From positions 1-47,111 of the forward strand of contig JACPVQ010000192.1 in NCBI GenBank assembly GCA_016191645.1: DNA of 47,111 bases, in the 5' to 3' direction. Source of the stretch: Candidatus Solibacter usitatus (GTDB lineage: Bacteria > Acidobacteriota > Terriglobia > Bryobacterales > Bryobacteraceae). Below, piece by piece: positions 1 to 47,111 of the stretch. The first letter of the stretch is position 1, and each line of letters begins with the position of its first letter. The translations under genes and the position numbers were made by a program. Under the pieces are notes generated by a model. The model saw only the letters and a program-made list of their open reading frames with translations. It searched no databases and was not told the DNA's origin.

Positions 1-740
1 ACGCGGACTTCCAGCAAAAACTGACTCCGCGTACCCGTCTAGTGATGGTCTCCGGCGTGAACTACTCCACGGGTTTACTCGCTCCGCTGAAAGAAATCTC
101 AGAAGCCTGTCGCGCCAACGGCACCTTGCTCTACATCGATGGAACGCAATCGCTCGGCGCTCTCACCTTCGATTGCCAAAGCATTCAGCCCGACATGTAC
201 GCAGTCGATGCCTACAAGTGGATGCTCTCTCCCAACGGCGCGGGCTTCGCCTACATTCCCGAAAAGACCCGCCAATGGCTTCAGCCGTCCACTTACGGTT
301 GGCGCAGCGACCGCCGCTGGCGCGAAGTCGACGCCTTGCATCACGGCGCGCCGGAGTTGAAATCGGAAGCTGAGCGCTACGAAGGAGGCATGCTTCCGTT
401 CGCCTGCTTGTACGCCATGTGGGAATCGGCTCGCATGATGCTCGCTTTGGGACCGGAGAACATCGAAGAGCGCGTGATGCAATTGGCGGACTACGCGCGG
501 CAACACATCCGCGCGCTAGGCGGCGAGTTGCTCAGCGATCAGGATGCGAACTACACCTCGCAGATCGTGACCTCGAAATGGCCCGGCCGCGACCCTGCCG
601 CAATCGTCGCGCATCTCAAATCGAAGAACATCGTAACCACCGTCCGCCACGGCCACCTGCGCGTCTCCCCGCACTTCTACAACAACGAACAAGACTTGGA
701 CAAATTCGCCTCGGAAGTGAACTGCGCTTGGCAATTGTGA
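1..740 (+). CDS. Class V aminotransferase (PLP-dependent), 3' part; 5' end outside window
   Basis: The reading frame is open from base 3, before any start codon, so this is the C-terminal part of a longer gene. The residues encoded just before the GTG at 42 (LTPRTRLV) join smoothly to the rest, so that GTG is internal. The motif DAYKWMLSPNGAGF carries the lysine expected to form the PLP Schiff base. The preceding stretch (YIDGTQSLGA) and the C-terminal small domain (IVTTVRHGHLRVSPHFYN) are typical of the aminotransferase class V / cysteine desulfurase / isopenicillin-N-epimerase-like superfamily. About 246 residues are visible; family members are usually 370-400. The substrate cannot be told: the fold family covers desulfurases, kynureninase-like and epimerase-like enzymes. 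The gene ends with TGA at 738-740, just before a fragment of the palindromic repeat family. Confidence 0.85.
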   Translation, partial: ADFQQKLTPRTRLVMVSGVNYSTGLLAPLKEISEACRANGTLLYIDGTQSLGALTFDCQSIQPDMYAVDAYKWMLSPNGAGFAYIPEKTRQWLQPSTYGWRSDRRWREVDALHHGAPELKSEAERYEGGMLPFACLYAMWESARMMLALGPENIEERVMQLADYARQHIRALGGELLSDQDANYTSQIVTSKWPGRDPAAIVAHLKSKNIVTTVRHGHLRVSPHFYNNEQDLDKFASEVNCAWQL

Positions 741-752
741 TGTCGACACGCC

Positions 753-778
753 CTGCCCCACAATGCAGCATTACCCGC
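753..778 (+). repeat. Remnant of the palindromic repeat family (right end only)
   Basis: CTGCCCCACA (753-762) followed by ATGCAGCATTACCCGC matches the right terminus and outside tail of the full copies at 10536 and 14937. Those copies end CTGCCCCACA and continue into (A)GCATT. No left arm or hairpins remain here. It lies 13 bases after the aminotransferase stop codon. Confidence 0.6.
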
Positions 779-852
779 AACCAAAGGGAAATCGTCGCAG
801 ATTGGGAAGATTTCAGAGAGCAGTAGTACAATGCAGCTTCGAGAGTGCACCT

Positions 853-1329
853 TCACTTCGGCGGCGACGTATAGTACCGCCCCAGCGTCTCCGCGACGCA
901 GGCGGGTTTTTGTTGTCCCTCGATTTCGATGGTTACCTGCCAGCGCCCTTGCCAGCCGCCTTCGATCTGTGTCAATTCCACCAGCGCAAATCGCGCCCGG
1001 ATGCGCGAGCCGCATTTTACCGGCGACATGAAACGAACCTTGTTGCAGCCGTAATTAAGGCTCATCGCGAAGTTCTCCCTGAACCCAACCGTCGCGTAGG
1101 AAAACTGCGAGATCAACGACAAAGTCAGGAATCCGTGTGCGATGGTAGTTCCAAACGGCGATTCGCGCTTGCACCGCTCCGTATCCACGTGGATCCACTG
1201 ATGATCGTTAGTGGCCTCGGCGAAGGCGTCAATGCGCGGCTGCGCAATCTCCAGCCAATCGCTGACAGCCACTTCCTGGCCGGTTAATGTCTGAAGCTCG
1301 GCAATCCCGGCGATTTCCCTCTTTGGCAT
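853..1329 (-). CDS. MaoC-family hot-dog dehydratase
   Basis: Single-domain MaoC-like protein of 158 residues, close to the usual 150-160. The hydratase-2 motif is visible as TNDHQWIHVD, with the Asp and His (D-x4-H) that activate water, followed by GTTIAHGFLTLSL, the conserved loop of (R)-specific enoyl-CoA hydratases. It probably hydrates a short acyl-CoA or acyl-ACP; the substrate is not determined. I chose the ATG at 1329 because GAGG precedes it by five bases. An ATG six codons upstream (1347) lacks any ribosome site and lies in the -10 box of the divergent gene. It stands alone on its strand, back to back with the cytochrome gene at 1366, and the two regulatory regions overlap. Confidence 0.87.
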   Translation of the reverse strand: MPKREIAGIAELQTLTGQEVAVSDWLEIAQPRIDAFAEATNDHQWIHVDTERCKRESPFGTTIAHGFLTLSLISQFSYATVGFRENFAMSLNYGCNKVRFMSPVKCGSRIRARFALVELTQIEGGWQGRWQVTIEIEGQQKPACVAETLGRYYTSPPK

Positions 1330-1352
1330 CGTGTCCTCACAAGGCATATAAT
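1323..1352 (+). promoter_or_regulatory. Sigma70-type promoter for the DUF1549/DUF1553 gene
   Basis: TTGGCA (1323-1328), 18 bases, then TATAAT (1347-1352); the start codon follows at 1366. Five of six and six of six bases match the consensus. The -35 box lies over the start codon of the divergent maoC-like gene, so RNA polymerase here could affect that gene's start. Confidence 0.55.
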
Positions 1353-1365
1353 CAAGCCCATAGCT

Positions 1366-3960
1366 ATGCGTGTACCGAGGATCGCCTTACTGTCCCTGGC
1401 CACAGCCAGCACACTTCTTGGGGCTGGACGGACTGTCTCCTTTGAAAAGGAGATCAAACCCATTCTAGAGGCTCGCTGCGTGAAGTGTCACGGAGCCTCG
1501 CTGCAATTGGGAAAGCTTGATCTGCGCTCGGCTCAGTCTGCACTGAAAGGCGGCGAGAAGGGCCCGGCGTACACGGCAGGCAACCCCGCGCAGAGCATTC
1601 TCTATAAGCGCGTTGCAGGCGTTGAAAAGCCCGCCATGCCGATGGACGGGACTCTGACCCCCGCCGAAGTGGAGGCCCTGAAGCTGTGGATTGAGCAGGG
1701 CGCGAAGTGGGAGAGCGAGATTGGAAAGGTGGCAACGAAGAATCCTCTGCAGGAGTTGGAGGAGTCGAAACTGCCTCCTGGCGCACGCGAATGGTGGTCG
1801 TTCAAGAAGCCGGTTCGCGTTGCCGTTCCGCGCGTTTCCGACACCCGCTGGAGCAAAAGTCCGATCGATGCGTTTCTCAAGAAAGAGTGGGACGCAAAGG
1901 GATTGCAGCCCGCGCCTCCGGCCGACAAGCGAACCCTGGTGCGGCGCGCCTACCTCGATTTGCTGGGCCTTCCGCCTACTCCCGCCGAAACGCGCGAGTT
2001 CGTCAACGATCAACGCCCCGACGCGTGGTCTCAGCTGATCGACAAGCTGCTTGCCTCGCCGCATTATGGCGAACGCTGGGGCCGCCACTGGCTGGATGTC
2101 GCGCGCTATGCGGATTCCAACGGCTACGAGCACGATTTCGACCGGCCCAACGCGTGGCGCTATCGCGATTACGTCATCCGTTCCTTCAACCGCGATACGC
2201 CATTCGACCGTTTCCTGTTAGAGCAGCTCGCCGGCGATGAAGTGGAGAACGTCACCGACGATACTCTCATCGCCACGGGTTTCCTGCGCAACTACGCCAA
2301 GGTCGGCTTCCGCGAAAAAGACAATCCGCAGTTCCGCTTCGACTATCTCGACGACATGATCGCGACGCTGGGCCGCGGCGTGATGGGTATGACCGTGCAT
2401 TGCGCCCGCTGCCACAACCACAAGTTCGATCCCATTCTGCAGCGCGATTACTACCGCTTGCAGGCGTCGCTTTACAGCTACATCGAGGTTGAGCATCCGC
2501 TGGTCCCCAAAGATCAGGCGACCGCGTTCCGGCAGAAAAACGAAGAACTGGACGCGAAGACCGGGAAGCTGAAAAATCGCATCGCCGAAATCGAGGACCC
2601 GTACAAACTTGTCCTGGTGAAACCGAAGTACAAGCGGTTCCCCAAAAACGTGCAGGAGGCGATTGAAACCCCCGAGGAACTGCGCACTCCGGGGCAGGTC
2701 TTGCTGGCCAACCAGATTATTCGTACCACGCGCGTCTCCAGCGAAGAAGTGGCCAGGCACCTGAAGCCGCAGGAGTTGGAAGAGGTCCGAAAACTGCGGG
2801 CGGAGATCTCCGCTTTGGAGGAGCAGCGGCCTGCTCCCATCCCGGTGGCGATGGGAATCACCGACGGCGATTACCGTTTCGTTCCCGACGGCGCAGGCGA
2901 CGAGCCCGCTCCCGGCAAGGGCGTGAAGCGGGAATTGACGGAAGGCTCCTACCTCCACAAAGGCCCCGGACCTTACGTTGCGCCACCATCTTTCTTCCTC
3001 TACGGCGGCGATATGTACAGCCCTGGTGGGCTGATGAAGCCCGGCTTCGTCAGCGTGCTCTTCGAGAACGAGCCGCCGGTCGAGCGGCCTCCCGCGGACA
3101 GGCGCACTTCCGGCCGGCGTCGTGCTTTAGCCGAGTGGCTCGCCTCGGCGGATAACCCGACAGTGTCGCGTGTGATGGCGAATCGCATCTGGCATCATCA
3201 TTTTGGGCGCGGCATCTTCGCAACGCTCGACAACGTGGGAAAGACCGGGGAAAGGCCGACGCATCCTGAGTTGCTCGATTGGCTCGCCGTGGATTTCCGC
3301 GAAGGCGGCTGGAGCATCAAGCGGATGCACCGCCTCATCATGAACAGCCAGGCCTACCAGATGGCGTCGTCCTATACCAGCGAAGGCAATCTGAGCAAGG
3401 ATATCGACAACACGTGGCTGTGGCGTTTCCGCCAGCAGCGCTTGGACGCCGAAGTGGTGCGCGATTCGATTCTGGCTACGGCGGGATCGCTCAACACATT
3501 GATGGAAGGACCCGCGGTGTTCCCCGTGCTTCCTCGCGAGACGCTGCTCTCCATGCGCAACGGAATATGGCGCAAGCAGAACGACGGCCCGGAGACCTGG
3601 CGGCGCAGCGTTTATGTGTATCGCAAGCGCGGCCTGCCGTTCCCGCTGTTCGAAGTTTTCGATCTGCCGGATCAGACCATCACTTGCGGACGTCGAAACG
3701 TCTCAACCGTTGCGACGCAGGCGCTTACGCTGATGAACAACGAATTTGTTCTCGACCATTCGAAGCGCTTCGCGCAGCGCGTGCGCGAGCTTTCTCCGCG
3801 CGACAAGAGTGAGCAGCTCGAATTAGCCTACGAACTGGCGCTGAGCCGTCCGCCCACGGCCGAAGAGCGCCGCATTGGCAAGGAATTTCTGGAGAAAAAC
3901 TCCATGGAAGATCTGACGCACGTTCTGATGAATCTGAGCGAGTTCCTGTACATAAGGTAG
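1366..3960 (+). CDS. Planctomycete-type cytochrome C with DUF1549 and DUF1553 domains
   Basis: Exported c-type cytochrome-like protein, 864 residues. Residues 1-21 look like a signal peptide. A PSCyt1 domain follows with the heme motif CVKCH (residues 38-42). DUF1549 spans roughly residues 170-380 and holds a second CxxCH (CARCHNHKFDP, near residue 350). The C-terminal third is DUF1553 (SRVMANRIWHHHFGRGI; ALTLMNNEFV near the end). A region around residues 390-500 looks charged and helical. These proteins are abundant in Planctomycetes, Verrucomicrobia and Acidobacteria and are nearly always paired with a DUF1501 protein, as here. The biochemical role is not established; a part in extracellular polymer or sugar oxidation is often suggested. 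It is followed after five bases by its DUF1501 partner. Confidence 0.9.
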   Translation: MRVPRIALLSLATASTLLGAGRTVSFEKEIKPILEARCVKCHGASLQLGKLDLRSAQSALKGGEKGPAYTAGNPAQSILYKRVAGVEKPAMPMDGTLTPAEVEALKLWIEQGAKWESEIGKVATKNPLQELEESKLPPGAREWWSFKKPVRVAVPRVSDTRWSKSPIDAFLKKEWDAKGLQPAPPADKRTLVRRAYLDLLGLPPTPAETREFVNDQRPDAWSQLIDKLLASPHYGERWGRHWLDVARYADSNGYEHDFDRPNAWRYRDYVIRSFNRDTPFDRFLLEQLAGDEVENVTDDTLIATGFLRNYAKVGFREKDNPQFRFDYLDDMIATLGRGVMGMTVHCARCHNHKFDPILQRDYYRLQASLYSYIEVEHPLVPKDQATAFRQKNEELDAKTGKLKNRIAEIEDPYKLVLVKPKYKRFPKNVQEAIETPEELRTPGQVLLANQIIRTTRVSSEEVARHLKPQELEEVRKLRAEISALEEQRPAPIPVAMGITDGDYRFVPDGAGDEPAPGKGVKRELTEGSYLHKGPGPYVAPPSFFLYGGDMYSPGGLMKPGFVSVLFENEPPVERPPADRRTSGRRRALAEWLASADNPTVSRVMANRIWHHHFGRGIFATLDNVGKTGERPTHPELLDWLAVDFREGGWSIKRMHRLIMNSQAYQMASSYTSEGNLSKDIDNTWLWRFRQQRLDAEVVRDSILATAGSLNTLMEGPAVFPVLPRETLLSMRNGIWRKQNDGPETWRRSVYVYRKRGLPFPLFEVFDLPDQTITCGRRNVSTVATQALTLMNNEFVLDHSKRFAQRVRELSPRDKSEQLELAYELALSRPPTAEERRIGKEFLEKNSMEDLTHVLMNLSEFLYIR

Positions 3961-3965
3961 CCCAC

Positions 3966-5411
3966 ATGATGAAAAAGGGATTTGTCTCTCGACGCGATTG
4001 GTTGTTTCAAGCCGGCAACGGCATGGGCAGTGTCGCGCTGGCCGCGCTGCTCAATCAGCAAGGGCTGTTAGGCGCGACTGCCTGCGGGGCTCCCGGCGAT
4101 TTGCAGACTCCGTTCAGCCCGCGCAAATCGCACTTCGCACCTCGCGCGAAGGCCGTGATCTCCATGTTCATGAGCGGCGGCGTCAGCCAGATGGACACCT
4201 TCGATCCGAAGCCCGGTTTGCTCAAATACGCCGGACATCCGTTGTCGGGTAAAGGCGACGTAGTTGTCAGGCAAGGTCATCCCGGGCCGCTGATGCCCAC
4301 TCCGTTTACGTTCAAACAATACGGACAATCCGGAATGCCGGTGTCGGAGATTTTCCCGAACATCGCGCGGCACGTCGATGACATGGCGTTCATTCGCAGC
4401 GTCGTCGGCCGGTCCAATGATCACGTCATGGCCGCGTACGAATTGGCTACCGGCACGGTGCGCATGGGCTCGCCCAGCGTCGGTGCCTGGGTCACTTACG
4501 GGTTGGGCTCTGAGAATCAAAACCTTCCGGCGTACGTTGTCATCTATGACGCGCGCGGCGGACCGTTCGGCGGGCCCGCCAACTGGACCGCCGGATATAT
4601 GCCGGCCGTTTTTCAGGGAACCATTTTCCGCTCCGCGGGCGATCCGATTGTCGACCTCAAGCCGCCACCTTCAGTGACGGCGGAGCAGCAACGGTCACGT
4701 TTGGATTTGCTAGGGAAGTTGAACGCCCTTGACGAAGCCGGCAACCCCGGCAACAGCGAGCTTTCCGCGCGCATTAATTCCTATGAACTCGCCTACCGCA
4801 TGCAGGGGTGCGCGCCGGAAGCCGTGGACATGGCCAACGAGCCGGAATCGACGAAGAAACTGTACGGTCTGGACAACGCCACAACGGAGCCGTTTGGCCG
4901 CCAGTGCTTAATGGCGCGCCGCCTGGTGGAGCGCGGCGTGCGTTTTATTCAGCTCTATCACGGCGGGCTTGGCAACCAGAACACGGATACGTGGGACGCT
5001 CATGACGATGTCCGGTCCAACCACACCAAGCATGCCCTCGAAGTGGATCATCCTATCGCCGGGCTGTTGACCGACCTCAAGTCTCGCGGGCTCCTGGATT
5101 CGACGCTCGTGATTTTCCAGAGCGAGTTTGGCCGCATGCCGATTTCGCAGCGCGGCGTCGGACGCGACCACAATCCCGGAACCATGACCATCTTTATGGC
5201 CGGCGCGAAGATCAAAGGCGGACAAGCGATCGGCGAAAGCGATGAGTTCGGCTATAAGGCCGCCGTGCAGCCGGTGAGCGTCCATGATCTGCATGCCACC
5301 ATCCTGCATCTGCTCGGCATGGACCACACGCGCTTGACCTACGCGTACCAGGGCCGCCAGATGCGGCTCACCGACGTCTATGGCGTCGCGGTTCCGCAAA
5401 TTGTAGCCTGA
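3966..5411 (+). CDS. DUF1501 protein, Tat-exported (sulfatase-like fold)
   Basis: 481 residues. The N terminus SRRDWLFQAGNGMG followed by a hydrophobic stretch is a twin-arginine signal, so the protein should be exported folded. The body is DUF1501, related to the alkaline phosphatase/sulfatase superfamily: MFMSGGVSQMDTFDPKP near residue 60, FQSEFGRMP near 380, and VGRDHNPGTMTIFMAGAKIKGG carrying likely metal-ligand Asp/His. The family function is not established biochemically. The start at 3966 has AAGG eight bases upstream, and a second ATG follows directly. Five bases separate it from the DUF1549/1553 gene, so the two are surely co-transcribed and probably form one periplasmic module. Confidence 0.9.
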   Translation: MMKKGFVSRRDWLFQAGNGMGSVALAALLNQQGLLGATACGAPGDLQTPFSPRKSHFAPRAKAVISMFMSGGVSQMDTFDPKPGLLKYAGHPLSGKGDVVVRQGHPGPLMPTPFTFKQYGQSGMPVSEIFPNIARHVDDMAFIRSVVGRSNDHVMAAYELATGTVRMGSPSVGAWVTYGLGSENQNLPAYVVIYDARGGPFGGPANWTAGYMPAVFQGTIFRSAGDPIVDLKPPPSVTAEQQRSRLDLLGKLNALDEAGNPGNSELSARINSYELAYRMQGCAPEAVDMANEPESTKKLYGLDNATTEPFGRQCLMARRLVERGVRFIQLYHGGLGNQNTDTWDAHDDVRSNHTKHALEVDHPIAGLLTDLKSRGLLDSTLVIFQSEFGRMPISQRGVGRDHNPGTMTIFMAGAKIKGGQAIGESDEFGYKAAVQPVSVHDLHATILHLLGMDHTRLTYAYQGRQMRLTDVYGVAVPQIVA

Positions 5412-5415
5412 TCTT

Positions 5416-6426
5416 ATGCTGTTATCCTTACTCCTTGCCGGCCTCGCCGCCGGCTCTTTATCCGCGCAGGAACCAAAACCAGCGCCCAAGAAGATTCTCG
5501 TCACCGGCAGAGGAATCTCCTACATTCCCGATATGAAGATCCTCGCGCCCAACGTCACGTTTGTGGAAGCCAAAGCCGACGGTATGATCGCGCAGATCGC
5601 CGATGCCGACGCATTTCTGGGCGAGATCACGCCGCCCCTGTTTCAGGCCGCAAAGAAGCTGAAATGGGTGCATATCTACAGCGCCGGGGTTGAGCGCTCC
5701 CGTTTCCCGGAGTTCATCAACTCCAATGTCGCGCTGACCAACGGCAAGATCATTCAGGGACCCGAGATTGCCGATCACGCTTTCGCGCTCTTGCTTTCCC
5801 TGACTCGCAATATCGTGCAAGCCATTCCCAATCGCGCCAAGGAAGAGTGGCCGAAGAGCGACTGGAAGGCCATTGAGCTGCGCGGCAAGACCGCGTTGAT
5901 CATCGGCGTCGGCGGCATCGGATCGCAAATCGCCACGCGCGCCGCCGCCTTCGGCATGACCGTCATCGGCGTCGATCCGAAAGACGTCCCCTTTCATCCC
6001 GCTATCAGTCAGGTGGTCCCGCCGGATCGCATCGACTCCGTGATTCCCAAGGCAGATGTGGTGTTTGTATCTGCGCCGCATACGCCGCAAAGCGAAAAGA
6101 TGGTGGGTGCAAAACAGTTTGACCTGATGAAGCGCGGCGCGTATTTCATCGCCGTTTCGCGCGGCAAATTGTACGACACCAACGCGCTTGTCAAAGCGCT
6201 CGATTCGAAGAGGATCGCCGGGGCCGGGCTGGACGTAACGGACCCGGAACCATTGCCGAAGGGCCACGCCCTGTGGAAATTCGACAATGTGGTTCTGACG
6301 CCGCACATCGCAACGGTTTCTGACGGCGTCGGCGAGCGGTACCGCGAGCTGGTCCTGGACAACGTCGCCCGTTTCGCCAAAGGCGAGCCGCTGCGCAACG
6401 TCGTCGATAAGGTCAAGGGCTACTGA
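5416..6426 (+). CDS. D-2-hydroxyacid dehydrogenase family protein with N-terminal signal peptide
   Basis: 336 residues with the two-domain fold of D-isomer-specific 2-hydroxyacid dehydrogenases. The NAD-binding site is seen as GVGGIGSQIA near residue 160. The catalytic set is present in order: Arg in VSRGKL, Glu in DPEPLP, and His in LTPHIA. The oddity is the start: MLLSLLLAGLAAGSLSAQ is a convincing secretory signal peptide, although NAD-dependent enzymes are normally cytoplasmic. It follows the DUF1501 gene by four bases, so it probably belongs to the same transcript and may act with that periplasmic module. The substrate is unknown. Confidence 0.85.
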   Translation: MLLSLLLAGLAAGSLSAQEPKPAPKKILVTGRGISYIPDMKILAPNVTFVEAKADGMIAQIADADAFLGEITPPLFQAAKKLKWVHIYSAGVERSRFPEFINSNVALTNGKIIQGPEIADHAFALLLSLTRNIVQAIPNRAKEEWPKSDWKAIELRGKTALIIGVGGIGSQIATRAAAFGMTVIGVDPKDVPFHPAISQVVPPDRIDSVIPKADVVFVSAPHTPQSEKMVGAKQFDLMKRGAYFIAVSRGKLYDTNALVKALDSKRIAGAGLDVTDPEPLPKGHALWKFDNVVLTPHIATVSDGVGERYRELVLDNVARFAKGEPLRNVVDKVKGY

Positions 6427-6433
6427 CGAACGC

Positions 6434-6439
6434 TACACT
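6434..6439 (+). promoter_or_regulatory. Candidate -10 box of arginase gene
   Basis: TACACT lies nine bases before the arginase ATG with no ribosome-binding sequence between, so transcription would begin within about three bases of the start codon. No good -35 match is seen. Confidence 0.3.
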
Positions 6440-6448
6440 AAGTTCTAC

Positions 6449-7363
6449 ATGCATTGTCCGGAGATCGCCGTAATCGGCGCGCCGCTCGATCTGGGCGCGG
6501 GCCGCCGCGGCGTTGACATGGGTCCCTCGGCCATTCGAGTCGCCGGGCTCGATGCGCGCCTGGCCGCGCTCGGCTATAGCGTCAGCGATGCGGGCAATAT
6601 TGAAACGGAACAGGCGGAGAGTGTTTCGGCGGGCAATCCATCGGCGCGATATTTGGAAGAGATCGCCAAGGCGTGCAAGCGTCTGGCCGTGTTGACAGAG
6701 CGAACCCTCGAGCAAGGAAAAGTCCCGCTGGTCTTAGGCGGCGATCATTCCGTCGCCGTGGGAACCGTTTCCGGCGTTGCGCGTCATTACAAGAAGAAAC
6801 GGAAGCGCATTGGACTGATCTGGATCGACGCGCACGCCGACATGAACACTCCCGAAACCAGCCCCAGCGGCAACGTCCATGGAATGCCGCTCGCCTGTCT
6901 GCTTGGAATGGGACCGCGCGAGCTGACTCATTTGCACGGCTACTCGCCGAAGGTAAGCGCGAAGAACACAGTCCTGGTGGGCATTCGCGATGTCGATCAA
7001 CTGGAGAAGCCGCACGTGAAACAATCGGGCATCTCCGCGTTCACCATGCGCGATATCGACGAGCGCGGTTTGCGCGCGGTGATGAACGATGCGATCGGAA
7101 TCGCGTGCGCGGGAACCGAAGGTTTCCATCTTTCGCTCGATATGGATTCCGTCGATCCGCAATTCGCTCCGGGAGTCGGTACGCCGGTGCGCGGAGGCAT
7201 CACCTACCGCGAGGCGCATCTTGCCATGGAACTGCTGAACGACTCGCGGAGAATGATTTCCATGGAGATTGTGGAGGTCAACCCGGTGATGGATGAATCG
7301 AACCGGACGGCCGAACTGGCCGTGGAACTGGCGATGTCGGCACTGGGAAAGAGAATTCTGTGA
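6449..7363 (+). CDS. rocF: Arginase
   Basis: 304 residues, normal for bacterial arginases, which hydrolyse L-arginine to ornithine and urea with a dinuclear manganese centre. Metal-binding signatures are all present: GGDHSVAVGT near residue 97, DAHADMNTP near 130, and SLDMDSVDPQFAPG near 230. HGMPL follows the substrate loop. Agmatinase is a less likely alternative; overall layout and length favour arginase. No Shine-Dalgarno is evident; a TACACT box ends nine bases before the ATG, so the transcript may be nearly leaderless. The stop codon overlaps the GTG start of ddl (GTGA), indicating an arginase-ddl-protease operon. Confidence 0.9.
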   Translation: MHCPEIAVIGAPLDLGAGRRGVDMGPSAIRVAGLDARLAALGYSVSDAGNIETEQAESVSAGNPSARYLEEIAKACKRLAVLTERTLEQGKVPLVLGGDHSVAVGTVSGVARHYKKKRKRIGLIWIDAHADMNTPETSPSGNVHGMPLACLLGMGPRELTHLHGYSPKVSAKNTVLVGIRDVDQLEKPHVKQSGISAFTMRDIDERGLRAVMNDAIGIACAGTEGFHLSLDMDSVDPQFAPGVGTPVRGGITYREAHLAMELLNDSRRMISMEIVEVNPVMDESNRTAELAVELAMSALGKRIL

Positions 7364-8343
7364 AGACACGAGTTGCAGTGGTGTACGGCGGGCGCAGCGG
7401 CGAGCATGAGATCTCTAAACGTTCGGCGAACTCCGTGATTGCGGCGCTGCAGGTTTCCAAACGCTTCGAAGTCTTGGAGTACGTGATTTCGAAGGACGGC
7501 CGCTGGTCGCCGGGACCCATCCTGCCGGAGCCAGGGGCGAACCCGGGCATCGACGTCGTGTTCCCCATATTGCATGGGACCTTTGGCGAGGATGGGACCA
7601 TTCAGGGCTTGTTTGAAATGGCCGCGCTGCCCTATGTCGGCCCGGGAGTTTTCGCTTCGTCGGCGGCGATGGATAAGGACGCGATGAAACGGCTGTTGCG
7701 CGAACGCGGACTGCCTGTTGTGGAGAGCGTCATCCTGCATGCCGCGAATCAGGTCTCAGACGATGAAGCCGTCGAAACGCTCGGTTTTCCCTTGTTTGTG
7801 AAACCGGCGAACCTTGGATCTTCCGTTGGCATCTCGAAAGTCGGGAATTGCGACGAGCTCGCCGCGGCCATCAGACTGGCCGCGGAATTCGATCATAAGG
7901 TCATCGTCGAGCGAGGCATCATCGGCCGCGAGTTTGAATGCGCGGTGCTTGGCAATGAAGACGCCAGAGCGTCATTCCCGTGCGAGATCATTCCTTCCAA
8001 GGAGTTCTACGACTACGAAGACAAATATCTTCTCGACATGGCGCGCACCGTGCTTCCCGCGGATCTGCCCCCAGCGAAAACGGAAGAGATGCGCGCATTA
8101 GCCGTCGCTGCTTTCCATGCGCTGCAATGCGAAGGAATGTCCCGCGTCGATTTTCTCATGGAAGCTTCTTCCGGAAAGTTGTACATCAACGAGCTCAATA
8201 CCATTCCCGGTTTCACCTCCATCAGCATGTACCCGAAGATGTGGGAACACTCCGGAATGTCAATGAGCGCCCTGGTGGAAAGACTCATCGATCTGGCCAT
8301 CGCGCGCCATCAGTCCAGGCAATCGCTGCGGTATTCCCTGTGA
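7360..8343 (+). CDS. ddl: D-alanine--D-alanine ligase
   Basis: 327-residue ATP-grasp enzyme that joins two D-alanines for peptidoglycan precursors in the cytoplasm. Visible motifs: YGGRSGEHEIS at the N terminus, the ATP-binding KPANLGSSVGISKV near residue 147, and the C-terminal metal/substrate motif INELNTIPGFTS near 275. The start is GTG at 7360, overlapping the arginase stop by four bases; translation is likely coupled. Its TGA overlaps the GTG start of the S41 protease. Length and motifs are those of a normal functional enzyme. Confidence 0.95.
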   Translation: MKTRVAVVYGGRSGEHEISKRSANSVIAALQVSKRFEVLEYVISKDGRWSPGPILPEPGANPGIDVVFPILHGTFGEDGTIQGLFEMAALPYVGPGVFASSAAMDKDAMKRLLRERGLPVVESVILHAANQVSDDEAVETLGFPLFVKPANLGSSVGISKVGNCDELAAAIRLAAEFDHKVIVERGIIGREFECAVLGNEDARASFPCEIIPSKEFYDYEDKYLLDMARTVLPADLPPAKTEEMRALAVAAFHALQCEGMSRVDFLMEASSGKLYINELNTIPGFTSISMYPKMWEHSGMSMSALVERLIDLAIARHQSRQSLRYSL

Positions 8344-9791
8344 GTACGCCTTTCCTTCCGGCGCTGCTGCTGTGGTTCGCGCAGGACCCGGCCATCGAAA
8401 TGCAGGCGCTTCTCAAACGATTGGTGGACGTTTTTGTCACTGTCGATGCCGAAGCTGCCGAACCGGTTCTTCCCGAGCAGGCTTTTTATCAAGGCGCGAT
8501 TCCGGGGATGCTGCGCCGCCTCGATCCGCATTCCATCTTCTTTGACCCGGGCCAATTTGAGCAGCTCAAAGAGATGGAGCGCAGCACCAAGAAAGGCTTC
8601 GGCAGCGTAGTCTCCGTTCTGCCCGGACGCGTGATCTTTCTGCAAACGCTGCCGGGTACGCCGTCCGCCCGCGCCGGTATTTCAGGTGGTGACGAGATCC
8701 TCGCTATCAATGGCATCCCGCTCGCGCAGCTCGAGATGGAACACCTGATCGAACTGCTGCAGCAATCGAAACAGCAGCAGGCGCGGCTCGATGTCCGGCG
8801 TCCCGGCAATGCGCGCGTGCTCAGCTTCACCTTAACGCCGGAAGAAGTTGCGTCGCCTGCCGTGGATCGTAAGTTTCCCATCAGACCCGGCGTTGCCTAT
8901 GTGCGCATCAACAGCTTCGAAACGGAGACCGGCGAACAGCTGAAACAGGCGTTGGAAGAGTTGGGTGGAGACAAACTGAAGGGATTGATTCTGGATTTAC
9001 GCAACAACCCCGGAGGCGTGCTGACGGCGGCCTTGGACGTTGCGTCGCTCTTGATGCCGTCAGGCACGAAGATCCTGTCGGTGCGCGGACGTTCGAAGCA
9101 GGAAGAAGAGATGAAAGTAGCGGACACGGCCAAGCCGTACAGTTTTCCCGTTGCAGTGCTGATCAACGGAAAGACTGCGAGTGCCTCGGAGATTGTCGCC
9201 GGCGCGGTGCAGGATCATGATCGCGGAACGGTTCTGGGCGAGCCCAGTTTCGGAAAAGGGTTGGTGCAGGCAATCTACCCCTTGAGCTCTTCCACGGGTA
9301 TGGCGCTGACCACCGCCTATTACTACACGCCCAGCGGCCGCTCCATTCAACGGCCATTGCGAGGCGGTACGCTCGATGACGTCACCGCTACTCCGCAGCC
9401 GGAGTACAAGACGGACAAAGGACGCATCGTACGCGGCGGTGGAGGAATACAGCCCGATGAGATTGTACTTCCGGAAGCAACTACGCGATTCCGCGCCGTC
9501 ATCGACGCCAGCGCCATCCTCACCACCTACGCCACCAGTTACATTCTGAAGAACAAAGTGGATGAGAAGTTCGAAGTGACGCCCGCGTTGATGGACGATT
9601 TGCGCGTGTTCCTTTCGGAAAGCCGAATCCGCCCAGGACTCGGCGAATGGACGCTGGAACGCGAATGGATCACATCCAGGTTGCAGCAGGAGATCCTCAA
9701 TCAGGGCGTCAGCGTGGAGAAGGGCGATGAGGTGGAATTGCGGCGTGACCCCGTTGTTCGCAAGGCTTTGGACGCCATCAAAGTAGAATAA
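8340..9791 (+). CDS. S41-family C-terminal processing peptidase (Ctp-like)
   Basis: 483 residues starting at GTG 8340, which overlaps the ddl stop. The open frame extends further upstream, but only as a shadow of ddl. A short hydrophobic N terminus (FLPALLLWFAQ) may be a signal or anchor. A PDZ domain follows at about residues 85-180 (LPGTPSARAGISGGDEILAING). The protease core has LRNNPGGVLTAALD, the catalytic Ser in KTASASEIVAGA, and the catalytic Lys in FGKGLVQ, the Ser-Lys dyad of tail-specific proteases. Such enzymes trim envelope and cell-wall proteins, which suits its place after ddl. The C-terminal ~110 residues are less conserved. Confidence 0.9.
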   Translation: MSTPFLPALLLWFAQDPAIEMQALLKRLVDVFVTVDAEAAEPVLPEQAFYQGAIPGMLRRLDPHSIFFDPGQFEQLKEMERSTKKGFGSVVSVLPGRVIFLQTLPGTPSARAGISGGDEILAINGIPLAQLEMEHLIELLQQSKQQQARLDVRRPGNARVLSFTLTPEEVASPAVDRKFPIRPGVAYVRINSFETETGEQLKQALEELGGDKLKGLILDLRNNPGGVLTAALDVASLLMPSGTKILSVRGRSKQEEEMKVADTAKPYSFPVAVLINGKTASASEIVAGAVQDHDRGTVLGEPSFGKGLVQAIYPLSSSTGMALTTAYYYTPSGRSIQRPLRGGTLDDVTATPQPEYKTDKGRIVRGGGGIQPDEIVLPEATTRFRAVIDASAILTTYATSYILKNKVDEKFEVTPALMDDLRVFLSESRIRPGLGEWTLEREWITSRLQQEILNQGVSVEKGDEVELRRDPVVRKALDAIKVE

Positions 9792-9814
9792 ACAACGGCA
9801 ATAAAGCAAAGCTT

Positions 9815-9828
9815 AAGAGTAGCCTCTT
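9815..9828 (+). promoter_or_regulatory. Dyad AAGAG-N4-CTCTT upstream of lexA (candidate LexA operator)
   Basis: A perfect 5-bp inverted repeat with a four-base spacer that overlaps the proposed -35 box of lexA. LexA usually represses its own gene by binding a short dyad at the promoter. The sequence matches neither the Gram-positive GAAC-N4-GTTC nor the enterobacterial CTG-N10-CAG box, so the assignment rests on position only. Confidence 0.25.
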
Positions 9829-9855
9829 GCAATTTCCCTTTTTGTTCGCCACAAT
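9827..9855 (+). promoter_or_regulatory. Candidate leaderless promoter of lexA
   Basis: TTGCAA (9827-9832), a 17-base spacer, then CACAAT (9850-9855); each matches four of six consensus bases. Expected transcription start falls at the ATG at 9862, and no Shine-Dalgarno precedes that ATG, so a leaderless mRNA is proposed. Confidence 0.35.
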
Positions 9856-9861
9856 GGACAC

Positions 9862-10494
9862 ATGGCCCTTACACGCAGGCAGAAGGAAGTCCTCGATTTT
9901 ATCGCAGGCTTTGTCGATGAAAACCGGCACTGTCCCAGCTATGAAGAGATCGCGAAGGGATTGCAGCTAGCTTCCCTCGCCACCGTGCATAAGCACATAC
10001 AGACTTTGGAGACGAAGCAGTATCTGCGGCGCGGCTTCAATCAGAGCCGGTCTCTGGAAGTAGCCGATTCCTATTTGCGAGAGTACCGGCAGCACCGTGC
10101 CGCGCCCGGTCCAAATCTGGAGATCGCTGTCCATGGACGCATTGCAGCCGGCACTCCGGTGCAATCGTTCCCCGCGGCGGAGACGCTGGATTTCGGCGAG
10201 TTGCTCAACGACAAGAATCTGTACGCCCTGCAGGTGCGCGGCGAATCGATGATCGACGATCACATCTGCGACGGCGATTACGTTCTCATCGAGAAGACCT
10301 CGGAAGTGCGCAACGGAGAAATCGTGGTGGCGATGGTGCAAGGCTCGGAGACCACGCTGAAGCGCTTCTATCGCGAGCCGGACGGCCGCGCGCGTCTGCA
10401 GCCGGCCAACTCCACGATGGAACCTCGTTTCGTCCCCATGAGCGATTTGCAGATACAAGGCAAACTGCTCGCCGTTCTGCGCAAGTACCGCTAA
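9862..10494 (+). CDS. lexA: LexA repressor / SOS response protease
   Basis: 210 residues, full length. The N-terminal winged helix (TRRQKEVLDFIAGF; HCPSYEEIAKGL; ATVHKHIQTLE) binds DNA. The C-terminal S24 peptidase domain carries the self-cleavage bond Ala96-Gly97 in HGRIAAGTP and the catalytic Ser129 (GESM) and Lys167 (TTLKRF). On DNA damage RecA filaments trigger self-cleavage and release the SOS genes. It follows the S41 protease gene by 70 bases, with its own candidate promoter and a dyad that could be its operator. No recA, dnaE2 or imuB lies nearby, so the regulon cannot be read here. Confidence 0.96.
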   Translation: MALTRRQKEVLDFIAGFVDENRHCPSYEEIAKGLQLASLATVHKHIQTLETKQYLRRGFNQSRSLEVADSYLREYRQHRAAPGPNLEIAVHGRIAAGTPVQSFPAAETLDFGELLNDKNLYALQVRGESMIDDHICDGDYVLIEKTSEVRNGEIVVAMVQGSETTLKRFYREPDGRARLQPANSTMEPRFVPMSDLQIQGKLLAVLRKYR

Positions 10495-10535
10495 CCACGC
10501 TGCGAAGACTTCCTTTGGTTGCAGCTGTGGTGGCC

Positions 10536-10714
10536 TGTAGGGCAGACCTCCAGGTCTGCGAGGCAGTCTCCAGACTGCCTCTGCCGGTAGTGCCAGGACA
10601 GTCGATCGCGGCTGCAACGCAGCCGCCTCGCAGAATACAACTACTTCCGGCAGAGGCGATCTGGAGATCGCCTCGCAGGTCTGGAGACCTGCCCCACAAC
10701 CAAGCATTACCCGG
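10536..10714. repeat. Palindromic repeat element, full copy 1
   Basis: Two 52-base arms (10536-10587 and 10647-10698) are near-exact reverse complements: the left begins TGTAGGGCAG and ends TGCCGG, the right begins CCGGCAGAGG and ends CCCCACA. Each arm holds two back-to-back hairpins: GCAGACCT-CC-AGGTCTGC (10542-10559), GAGGCAGTCT-CC-AGACTGCCTC (10560-10581), GAGGCGATCT-GG-AGATCGCCTC (10653-10674) and GCAGGTCT-GG-AGACCTGC (10675-10692). The core has a further hairpin, GCGGCTGC-AAC-GCAGCCGC (10608-10626). A tail containing AAGCATTACCCGG follows. It fills the gap between lexA and the GMC gene and encodes no transposase. Confidence 0.85.
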
Positions 10715-10745
10715 CGCGCGGCGCAAATGTGTTATCCAAGTAAGC

Positions 10746-12458
10746 ATGTTTCAAGTCTCGCGATCTGCGCCCGTGCATGACGTTGTTGTAATCGGGAGCG
10801 GCGCGGGCGGTGGTACCGTCGTCCAGGTTCTGACCGGCATGGGCATCAAAGTCACATTGCTCGAAGCCGGTCCCATGCTCAATCCCGCCAAGGATTTCAA
10901 GGAGCATATGTGGCCTTATCAGGTGGGCCACCGCGGCGCGGGCGAAGATGCCGAGCAATACTTCGGACGCAAAAACTGGGGCTTTTGGGCCGCTCCAAAC
11001 TGTGCATGGGACATCTCCGGCGAGCCGTACACGGTGGCTCAGGGAAGTCAGTTTCAATGGCATCGCTCGCGGATTTTGGGCGGCAGGACGAATCATTATG
11101 GCCGCATCACGCTGCGATTCAGCGATTACGATTTCAAACCTTACTCCTTCGACGGCCTCGGAACCGATTGGCCGCTTAGCTACGACGAACTCGCGCCCTA
11201 CTACGATAAAGCCGAGCGTTTTGTTGGCGTGTGCGGTACGCGCGAGGGAATCCGCAGCGCGCCGGACGGCCAGTTTCTTCCCGCGCCCGCACCGCGCGTC
11301 CACGAGGTATTGATGCAGAAATCGGCGGCGAAGTTGGGCATTCGCATGGTGCCTTCGCGCATGGCGATTCTCACCAGGAATCACAATGGGCGCGCCGCCT
11401 GCCACTATTGCGGACAGTGCGGGAGGGGATGCGCGACGGCATCGAATTATTCGTCGCCGCAAGTGCAGATTCTACCCGCGTTGAAATCCGGGAAGCTTAA
11501 CATTATCGCCAACTCGATGGTTCGCGAATTACTTACCGACGCCACAGGCAAGGTTACGGGCGTCAGCTATGTCGACACTCGCACGCGCAAAGAGACGCAG
11601 ATACGCGCCCGCATCGTAGTGGTTGCGGCAAGCACCTGTGAATCGGCGAGGCTGCTGCTGAACTCGAAGTCTTCGCGTCACCAGAACGGGCTCTCGAACT
11701 CGTCCGGCGTAGTGGGACGGTATTTGACGGACACCGTCGGCTATGGATTGTCGGGCTACATTCCCTCGCTGGAAGGAATGCCCAAGTACAACAGCGACGG
11801 CTACAGCGGCGGGCATTTGTACATTCCGTGGTGGGAACTGGAAAAGAAGAACAAGGAATTCCCGCGAGGCTACCATGTCGAATTGGGTGGCGGATATGGA
11901 ATGCCGCTGCTCGGCAGTCATACAGGAATCGCGCGGCGCGCCGAAGGCTACGGCCAATCGCTCAAGAACACCATTCAAACGGAGTATGGCTGCACTGTCG
12001 GACTGTCGGGTCGCGGCGAAATGATTCCCAATGAGCACAGCTATTGCGACATCGACCCCAACGCGACAGATCGCTACGGCATTCCCGTCCTACGATTCCA
12101 CTTCCGCTGGAGCGATCACGAGATTAAGCAGGCGCGCCACATGCACCGCACCTTCGTCGACGTCATCGAGGGCATGGGCGGACGCGTCTTGGGACTTCGC
12201 AATCCGGAACGCGAGGACGCCGGCATATCCATTCCCGGCAGCATCATTCATGAGTTGGGGACGGTTCGCATGGGGAACGATCCGAAGACCAGCGCATTGA
12301 ATGCATACTGCCAGTCGCACGAGGTGAAGAATTTGTTTGTCGCCGACGCCGCGCCGTTTGTGAGCAATCCGGACAAGAACCCAACGCTCACCATTTGGGC
12401 CATGGCGTGGCGGACGTCGGAATACATCGCCGAAGAGATGAGGAAGGGCAATGTCTAA
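10746..12458 (+). CDS. GMC-family FAD oxidoreductase
   Basis: 570 residues. The true start is ATG 10746: the open frame runs further upstream only through the palindromic repeat. The FAD dinucleotide-binding motif is GSGAGGGTVVQVL, and the C-terminal GMC signature with the active-site region is seen in SIIHELGTVRMG and FVSNPDKNPTLTIWAMA. A cysteine group (CHYCGQCGRGC near residue 222) is seen in gluconate-2-dehydrogenase-type members and may ligate a metal or cluster. No signal peptide is present. The next gene, overlapping by eight bases, encodes a Tat-exported subunit 3; such pairs are thought to leave the cell together. The substrate is probably a sugar or sugar acid, not determined. Confidence 0.88.
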   Translation: MFQVSRSAPVHDVVVIGSGAGGGTVVQVLTGMGIKVTLLEAGPMLNPAKDFKEHMWPYQVGHRGAGEDAEQYFGRKNWGFWAAPNCAWDISGEPYTVAQGSQFQWHRSRILGGRTNHYGRITLRFSDYDFKPYSFDGLGTDWPLSYDELAPYYDKAERFVGVCGTREGIRSAPDGQFLPAPAPRVHEVLMQKSAAKLGIRMVPSRMAILTRNHNGRAACHYCGQCGRGCATASNYSSPQVQILPALKSGKLNIIANSMVRELLTDATGKVTGVSYVDTRTRKETQIRARIVVVAASTCESARLLLNSKSSRHQNGLSNSSGVVGRYLTDTVGYGLSGYIPSLEGMPKYNSDGYSGGHLYIPWWELEKKNKEFPRGYHVELGGGYGMPLLGSHTGIARRAEGYGQSLKNTIQTEYGCTVGLSGRGEMIPNEHSYCDIDPNATDRYGIPVLRFHFRWSDHEIKQARHMHRTFVDVIEGMGGRVLGLRNPEREDAGISIPGSIIHELGTVRMGNDPKTSALNAYCQSHEVKNLFVADAAPFVSNPDKNPTLTIWAMAWRTSEYIAEEMRKGNV

Positions 12459-13035
12459 GCAAACCGTATCCCGCCGCAGCATGTTACGCGCAGCCGCCAC
12501 TGCGGCGATGGCGGGCCCATTGTCAGCGCAAGTAGCGCAGCATGTGCATGCCGCGGCGGCGGAAAGCCGGAATGCCTCCGGCGGCGTCTACAAGCCGAAG
12601 GCACTCACGGCGCACGAGTTCGAAACATTGCAGACGCTTTGCGAAATCACCGTGCCGGGCGCGCGCAAAGCGGGGGCCGCCGAGTTCGTCGATATCTTGT
12701 CCAGCGGCAGCCGCCAGATGGCCGCCATCTTCACCGGCGGCATCGCCTGGATCGATGCCGAAATGCGCCGCCGCTACGAAACGGATTTCCTCGCCGCGCT
12801 GCCGGAGAAACGCACAGCGCTCCTCGATGTGATCGCCTATCGCAAGAACGCATCGCCGGCGCTGAATCCCGGCATCCAGTTCTTCGATTGGGTCCGCCGC
12901 ATGTCCGTCGATGCCTACTACACCGGCAAAGAGGGAATCGCCGAGCTTGGTTACAAAGGCAATTCCGGCATGCGCGAATTTCAAGTGCCCGCAGAGTCGT
13001 TGCAATACGCCCTGAAGCGAAGCCCGTTCGCCTAA
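12451..13035 (+). CDS. Gluconate 2-dehydrogenase subunit 3 family protein, Tat signal
   Basis: 194 residues. The N terminus SRRSMLRAAATAAMAG is a twin-arginine signal with its hydrophobic core. The mature part (FETLQTLCEITVPGARKAG; FIDW-like motif FFDWVRRMSVDAYYTG; GNSGMREFQVP near the end) is the gluconate_2-dh3 family. In characterised three-subunit dehydrogenases this small subunit accompanies the flavin subunit across the membrane. It overlaps the GMC gene by eight bases. No cytochrome c subunit follows, so electrons must go to a partner encoded elsewhere. Its stop codon overlaps that of the convergent ATPase gene. Confidence 0.85.
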   Translation: MSKQTVSRRSMLRAAATAAMAGPLSAQVAQHVHAAAAESRNASGGVYKPKALTAHEFETLQTLCEITVPGARKAGAAEFVDILSSGSRQMAAIFTGGIAWIDAEMRRRYETDFLAALPEKRTALLDVIAYRKNASPALNPGIQFFDWVRRMSVDAYYTGKEGIAELGYKGNSGMREFQVPAESLQYALKRSPFA

Positions 13036-14075
13036 ACGGGTATTGCCTCGATGCGAAGTTTCTCATCACTGGCCTTTCCTTCCGCGCACACAATCGCGCC
13101 GGGTAGAACCAGCCCCTGTGCCACCATCGCCGCGATCGGCTGAATCAGATTGCGATGCACAACGCGCTTCAATTCGCGCGCCCCGTATTCCGGGCTGGTT
13201 CCGCGCTTTAGCAGGAACTCGCGCGCGCCTCGTGAAACCTCCACGGCGAAGGCGCGCTGCCCCAACCGGTGAAGAATGAGCCGGCGAAAATCGTCCAGCA
13301 GGAGATCGAGGATGCGGTTTAGCGCCGTGTTGTCCAGAGGTAAGTAGGTACTGATGACATCGACGCGATTCACAAATTCCGGCGAGAACCGTTTCTTCAC
13401 GGCGCGCATGGCGATGCTTTCCAACTTCCGCGACAAGTTTCTCCGCGGTTTTTGTACCAACGCATCGAAGCCGAAATCGGGCCGCAATTCGCCGCTCATT
13501 CCCCGTGCGCCAAGATTCGAGGTGAGGAAGATTAGACTGCGCTCGAAGTTCACCGTCGTGTTGTCGCCAAGCTTCAACGTGGCCTTGTCCAGCACCCCCA
13601 GAAGCAACCGGTTCAAGGACAGGGCCGCCTTCTCGATCTCGTCGAAGAGGATGATCGATAGATTCGACCGCTCACTGGTGGCCGCGTTGAGCTTTTGCTG
13701 TGTCAGCAGAGGCGTAGTCTCACGATGCCCAAGATATCCAGGTGGCGCGCCGATCAGCTTCGCCACCTCATGCTCCATTTGAAATTCCCCGCAATCGATG
13801 CGCAGCAGATTCTTCGGGCTCCCGTGCATCGCTTCGGCCAGCGCCTCCACTGTGCGAGTCTTTCCCGTTCCTGTGGGTCCCAAAAGTAAGAAGACCCCAA
13901 CAGGCCTCCCTTCGGGCGCAAGGCCCGCCTGGTACATCTGCACGTAGGGCACAATGCTTTCCAGTGAACCGTCCTGTCCCACTACCTGCCGCGACATTGC
14001 GGCAAGAAGATCATTGGGGGCCGCGACAGACCGTTTGGGCCGAAGGTTGATGGGTGTGGGCGTGGCGTTTCTCAT
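13032..14075 (-). CDS. Single-ring AAA+ ATPase, ClpA/ClpB D2-like
   Basis: 347 residues, about 40% of a ClpB. Only one AAA+ module is present: Walker A GPTGTGKTRTVEAL near residue 68, Walker B LSIILFDEIEKA near 142, and sensor 1 LIFLTSNLGARGM. The C-terminal D2-small domain (EYGARELKRVVHRNLIQPIA) carries the sensor-2 Arg. There is no Clp N domain, no first ring, no zinc finger of ClpX and no evident ClpP-docking tripeptide, so it may be a stand-alone unfoldase. Similar lone Clp_D2 ATPases exist in Acidobacteria. TATACT at 14094-14099, 18 bases before the ATG, is a possible -10 box. It follows dapB on the same strand after 147 bases and is probably transcribed separately. Confidence 0.8.
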   Translation of the reverse strand: MRNATPTPINLRPKRSVAAPNDLLAAMSRQVVGQDGSLESIVPYVQMYQAGLAPEGRPVGVFLLLGPTGTGKTRTVEALAEAMHGSPKNLLRIDCGEFQMEHEVAKLIGAPPGYLGHRETTPLLTQQKLNAATSERSNLSIILFDEIEKAALSLNRLLLGVLDKATLKLGDNTTVNFERSLIFLTSNLGARGMSGELRPDFGFDALVQKPRRNLSRKLESIAMRAVKKRFSPEFVNRVDVISTYLPLDNTALNRILDLLLDDFRRLILHRLGQRAFAVEVSRGAREFLLKRGTSPEYGARELKRVVHRNLIQPIAAMVAQGLVLPGAIVCAEGKASDEKLRIEAIPV

Positions 14076-14222
14076 GAATCGGAACTCTGCAAAAGTATAA
14101 GAGTCCGAATTCCGCTTGCGTGCGAAATGACGCGTTGGAGCGGCCCGAATGCAGCGCCAACAGATTGACCCTAACGGGGATAGAGTTTTCTCAGAAAATC
14201 TTCAATGGGTTGTGACCGGCTG

Positions 14223-14927
14223 TTACTTGCCGAAGAGCACTTCGGAGAAGGAATAGAAGCCTTTCCTTTTTCCCTCGGCTAACCATTGGGCCGCCTTGAG
14301 TGCGCCGCGTGCGAAGCCTTCGCGGCTGCGGGCCGCATGACGCAGGGTGATGGTGTCGGCGGCGGAATCGAATCCGATCTCGTGCGTACCAGGATGGGAG
14401 CCTGCGCGGTTTGACGAGGCGTCAATGATGCGATCGTAACCGGCGTTCTTCATGCTCTCCACCAATTGCAGCAGAGTGCCGGACGGTGCATCCTTCTTCG
14501 TGTTGTGATGGATCTCCCAGGCCCATGCACCGTAGGAGGGTTCGTTGGCAAGCAGGCGCGCCGCCTCCGCCACTACGCGATTGAACACATTTACGCCGAT
14601 GGAGAAATTCGGACTCCAAACGAAGCCGATTCCGGCGGCATCCACCAACTTGCGGACCGCTTCCAACTCGGCGCCCCATCCTGTTGTGCCAACCACCGTG
14701 GAAACGCCTAGCCGTGTAAGGTCCCGAATGTTCCCCACGACGGCGTGCGGCGTAGAGAATTCAATGGCGACATCGACACCGCTGAAGTTTTCGGTGGTCA
14801 TGCCCGTGCTATCGGCATTGTTGAATTCGTCAAGGCGGAGCACCGTCTCGAGCCCGTACTCGGGCGCGAGTTGATCGATCATCTTGCCCATCTTTCCGTA
14901 ACCGACAAGCGCAAGTTTCCTGTTCAT
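14223..14927 (-). CDS. dapB: 4-hydroxy-tetrahydrodipicolinate reductase (short form)
   Basis: 234 residues, shorter than the usual 260-270 and resembling the compact DapB of Bacteroidetes. It reduces the dipicolinate precursor with NAD(P)H in diaminopimelate/lysine synthesis. Visible are the Rossmann motif VGYGKMGK, VGTTGW, and the catalytic signature EIHHNTKKDAPSGT near residue 145 with the His and Lys needed for catalysis. It is the last gene of the riboswitch-headed lysine operon. A palindromic repeat copy fills the spacer after lysC and its end lies only about ten bases before the ATG, so the repeat is transcribed and may affect initiation. GGTGAG sits two bases before the ATG, unusually close. 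Confidence 0.93.
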   Translation of the reverse strand: MNRKLALVGYGKMGKMIDQLAPEYGLETVLRLDEFNNADSTGMTTENFSGVDVAIEFSTPHAVVGNIRDLTRLGVSTVVGTTGWGAELEAVRKLVDAAGIGFVWSPNFSIGVNVFNRVVAEAARLLANEPSYGAWAWEIHHNTKKDAPSGTLLQLVESMKNAGYDRIIDASSNRAGSHPGTHEIGFDSAADTITLRHAARSREGFARGALKAAQWLAEGKRKGFYSFSEVLFGK

Positions 14928-14936
14928 TTCTCACCA

Positions 14937-15053
14937 TGTGGGGCTGATCTCCAGATCAGCGAGGCGGTCTCCAGACCGCCTCTGCCGGCAGTACGAAAAC
15001 GTCCGAGGCCGGGATCTGGAGATCCCGGCGCAGGTCTGGAGACCTGCCCCACA
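14937..15053. repeat. Palindromic repeat element, full copy 2 (inside lysine operon)
   Basis: Left arm 14937-14988 begins TGTGGGGC and ends TGCCGG, matching copy 1. The right arm is 15003-15053, ending CCCCACA, followed by AAGCAGCATT. Hairpins: GCTGATCT-CC-AGATCAGC (14943-14960), GAGGCGGTCT-CC-AGACCGCCTC (14961-14982), CCGGGATCT-GG-AGATCCCGG (15009-15028) and GCAGGTCT-GG-AGACCTGC (15030-15047). The core hairpin of copy 1 is missing. Several stems differ from copy 1 but stay perfectly paired. Confidence 0.85.
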
Positions 15054-15090
15054 AAGCAGCATTTGAAGATTCCAGGGTCTAGTATAGGCA

Positions 15091-16461
<1,371 letters not shown>

Positions 16462-16468
16462 CGGGACC

Positions 16469-17518
16469 CTACTGAATCAACCCTTCGCTGCACATCAGTT
16501 CGGCGTTTAGCACAGCCGCTCCGGCCGCGCCGCGCACGGTGTTGTGGCCCAGTGCGAGAAACTTGAAGTCAAGCACGGGGCATTCGCGGACACGGCCTAC
16601 GAAACAGGCCATGCCGTTCTCGCGCTCGGCATCGCGGCGCGGTTGCGGCCGGTCCTTCTCCGCCATGTAGATGACTGGACGCGCCGGCGCGCTGGGCAAT
16701 TTCCGCTCTTGCGGGATGGCACGAAAACTTTCGAAGGCGCGAATCAAATCGTCCACCTTTACCTTCGAGCCGAGTTCCACCGATGTCGCAACCAGATGTC
16801 CATCGACAACGGGGACGCGGTTGCAATGGGCGCTCACGCGCGCGTCCATGTCGCGAAGCGCGCCATCGACGTAATCCCCAAGGATCTTCTGCGTCTCCTG
16901 CTCCATCTTTTCTTCTTCGCCGCCTATGAACGGGATCACGTTGGCGTTGATGTCCATCGACGGAACGCCGGGATAACCTGCGCCGGAGATGGCCTGCATC
17001 GTCGTAGCCAGCACGCGGCGGATTCCGAACTGCTTCAGCGGCCCCAGAGCCATGGTGAGCACGATGGTGGAGCAATTGGGATTGGTGACAATCTGTCCCG
17101 GCCAGCCGCGAGCTTGCTTCTGGCGCGCCAGAATGCCTAGATGGCCGGCATTGATCTCTGGAACCAGCAGCGGCACATCGGAATCCATACGGTGATTGCG
17201 CGAGTTGGAGACAACCGTGTGACCGGCTTTCGCGAAGGCCTGCTCAATCTCGGTGGCAACGGATGCATCGGTCGCTGAGAATACAATCTTCGGCGCGTTC
17301 CCCGGCTTGCATTCTTCGACTTGCAAGTCCGCGACGGCTTCCGGCATTGCACCGGCAAGACGCCAGGAAGTGGCCTCGCGATACTTTTTACCCGCCGAAC
17401 GATCACTCGCGCCCACCCACGTCAGCTTGAACCACGGGTGGCCTTGTAGAAACTTCACGAAATGCTGTCCTACCATGCCGGTGGCGCCGAGGACTCCAAC
17501 TTCAATCTGTCTTTGCAT
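16469..17518 (-). CDS. asd: Aspartate-semialdehyde dehydrogenase (archaeal/fungal-type)
   Basis: 349 residues. It makes aspartate semialdehyde from aspartyl phosphate with NADPH, the step after LysC. The nucleotide loop [13 protein letters not shown] is at the N terminus; the catalytic Cys lies in TNPNCSTIV near residue 150; the conserved Gly-rich loop SGAGYPG comes about 35 residues later. The overall pattern ([33 protein letters not shown]) is that of the archaeal/fungal subfamily rather than the E. coli type. It lies between the M20 gene (nine bases) and lysC (seven bases), a tight operon. Confidence 0.93.
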
Positions 17519-17527
17519 ATCTTTCTT

Positions 17528-18541
17528 TCAAATTTGTTGAGCCAGCAACTGCCTGGCCATGTGTTTGTAAATCTCCACTGCTGCGATGAGCTCGCGTTTG
17601 GGCACGCGCTCTTCCGACGTATGCGCGACATGAATCGTGCCGGGACCGAGCAGCAGCGGCTCACCCCATGCGCCGCCAAATGCCGGAATATCGGTTGTGT
17701 ATTTTACGATGGTGGTTTCGATGCCATCGATCTTGCCCAGGTGCACCGCGGGGATGCACAGGACCTCGGTCACTTTCGCTCTGCCGGCCACTGTATCGCG
17801 AATGATCCTGCTGGTCGATTTGCCGTCGTCGATGAGGCGAATCAGCAGCTCGGCCTTCGCGTAATCGGGCACCACGTTGGGAGCGCGTCCGCCGGCGATG
17901 ACGCCGATGTTGATTGTGCCTTCGCCGAGAATCGGATCCACGGGAAGTTTCGCCCCGCGCAGATCGGCGAGAACGTCGAGGAGTTTCTCAATGGCCGATT
18001 CGCCGAGTTCCGGGTAAGCCGAATGCGACATGCGGCCGGATGTTTCCACTTCCACGCGAAACGCGCCTTTCGACCCAAGTGCAAGCCGGTTCTCCGTGGG
18101 TTCGCCATTGATCAGATAGCGTGACCCGCGATTCATTTTGCCCGCGTGGTACGCTCCCACGCTGTTGCGTTCCTCACCCACAACGAACAGCAGCGCCACG
18201 TTTCGCACGCCCTCGGCGAGCAGCCCTTCAACGGCGGTGATCATGCTGGCAATGATGCCTTTGGTATCGCAAGCGCCGCGCCCCCAGATGAACTCGTCGT
18301 CTTCCCGGGAATCGAAGAACGGAGGCACCGTGTCCATGTGCGTGGAAAAAGTCACCACGGGGTCGCCGAAAGTGGCCAGGACGTTGTTGCGGTTCGGCTC
18401 TACTTCGAACGTCTCCAGCTTGCCGCCATACCGGCCGCACAAAATTTGCAGACGAGCAGCCAGGAACTTTCCTACGGCAAGCTCATTACCCGTGATGGAC
18501 TCGATCCCGATCAAAGCGCGCGTTAATTCGAAAACTTGCAT
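17528..18541 (-). CDS. M20 metallopeptidase, probably a deacylase of lysine synthesis (DapE/ArgE/LysK-like)
   Basis: 337 residues, M20 di-zinc fold. Metal ligands are visible in FSTHMDTVPP (His and Asp), GRGACDTKG (Asp), FVVGEERNSVGA (catalytic Glu-Glu) and LINGEPTENRLALGSKG. A dimerisation domain occupies the middle (GRMSHSAYPELGESAIEKLLDVL). By sequence alone it could be DapE, ArgE, an N-acetyl-diaminopimelate deacetylase or a LysK-like enzyme. Its place as first gene behind a lysine riboswitch and before asd-lysC-dapB argues for removal of an N-acyl group from diaminopimelate. GC-poor upstream sequence is absent; the ribosome site is weak (AGAGC, seven bases before the ATG). Confidence 0.82.
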   Translation of the reverse strand: MQVFELTRALIGIESITGNELAVGKFLAARLQILCGRYGGKLETFEVEPNRNNVLATFGDPVVTFSTHMDTVPPFFDSREDDEFIWGRGACDTKGIIASMITAVEGLLAEGVRNVALLFVVGEERNSVGAYHAGKMNRGSRYLINGEPTENRLALGSKGAFRVEVETSGRMSHSAYPELGESAIEKLLDVLADLRGAKLPVDPILGEGTINIGVIAGGRAPNVVPDYAKAELLIRLIDDGKSTSRIIRDTVAGRAKVTEVLCIPAVHLGKIDGIETTIVKYTTDIPAFGGAWGEPLLLGPGTIHVAHTSEERVPKRELIAAVEIYKHMARQLLAQQI

Positions 18542-18609
18542 ACAAGAGCTCTGCGCATCGAATGAGGAGAGTAGGAGAAGAGGCTACACGCGGAAAGAGT
18601 GCGACCCTT

Positions 18610-18790
18610 CTCGATAGCACTCCATCCGATTGCCTCGGATGACAGTTGCCGGGATTTAGCCCGGACACCCAACCGCTCAGGTTACGACGACCCTTGCGGT
18701 TTCGGCGGTATCTCAGCCCCTTTTTCCACGCGTCCGGCGCCTGCGGGAACATCGCACGCGGATACTATTGGCTGCCGCGCCTCTACCAAG
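18610..18790 (-). promoter_or_regulatory. Lysine riboswitch (L box) ahead of M20-asd-lysC-dapB
   Basis: Read on the minus strand, the lysine aptamer core appears in order. GGTAGAGGCGCG (18787-18776) is followed by AATAGTATCC (18769-18760, loop-E-like). GGGGCTGAGATACC then runs into CCGCCGAAACCGC (18720-18696). After these come GGTTGGGTG (18674-18666), a P4-type hairpin CCGGG-CTAAAT-CCCGG (18664-18649), a P5-type hairpin CATCCGA-GGCAA-TCGGATG (18641-18623) and GGAGTGCTATC. P1 closes with CTTGGTAG (18790-18783) against CTATCGAG (18617-18610), all eight positions pairing with two G-U. No U-run terminator follows, so control is more likely at translation or by Rho. A competing stem, GAGTGC (18622-18617) with GCACTC (18602-18597), is a candidate switch element. 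Confidence 0.9.
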
Positions 18791-18798
18791 AAAACTCT

Positions 18799-18804
18799 AT
18801 TCTA
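18799..18804 (-). promoter_or_regulatory. Candidate -10 box of the lysine operon
   Basis: TAGAAT on the minus strand ends nine bases before the first aptamer base, placing the transcription start at the 5' side of the riboswitch. It lies between tpiA and the riboswitch. No clear -35 box is seen at 16-18 bases. Confidence 0.4.
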
Positions 18805-18809
18805 GCAGA

Positions 18810-19559
18810 TTAGAAGTTCACAATCGACGCAAACGATGCGGGCTCCAGGCTTGCGCCTCCCACCAATGCGCCGTCGATTTCCACTTGTGCCATCAGGCCT
18901 TTCACGTTGTCGGGCTTGACGCTGCCGCCGTAGAGAATTCGCGAGGCCGCAGCCTGCCCGGCACCGTACTTCGCGGCGATGAGGCCGCGCAGAAAGCGGT
19001 GCGCATCGCATGCCATTTCCGGCGTTGCCACTTTGCCCGTGCCAATGGCCCAAACCGGCTCATAAGCGATCACGATCTGGGCGAACTGCTCTGGCGTGAG
19101 GTGCGCAATGCCGCCATCAAACTGTTCGCGGAGAACAGGCTCGGTGTTTCCGCTTTCCCGCTCCTCCAGACGCTCGCCGACACAAACGATTGGCTTGAGG
19201 CCGTGTTCCAACGCGGCTTGCGTTCGTTTCAGCACGGTGGCGTCCGTCTCGCCGAAATACTGGCGGCGTTCGCTGTGCCCGACGATGACCCACTCGCAGC
19301 CGATGGCCTTGAGCATGGGGCCGGAGACTTCGCCCGTGAAAGCGCCTTCCTTGCCCCAATAAAGGTTTTGAGCGCCGATGCCCGTGCGGCTGCCCTTCGC
19401 CGCCGAGATGGCGGCAGGCAGATTCACAAACGGCGCGCAAATGGCGATGTCGCAGTGCGTCGACGCGGACACCATCGGGATGAACTTCTCAAAGAACGCG
19501 GTAGTTTCGCCGGCAGTCTTGTACATCTTCCAGTTGCCGGCCATGAATGGTTTTCTCAT
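18810..19559 (-). CDS. tpiA: Triose-phosphate isomerase
   Basis: 249 residues, standard length. It interconverts dihydroxyacetone phosphate and glyceraldehyde 3-phosphate in glycolysis. Motifs: GNWKMYKT at the N terminus (Asn and Lys of the active site), VIVGHSERRQYFGE with the catalytic His, and VIAYEPVWAIGTGKVATPE with the catalytic Glu and the lid loop. The C terminus ILYGGSVKPDN binds the phosphate. The stop lies just upstream of the lysine operon promoter. No secG follows, although tpiA-secG is a common arrangement. An inverted repeat (19569-19590) sits just before the start codon. Confidence 0.97.
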   Translation of the reverse strand: MRKPFMAGNWKMYKTAGETTAFFEKFIPMVSASTHCDIAICAPFVNLPAAISAAKGSRTGIGAQNLYWGKEGAFTGEVSGPMLKAIGCEWVIVGHSERRQYFGETDATVLKRTQAALEHGLKPIVCVGERLEERESGNTEPVLREQFDGGIAHLTPEQFAQIVIAYEPVWAIGTGKVATPEMACDAHRFLRGLIAAKYGAGQAAASRILYGGSVKPDNVKGLMAQVEIDGALVGGASLEPASFASIVNF

Positions 19560-19568
19560 TGGCCTAAA

Positions 19569-19590
19569 CTGTCAGTGTAACAAGTGACAG
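19569..19590. promoter_or_regulatory. Inverted repeat CTGTCA-N10-TGACAG before tpiA
   Basis: A six-base dyad (19569-19574 and 19585-19590) between the stop of the DUF6600 gene and the tpiA start. A minus-strand TACACT (-10-like, 19579-19574) lies inside it. It could be an operator of tpiA or a weak hairpin after the upstream gene; no U-run follows. Confidence 0.3.
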
Positions 19591-21489
19591 CTACTGATTC
19601 TGCCTTTTTCGCTCTTCGCGCTTTTGCTCGGCGGGTTTAGGATCCGGCGCAGGGTCCGGACGCTTCTCAATTCTTTCGATGCGCTGCGGCTGCGGAGCAG
19701 GCGCCGGCCGTTCCACTCTTTCGGGACGCTGCACGGGAGCGGGAGCTTCCCGCCTCCGCTCTATCTGGCGTTCGACGGGAGGCCGTTCCACAGGCCGCTC
19801 CCTGGGCCGCTCGGCTTGCCGTTCGATGGCCCGCTCCACTGGCCTGGGAGTGGGCCGCTCCATCGTGCGTTCCACCGGAGTTTGTTCCGCCGGTCTGCGG
19901 CCGAAACCGCGGTTGGGTCTGTCGATTTGTTGAGGTTGAGGCTGGGGAATCGATTGTTGCTGAATGGGCGCAGCCGCGGGTGCCTGAGGCGTTGCTGGAT
20001 CAGGCGTCTGCCGCTGCGACGAACCGAATGTGCGCTGGCGCTGCTGAATATTCCTCTGGCGCAGTTCCGTTTCCGCCGCCGCATCCAACGGGCGTCCCGG
20101 CGTGGCCTGAAGTGCTTCTTGCCTTTGCGAGAAGGGAACCGTTGCCTCCGGAGGTTTGGCGCGAGAAACGGTCTGCCGGTTCACGGCCGCCGGCGGCGGC
20201 GCGGCAACTCGACGGCTTTCGTCGCCGGTGCGGCCCAGCACTCCGCCGCGCTGCGGAGACACAGCGGCGGTGTTGCTCACCTGCGTGGCCGCCAAATCGG
20301 AAGCAGTTAGCTGCACTTGATTCTGCGCGACCGGCCTACCCGAGGCCATGGCATTCTGCGAGACGGCCGTCACGGCATTGGGGATCGATTGATTCACATA
20401 ACGCGTGTTGTTGTACACGTTGGTGATGTTCACATTGTTGACCACAGTATTCGAGGTGTTTACGCGGGTCGCATAACCAGGGCTTGTCCGGTGCGCCGGA
20501 ACATAGATTTCGCGATGACCCAGAGGGAACCAGCCCACGCCGACTCGCGCACCTCCTACCCACCCGACCAGCGCGGGCGCATAAACGGGACGAACTCCTA
20601 CGGGACCGGGAATCCAAGCCCAACTTCCCATCACATACGCCCACCGTCCGTAGTGGAACGGCGCGAAACCCCACGGGGCGTTATCGACCCAAGTCCAGCC
20701 CCATGGCTCAATCCAAGCCCAATGTCCAAAGCGGTAAGGCGCCCACCCCGGGCTGACCACGCGAGGTCTCCACACGGGCCCATAGTCCACCGTTGTGACC
20801 CAAGTACCGTTGTCGTCCAGATCCTCATATCCGATCATGTCGCGATGCACATACTGCGTCGATTCGGAACGCTGCTCGCGCGTGTTGCGAAGATTGCACC
20901 ACTCATCGAAGGAGTCCATTGGCCGCGCATCGCTCAAGTCGTAGCTCAACCGCTCGCCGCTGCCGACTCGCGCCTGCATGCGGGGCTTCACCGCAAAAGC
21001 CTGGCCGCCGGACGTCACCTCGCCTTGACCGGAGCGCACGATGACGACGGTTTCGTTGCGATCCGAATTGTAGTCGATGCGGTAGTCGCCCGGCCGCAAC
21101 AGCGAGAACGCAAGATTGGGCGTATCGACTTCGAATACTTCCGCTTCGTCCAGCCGCCGAATGTGGACATTCAGCGATCCTTCCGTCAACTTGATCTGCG
21201 TGGTGACGTCATCGAGATTGAGAATCTGGATCGCCGTCTGGCTCACCAGACGAATCGCAGCAGTGCCAATGTGCATTTCCGCGCGCGCGTCCTTGTCCGC
21301 CCAGATGCGGTCCCCCGTGGTGAGAGGACGGTTGAGAACCGCGTCCGTCCAATCTTCCACGCCAGCCGGCTGGAAGGCGACGTCGCCACTCATATAGTTC
21401 AGCCGTGCAACGCGCGCTGGAGGATCGGCGAATGCCACTCCCATTGCGAGCGCAGCTACAATCATTAGAACGGCGGTGCGGGTCTTCAT
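19591..21489 (-). CDS. FecR/DUF6600-type envelope protein with Pro/Arg-rich tail
   Basis: 632 residues from the ATG at 21489, which has GGAGG five bases upstream; the open frame extends 17 codons further but without support. Residues 1-22 form a signal peptide. About residues 30-200 resemble a FecR-like domain (GDRIWADKDARAEMHIG; FEVDTPNLAFSLLRPGDYRID). A tryptophan-rich region follows (GHWAWIEPWGWTWVDNAPWGFAPFHYGRW), the hallmark of DUF6600. The last ~200 residues are low-complexity, rich in Pro, Arg, Glu and Gln with repeated RPVER/RPxER units, likely disordered or wall-spanning. No enzymatic residues are apparent; it is probably extracytoplasmic. Function unknown. Confidence 0.75.
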   Translation of the reverse strand: MKTRTAVLMIVAALAMGVAFADPPARVARLNYMSGDVAFQPAGVEDWTDAVLNRPLTTGDRIWADKDARAEMHIGTAAIRLVSQTAIQILNLDDVTTQIKLTEGSLNVHIRRLDEAEVFEVDTPNLAFSLLRPGDYRIDYNSDRNETVVIVRSGQGEVTSGGQAFAVKPRMQARVGSGERLSYDLSDARPMDSFDEWCNLRNTREQRSESTQYVHRDMIGYEDLDDNGTWVTTVDYGPVWRPRVVSPGWAPYRFGHWAWIEPWGWTWVDNAPWGFAPFHYGRWAYVMGSWAWIPGPVGVRPVYAPALVGWVGGARVGVGWFPLGHREIYVPAHRTSPGYATRVNTSNTVVNNVNITNVYNNTRYVNQSIPNAVTAVSQNAMASGRPVAQNQVQLTASDLAATQVSNTAAVSPQRGGVLGRTGDESRRVAAPPPAAVNRQTVSRAKPPEATVPFSQRQEALQATPGRPLDAAAETELRQRNIQQRQRTFGSSQRQTPDPATPQAPAAAPIQQQSIPQPQPQQIDRPNRGFGRRPAEQTPVERTMERPTPRPVERAIERQAERPRERPVERPPVERQIERRREAPAPVQRPERVERPAPAPQPQRIERIEKRPDPAPDPKPAEQKREERKRQNQ

Positions 21490-21552
21490 AAGATCCTCCA
21501 CAATCATGCTAACCCCGGCATTGGTCAATTGCATCCGCAAAATGATTAATTC

Positions 21553-21582
21553 CTGTCAATACGACGGGCCATCCGTTACACT
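21553..21582 (+). promoter_or_regulatory. Candidate leaderless promoter of the glutathione peroxidase gene
   Basis: CTGTCA (21553-21558), 18 bases, TACACT (21577-21582). The ATG at 21589 falls seven bases after the -10 box, at the expected transcription start, and no Shine-Dalgarno is present. Confidence 0.4.
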
Positions 21583-21588
21583 GGTTCC

Positions 21589-22110
21589 ATGCGAAATTCA
21601 ATCGGTCTGGGAGTTCTTATGGCTGCATCTTTGATGGCCGGCGACTCGATTCACGAGTTCAGCCTCAAGACAATCGATGGCGGCGAGATGCAACTGTCGT
21701 CGCTCAAGGGGAAAGTGGTGTTGCTGGTCAACACCGCAAGCCAGTGAGGGTTCACACCACAGTACTCCGGTCTGGAGTCGTTGCATAAGCAGTACAAAGA
21801 TAAGGGTTTAGTAGTGTTGGGGGTTCCCGCGAACAACTTCGGCGGACAGGAGCCCGGGACGAATGAAGAGATCAAAACCTTCTGCACCCGCAACTACAAG
21901 GTGAGCTTTCCGATGACCGCCAAAGTGTCGGTCAAGGGTGCGGACCAGACGCCGCTCTACAAGTATTTGAGCGACAAAGCAGGCGCGCCGAAGTGGAATT
22001 TCACCAAGTACTTGACCGGTAAGGACGGCAAGGTGATCAAGCGATTTGATTCGAGTGTCGCCCCGGAATCTCCGGAAGTGATCTCGGCGATTGAAGCCGC
22101 GCTGAAATAA
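21589..22110 (+). CDS. Glutathione peroxidase, probable selenoprotein (in-frame UGA at residue 53)
   Basis: Read through TGA 21745-21747 as selenocysteine, the gene encodes 173 residues with one continuous glutathione-peroxidase sequence. The TGA sits in LLVNTASQ-U-GFTPQYS, exactly the catalytic Cys/Sec position. The other catalytic residues are present: Gln87 in NNFGGQEPG, and Trp136 and Asn137 in PKWNFTKYL. Residues 1-18 may be a signal peptide, so it could act outside the cytoplasm on peroxides. A SECIS-like hairpin follows the TGA. A caller that takes TGA as a stop would report only 21781-22110. A nonsense mutation is the alternative, but the position and hairpin argue against it. It is divergent from the DUF6600 gene and convergent with the DUF1552 gene. 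Confidence 0.9.
21764..21778 (+). promoter_or_regulatory. Bacterial SECIS-like hairpin
   Basis: ACTCC-GGTCT-GGAGT forms a five-base stem with a GGUCU loop. The loop starts 22 bases after the last base of the TGA codon. The E. coli fdhF element, recognised by SelB, also has GGUCU in its apical loop at about this distance. The hairpin lies inside the coding sequence, as bacterial SECIS elements do. Confidence 0.75.
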
Positions 22111-22112
22111 AT

Positions 22113-23465
22113 CTACGCCAGAACTCCGGGCAGGCGGCCCGTGCTGTCGGCGAACCGTTCCACGGGAGTTCCAAAGGCGTCGAGCATGCTGACGTACAAA
22201 TTGGACAGCGGCGAATCGGGCGTATAGATCAGATGCTGTCCGGCATCGATTCGGCCACCCGCGCGGCCGCCCAACACTAACGGCATGTTGTGCGGATCGT
22301 GCTTGTTGCCGTCGCGAATCCCCGCGCCAATCAAAACCATGGAGCTGTCCAGGACATTCGTCTCGCCTTCCTTCATCGCGCGGAGCTTGCGCATGAGGTA
22401 GGCGTACTGCTCAATGTGCCAGCGATTGATCAGTTGATACTGGCGAAGCTTGTCGGCGTCTTTTTCGTGATGCGAAAGCGAATGGTGCGATCCCGAAACT
22501 CCGGGAACGAAAGAAAAATTCTGATTGCTCACTTCGTTGGCGAACATGAACGTCGCTACGCGGGTGGTGTCAGTCTGAAAACCGAGCGCAATCATGTCGA
22601 GCATGAGTCGCACGTGTTCGGCATAGTCTTTCGGAATGCCCTCGGGTTTGGCGGAAGCGTCGATGGAAGCCTTTGCTTTCCACGGATTCTCCCGCGGCTG
22701 CGACGATCGTTCCAGGCGCTGCTCCAAAGAACGCACCACGGAAAGATACTCTTCCATTCGTTGGCGATCCGCCGCTCCCAAACTCTGCCGCAACTGCTTG
22801 GCGTCCTCCATGACGCTGTCCAGCAGTTGCGCGTCGCGGCGGGCGGAATCGCCTTGCGGCCCGGTCGCGCGGAACAGGCGCTCAAACACCAAACGCGGAT
22901 TGATTTCGCGCGCCAGCGGCGACGTTGGTCCGCTCCATGCAATGTGCGATCCGTAGACGCGCGTATATCCGACGTTTTTGTCGACGCCCGTGCTGACCGG
23001 CGTAATTCCCAATTCCAGCGATGCGAGCGGCGTTTGTTTGCCGGAGCTTTGCGCCGCCATCTGATCCATGGAGACGCCGTTGCAGCTGACATCGACGCCC
23101 AATGTCTTCGTGATGGTGGTGCAGGTGAGGAAGCCGGAAATCTTGACGTAGTGCCCTTCGCCGCCTTTGCTCGCCTGATTCCACAGATTCGTCAGAACCA
23201 GAATCTCGCTCTTCAAATCCTCCAGCGGTTGTAGCGTGGGCGAAAGCTGAAAATCGCGGCCCGTGCCCTCAGGAGTCCACATGTCCTCGCGCACGCCGTT
23301 GGGCATGTACATCGCGGCAATGCGCACGGGCGACACGGGCTGTGTCTTGGCGGCATCGGCGCGGCGCGGCATCATCGCTTCCAGCCACGGCAGGCCCACG
23401 CCCGCGCCCGCGCCACGCAAGAGCGTCCGGCGGGAGATGGGAAACCGGGGGTTAAGGATGGTCAT
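22113..23465 (-). CDS. DUF1552 protein, Tat-exported
   Basis: 450 residues. The N terminus SRRTLLRGAGAGVGLPWLEA is a twin-arginine signal. The remainder matches DUF1552: PVRIAAMYMPNGVREDMWTP near residue 45, SSGKQTPLASLELGI near 140, GVSGSHHSLSHH near 320 and SMVLIGAGIRDGNKHDPHNMPLVLGG near 385. These proteins are relatives of DUF1501 and are almost always encoded next to a DUF1592 cytochrome, here six bases upstream on the same strand. Function is not established. Its stop lies three bases from the stop of the convergent peroxidase gene. Confidence 0.9.
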   Translation of the reverse strand: MTILNPRFPISRRTLLRGAGAGVGLPWLEAMMPRRADAAKTQPVSPVRIAAMYMPNGVREDMWTPEGTGRDFQLSPTLQPLEDLKSEILVLTNLWNQASKGGEGHYVKISGFLTCTTITKTLGVDVSCNGVSMDQMAAQSSGKQTPLASLELGITPVSTGVDKNVGYTRVYGSHIAWSGPTSPLAREINPRLVFERLFRATGPQGDSARRDAQLLDSVMEDAKQLRQSLGAADRQRMEEYLSVVRSLEQRLERSSQPRENPWKAKASIDASAKPEGIPKDYAEHVRLMLDMIALGFQTDTTRVATFMFANEVSNQNFSFVPGVSGSHHSLSHHEKDADKLRQYQLINRWHIEQYAYLMRKLRAMKEGETNVLDSSMVLIGAGIRDGNKHDPHNMPLVLGGRAGGRIDAGQHLIYTPDSPLSNLYVSMLDAFGTPVERFADSTGRLPGVLA

Positions 23466-23471
23466 GACTCT

Positions 23472-25385
23472 CTATTGATGATAATCCCGCACGGACATGT
23501 TTTGCGCGGTGCCTGTCTGATAGCGGAACGGAATGCTCAAAACGATCTCGCGGATCAGCACATGCGATGCGTAATCGTTCTGCTTCAACTTCTCCATGAT
23601 GCGATCGACGGTGCAGTACTCTTCCAGCGTCAGGCCTCGCCCCAACGCATAGCCAAGAAGCTTGCCGGTCAGGTTGCGAAACAGGAGATCTTTCCGCGCC
23701 AGCAGGACTCCCTTAAGCTCCTGTGGTCCGTTGAAGATGGTTCCGTCAGGCAATTCGCCCTTGCTGTCGATGGGCTTGCCCGCATCTTCTGTACGCCAGC
23801 GGCCGAGGACATCGTAGTTCTCCAACCCAAAGCCGAGCGGATCGATCTTGTTGTGACAACCCGCGCACACGGCATTCTGCCGGTGCAGTTCCAGCCGCTC
23901 ACGCAATGTTTGCGGCATCTGCGCATCGTGTTCTTTAAGAAGCGGAACGCTGGGCGGCGGAGGCGGAGGCGGAGTGCCTAGCACCGATTCGAGAATCCAT
24001 TTGCCGCGCAACACGGGACTGGTCCGCGTGGGAAGGCTGGATACTGCGAGCACCGCGGCCATTCCAAGCAAGCCGCCGCGATGGCTGTTCTCCGGCAATT
24101 CGATGCGCTTGGGCTGCTGCGAAATTTTTTGATCGGCGGCGATCTTGAGATCGTAATGGCGCGCCAGCCGGTTCGTGAGAATCGTAAACTTCGAATCGAT
24201 CAGATTCATCAGCGACAGGTTTTCCGCCATGATCTCCTGGAAGAAGAGGATGGGCTCGTAACGCATGGCGGATTGGATCTCCGCGTCGTAATAGGTGGGA
24301 AATAGCTGCCTGTCGGGTTTGATGTCGCGTCCGAGTTCGCGAATGTTCAGCCACTGATCGACAAAGCGGTCGGCGAATTCGTGCGCGTGGGCATCCTTCA
24401 ACATGCGCGGCACTTGCGCGATCAACGTTTCCGTTTCGTGCAGCGTCCCTTTAGACGCAAGATCGAATAGCGTCTGGTCGGGCATCGAGCCCCACAAAAA
24501 ATACGATAGACGCGAGGCCAAAGCGTAATCATCCAGCAGCCGCGGAGGAGGATTGGGATTCGGCGATTCCAGGCGGAAGAGAAAGTGCGGCGACATCAGA
24601 ACGCCTTGCAATGCGTACTGCATCGCCTGTTCGTAGGAATCGCCGCGCTTCATCGCCGTCTGGAACAGAGCCATGTACTTATCCATGTCGCCTGGGCGGG
24701 CAGGCCTTCGAAATGCCTTGGGTAAGAAAGCGTCCAGCGTTTTGCGCGCCGCTTCCTCGGGAGAAAGCGTTGCGTTGGGATCGGTGAGAAACCGCGCGCG
24801 GGAACGGGTATCGGAAAACGCATATTCCAACGCAAGCTTCGCCGCTTCCAGGTATTTTTCGGCATGAATGGGCGACAGGAACAGAGTCTCCGCCGCGTTA
24901 TCGAAACCCTCGCCGCCCGCGCCTTCGGCGGGCAATCCATGACCCGCATTGATGTGGATATTCAGCAGATCGCGAACGGTGGATCCGTATTCGCCGCGGT
25001 TCAACCTGCGCAGCGGCGCACGCCCCGGCGCAATGCCATCCGCGCAGGCGGCCTGATGCAAGGCCGTGTCTACCCACGCGACAAACTGCTCGCGCTCCTT
25101 TGCAGGCAATGCGGGCGCGCCTTTCGGCGGCATCTCGCTATCGCGAACCCGCGCCAGAACGCGGCTCCACTTCACGGGCAATTCCACGACGCTGTTCGCG
25201 GCCAGCAGAGGCGCGGCCTGAAATCCGCCCATCGGTTTCCTGCCCTGATGACAGCCGGCACAATATGTTTTGAGAACGCGCTGCGTAGCGGAGAAAGAAG
25301 TTGGTTCCTGGGCGCTCGCGCTGAACGCCAGGACGCATAGAAATGAAACAATTCGCCGCAAGCTAACATGGTATTGCAATGACAT
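23472..25385 (-). CDS. DUF1592-family cytochrome-like protein (DUF1587/1595/1592/1588/1585)
   Basis: 637 residues, secreted. A signal peptide (RRIVSFLCVLAFSASAQ) is followed by a heme motif CAGCH (residues 42-46), then the DUF1587 region (LRRLNRGEYGSTVRDLL), DUF1595/1592 (DYALASRLSYFLWGSMPDQ; FVDQWLNIREL), DUF1588 with a second CAGCH in CAGCHNKIDPLGFGLENYD, and DUF1585 at the end (LTGKLLGYALGRGLTLEEYC). Eight consecutive prolines or nearly so lie before LKEHDAQ. The ATG at 25385 overlaps the divergent lipoprotein start; a TTG at 25361 beginning LRRIVSFLCV is an alternative giving a cleaner signal peptide. Paired with DUF1552 downstream. Confidence 0.88.
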   Translation of the reverse strand: MSLQYHVSLRRIVSFLCVLAFSASAQEPTSFSATQRVLKTYCAGCHQGRKPMGGFQAAPLLAANSVVELPVKWSRVLARVRDSEMPPKGAPALPAKEREQFVAWVDTALHQAACADGIAPGRAPLRRLNRGEYGSTVRDLLNIHINAGHGLPAEGAGGEGFDNAAETLFLSPIHAEKYLEAAKLALEYAFSDTRSRARFLTDPNATLSPEEAARKTLDAFLPKAFRRPARPGDMDKYMALFQTAMKRGDSYEQAMQYALQGVLMSPHFLFRLESPNPNPPPRLLDDYALASRLSYFLWGSMPDQTLFDLASKGTLHETETLIAQVPRMLKDAHAHEFADRFVDQWLNIRELGRDIKPDRQLFPTYYDAEIQSAMRYEPILFFQEIMAENLSLMNLIDSKFTILTNRLARHYDLKIAADQKISQQPKRIELPENSHRGGLLGMAAVLAVSSLPTRTSPVLRGKWILESVLGTPPPPPPPSVPLLKEHDAQMPQTLRERLELHRQNAVCAGCHNKIDPLGFGLENYDVLGRWRTEDAGKPIDSKGELPDGTIFNGPQELKGVLLARKDLLFRNLTGKLLGYALGRGLTLEEYCTVDRIMEKLKQNDYASHVLIREIVLSIPFRYQTGTAQNMSVRDYHQ

Positions 25386-25774
25386 CGCGCCGTGTGTGGC
25401 TGTGCCTCGTTCTACTCCTTTCCTCCTGCAAAAACATGGGGGACAAGATGGAGATTCTTCCCATGAATCTCGGCGAATGGAAGCGCATGGCCGTGGAAAA
25501 TATTCCCGCAGAAGATCACCCCAGGGAATTCAAAGAGCGCGGCATCAAACGCGCGCGCAGGGCGATTTACAATGGTCCGGCGCGGCTGACAGCAACAATT
25601 TACGAATTCGGCGCGCTAGGCACGGCCTTTGAACTGGTGCAGAAATGGCGTCCGCAAGAGGGCAAGATGGCCACTCAGGAAGGCGTGTATTTCATCCTGT
25701 TGGAAGCGCCCGGCGTGGACGGCAAGATTGCCAACGACTTCGCATCGAAACTGGAGGCATTCCTACGCAAGTAA
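25379..25774 (+). CDS. Predicted lipoprotein of unknown function
   Basis: 131 residues. A short signal ends in the lipobox LLSS-C (Cys near residue 17), so the protein should be lipid-anchored. The mature part is a single small domain (EILPMNLGEWKRMAVENIPAED; GPARLTATIYEFGALGTAFELVQKWRP; GVYFILLEAPGVDGKIANDFASKLEAFL) that I do not recognise. Its ATG shares the heptamer ATGACAT with the DUF1592 start on the other strand. TAACAT nine bases before the ATG may be a -10 box. The transglutaminase gene follows closely and the two are probably co-transcribed. Confidence 0.7.
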   Translation: MTSRRVWLCLVLLLSSCKNMGDKMEILPMNLGEWKRMAVENIPAEDHPREFKERGIKRARRAIYNGPARLTATIYEFGALGTAFELVQKWRPQEGKMATQEGVYFILLEAPGVDGKIANDFASKLEAFLRK

Positions 25775-25797
25775 CCTCGGCGCCGCGGTGGAACGCG

Positions 25798-27888
25798 GTG
25801 GACGCATTCTTCGAATTCTCTCTGCTGGGTTTGCTGGCAAGCGGCTATCTGGCAGTGGCGGGTTCCGGCTATCTGGACACGCCCACCGCTGTGCTTACAG
25901 GGCTGGGGCTTCTGGCCCGCGCCGTGATTGCCGCCGGATTCTGGCGTCCGGTGATCCATCCCATGGCGGTGAATGCCGTCACGCTGGGCTATGTCGCCTT
26001 TTACCCGGTCGATTACTACTTCCTCTCGCACGAGTTTCTTACCGCCACCGTGCATCTGGTGTTCTTCCTGGCCGTTGTTCGTATTTTCACCGCCACTACC
26101 GATCGCGATTTTCTCTACGTGAAGATCATTGCCTTTCTGGAGTTGCTGGCGGCATCCATTCTATCGGCGAGCGCGAATTTCTTTGCGTTTCTCATTCTAT
26201 TCCTCTTCTTCGCCGTGGCAACGTTCACTGCCGCCGAAATCCGCGGCACCGCCGCTGAAAGCGATGCCGTCGCCGGAAGCGGCCGGCGTCCTCTGGCCGT
26301 GCGTCTCGCGACACTCACCTTCGTCACCATGGCCGGAATTCTTCTTCTCACCGGAATGTTCTTCGTTTTTCTGCCCCGAACGGCACGGGCGGCTTTCCAG
26401 CGATTCGTTCCGGAGCGATATCATCTGCCGGGCTTTTCCAATGAAGTTTCGCTTGGAGAAATCGGAGAATTGAAGATCCGGTCCACCGTGGTGATGCACG
26501 CTAAAATTTCCCACGGCAGGGTACCCAGCGTTGGTTTGAAATGGCGCGGATCCGCCTTGTCGGAATTCGACGGCAGGCGCTGGTACAATTCCACTATCTC
26601 CGCCGAACCCCTGCGCGTGGAGGGCGGCAGCCTGCGACTTTCCCCGCGCGAGGAAACGCTGCAACCCGGCTGGAGGATTTCCTATGAAGTAGTCATGCAG
26701 GAGAACACGGCGGATATCCTGTTCTTCCCGGGAATCCCCGAATCGATTCACCTTTTCGCCAATGCCGTCATCCGCACGGCGAACCACGGTTATCGCGTAG
26801 GGTCGGGCCCTTCCGGCCAGCTTCGATACCGTGCCGATTCGGTGCTTGAAGTGGATGGCGACCCGACGTATCGCGGCGAGCGCATGAGCGCTCCACAGCG
26901 CTCCAGGCACCTTCGCTTGCCGCTGACGGATGAGCGGATCGCCCAGTTGGCCCGGCAGGTCACCATGGGACTCGCTTCCAGTAATGAGCGTGCCAGGCGT
27001 CTGGAGAGTTTTCTCCGCGAGAGTTATTCATACACGTTGGAGTTGCCGCGCGAAGAATCCGCGGAGCCTCTGGCGAACTTCCTCTTCGAACGAAAAAAAG
27101 GCCATTGCGAATATTTCGCCTCGGCCCTGGCGGTGATGTTGAGAACCGTGGGAATTCCGTCGCGCGTCGCCACCGGTTTTCAGAGCGGTGTCTATAACCC
27201 TCTCAGCGGTTGGTATGTGATTCGCGCCAGCGATGCTCATAGCTGGGTGGAAGCGTGGCTGGAAGGAAAGGGTTGGACCACGCTGGACCCAACTCCCGCC
27301 GACCTTACGCCGCATGGATTCTCCCTCACTGAGAAATTGCAGCTTTACATGGACGCGATGCAAGTCTTTTGGCAGGATTGGGTGCTCGGCTACGACATAG
27401 AAAGACAGCTGACCTTAGCGGAACGCATGGACAGATTCGGCCGTTCCTTTCCGCCGCGCTGGTTGGAGGATGCGGGCAGGCAAGTACGAAACTGGCACGA
27501 CCGGCTGCGGGAGCGCGTGCACAGTTTGGGAATCCGCGAGAGTGGGATCTTCCTTGTGGCGCTGGCCGGATTGCTGAGCGTTCCACTGCTGGTGCGGAAA
27601 TGGGTTCACGCTGGGCGGCAGAGGCGGGCCAAGCGCGGCCAGGCGAGCGCTTCCGATGCGACGCTCCTCTATCGCCGCATGGAACAGATCCTGCGCAAGA
27701 GAAAACTGGAGAGACCGGCGTGGGTCACGCCTTTGGAATTCGCAGCGATGCCTCGCGATGCGGAAACCGCCGCCGTTCTTCGCGACTTCACCGCCGCCTA
27801 CAATGAGCTTCGATTTGGGAATCGTATTGAGGCCGCACCGCGCCTGGCGAAGTTGTTGGAAGCCATGGAGCGGCGTAAGAGACGTTAG
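25798..27888 (+). CDS. Membrane transglutaminase (DUF3488 / transglutaminase core / DUF4129)
   Basis: 696 residues from GTG 25798, preceded by GGTGG; further upstream the open frame is a shadow of the lipoprotein gene and no better start is seen. The first ~190 residues hold about six membrane segments, ending in VTMAGILLLTGMFFVFLP (DUF3488/TgpA N-terminal domain). The transglutaminase-like core has the Cys in KKGHCEYFASALAVMLR (near residue 436), His in SDAHSWVEAWLEG (480) and Asp in TLDPTP (497). A further membrane helix near residue 590 precedes a cytoplasmic DUF4129-like tail. Similar proteins (TgpA) act at the periplasmic face; the substrate is unknown. Confidence 0.85.
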   Translation: MDAFFEFSLLGLLASGYLAVAGSGYLDTPTAVLTGLGLLARAVIAAGFWRPVIHPMAVNAVTLGYVAFYPVDYYFLSHEFLTATVHLVFFLAVVRIFTATTDRDFLYVKIIAFLELLAASILSASANFFAFLILFLFFAVATFTAAEIRGTAAESDAVAGSGRRPLAVRLATLTFVTMAGILLLTGMFFVFLPRTARAAFQRFVPERYHLPGFSNEVSLGEIGELKIRSTVVMHAKISHGRVPSVGLKWRGSALSEFDGRRWYNSTISAEPLRVEGGSLRLSPREETLQPGWRISYEVVMQENTADILFFPGIPESIHLFANAVIRTANHGYRVGSGPSGQLRYRADSVLEVDGDPTYRGERMSAPQRSRHLRLPLTDERIAQLARQVTMGLASSNERARRLESFLRESYSYTLELPREESAEPLANFLFERKKGHCEYFASALAVMLRTVGIPSRVATGFQSGVYNPLSGWYVIRASDAHSWVEAWLEGKGWTTLDPTPADLTPHGFSLTEKLQLYMDAMQVFWQDWVLGYDIERQLTLAERMDRFGRSFPPRWLEDAGRQVRNWHDRLRERVHSLGIRESGIFLVALAGLLSVPLLVRKWVHAGRQRRAKRGQASASDATLLYRRMEQILRKRKLERPAWVTPLEFAAMPRDAETAAVLRDFTAAYNELRFGNRIEAAPRLAKLLEAMERRKRR

Positions 27889-28289
27889 CGCCGGCGCTTC
27901 TTGTTCTTTCGCGGAGGCTCCCGCCGGAACAGCGGTTCCACCTCAAAAGAAGTGAGCACCCAGAAGTTGTAAACCGCGGCGATAGAACCGAACGGTACAT
28001 GCGCGAGGGCAAAAATGGAAAGCACCATGCCCACGTTTCTCGCCGTTTCCTGGAATTTCAATAACCCGTTTCCAACCGCAATGAGTGGACCGGCCATCAC
28101 CAGCAGAAACACCATGTAGGCCGCCGTAAAGATGCCTTCCGGCGTGGTCGCAGCGCCGCCTTCGCGCGCGTTCATGAGAAGAATCCCACCCGGCCCGCGA
28201 AAAAATATCAGCAAAATGGCGCAGACGACAATACCGAATACCCCCGCGGCAATGTTGAGAAAACCGGCCGTCCGGAGGTGTTTTTCCAT
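27885..28289 (-). CDS. Small integral membrane protein, unknown function
   Basis: 134 residues with about four hydrophobic helices: NIAAGVFGIVVCAILLIFF, FTAAYMVFLLVMAGPLIAVG, NVGMVLSIFALAHVPFGSIA and AAVYNFWVLTSF. The C terminus is strongly basic (RREPPRKNKKRRR). ATG 28289 is preferred: the reading frame opens further upstream but through a terminator. TACAAT (28308-28303) lies 13 bases before the ATG and just after that terminator, so it has its own promoter. I do not recognise the family. The stop overlaps that of the convergent transglutaminase gene. Confidence 0.7.
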   Translation of the reverse strand: MEKHLRTAGFLNIAAGVFGIVVCAILLIFFRGPGGILLMNAREGGAATTPEGIFTAAYMVFLLVMAGPLIAVGNGLLKFQETARNVGMVLSIFALAHVPFGSIAAVYNFWVLTSFEVEPLFRREPPRKNKKRRR

Positions 28290-28302
28290 GCGTGCTGGCC
28301 CT

Positions 28303-28308
28303 ATTGTA
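28303..28308 (-). promoter_or_regulatory. Candidate -10 box of the small membrane protein gene
   Basis: TACAAT on the minus strand (five of six consensus bases), starting six bases after the U-run of the upstream terminator and 13 bases before the ATG at 28289. Confidence 0.35.
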
Positions 28309-28313
28309 GCGGG

Positions 28314-28354
28314 AAAAAATGTGGGGAGCCCCGGCAACCCGGCCATCTCCCCAC
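28314..28354 (-). terminator. Strong intrinsic terminator
   Basis: On the minus strand GTGGGGAG (28354-28347) pairs with CTCCCCAC (28328-28321); an inner CCGG/CCGG stem with a four-base loop extends the hairpin. A run of six T follows after one A. It ends whatever RNA crosses 28355-28534 and lies before a new -10 box. Confidence 0.85.
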
Positions 28355-28363
28355 TCCTCCGAT

Positions 28364-28505
28364 GGGCTGTTCAGGAAGATTTCTCACTTCCCGCGCGCTC
28401 CTCAGCGCGATTTGACGGACTCGAGTCCGCCCGCGGTAGCAGCCCCGTCCGTTGCGTTCCGGGAGCATGCTTACCGCTCTACCAATAAACGCGCGGACAG
28501 AAGGC
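28364..28505 (-). ncRNA. Candidate structured non-coding RNA, family not recognised
   Basis: The gap between the adenosyltransferase gene and the terminator folds by eye into a branched structure. A closing stem GGGCTG/CAGCCC (28445-28440 with 28369-28364) encloses three hairpins: CGGAC-TCGA-GTCCG (28429-28416), CGCGCT-GAGG-AGCGCG (28409-28394) and GGAAG-N8-CTTCC (28391-28374). A further stem CTGTCCG-side GTCCG/CGGAC (28498-28494 with 28451-28447) stands 5' of it. The strong terminator comes about ten bases after. It is either a stand-alone small RNA or the 3' UTR of the adenosyltransferase mRNA. No coding potential and no known riboswitch core could be matched. Confidence 0.5.
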
Positions 28506-28534
28506 AAAACCCATCACGCCGGCAATAGTTGTTG

Positions 28535-29164
28535 TTATTTATTTCCCGAAGCTGTTTTGTTTGGTTCCCAGAGGGTTTCCGCGGCGGCCATTTTGTGGCT
28601 GACCCACCGGCTCCAGACGAAGAAGGCGTCGCTCAACCGGTTGAGGTAGGCGATCACTTCGGGGGGAACGGGCTCAATCCTGGCAAGAGCGGTGGCAACA
28701 CGCTCCGCCCGGCGGCAGACGGTACGGCCAAGGTGCAATTCGGCGTTGGCGCGGCATCCGCCCGGAAGCACGAAGGAGCGCAACGGAGCCAGCTCCGCGT
28801 TCATCGAATCCATCTCCGCTTCCAATTGATCGATCTCCGCCTGTGTGACGCGAGCCTGCCTGGGGTGAACGTCTTGCGGCAGCGTCGCCAGAATGCTTCC
28901 CAGATTGAACAACTCGTGTTGCACGCGCAGCAGAATCGCCGCCAGCCGGTCCAGGTCCGGGGAGCGGTTTGGCGATTCTTCCAACGTCACGCGGGCGATG
29001 CCGGCGATCGAGTTCAATTCGTCCACAATGCCGTAGCAATCGATGCGCGGCGAATCCTTGGGCACTGTTTGCCCGCCCGCAAGCCGCGTCTCTCCGGCAT
29101 CCCCCTGACGGGTGTAGATGCGGTTGAGAGCGACCCGCGGCCGATCGAATGGGCTGTCCGGCAC
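28535..29164 (-). CDS. Cob(I)alamin adenosyltransferase, PduO/MMAB type
   Basis: 209 residues, a five-helix-bundle ATP:cob(I)alamin adenosyltransferase that makes adenosylcobalamin. The N-terminal ATP motif TRQGDAGETRLAGG, the middle YGIVDELNSIAGIA, and SFVLPGGCRANAELHLGRTVCRRAER (ATP and cobalamin contacts) are all present, as is LNRLSDAFFVWSRW near the C terminus. The start is GTG 29164, two bases after the stop of the DUF1080 gene, without a clear ribosome site, so translation is probably coupled. No other cobalamin gene is in the window; it may serve a B12-dependent mutase elsewhere. Confidence 0.93.
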   Translation of the reverse strand: MPDSPFDRPRVALNRIYTRQGDAGETRLAGGQTVPKDSPRIDCYGIVDELNSIAGIARVTLEESPNRSPDLDRLAAILLRVQHELFNLGSILATLPQDVHPRQARVTQAEIDQLEAEMDSMNAELAPLRSFVLPGGCRANAELHLGRTVCRRAERVATALARIEPVPPEVIAYLNRLSDAFFVWSRWVSHKMAAAETLWEPNKTASGNK

Positions 29165-29166
29165 GT

Positions 29167-29784
29167 CTAGTTTTTCGCCGGCAGCTTACGATACATCAGG
29201 TTCCGGTAGGCGACCTTGCTGCCGGGGTCATGTTGCTGCAATGCGAGGTGGCCGCTCATGTAGCTCTTCTTCTCATCGATGTAATCGACCACGGCTTTTC
29301 CATTCACCTTGATGATGATGTGATTCCCGTCGGCGATGATGTGCTGTGTCCACCACGTATCGTCGGGCACCAATTGCTCGAAGACGTTCACGAAGTTGTA
29401 GAGGCTGCCCGTGCGCTTCGGATCTTTGTGCGAGTTGTTGACTTGCGCTTCGTAGCCTTCCGGCCAGGCGTTCATGAACTTCGCTCGAAAATACATTCCG
29501 GAGTTGCCGCCATGATTGAGCTTCGCTTCAGCACGGAATTCACAGTTGCCGCATTGCTCGGTCATCCAGAAAAGATGGCTGCGCTCGCCTTTGCCCGTGA
29601 TGGTTCCGTCCTCAACGTTCCAGTTTTCGGGGCGTTCGTTGGCCTTCCACCCGTTCAACGTCTTGCCGTCGAACATCGACACCCATCCGTCCTTGCCGGC
29701 GACGGGCGCTTTTTCCACTTTGTCCGCGGCCACCGCAAGCATGGCAACCGTGCAGAGAACAACTAGAATCCATTTGCCTTTCAT
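29167..29784 (-). CDS. DUF1080 (3-keto-disaccharide hydrolase) domain protein, secreted
   Basis: 205 residues. A signal peptide (WILVVLCTVAMLAVAA) precedes one DUF1080 beta-sandwich: GWVSMFDGKTLNGWKA at the start, NWNVEDGTITGKG, FRAEAKLNHGGNSGMYFRAKF, YEAQVNNSH, and the final GHLALQQHDPGSKVAYRNLMYRKL. The family includes 3-keto-disaccharide hydrolases and many uncharacterised lectin-like proteins. It is common in Planctomycetes and Acidobacteria. It follows valS by six bases. Confidence 0.88.
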   Translation of the reverse strand: MKGKWILVVLCTVAMLAVAADKVEKAPVAGKDGWVSMFDGKTLNGWKANERPENWNVEDGTITGKGERSHLFWMTEQCGNCEFRAEAKLNHGGNSGMYFRAKFMNAWPEGYEAQVNNSHKDPKRTGSLYNFVNVFEQLVPDDTWWTQHIIADGNHIIIKVNGKAVVDYIDEKKSYMSGHLALQQHDPGSKVAYRNLMYRKLPAKN

Positions 29785-29790
29785 ACAACC

Positions 29791-32370
29791 CTACCCTTCT
29801 GAAGTTTCAAACTGAACCGACACCACTTCAAACTGATTGTCTTCGAGATTATCATTGATGCTCATCTCGCAACCGGAGGCGCGAACCGCGCCGGCTACAT
29901 CGTTTCGAGCGGCTTCAAAGCGAGCCGCGGTCGCCGGGTTTGCAGCGATTTTCAACTGCGAAATCGCGCGGCCCACCGATACGCCGCCTTCGCTCTTGCT
30001 CTTGTTTACCGCGGCCAGAGCCGCCACAGCGGTTTCGAATAGCGCATCATCCGCCGTCGCCGGAAATTCCGCCGCTGTTGGCCACGAAGCCTGATGCACG
30101 CTGCGGCGGCCCGTTTCCGCTGCGAACTCCCAGGACCAGACTTCTTCCGTGATGTAGGGAACGAAGGGCGCGAACAATCGCAGCAGCACGTTCATTGCGA
30201 TGCGCAGCGTGGCAACGGCCGAGCCGCGGCCCGCCGGTTCCGTTTCCGAGCGCGAGCGCGCCTTCACCAACTCCAGATAATTGTCGGTCAAGCCGCGCCA
30301 GAAGAACCGCTCGATTTCGCCGAGTGCATAGGCATGTTCGTATTTCTCAAACTGGTCCGTGATCTTCGTTACCAAAGCGCGCAGCTGTGCCAGAAACGCA
30401 AGATCCAACGGATGCGACACTGGCGTCGGCTCCGCCGTTTGCATGAGCACGAACTTTCCCGCGTTGAACAGCTTCGTGACCAGCCGCTTGCCAACCTTGA
30501 GAATATTCGTATCGAAAGCCGTGTCCGTCCCCAAACGCGCATTCGCCGACCAGTAGCGCACCGCGTCCGCGCCATACTCGTCCAATAGATGCATCGGCGT
30601 GACCACGTTGCCTTTGCTCTTCGACATTTTCTTGCGGTCGGGATCGAGGACCCAGCCTGAAATTGCGACGTGATTCCACGGGATGGTTCCGGAATGAAGC
30701 CACGCTTTGACAATCGTGTAGAACGCCCACGTGCGAATGATCTCGTGGCTTTGCGGACGAACGTCATTCGGGAACAATCCGTCGTGACGTTTTTCGTCCA
30801 AAGGCCAGCCGGAAGAGATTTGCGGCGATAACGAACTGGTAAACCAAGTATCGAACACGTCGGATTCAGCAGTGAATCCATTGGGCTGATTGCGTTGCGA
30901 TTCGGTGAAGCCGGGAGGCGCCGTGTCCATCGGATCCACCGGCAGCGTTTCCACCTCCGCAAGAATAGGCTGCGTGAAATCGGGATTACCTTCGGCGTCC
31001 AACCGGTACCAGACCGGGAACGGCACTCCGAAATAGCGCTGCCGGGAGATGCACCAATCGAATTGCAGATTCTCCGTCCAAATGCGGTAGCGCAGCCGCA
31101 TGAAATCGGGATGCCACTGTATGCGGTCGCCGCAGGCAAGCAGGTCTTCCTTCTTATCGAGAAGCCGCACAAACCACTGCCGCGTGGAGATGAACTCCAA
31201 CGGCTGATCGCCTTTTTCGAAATACTTCACGCTGTGCTCAATCGGCTTGGGCGTGTCCACCAAAGCCGGGCCGAGCAGCTGTTCCACCAAAATGTTGCGC
31301 GCTTGCTTTGTATTGCGTCCTGAAATTTGCGCGTACGCCGCGTTCGCCGCTTCGGGGTTTTGACTCTCCCAGTTTGGCTCCCCGAATGCGACGGGCATCA
31401 ATCTGCCGTTGCGGCCGATGATCTGACGGTTGGGAAGAGATTGCTCGCGCCACCAGCGCACGTCGGTGGCGTCGCCAAAGGTGCACACCATCAGAATGCC
31501 GGTTCCTTTTTCGGGGTCGGCAAGCTCGCTGGGAAAAATCGGCACGGGAACGTGGAACACCGGCGTTACGGCACGCTTTCCAAAGAAAGGTTTGTACCTC
31601 GCATCGTCCGGATGCGCCGTGACGCCGACGCAAGCAGCCAGCAGTTCCGGACGCGTGGTGGCAATGACGAAGGAATCATCCGACCCTTCCACGCCAAAAC
31701 GGATGTCGTGAAAATGGCCCGCTGTGGGACGGTCTTCCACTTCGGCCTGGGCGACGGCGGTTTGAAAATCGACGTCCCACATGGCCGGCGAGTTCACGGC
31801 GTAGATGTGACCTTTATGGAAAAGATCGAGAAAACTGTATTGGGCCGTGCGGCGGCAACGGTCGTCGATGGTGGAGTATTCCTGCTTCCAATCGACCGAG
31901 AGCCCGATTCGCCTCCACAGCGCCTTGAAAACTTTTTCATCCTCGTGCGTCAACTGCAAGCACAGCTCGATGAAGTTGGAGCGCGCAACACTGACCGGAT
32001 TCTTCTCCTTCGCCGCGGCTGCCGTGTCGAATTCATCGACATGATGCAGCGCCGTATCGCAGCGCACGTTAAAGAAATTCTGAACGCGGCGCTCCGTGGG
32101 CAGGCCGTTATCGTCCCAACCCATGGGGTAGAAAATATTGCGCCCCAACATGCGCTGATAACGCGCCATGAGATCCGTGTGCGTGTAGGAGAACACGTGT
32201 CCCACGTGCAGCGAACCGGACACGGTGGGCGGCGGCGTATCGACGACGTACGTCTCTTCGCGCGGGCGTGAAGTATCGTAGGCGTGAACGCCCCACTCTT
32301 CCCACTTGGCATCCCAGGCGTCCTCCGCCTGACGCGAGTCGAAGTGTTTGGGGAGTTGCGAAATGTCCAT
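29791..32370 (-). CDS. valS: Valyl-tRNA synthetase
   Basis: 859 residues, class I synthetase. HIGH-type motif PPTVSGSLHVGH near residue 48, KMSKSKGN near residue 580 followed by VVTPMHLLDEYGADAVRYW. An editing (CP1) domain lies between, recognisable by SDDSFVIATTRPELLAACVGV. WDDNGLPTERRVQN is typical of the shorter ValRS group found in Actinobacteria and others. The usual C-terminal coiled-coil arm, which adds about 60-70 residues in E. coli, is not evident. Ile- or LeuRS is excluded by the PPTVSG motif and editing region. DUF1080 and adenosyltransferase genes follow in the same direction. Confidence 0.95.
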   Translation of the reverse strand: MDISQLPKHFDSRQAEDAWDAKWEEWGVHAYDTSRPREETYVVDTPPPTVSGSLHVGHVFSYTHTDLMARYQRMLGRNIFYPMGWDDNGLPTERRVQNFFNVRCDTALHHVDEFDTAAAAKEKNPVSVARSNFIELCLQLTHEDEKVFKALWRRIGLSVDWKQEYSTIDDRCRRTAQYSFLDLFHKGHIYAVNSPAMWDVDFQTAVAQAEVEDRPTAGHFHDIRFGVEGSDDSFVIATTRPELLAACVGVTAHPDDARYKPFFGKRAVTPVFHVPVPIFPSELADPEKGTGILMVCTFGDATDVRWWREQSLPNRQIIGRNGRLMPVAFGEPNWESQNPEAANAAYAQISGRNTKQARNILVEQLLGPALVDTPKPIEHSVKYFEKGDQPLEFISTRQWFVRLLDKKEDLLACGDRIQWHPDFMRLRYRIWTENLQFDWCISRQRYFGVPFPVWYRLDAEGNPDFTQPILAEVETLPVDPMDTAPPGFTESQRNQPNGFTAESDVFDTWFTSSLSPQISSGWPLDEKRHDGLFPNDVRPQSHEIIRTWAFYTIVKAWLHSGTIPWNHVAISGWVLDPDRKKMSKSKGNVVTPMHLLDEYGADAVRYWSANARLGTDTAFDTNILKVGKRLVTKLFNAGKFVLMQTAEPTPVSHPLDLAFLAQLRALVTKITDQFEKYEHAYALGEIERFFWRGLTDNYLELVKARSRSETEPAGRGSAVATLRIAMNVLLRLFAPFVPYITEEVWSWEFAAETGRRSVHQASWPTAAEFPATADDALFETAVAALAAVNKSKSEGGVSVGRAISQLKIAANPATAARFEAARNDVAGAVRASGCEMSINDNLEDNQFEVVSVQFETSEG

Positions 32371-32382
32371 TCGATTGCGGGC

Positions 32383-32637
32383 TTAGGCTTCTTCCACGGA
32401 GAACATGCGGTAGACGACGAGCATCGCAACCGCGCCCGCCGCTCCCGCGCCGTAGCCAATGAGAGACCCAACTTCCCACAAGCCGGAAAGCCAGCCGATG
32501 GACGCCGTCAGGTTGGCGCCGCAGATGCCAAGCACGGCGGTGGCGAGGATGCCGCCCGAATCCTTAACCGGCATAATCACCCGGCCGGCGAGACCGATCA
32601 AAACGCCCATGATGGCGGTGGTAAAAACAGGGATCAT
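32383..32637 (-). CDS. GlsB/YeaQ/YmgE-like small membrane protein
   Basis: 84 residues made of three hydrophobic helices, with the family pattern of glycine-rich helices: FTTAIMGVLIGLAGRVIMP, GILATAVLGICGANLTASIGW, and LIGYGAGAAGAVAMLVVYRMF. Members of the transglycosylase-associated (PF04226) family are often stress-induced; function is unknown. It sits 15 bases after the oxoglutarate enzyme and 12 before valS, all on the minus strand. Confidence 0.7.
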   Translation of the reverse strand: MIPVFTTAIMGVLIGLAGRVIMPVKDSGGILATAVLGICGANLTASIGWLSGLWEVGSLIGYGAGAAGAVAMLVVYRMFSVEEA

Positions 32638-32652
32638 AAAACCTTTCCAACC

Positions 32653-35600
32653 TTAACTTTTCACTTTTTTTCGAACCATCCGCGTGCGCCTGTGCGCAAC
32701 GGGAGCCGCGGAGAATGCGTCTTCCAACAATTCGGCCTGCTCCTGGGCGTGCCGTTTACTGGATCCGGTAGCGGGACTCGCGCTCTCCGGTCGTCCGGCA
32801 TATCGAACCCTACGTCGCGACACTTCCAGCAGCGCGTCCAAATGATCTTGCGCGAAACGCCAAGCCCCCATATTACGCGGTTCTTCCTGCACCCACAACA
32901 CGCTGGCCGATGCCGGATAGCGGTTCAGTTCGGCTTGCACCCGTTCGGCGGGGAACGGATAGAGCTGTTCCAAGCGGATGATGGCGGTGTTGTCCGCCTT
33001 GCGCTCGTCGCGGGCGGCGGTCAAATCCCAATAGACCTTCCCTGTGCAGAGAAGAATTCGCGAAATGCCGCCCTCGGGTGCAATGGCGTTGCCGGACAGT
33101 ACTTCCTGAAATGTTCCCGCGGTAAGTTCCGCGATGGTGGAAACGGCTTTCGGATGCCGCAGCATGCTCTTTGGCGTGAAGATGATGAGCGGCTTGCGGA
33201 TGCCGCGTCCATCCGCGCCGCCGCGCATCTGGCGTCGCAGCAAATGGAAATACTGCGCAGGCGTCGTGCAATTCGCCACCTGCATATTGTTTTCCGCGCA
33301 CAGCTGCAGGAACCGTTCCACGCGCGCGCTGGAATGCTCCGGACCTTGTCCCTCGTAGCCATGCGGCAGCAGCAGCACAAGGCCACTCGGCTGGCCCCAC
33401 TTCGATTCGGCGGACGATAGAAATTGATCGATCAGCACCTGTGCGCCATTGACGAAATCGCCGAACTGGCCCTCCCACATGACCAGGGCGAGCGGATCGC
33501 CCAGGCTGTAGCCAAACTCATAGGCCATCACGGCGAATTCGCTGAGCGAGCTGTCGATCACGTCAAATGCCGCTTGCTCGGCATCCAAATGGCGCATCGG
33601 AATATACGGGCGTCCTGTTTCGACGTCGTATAGTTCCAAATGCCTCTGGCTGAAAGTGCCGCGGGCGCTGTCCTGGCCCGACAGCCGCACGTGCGTCCCT
33701 TCCAACAGCAGGCTGCCAAATGCGACAGATTCGGCAGTCGCCCAATCGATGGCGACGCCGTTCAACACCTCTTTGCGCTTTTCCAGGAAGCCGCGCAGCT
33801 TTGGATGCAAGTGGAAATCGGCGGGCAGCGCCGTCAGCCCGCGCAGCACTTTCTCCATCACTTCCGTCCGTATGGCTGTGCTGGCGCAGGGCGCGGACTC
33901 GCGCGGAACCGGACTCAACTCTTGCACTTCGAACTCTTCACGTTTGCTTTGAGCGGCGTCAAACGCATCGGACAATCGCTTCACGCTATCGCGGTGCATC
34001 TCGCTTACCTGCTCGGCGGGAATCACGATCTCGCGCACCAGTTTTTCGCCATACGTCTTGGCGACCGAGGGCTGCTGGCGTATTTTGCGATACATCACAG
34101 GCTGCGTGTAACTGGGGTCGTCCCCTTCGTTATGCCCGTGGCGGCGATAGCAGAACATGTCGATCACAACGTCCTTCTTAAATGCCTGCCGGTATTCGAA
34201 AGCCAGTTCCGCTGCACGCAGGCAGGCTTCGGGATCGTCTCCGTTGACGTGGAAAATAGGCGCTTGCACGGTGCGCGCAACGTCGGTGCAGTAATGCGTG
34301 GAACGCGATTCGTAAGGATTCGTGGTGAAGCCGATCTGATTGTTGATGATCAGGTGAATGGTTCCGCCTGTGGTGTAGCCTTCGAGTTGAGAAAGATTCA
34401 GCGTCTCCACAACTACGCCCTGACCCGCGAACGCGGCGTCGCCGTGAACCAGAAGCGGGATGACCATCTCGCGGTTCTGATCGCCCATCCGGTCCTGCTT
34501 CGGACGGACAATTCCTTCCACGACGGGATTGACGGCCTCCAGGTGGCTGGGGTTCGGCGAAAGCGAAACGCGAATCTTCGCCCCCGATGCGGATTCGTAA
34601 ACACCGCTCGCGCCCAGATGATATTTCACGTCGCCCGAGCCTTGCGTGGCATCGGGATCCAGTTCTCCTTCGAATGCTGAGAAGATCTGCGTCAACGGCT
34701 TTCCCACAACATTGGCAAGCACCGTGAGACGGCCGCGATGCGCCATGCCCATCACAATCTCGCGGACATTGCAGTTGGCGGCATGCGATAGCAGAGCGTC
34801 GAGAATCGCGATGGCGGATTCAGCGCCTTCCAATGCGAAACGTTTCTGACCGACAAAACGCGAGTGCAGAAAATGTTCGAACTCTTCCGCCTCCACAATC
34901 ATGCGCAGCGCGCGAATGCGCGCATCCGCGCCGATGGGCCACGCGTTGGCCTGCGGCTCCATGTGCTCTTGCAGCCAGCGTTTCTGCTCCGGCACCTGGA
35001 TATTCATGTACTCGCAGCTGATCTTGCCGCAGTAGGTTCCGCGCAGCGTTTCCAGAATCTCGCGCAGCGGCGCGGATATTTTCTTCGGCCCGTCCTCCTC
35101 GCAGCGCCCCAGCGTTCCCGTAAGGAATTCGCGATCGAGATCCCACAAGGTCAGGCCGTAGGTAGCCGGATCGAGTTCGGGGTGATATTGCGGATCGGAG
35201 CCCAGCGGATCAAGATCGGCAATGAGATGGCCGCGAACGCGGTACGCATTGATCAACTGCAATACGGCCGCGTGTTTGGCGACCTCTTCTGAAGACGAAG
35301 TTCCCGCGCCGAAGCCGGGCATCGCCTGCAGGCGGTCCGTTTCCCAACGCACCGGATGATGAGGAAGCTTCAGATCGGCGAAGAGCGATTCGTAGAAAGC
35401 ATGCTCGCCTTGCAGCAATTCCTGCAAGTGCGCGAGAAACATGCCGGACTCCGCGCCTTGGATGACACGATGATCGTAGGTGCACGTGACCGCCATCACT
35501 TTGCTGATGCCGATCATGGCGCGCACGCTAGGCGAAACACCTTGGTATTCGGCGGGATAGTCGATGACGCCGGTGGCGATGATCGCGCCTTGCCCCACCA

Positions 35601-36273
35601 TCAGACGCGGCATCGACCCGAAGGTTCCCACCGTGCCGGGGTTCGTCAAGGAAATAGTGGTCCCCGCGAAATCGTCAGGGGTCAAACGGCTTTTCCGTCC
35701 GCGAGCGACAAGATCGTCGAACGCCTGTGTGAATCCGAAGAAATCCAGGTTGCCGGCATCCTTGATAGATGGGACAACCAGCGAACGGTTGCCGTCTTTG
35801 CCCGCAACGTCGATGGCAAGACCGATGTTGATGCGCTCACGCACCATTCGCTGCGGGTCGCCTTCGATCTCCGTGTACGCGTTATTAATGTTGCGATGCT
35901 TCCCCAGCGCCTTGACGATGGCCCAGGCAACCAGGTGCGTAAAGCTGATCTTGCTTTTGCCCGTGAGTGCGCGGTGCTGATTGAGAATCCTGCGGTTCTC
36001 TTCGACTACTTTCACCGGAATGATGCGCTGCGACGACGCCACTGGAATGGAAAGCGACGCCGTCATGTTTTGCGCGATTTTTGCCGCTGCTCCGCGCAAC
36101 TGCGTTGCCTCACCAGCTACGGGAATTACCGGCGCGCTGGTGCCATTGGGCGCGCGGTGCTCAAACAGGCCGGTCCAGCTATCGTCCACGGTACGCCGGT
36201 CGTGGAGATATTGCTGGTAAATCTCGTCCTCAAGCCAACTGTTTACAGAAACGGGATGTTCGGGTTTCGCCAT
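32653..36273 (-). CDS. kgd: Fused 2-oxoglutarate dehydrogenase E1 with succinyltransferase E2 domain (Kgd/OdhA-type)
   Basis: 1206 residues from ATG 36273; the open frame extends 96 codons further but overlaps the DUF3800 gene and has no family sequence. Order: short E1-type N terminus (VNSWLEDEIYQQYLHDRRTVDDSWTGLFE), an E2 catalytic acyltransferase domain (about residues 85-320) with DHRVIQGAESG near 266, then a complete E1: HRGRLTVLANVVGKP near 511, GDAAFAGQGVV near 614, GMQ-like EGQFGDFVNGAQV near 940. There is no lipoyl domain. This is the architecture of mycobacterial Kgd and corynebacterial OdhA, which join the E1 and E2 steps of the TCA cycle complex; lipoyl E2p and E3 come from elsewhere. 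No FHA-protein (OdhI/GarA) gene is nearby. Confidence 0.92.
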   Translation of the reverse strand: MAKPEHPVSVNSWLEDEIYQQYLHDRRTVDDSWTGLFEHRAPNGTSAPVIPVAGEATQLRGAAAKIAQNMTASLSIPVASSQRIIPVKVVEENRRILNQHRALTGKSKISFTHLVAWAIVKALGKHRNINNAYTEIEGDPQRMVRERINIGLAIDVAGKDGNRSLVVPSIKDAGNLDFFGFTQAFDDLVARGRKSRLTPDDFAGTTISLTNPGTVGTFGSMPRLMVGQGAIIATGVIDYPAEYQGVSPSVRAMIGISKVMAVTCTYDHRVIQGAESGMFLAHLQELLQGEHAFYESLFADLKLPHHPVRWETDRLQAMPGFGAGTSSSEEVAKHAAVLQLINAYRVRGHLIADLDPLGSDPQYHPELDPATYGLTLWDLDREFLTGTLGRCEEDGPKKISAPLREILETLRGTYCGKISCEYMNIQVPEQKRWLQEHMEPQANAWPIGADARIRALRMIVEAEEFEHFLHSRFVGQKRFALEGAESAIAILDALLSHAANCNVREIVMGMAHRGRLTVLANVVGKPLTQIFSAFEGELDPDATQGSGDVKYHLGASGVYESASGAKIRVSLSPNPSHLEAVNPVVEGIVRPKQDRMGDQNREMVIPLLVHGDAAFAGQGVVVETLNLSQLEGYTTGGTIHLIINNQIGFTTNPYESRSTHYCTDVARTVQAPIFHVNGDDPEACLRAAELAFEYRQAFKKDVVIDMFCYRRHGHNEGDDPSYTQPVMYRKIRQQPSVAKTYGEKLVREIVIPAEQVSEMHRDSVKRLSDAFDAAQSKREEFEVQELSPVPRESAPCASTAIRTEVMEKVLRGLTALPADFHLHPKLRGFLEKRKEVLNGVAIDWATAESVAFGSLLLEGTHVRLSGQDSARGTFSQRHLELYDVETGRPYIPMRHLDAEQAAFDVIDSSLSEFAVMAYEFGYSLGDPLALVMWEGQFGDFVNGAQVLIDQFLSSAESKWGQPSGLVLLLPHGYEGQGPEHSSARVERFLQLCAENNMQVANCTTPAQYFHLLRRQMRGGADGRGIRKPLIIFTPKSMLRHPKAVSTIAELTAGTFQEVLSGNAIAPEGGISRILLCTGKVYWDLTAARDERKADNTAIIRLEQLYPFPAERVQAELNRYPASASVLWVQEEPRNMGAWRFAQDHLDALLEVSRRRVRYAGRPESASPATGSSKRHAQEQAELLEDAFSAAPVAHRRTRMVRKKVKS

Positions 36274-36391
36274 GAAGGTACTGCGCGGACACACGAGCGG
36301 CTCGAGCGCCACCGTGGCTAAACAACCATCATACCTTGAGAGGTCATTGCCTGAGGCTCCCCCAGAGTGTCGCAGCCGCTGCGCGCGAACG

Positions 36392-37198
36392 CTAAAGCCA
36401 CGGCCCGAAACGATTGGGATGCTTCCAGTTGTAACAAGCTGGGCAATCGCACGGACCAACAGATGTTGAGGGGCGAAAATGCCTGAGTCCGTGCAGAGTT
36501 CCGTCTCGTTGGTTGAAACGATGGATGAACTTGTGGACCAATGATGGATTGCGGCGTTCATACAACATGAAGACCGAATGCGCCACGAAATCGGCTATCT
36601 GCAACAACCGGGTCTCCTTGACGCTCGCAAAGTAAGGGATGTCACACAGATTCTTCAACACACCCCACCGGGTTCCTAATTGACGAAAATCTCTAACCCA
36701 GACCTTCGCGCGCTTGTCGAATCGTCCTTCGGCAAAAACGACAAGACCGCGTTGGGGATCCTCGATTTCGTTACGCTTGGTCAGAAATCTGTCGAACCTG
36801 GACAGGATTGGTTCTGTGGCAAGCAGCACCGCATCTTCGCCATATAGAGTGGAACTCTTTTCAATCGCTGCTGCAAAGAGAGAAACCCCAGGATCGTTTG
36901 AATTTGCGATTACGTCCGCAATGTCATCCAGAACCTCTATTCTCTTGGCTTCGGGAACATTACGCCAAAAACCCTTTCCGCTCCGCATTGGCGAAGCGTG
37001 AAACTCCAGCGGCGGAACTCCGGGAAAATGTTTGGTCTGAACGGCCTCCAAACCTTGAGACAGAAAAAATGTCTGGCGCTCAAAGACAGCAGCGCCCCCT
37101 AGAACGAAAAACTTGTCCGCAGGATCAGACTCATTTCCGGATTCATCCAAGTAAAGGAGGTACACGCGGATGTGATTGAAGACAACTGGCCGCACCAT
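36392..37198 (-). CDS. DUF3800 domain protein
   Basis: 268 residues. DUF3800 signature YLLYLDESGN is at the N terminus, with the acidic residues of an RNase-H-like fold; the second signature LLQIADFVAHSVFMLYE lies near residue 210. GLVVFAEGRFDK sits between. The family is often found in mobile or defence-linked genes, and a nuclease role has been suggested but not shown. Base composition looks lower in GC than the neighbours and the gene has a near-consensus promoter of its own, consistent with recent acquisition. No partner gene is present; neighbours are housekeeping genes. The C terminus has CDCPACYNW, a possible metal-binding cysteine group. Confidence 0.8.
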   Translation of the reverse strand: MVRPVVFNHIRVYLLYLDESGNESDPADKFFVLGGAAVFERQTFFLSQGLEAVQTKHFPGVPPLEFHASPMRSGKGFWRNVPEAKRIEVLDDIADVIANSNDPGVSLFAAAIEKSSTLYGEDAVLLATEPILSRFDRFLTKRNEIEDPQRGLVVFAEGRFDKRAKVWVRDFRQLGTRWGVLKNLCDIPYFASVKETRLLQIADFVAHSVFMLYERRNPSLVHKFIHRFNQRDGTLHGLRHFRPSTSVGPCDCPACYNWKHPNRFGPWL

Positions 37199-37211
37199 TT
37201 AGGGCACGCGT

Positions 37212-37233
37212 GAGTTCCGACATGAGGGAACTC
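37212..37233. promoter_or_regulatory. Dyad GAGTTCC-N8-GGAACTC in the DUF3800 leader
   Basis: A perfect seven-base inverted repeat (37212-37218 and 37227-37233) just after the predicted transcription start. It could be an operator or an RNA hairpin in the leader. Orientation of the half-sites is opposite to the Gram-positive LexA box. Confidence 0.5.
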
Positions 37234-37249
37234 TACCAATCGTGCCTTT

Positions 37250-37278
37250 ACTATATCCGGCGCATTAGTACATGTCAA
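37250..37278 (-). promoter_or_regulatory. Near-consensus promoter of the DUF3800 gene
   Basis: On the minus strand TTGACA (37278-37273), exactly 17 bases, then TATAGT (37255-37250). This is the best sigma70 match in the window. Transcription would start near 37243, with a ~45-base leader before the ATG at 37198. Confidence 0.7.
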
Positions 37279-37302
37279 TGCTGAACTAGCTTACCCCTAA
37301 TC

Positions 37303-38082
37303 CTAGGAGCTCAAAAGGCCCATCACCTGGAATCCGGCATCGACGTAGATGACATTACCCGTGACGCCGCGTCCCAAATCGCTGGCCAGGAAGACGGCGG
37401 TGTCGGCTACTTCGGCGGGGTCGGTGTTGCGCCGCAGCGGAGCATGAGCGGCGACGCCGTCCAGCACCTTGGAGAAATCCTTAATGCCGCGCGCCGATGC
37501 GGTCTTGATGGGACCCGCCGAGATCGCATTGACGCGGATCTTCGACGCGCCCAAATCGCTCGCAAGATAGCGCACGCATGCCTCCAGCGCCGCTTTCGCC
37601 ACGCCCATCACATTGTAGTTGGGAACCACGCGCACGGCCCCCAGGTAGCTCAAAGTCAAAATAGCGCCACCCTCGGGCATCAGCGGAACCACGGCGCGCG
37701 CTACCGCCACCAGCGAATAGGCGCTTACATCCTGCGCCACCTGGAAGCCGTCGCGCGAGGTTTCCACAAACGGCCGCGACAGGTCTTCGCGATTGGCGAA
37801 GGCGATGCTGTGTACAACCGCGTTCAACGTGACGCCGTCGGCCTTAAAGCCCTCCACCAATGCCGCGAGTTCTTCGTCTTTGGTGACGTCGCAGGCAATC
37901 ACTTTCTCAGCGCCCAATTCCGCGCCGAGATCCTCCACGGTTTTTTGCTGCCGCTCTCCCTGATAGGTCAACAACAGGCGCGCGCCTTCGCGTCGCACCG
38001 CCTGCCCGATGGCATAAGCAATGCTCCAACGATTGGCGACACCTAGAACTAAGACGGTTTTCCCTTCGAGTAATTGAGGCAT
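37303..38082 (-). CDS. fabI: Enoyl-[acyl-carrier-protein] reductase
   Basis: 259 residues, short-chain dehydrogenase fold. Reduces enoyl-ACP in fatty-acid elongation. FabI-specific features: GVANRWSIAYAIGQA cofactor loop, LNAVVHSIAFANRED, LSYLGAVRVVPNYNVMGVAKAALE with the Tyr-x6-Lys catalytic pair, and NAISAGPIKTASARGI substrate loop. These rule out FabG. TACAAT (38096-38091) lies eight bases before the ATG, so the mRNA may be nearly leaderless. It follows the epimerase gene in the same direction. Confidence 0.95.
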   Translation of the reverse strand: MPQLLEGKTVLVLGVANRWSIAYAIGQAVRREGARLLLTYQGERQQKTVEDLGAELGAEKVIACDVTKDEELAALVEGFKADGVTLNAVVHSIAFANREDLSRPFVETSRDGFQVAQDVSAYSLVAVARAVVPLMPEGGAILTLSYLGAVRVVPNYNVMGVAKAALEACVRYLASDLGASKIRVNAISAGPIKTASARGIKDFSKVLDGVAAHAPLRRNTDPAEVADTAVFLASDLGRGVTGNVIYVDAGFQVMGLLSS

Positions 38083-38090
38083 GAACCGCT

Positions 38091-38096
38091 ATTGTA
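38091..38096 (-). promoter_or_regulatory. Candidate -10 box of fabI
   Basis: TACAAT on the minus strand, eight bases before the fabI ATG (38082) and at the end of the epimerase gene. No Shine-Dalgarno lies between. Confidence 0.35.
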
Positions 38097-38099
38097 GCG

Positions 38100-38939
38100 T
38101 CACGCAACGTTCTGCTTCAGGAATTTGATGCCTTCGAATGCGATCGCATCGGGAGACGAAGCAAGATCGCGCCAGATGGCGGCGGCCGCGGCAATGGCCT
38201 CGATGTTGTAGCCGAAACTCTCAATGGTGAGATAGCCGTTGTAGCCGATCTCGCGCAGTGCCGCGAATACGGCAGCCCATTCGACGTGGCCACTTCCTGG
38301 AATTCCGCGGTCGTTTTCGCAGGTGTGCACGTGTTTCAGATGAGGGGCCGCGGTTCGATACGCAGCGGCGATATCTTTCTCTTCGATGTTGCAGTGGAAC
38401 GTGTCGATCAGCAGGCCGATTCTCGGATGTTTCACAGCGGCGCAAAGGGCCGCGCCATCGGCCGCCGTATTCAGAAAGAACGTCTCGAAGCGATTCAGCG
38501 GCTCAATCGCCATTTCCATTTTGTATTCATCCAGCGTTGCGCCGAGTTCCTGATACGATTCGATGGCCCGGCTCCATTCGTCCCGCGTACGCCGCCGCCC
38601 CGGCAGCCAGCCCACAGGCGAATATAGAGGACCGGCGATCATATGGCTACCCGCTTCGGCGCTCACCGCGATGGCCCGCCGTACGTGATCTTTCGCCGTG
38701 GCGCGCACCGACGCGTCCTCGTCGAAGAGGCTGGTGCGATGTGGAATGACGACGCACGACGTCGCGCCGAGCTGGTTCGCCTCCAACTCGCGCCGGATGG
38801 CAGCAGCCGGGCAGTTCTCCGGATCGAGCAGTGGCAATTCTATGCCGTCGAAGCCGGCAGCCTTGATGCGCGGGAAGAGCGGAAATTGTTCCTCCGTTAC
38901 ATTCGCGGTCCAGATAAAAAAGTTGACGCCAAATCGCAC
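38100..38939 (-). CDS. Sugar-phosphate isomerase/epimerase-like TIM barrel (AP_endonuc_2 family)
   Basis: 279 residues from GTG 38939, which has AGGAG seven bases upstream; an ATG eight codons earlier (38963) has no such site. The protein begins VRFGVNFFIW and has the metal-binding pattern of the D-tagatose/D-psicose 3-epimerase and xylose-isomerase-like family: Glu in MAIEPLNRFETFF, Asp-His in GLLIDTFHCNIEE, His in HLKHVHTCENDRGIPGSGHVEW, Glu in GYLTIESFG. It probably epimerises a keto-sugar; the exact substrate is unknown. It sits between fabI and an RraA-like gene. Confidence 0.85.
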   Translation of the reverse strand: MRFGVNFFIWTANVTEEQFPLFPRIKAAGFDGIELPLLDPENCPAAAIRRELEANQLGATSCVVIPHRTSLFDEDASVRATAKDHVRRAIAVSAEAGSHMIAGPLYSPVGWLPGRRRTRDEWSRAIESYQELGATLDEYKMEMAIEPLNRFETFFLNTAADGAALCAAVKHPRIGLLIDTFHCNIEEKDIAAAYRTAAPHLKHVHTCENDRGIPGSGHVEWAAVFAALREIGYNGYLTIESFGYNIEAIAAAAAIWRDLASSPDAIAFEGIKFLKQNVA

Positions 38940-38982
38940 GCGGATTCTCCTGTTCCGTTGCATTCTACCAAGTGGGCGGGGC

Positions 38983-39654
38983 CTACAGAATGCCGTACTT
39001 CCGGAATGCTTCCTTGGCCGGCATGCCGGCTTCTATCTCGCGGCGAACGTGCTTTTCACCGCGCGCTTTTTCCAAAGCGGCCGTGAAAATTTCCACCTCG
39101 GCGGAACGAGGGATGACGCACACGCCGTCACAATCGCCGAATAGCAGATCTCCCGGTGAAACGGAGGCTTGGCCTACTTGCACGGGGACGCGGTAATCCA
39201 CTACTTTCCCGCGAGGCTCCTGATCTTGCGCGTAAGAGCCGTGGCAGAACACCGCAAAGCCAAGATCGAGAATGCCGCGCATGTCGCGCGTATAGCCATC
39301 GAGAATCGCCGCCGCCGCGCCGCATCGCATGGCTCGCGTCGACATCAACTCGCCCCACAGAGCGTACTCGGGCGATCCGCCGGTGCAGAGGTAGATTTCA
39401 CCCGGCATCAACGAATCGAGTGCGTCGATCATCAATCCGAAAGGAGGAGTGGTGTCGTCATCTGCGCGGTCAGCGGAAAGCACGGTCATGGCGCGGCCAA
39501 TGGCCACCGTGTCGCGAGTGAGCGGCTGAATCCGCGGAGGAAAAAACTGCTTCCGCAGACCCATCTTGTCCATTACGTCGCCAACCACGGCGACAAACAA
39601 TTCGGCCCGTACCAGCGCGTAAAGTTCCTGATCGTTTTGCCAGTACGCAGGCAT
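38983..39654 (-). CDS. RraA-family protein (HMG/CHA aldolase-like)
   Basis: 223 residues. The start ATG 39654 overlaps the stop of the MBL gene (TAATG), so translation is coupled; the open frame upstream is a shadow. RraA fold signatures: TPPFGLMIDALDSLMPGEIYLC, GELMSTRAMRCGAAAAILDGYTRDMRGI with the conserved Arg-Asp that in 4-hydroxy-4-methyl-2-oxoglutarate aldolases helps bind the metal and substrate, and GDLLFGDCDGVCVIP. It is either a metal-dependent aldolase/decarboxylase of 2-oxo acids or a related lyase. The next gene is the TIM-barrel epimerase. Confidence 0.87.
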   Translation of the reverse strand: MPAYWQNDQELYALVRAELFVAVVGDVMDKMGLRKQFFPPRIQPLTRDTVAIGRAMTVLSADRADDDTTPPFGLMIDALDSLMPGEIYLCTGGSPEYALWGELMSTRAMRCGAAAAILDGYTRDMRGILDLGFAVFCHGSYAQDQEPRGKVVDYRVPVQVGQASVSPGDLLFGDCDGVCVIPRSAEVEIFTAALEKARGEKHVRREIEAGMPAKEAFRKYGIL

Positions 39655-40487
39655 TAGCGGACTTCGGCGATCAGACCCGGCACGCCTTTTGTCCAGAGCG
39701 CGCTGGGTTTCCATCCGAACTCTTCGATGTTCAGCATCTTCGCCACTTCTTCCGCCGGCTTGCCGCCCTTCTTCAACTCCGAAACTTTCATGCGAACTTT
39801 CTTGAAGGTCTCCACCCAGTTGCGAAGATCCTGCTTGGTCATGATGGGGCCGTGGCCGGGGATCACTTTGTCGAAGTTCAGCGCAAGCGCTCTCTCCAGA
39901 GTGCTGGTCCATTCGATGGCGCTGCCGCCGCCCGCGTAGTCGATGAACGGCGTACCCGCGACGAAAAGATCGCCGGTGTGAAGAACGCGATGTGCCGGGA
40001 ACAACACCACGGCGTCTCCATTGGTGTGACCGCGGCCGAAGTAGTGAGCGCGCAGTTCCTTGCCGCCTACCCGCATCGAAGCCATGTCGCTAAAGGTGAT
40101 GCGCGGCGCGCCGGGCTGGTTGCCCTTGGTCATGTTCGCGAATACGTTGTCATGCGCAACGATTTCAGCGCTCTTGATGAGCGTCGTATTGCCGCCCGTA
40201 TGGTCGCCGTGATGATGCGTGTTCATGATGTAACGCACCGGCTTGTTGGAGATGGATTTCACCTTCTCCAGGATTTCCGGCACGTTGCGGTCGAACTTGT
40301 CGTCCACCAGAATCGACCCTTCGTCCGTGGTTAACACGGCGACATTGCCGCCGCTGCCCACGATGACGTGAAGGTCATCGGCCAGCTTTTCCACGGTCAG
40401 CGGCTGATTCGCCTGCTGCGTCGTGGCGACATAAAGTCCGCCGATGGCGATTACGCCGGCCAGCGCTCGAATCCAAAGTGCGTGCAT
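39654..40487 (-). CDS. MBL-fold metallo-hydrolase, exported
   Basis: 277 residues from ATG 40487, which has GGGGAGG six bases upstream. A signal peptide or anchor (WIRALAGVIAIGGLYVA) is followed by the beta-lactamase fold: metal motif NTHHHGDHTGG near residue 90, GRGHTNGDAVVLFP with the next His, HTGDLFVAG with the bridging Asp, and VIPGHGPIMTK with the last His. Similar periplasmic proteins are quinoprotein-relay or B3-like hydrolases; a beta-lactamase role is not supported. It leads the MBL-RraA-epimerase run. Confidence 0.88.
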   Translation of the reverse strand: MHALWIRALAGVIAIGGLYVATTQQANQPLTVEKLADDLHVIVGSGGNVAVLTTDEGSILVDDKFDRNVPEILEKVKSISNKPVRYIMNTHHHGDHTGGNTTLIKSAEIVAHDNVFANMTKGNQPGAPRITFSDMASMRVGGKELRAHYFGRGHTNGDAVVLFPAHRVLHTGDLFVAGTPFIDYAGGGSAIEWTSTLERALALNFDKVIPGHGPIMTKQDLRNWVETFKKVRMKVSELKKGGKPAEEVAKMLNIEEFGWKPSALWTKGVPGLIAEVR

Positions 40488-40519
40488 ATCATCCTCCCCT
40501 GGGCTAAACTCAACTACGA

Positions 40520-41557
40520 ATGAAAGTGGCTCTCGATGCCACTCCGCTAACGGAGCCAACCGGAGGGATCCGCCGCTACACCATGGAGCTGGCGAACGCG
40601 CTCGCGCGTTTGGAGCCGCGAGACGAGATCATTCTCGTATCGGATCAATCGTACCAACAACCGGGTATTCCTGGCGTGCGGTGCGTCCGGCAATCTTCCG
40701 GGAAATGGTGGTCTGTGGGATTGCCGCTTTGGCTTCGCCGTGAGCGCGCCGATATTTTTCACGGAACCGATTTCTCTGTTCCTTACCTTCCGCTGACGCC
40801 GTCCGTGATGACCTTGCATGATCTGTCGCCGTGGCGCACGGGGGGGTCGGATCGAGTGCGTAGACGAACGCCATGGCTGCTGCGATTCGGGCTGCCTTCG
40901 ATGATCATCACGCCAAGCGAATCCGTGCGAAGAGAAGCTATGGAAATGTTCCGGTTGCCGGCGGAAGAAGTGGCTGCCATCCCGCTGGCGGCGGCGACAC
41001 ATTTTCAACCGTTGGAGATTTCGCCGGCACGCGGCAGCTACTTTCTGTTTGTTGGAACCATCGAGCCGCGCAAAAACATAAGCCGAATCATCGAAGCTGT
41101 GCGGGAATTGCGACGGCAGGGCTTGGCCGTCGAGCTGCATCTCGCCGGGAGGGCGCGTGCGGGCAGCGAATTGCCCCAGGGCGAAGGCATTCGCTTCCTG
41201 GGAGAAGTGGCGGAGGAGGAACTCCCGAAACTTTATGCGGGTGCTTGCGCTGTGCTCTATCCATCTTTATATGAAGGGTTCGGATTGCCTGTTCTGGAAG
41301 CCATGCAGAGTGGCGCAATGGTGATCGCCTCGCGCGATCCGGCGGTGATGGAGACCGCCGGTGACGGCTGCATTTGCCTGGATGCATGCGATACGGCGGT
41401 ATGGGTGGAGGCACTGCGCGCGGCTTGGACCAACGGCGACCTTCGCCAACAGTGGAAAGATCGCAGCTTGCGGCGAGCGGCACAATTTTCATGGCAGAAA
41501 ACCGCCGCGCTCACTCGGGAAGTGTACGCAACGGCGATGCGGCGGTTCCACGGATGA
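40520..41557 (+). CDS. Glycosyltransferase, GT4 family
   Basis: 345 residues, GT-B fold. The N-terminal acceptor domain starts MKVALDATPLTEPTGGIRRYT with the Gly-Gly-rich loop. The donor domain has FVGTIEPRKNISRIIEAV and the E-x7-E motif in YPSLYEGFGLPVLEAMQSG near residue 250. It transfers a sugar from a nucleotide donor to a growing glycan at the inner membrane; donor and acceptor are unknown. First gene of the glycan cluster; TAAACT nine bases before the ATG may be its -10 box. Overlaps the next gene by ATGA. Confidence 0.88.
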   Translation: MKVALDATPLTEPTGGIRRYTMELANALARLEPRDEIILVSDQSYQQPGIPGVRCVRQSSGKWWSVGLPLWLRRERADIFHGTDFSVPYLPLTPSVMTLHDLSPWRTGGSDRVRRRTPWLLRFGLPSMIITPSESVRREAMEMFRLPAEEVAAIPLAAATHFQPLEISPARGSYFLFVGTIEPRKNISRIIEAVRELRRQGLAVELHLAGRARAGSELPQGEGIRFLGEVAEEELPKLYAGACAVLYPSLYEGFGLPVLEAMQSGAMVIASRDPAVMETAGDGCICLDACDTAVWVEALRAAWTNGDLRQQWKDRSLRRAAQFSWQKTAALTREVYATAMRRFHG

Positions 41558-42750
41558 GCCGCGCCTTATTCCTCTCGCCGGAGCCGCCGTATCCACTCAC
41601 TGGAGGCGGTCAACTTCGAACCGCGGCGCTTCTGGAATACGTGGCAAGACGCTTCGACACGGATCTTGTTCTGTTCCATGTAGACGGCGCTAGTGATCCG
41701 GCTGAGGGTCTCCCGCCTCATTTGGTTAAGGAAGTGTACAAGCTCAGGCTACCCGCGCATTCCAAGCGTCCTGTCGCGCGTGCTGTAAGAAACCTGGGCC
41801 GGCTGGCGCGGAGAGTCCCTCCGCTGCTGGATCGATTTTCTGGCAAGACTCTGCCGTTGGATCGTTGGCTTCAAGGACGTACCTACGATCTGGCGATCAT
41901 CGAGCACTTCTGGGCAGCGCCCTACGCGGACGTTCTGCGCAAGCATGCGTCGACGCTGGTCTTGGATCTGCACAACATCGAATCGGAGTGGCATGAACGA
42001 TTCGCGGCGCACGAATCTTTTCCCGCATCGTGGGTGCATCTGGAATTCGCCAACTTGTACCGCGCACGGGAACAACAATGGTTGCCGCGCTTTGATTGCA
42101 TCCTGACACCTTCGCAAAGAGAAGCCGACCGCATTCGAACTAGTAACGCAGCCGTGCACGTTTATCCCAACACCATTCCTCACGCCGTTCTGCCCGTGAT
42201 AGAAAAAACGCAATCGCTTGTTTTTTCCGGCAACTGGGAATACGAGCCGAACCGCCGCGGTCTTCGTTTTTTCCTGCACCAGGTTTGGCCCGCGGTACGC
42301 GCGAAGCATCCGGACCTCCGTTTGCGCTGCCTGGGAAAGAATCCGCACGCCATCGCGGAGATGGTTGGGCCCGACACTTCCATCGAAATGACGGGACCCG
42401 TCGGGAACGCCGTGGAAGAACTGGCACGCTCCACCATCGCCGTCGTGCCATTGCTTTCGGGGAGCGGAACCCGCGTGAAAGTTCTGGAAGCGTGGGCTGC
42501 CGGTCTCCCCATCGTTTCCACACGCTTGGGCGTGGAAGGGCTCGATGCGATCAAGGGAACGCACTGTCATATCGCAGACTCGCCGGGAGAGTTCGCGTTC
42601 TGCATTTTGCATCTATTGAATGACGATGCTCTTCGTGCGCGACTTGGCCGCGCGGGACGGGTTCTCTATGAAGAGGCGTACACGTGGGAGGCGGGGTGGA
42701 AAAAACTGGAGAAGATAGACTCTCTAACTCGTGCTGAGCGTCTATACTAA
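41554..42750 (+). CDS. Glycosyltransferase (GT4-like)
   Basis: 398 residues from ATG 41554, overlapping the previous stop by four bases. N-terminal domain: FLSPEPPYPLTGGGQLRTAALL with the donor/acceptor Gly loop. C-terminal domain: LVFSGNWEYEPNRRGLRFFL and VVPLLSGSGTRVKVLEAWAAGLPIVS, the nucleotide-sugar binding region. The type resembles enzymes in exopolysaccharide clusters (sugar transferase with PEP-CTERM/EpsE-like family). Specificity is unknown. Confidence 0.87.
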   Translation: MSRALFLSPEPPYPLTGGGQLRTAALLEYVARRFDTDLVLFHVDGASDPAEGLPPHLVKEVYKLRLPAHSKRPVARAVRNLGRLARRVPPLLDRFSGKTLPLDRWLQGRTYDLAIIEHFWAAPYADVLRKHASTLVLDLHNIESEWHERFAAHESFPASWVHLEFANLYRAREQQWLPRFDCILTPSQREADRIRTSNAAVHVYPNTIPHAVLPVIEKTQSLVFSGNWEYEPNRRGLRFFLHQVWPAVRAKHPDLRLRCLGKNPHAIAEMVGPDTSIEMTGPVGNAVEELARSTIAVVPLLSGSGTRVKVLEAWAAGLPIVSTRLGVEGLDAIKGTHCHIADSPGEFAFCILHLLNDDALRARLGRAGRVLYEEAYTWEAGWKKLEKIDSLTRAERLY

Positions 42751-42761
42751 AGTTACGCAGC

Positions 42762-43910
42762 ATGCGTTTTGCCATTGACGCTCACGCGATTGGGCAACAC
42801 TTAACGGGGAACGAAGTATACGTCAGCAATCTTTTGCGATGCTACCGCGCAATTGATCGCGAAGCGGATTTCATCGCATATCTGGCGCCTCCCGCCGGCA
42901 TCCGGGATATCCCCGGCGGCGTGGAGATGCGCTTTGTGTCGCGGAATCCGTTCCTACGCTTGGGATGGCAGCTTTCCAGGCACTTGAGAAACGACGAGCC
43001 CGACTTGCTGCACGTGCAGTACACTGCGCCGGTTGGCTGCAATGTACCCATTGTGGTCAGCGTGCACGATGTCAGTTTCCTGGAGCACCCGGAGTTTTTT
43101 TCGAAGGCCCGCGTTCTGCAGATGCGTCAAACCGTGAGTCGAACTATCCGCCGGGCGATGCGAGTCCTCACGCCAAGCGAGTTTTCACGGACATCCATTG
43201 AACGGCATTATCCCAACGCGCGAGGCAAGACAGTAGTAGTGCACAACGCCGTTGCATCGCATTTTCGCCCCATGAATCCGCAGTTGGCCCGCGACCAGGT
43301 AAAGGAACGGTTCGGCATCGACACGCCTTATTTCCTCAACGTTGGCGACCTGCAGCCGCGCAAGAACCAGACGGGATTGATTCGCGCCTTTGAGCAGTTG
43401 ATCGGCGAAAACCCGAAGCTGCCGCATCATTTGGTATTTGCCGGACAGGACAAATGGGGAACGGAAACGGTGCGGATTGCCGCCGGCAAGTCTCCCCTTT
43501 CCAGACGCATTCACTTCACCGGCTACGTCCCCGACTCCGACCTGCGGCTGCTGTACAACGCATGCGAGTCTTTCATCTTTCCCTCCTTCTATGAAGGTTT
43601 CGGGATTCCGATTCTCGAGGCGATGGCATGTGGTTGCGCGGTGGCGTGCTCCAACACTTCGGCCATGCCGGAAGTCGCCGACGGGGCAGCCATCTTCTTC
43701 GACCCGGCATCGGTCCCCGACATTACGCGCGCGCTTCGCGATCTGGCCTTCGACCCTGAATTGCGTTCCCGTCTGGAACGGTTGGGACAGAATCGCGCGG
43801 GAGGATTCAGTTGGGAGTCCGCGGCCCGGCAGACATTGGATGTCTATTACGATGTCGTAGGCGCCAGCAGACCTATTGATGCCGCCCGCGCCGTACGGGC
43901 GGCGCGATGA
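42762..43910 (+). CDS. Glycosyltransferase, GT4 family
   Basis: 382 residues, GT-B fold. Features: MRFAIDAHAIGQHLTGNEVYV at the N terminus, YFLNVGDLQPRKNQTGLIRAFEQL, HLVFAGQDKWGTE, and FPSFYEGFGIPILEAMACGCAV with the E-x7-E motif near residue 280. Related to mannosyltransferases that extend O-antigen or exopolysaccharide. TATACT lies 13 bases before the ATG, overlapping the preceding stop, so an internal promoter is possible. Overlaps the DUF3108 gene by ATGA. Confidence 0.88.
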   Translation: MRFAIDAHAIGQHLTGNEVYVSNLLRCYRAIDREADFIAYLAPPAGIRDIPGGVEMRFVSRNPFLRLGWQLSRHLRNDEPDLLHVQYTAPVGCNVPIVVSVHDVSFLEHPEFFSKARVLQMRQTVSRTIRRAMRVLTPSEFSRTSIERHYPNARGKTVVVHNAVASHFRPMNPQLARDQVKERFGIDTPYFLNVGDLQPRKNQTGLIRAFEQLIGENPKLPHHLVFAGQDKWGTETVRIAAGKSPLSRRIHFTGYVPDSDLRLLYNACESFIFPSFYEGFGIPILEAMACGCAVACSNTSAMPEVADGAAIFFDPASVPDITRALRDLAFDPELRSRLERLGQNRAGGFSWESAARQTLDVYYDVVGASRPIDAARAVRAAR

Positions 43911-44572
43911 GATTTCTTTTCGCGCTCCTCGCTCTCTGCAACTCCGCCGTGGCAGCTCAGATACCAGAGAAGCTCCAATACACCATCAACTGGCCCAGCG
44001 GACTGAGCCTGGGGGAAGGCCGAATTGAGGCGACGCCATCGGGCGCGGGATGGAAATTCGAAATGGAGTTTGAGGCAGCCGTGCCGGGCTTCCGGATTCT
44101 CGACAGATTCACGTCCACCGTTGGCGGTGATCAGTGCTCCGTTCTGTTCGAAAAAAATACCGCGCACGGAAAGCGCAAGAGCGAGGAAAAGATCGCCTTC
44201 GAAAACGCGGAGGGAAAAGCAACTCGGCAAACCGTCGGCGGCGGAAAATCCGAGTTCACCGTTCCGGCATGCGCCAAAGACGCTCTCGCGTTTCTGTTCC
44301 ACATTCGCAAAGAGTTGGCGCAAGGGCGCATTCCGCACGCTCAGAACATTTATTATGGAGCAGCCTACCGGGTTCGCATGGAGTCGAAGGGATCGCAGCG
44401 AATCAAGATCGGCGACGCCTATCAGGATGCGGATCGTGTGCTGGCCTATGTGAAAGGACCCGCTTCGGAGATGGCGTTGGAGGCGTTCTTCGGCAAAGAT
44501 CCGGCGCGCACGCCGCTGCTGGTGAAGGTGCCTTTGGGTATGGCCACCTTCTCCGTGGAATTGGTTCGCTGA
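43907..44572 (+). CDS. DUF3108 domain protein, exported
   Basis: 221 residues. A signal peptide (MRFLFALLALCNSAVA) is followed by one DUF3108 domain: QYTINWPSGLSLGEGRIEAT at the start, FRILDRFTSTVGGDQCS, DALAFLFHIRKELAQGRIPHAQNIYYGAAYRVRM near residue 130, and FSVELVR at the end. A beta-barrel-like periplasmic protein of unknown role, often near polysaccharide genes. The four-base overlap with the preceding glycosyltransferase places it in the operon. Confidence 0.83.
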   Translation: MRFLFALLALCNSAVAAQIPEKLQYTINWPSGLSLGEGRIEATPSGAGWKFEMEFEAAVPGFRILDRFTSTVGGDQCSVLFEKNTAHGKRKSEEKIAFENAEGKATRQTVGGGKSEFTVPACAKDALAFLFHIRKELAQGRIPHAQNIYYGAAYRVRMESKGSQRIKIGDAYQDADRVLAYVKGPASEMALEAFFGKDPARTPLLVKVPLGMATFSVELVR

Positions 44573-44576
44573 TCCC

Positions 44577-46532
44577 ATGCGTGTGGCGTTTTTTTCGCCG
44601 CTGCCGCCGTCGCGAAGCGGCATTGCGGATTATTCGGCCGCCTTGGTGGAGGAGTTGCGCAAGCTGGCGACGGTGGAAGTTTTCGCCGACGCCGGAAAAT
44701 CATTCCAACCCTCCTCATTCGATCTTCCGGTCTATCAGATCGGCAACAACGCCTTCCACGCGCACGCCTATGAAATGGCGTTGAAGCACCCGGGCATAGC
44801 CGTCCTGCACGAAGCGAATCTTCATCATCTGATCTGCGACCTCACCATCCGTCGTGACGATTGGGATGGCTACGTGACCGAAGCCGCTTACAACGGCGGC
44901 GACACCGCGCTCGCCTACGCGGAACGCGTGCGGGCACTGGAAACAGGGCCCGATTACGAAGGGCTTCCGATGCTGCGCCGGTTGCTGGAGCGTTCTCGCG
45001 GGCTGATTGTACACAGCCAGTTTGTGGCTTCTGAAGCGCGTCGCGCCGGATTCGACAAACCGATCGCCGTGATTCCGCACGGATCATGGTTGCCGGAGAC
45101 TTCGGGCCGCTTGGAGTACAGGCACAAACTCGGGCTCGATGAAGCCGTTCCGCTCATCGGCATCTTCGGATTTCTGAAACCTTACAAGCGAATTGCCGAA
45201 TCGCTGCGCGCGTTCGCCAGATTGGTTCGCGTGGTGCCGGAGGCCAAGCTGATCTTGGTTGGTGAAGAACACCCTGATTTTCCGCTGAGGCGTTTAATTA
45301 CGAGCCTTGGTTTGGACGCGGCGGTGCGCGTTGTTGGCTTCACGCCTCTGGAGGAATTCAACGGTTATCTTAGCGCTTGCGACGTTGTCCTCAACCTGCG
45401 ATATCCGACGGTGGGAGAAACTTCGGGAACTCTGCTTCGCGCGTTGGGCTTGGGGAAAGCGGTCATCGTCTCCGAGGTCGGCGCGTTTGCCGAATTCCCT
45501 GATGACGTAGTTTGCAAAGTGCCCGTCGATTCGCGCGAGGAAGATGCGCTGTTCGAATATCTGAACACGCTGGTGTCGCGGCCGCATGTCGCGAGAGCCA
45601 TCGGCGGCCATGCGCGTCAATGGGTGGAGCGCGAATGCGCATGGCCGTTGGCCGCGTCGCGCTACCTGGAATTTATGCAATGCGTGCTGGAGGGCCGCGA
45701 ATACGTGGCTCAGCCGGTTGCGCCGCAAGCACCCAAGAACGACACTCCCTCCGCGCCCGTCGAGGCTTTCCTGCAAACATGGTCGCCCACGCCCGCCGCC
45801 GTCGAATACCTCGACATTCACTTGACGCGCCTGCAAAGGACTCTGGATTTGACGCCGCGCGGCGGCGATGGCGACCGCGTCCTGGAGATGGGCGCGTACA
45901 TGCAAATTACTCCGGCTCTACGCACAAAGCTCGGTTACGGCGAAGTGCGCGGCTGCTATCTCGGGCCACTGGGGCGCACGGACCACAAGCGCGCCGTATC
46001 GTCAGAGGGCGAAGAGTTCGCATGTGAAATCGATCTTTTCAATGCGGAAAAAGATATCTTTCCCTACGCTGATGAATCATTCGCCACGGTACTGTGCTGC
46101 GAACTCATCGAGCATCTGGAAAGCGATCCGATGTTCATGATGGCGGAGATCAATCGCATTCTACGGCCCGGCGGCCATTTGTTATTGACGACGCCAAACA
46201 TTGGGTCGTTGAAAGCCATTCGCGGAATTCTGCAAGGCTACCATCCGGGCTTCTTTCCGGCCTATTTGAAGCCGGGGCCAACCGACGACGCGCGGCACAA
46301 TCGCGAATACACGCCGAAAGAGATTGTGCTGTTATTTCTGGATGCCGGTTTCGAAATCACACATCTGGAAACGGGACCGTTTCGCGAACTCGCGAGGCCC
46401 GAGGATCAGTGGGTGGAACATCTACTGGAGCGCTACCTCTGCCCCACGGATCTGCGCGGCGACGGCATCTACGCGGTAGGCCGTAAAATTGGCCCCGTTA
46501 AGCAGCGGTATCCTTCGTGGCTGTATAGTTAG
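44577..46532 (+). CDS. Fused glycosyltransferase - SAM-dependent methyltransferase
   Basis: 651 residues, two enzymes in one chain. Residues ~1-385 form a GT4-like glycosyltransferase (FSPLPPSRSGIADYSAALVEEL; IGIFGFLKPYKRIAESLRAF; NLRYPTVGETSGTLLRALGLGKAVI). After a proline-rich linker near residue 390, residues ~425-640 form a class I methyltransferase: GDRVLEMGAYMQI (SAM-binding loop, near 435), ATVLCCELIEHLES and LRPGGHLLLTTPNIGS. The natural reading is that one polypeptide adds a sugar and methylates it or caps the chain. It starts four bases after the DUF3108 stop. Confidence 0.87.
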   Translation: MRVAFFSPLPPSRSGIADYSAALVEELRKLATVEVFADAGKSFQPSSFDLPVYQIGNNAFHAHAYEMALKHPGIAVLHEANLHHLICDLTIRRDDWDGYVTEAAYNGGDTALAYAERVRALETGPDYEGLPMLRRLLERSRGLIVHSQFVASEARRAGFDKPIAVIPHGSWLPETSGRLEYRHKLGLDEAVPLIGIFGFLKPYKRIAESLRAFARLVRVVPEAKLILVGEEHPDFPLRRLITSLGLDAAVRVVGFTPLEEFNGYLSACDVVLNLRYPTVGETSGTLLRALGLGKAVIVSEVGAFAEFPDDVVCKVPVDSREEDALFEYLNTLVSRPHVARAIGGHARQWVERECAWPLAASRYLEFMQCVLEGREYVAQPVAPQAPKNDTPSAPVEAFLQTWSPTPAAVEYLDIHLTRLQRTLDLTPRGGDGDRVLEMGAYMQITPALRTKLGYGEVRGCYLGPLGRTDHKRAVSSEGEEFACEIDLFNAEKDIFPYADESFATVLCCELIEHLESDPMFMMAEINRILRPGGHLLLTTPNIGSLKAIRGILQGYHPGFFPAYLKPGPTDDARHNREYTPKEIVLLFLDAGFEITHLETGPFRELARPEDQWVEHLLERYLCPTDLRGDGIYAVGRKIGPVKQRYPSWLYS

Positions 46533-46544
46533 GTTCGCCGGACC

Positions 46545-47099
46545 ATGGTACGCTACCACGACGTCGAACTTACCGCGAGCGGATCATCCATTCATTTGAA
46601 GTGCAGAGTGGAAAACGACAGCGGGGAGACGTGGTCGAAGGGATTCGCCTTCGGCTATCAAATCTACGATCCCGCGACGGCGCTTTTTCTTACCGAAGGC
46701 GAGTGGACGCCTCTACCGGCAGACATCTCGCCGGGCGGTGTTTTCGATGCCTCGCTCGAACTGAAGATCCCCGATGGCGACGGTCCATATCGCGTTTACG
46801 TATCGCCGATTCATCCGCAAGCGGGTTGGCTCTACACGGACGGCGAGCCCATGCTCGCGGTGGATGCGGAGATGCGCGGCGGAAGGGTGCATGTAGTCGC
46901 TTCCCGCGTGACCACACTCAACGGCATGCGCTGGAGAGGACTTCCCGGCTCCATCGCGCGGACCTTGATCGCGCCTTTTGCCGACATCTGGACGCACCGG
47001 CGACAAGCCAAATCTTTTGATTTTGCATGGATGGACCGGGAGAGCAAACAAAAACTTTATTCCTTGGCTCAAAGCCGAGCTGGAAAAGTGCAGTTTTGA
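46545..47099 (+). CDS. Unrecognised beta-rich protein of the glycan cluster
   Basis: 184 residues. Residues ~1-115 look like a beta-sandwich (YHDVELTASGSSIHLKCRVEN; YQIYDPATALFLTEGEWTPL; DASLELKIPDGDGPYRVYVS), similar in style to the C-terminal carbohydrate-binding domain of Wzt ABC-transporter ATPases, though without the ATPase. The rest is charged and helical. No signal peptide. It follows the GT-methyltransferase gene by 12 bases and probably ends the visible operon; a role in glycan recognition is a guess. Only 12 bases of the window follow its stop. Confidence 0.6.
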   Translation: MVRYHDVELTASGSSIHLKCRVENDSGETWSKGFAFGYQIYDPATALFLTEGEWTPLPADISPGGVFDASLELKIPDGDGPYRVYVSPIHPQAGWLYTDGEPMLAVDAEMRGGRVHVVASRVTTLNGMRWRGLPGSIARTLIAPFADIWTHRRQAKSFDFAWMDRESKQKLYSLAQSRAGKVQF

Positions 47100-47111
47100 C
47101 GTTCAAGCACC

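Follow-up and report, generated by a model that had tools for sequence, protein, structure and literature searches.

The stretch of DNA analysed here (the window: 47,111 nucleotides, contig JACPVQ010000192.1 of the Candidatus Solibacter usitatus assembly GCA_016191645.1) carries a glutathione peroxidase (GPx) gene on its forward strand. As the first-pass annotation had described, the frame is open from the ATG at 21589 to the TAA at 22108-22110 apart from one internal stop, a TGA. In a Pfam profile search, the product was found to contain a GSHPx domain (PF00255; 132.4 bits, cut-off 27). There were three GSHPx matches in the assembly and this product alone exceeded the cut-off, so that the Sec form would be the sole GPx recognized at that threshold. 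The TGA lies in the segment TASQ-U-GFT, which we take to be the peroxidatic position of GPx, and the Gln, Trp and Asn residues earlier described as intact were found as Q87, W136 and N137, presumably the catalytic partners of the enzyme.

Table 1. Coordinates of the GPx gene, its features and a second candidate selenoprotein gene
Feature	Position	Strand	Basis
Predicted Sec glutathione peroxidase gene, 173 codons + TAA, Sec codon 53	21589..22110	+	translation, Pfam GSHPx
Predicted Sec-encoding TGA, codon 53, within TASQ-U-GFTPQYS	21745..21747	+	translation; six other genomes of the family have TGA there
Gln87, presumed catalytic partner	21847..21849	+	kept in 9/9 rows reaching the position, of 10 aligned
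Trp136-Asn137, presumed catalytic partners	21994..21999	+	kept in 9/9 rows reaching the position, of 10
Cys99 (FCTR), candidate resolving cysteine	21883..21885	+	FC kept in 9/9 rows reaching the position, of 10
Possible signal peptide, residues 1-19	21589..21645	+	basic start and hydrophobic run, judged by eye from the translation
Putative bacterial SECIS hairpin, stem ACUCC/GGAGU, loop GGUCU (21769-21773), 21 nt past UGA	21764..21778	+	fold, alignment and published rules
20-nt identical stretch, +13 to +32 after TGA	21760..21779	+	all seven family UGA genes, third codon positions included
Candidate redoxin-like / AhpC-TSA selenoprotein gene with RSADW-U-PYC	1644-2681 of L184, contig C172 of the same genome	-	translation, AhpC-TSA 107 bits, hairpin

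When the GPx was used as a query against 200 genomes of the same family, 198 gave a match, and among the matches listed one internal TGA was found in seven genomes, the present one included (G000; the others are G180, G009, G052, G023, G088 and G118). Codon 53 is covered by 116 of the 117 rows of aligned loci (the remaining row, L161, is the second piece of G118), and its column holds 96 TGC, 8 TGT and 12 TGA codons. The 12 TGA rows represent the seven genomes, some of them two or three times, and the 104 Cys rows comprise 97 distinct DNA sequences. The earlier placement of the TGA at the catalytic Cys/Sec position is thus borne out by the relatives. A sample of the phylum (396 genomes, 301 of which matched) yielded one further TGA case among the matches listed, G388 (locus L183), which belongs to another family; its TGA aligns with the others and is followed by an extra codon, and a hairpin with the stem ACUCC/GGAGU and the loop AGUUU lies 24 nt past the UGA. 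Plasmid records matching the GPx numbered 184, all with less than 60% identity, and the five that were listed are all named glutathione peroxidase.

A TGA in this column might be a nonsense mutation in a Cys-type GPx. To this pseudogene explanation the absence of selB and selD from the assembly, described below, lends some weight, but it is contradicted by the same TGA in seven genomes, by a SECIS that is frozen among them and by purifying selection after the TGA. Comparison of the six full-length UGA genes (15 pairs, 112-113 codons of the frame after the TGA) gave dN values of 0.16-0.38, and dS values in the same pairs ranged from 1.0 to beyond the range of the correction. Judged from these rates, the frame downstream of the TGA is under purifying selection. 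Because this selection continues past the TGA, and because the TGA recurs at this codon in six other genomes, it is not there by chance. Decay in relatives had been named in the first-pass annotation as a sign of a broken gene; of the 104 Cys rows, just one has an internal stop in the portion aligned. We therefore consider a pseudogene highly improbable. The one row with a stop (L110), a Cys-type GPx, is itself possibly decaying or an error. A misread TGC or TGT would be conceivable in a draft assembly that is 79% complete, but six other genomes have the same TGA, and the adjacent SECIS sets the UGA genes apart from the Cys genes. Since seven separate genomes share both the TGA and the SECIS, a sequencing or assembly error is very unlikely, indeed close to negligible.

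The downstream SECIS that bacterial Sec insertion had been said to need can now be placed: a short hairpin follows the TGA within a stretch that is identical in all seven UGA genes of the family (Table 1). It resembles the E. coli fdhF SECIS in its short stem, its apical loop of the GGUC type and its distance of roughly 20 nt from the UGA, and differs in that it sits in a GPx reading frame and no lower stem is shown. Published rules for bacterial SECIS elements, as given in an excerpt of PMC13188914, call for an apical loop of 3-9 nt that has a G at position one or two, a stem of 4-16 bp and a distance of 16-37 nt from the UGA, and the loop (5 nt, GGUCU), stem (5 bp) and spacing (21 nt) found here lie within these limits. 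The same excerpt, which gives no folding length, sets a minimum free energy of at most -7.5 kcal/mol; the hairpin has -7.2 kcal/mol at 39 nt, just short of this limit, and -9.1 kcal/mol at 48 nt. It is part of the minimum-energy fold in 7/7 UGA genes at 39 and 48 nt and in 3/7 at 63 nt. An Rfam scan of the hairpin gave no SECIS match, with two chance matches at E 5.6 and 7.7, and at 39 nt its stability showed no excess over dinucleotide shuffles (z +1.07). As the folding energy does not beat the shuffles, our argument rests on codon conservation and on the relatives.

In the six full-length UGA genes, residues 58-64 use one identical codon at six of seven invariant residues, against 7 of 56 elsewhere (Fisher p 1.6e-4; this block of codons was picked after inspection, but among all possible 7-codon blocks it shares first place with its neighbour). 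The same count gave 1/5 for the nearest six Cys genes and 0/5 for the next six, and when six Cys genes were drawn at random out of 26, identical codons reached at most 2/7 in 2000 draws. The core codons TCC GGT CTG GAG are absent from all 104 Cys rows. A stem of at least 6 bp (G-U allowed) with SECIS spacing and a loop G was found in 10/10 UGA rows (8 genomes, two of them represented twice) versus 7/104 Cys rows. Of 237 family genomes searched, seven contain the 33-mer with the exact TGA; an eighth match, with two mismatches, is a TGC gene, and the backwards control gave one match.

The first-pass annotation had left the Sec machinery to be supplied by the rest of the genome, and this expectation held in part. 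In the assembly (4.47 Mb in 267 contigs), we found a tRNA-Sec (78.3 bits, cut-off 47), with a UCA anticodon according to the alignment, and SelA (485.9 bits, cut-off 267.9); a genome without sel genes, another sign of a broken gene named earlier, is therefore not what we are dealing with. The tRNA-Sec cut-off may be lenient, and the match lies 31 bits above it; among 14 control genomes, five exceeded the cut-off for tRNA-Sec and two that for SelB. For selB and selD, no match exceeded the cut-off in this 79%-complete assembly (8 and 3 matches, respectively). The best selB match was rejected because it types as EF-Tu, the best selD match because it types as thiamine-phosphate kinase, and the other matches fell below the cut-offs. 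Gaps in the assembly are, we infer, the most likely reason why these two genes are missing. Over the 200 family genomes, matches above the cut-off were found for SelB in 167, for tRNA-Sec in 183 and for SelD in 170, and within the genus of the window strong SelB and strong SelD were each found in 9 of 11 genomes, judged by best E-value. All six other genomes with a UGA-GPx have SelB above the cut-off and five have a strong SelD (G009 being the exception, G180 judged by best E-value); among the matches listed, tRNA-Sec exceeds the cut-off in five of the six, the match in G088 having an E-value of 2.4e-12. Because most family genomes possess the machinery, its association with UGA-GPx across the family is uninformative. 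Many of the SelD matches listed in family genomes carry one in-frame TGA and others none, and in the former genomes SelD is probably itself a selenoprotein.

The missing selB would also suit a UGA that is read as an amino acid other than Sec, through a change of the code or a natural suppressor. Against this, two of eight other window genes examined (LysC and the M20 gene) end in UGA, the genome has both tRNA-Sec and SelA, and its second UGA gene has a similar hairpin; we rate such decoding as a very slim prospect. The earlier proposal of a true selenoprotein rather than a broken gene is well supported by the genome's tRNA-Sec and SelA, by the conservation of the SECIS at synonymous sites in seven genomes and by the Cys that relatives have in the column. 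Selenocysteine is very probably inserted at the UGA at 21745, and the apparently broken gene would then give a selenium-containing, peroxide-removing enzyme.

The second UGA gene encodes a predicted protein of 345 aa with the motif RSADW-U-PYC. It was reached through one of eight matches of a WAxxUGC model in this genome, none of which exceeded the cut-off, and no NCBIfam model scored above its cut-off with the protein. Its hairpin, with a 6-bp stem and the loop GGUCG, lies 20 nt past the UGA and belongs to the best fold when 39-48 or 66 nt are folded, but not with 54 nt. In two of the three solved relatives shown, the U falls on the first Cys of a ResA-type motif; in the third, it falls on another residue. 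Plasmid records for this protein numbered 92, none covering 80% of its length. On these features, the protein is probably a second selenoprotein of the genome, and UxxC proteins of PF00578 are listed as a selenoprotein family in the excerpt of PMC13188914.

In the mechanism that we propose for the GPx, SelB, whose presence is judged from the relatives, would bind the hairpin at 21764-21778 and supply the UGA at 21745 with Sec-tRNA(Sec). The peroxidatic Sec, partnered by Gln87, Trp136 and Asn137, would then reduce peroxides, the oxidised Sec would probably be resolved by Cys99, and thioredoxin or a periplasmic thiol partner may regenerate the enzyme. The closest of 43 solved-structure sequences is HYR1 (PDB 3cmi, 145 bits), which we take to be the yeast thioredoxin-type Cys GPx. 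The two proteins have the conserved WNF and FC segments in common, and HYR1 has Cys where the GPx described here has Sec. The resolving role that we presume for Cys99 is one known from GPx of the thioredoxin type; this role and the reductant, that is, a thioredoxin-type GPx, are the reading that we moderately favour. The putative signal peptide makes export of the enzyme possible.

The distribution of the two forms within the family was examined on a tree of 50 chosen rows, out of 114 with codons, from which codons 53 and 58-64 were excluded. Five Sec/Cys changes are needed on this tree, and starred branches force two of the five. When the long row L183 is left out (49 rows), four changes are needed, again with two forced, and a single change sufficed in 0% of 200 bootstrap trees. 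One row, L160, is less than half filled in the tree alignment, and the change counts are blind to direction, so that gain and loss look the same in them. The codons GGT CTG GAG are retained in 4 of the 104 Cys rows (L029, L065, which has the same DNA as L029, L036 and L040); L029 and L036 fall within the starred group of the present genome and L040 outside it. These data could be read to mean that, in one Acidobacteriota family, the active site of GPx changed between Sec and Cys on more than one occasion, with the SECIS letter-for-letter constant in every Sec copy found there: an ancestral Sec-GPx would have been repeatedly downgraded to Cys, and the GGTCTGGAG of a few Cys genes would be a possible remnant of the SECIS. 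We hold this scenario to be evenly poised. Transfer is a possible alternative to repeated loss of Sec; because the SECIS is identical across separated Sec groups, we prefer repeated Sec-to-Cys replacement from a Sec ancestor. If repeated downgrading did occur, the family would offer a natural experiment on why Sec is retained in some cases and abandoned in others.

Because standard gene callers split or drop UGA-containing selenoprotein genes, Sec-GPx are under-counted. The sources, as excerpted, report one Sec-GPx in a genome survey of 2006, that of Treponema denticola (PMC1794560), five Sec-GPx sequences under prokaryotic families from the Sargasso Sea (PMC1088965) and 40 from GOS (PMC2398784). 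The bacterial GPX-like selenoproteins (PF00255) have the motif UxxT (excerpt of PMC13188914), and by description rather than alignment the gene presented here is like them in its GPx domain, peroxidatic Sec, U-x-x-T (here UGFT) and SECIS downstream of the UGA. It differs in that it comes from Acidobacteriota, for which the passages on known members name no Sec-GPx, and in that a single family contains a mixture of Cys and Sec forms. For Acidobacteria, 3 selenoprotein families were given in 2006 (excerpt of PMC1794560), and deep-Sep assigned 3 selenoprotein genes to Occallatibacter riparius, with GPx not named in the passage concerned (PMC12013277). Among the literature matches listed for selenoproteins with GPx or Acidobacteria, no title names a Sec-GPx in Acidobacteriota. 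Bacterial Sec-GPx is thus already known but uncommon, and the gene adds a member; its notable aspect is the patchy Sec/Cys distribution over an unchanging SECIS. With its close Sec/Cys pairs and a short, fully conserved SECIS, the family should lend itself to tests of the advantage of Sec over Cys within a single enzyme.

Some other features of the window may be mentioned. DUF1552 and DUF1592/1588-type planctomycete cytochrome modules adjoin the GPx gene (22113-23465 and 23472-25385, both on the reverse strand), and a DUF1549/1553 gene lies farther off (1366-3960, forward strand). On the reverse strand, a lysine riboswitch (RF00168, 77.7 bits) at 18607-18793 directly precedes genes for an M20 peptidase, a semialdehyde dehydrogenase and an amino acid kinase, which share its strand and are probably a lysine-controlled biosynthesis operon.
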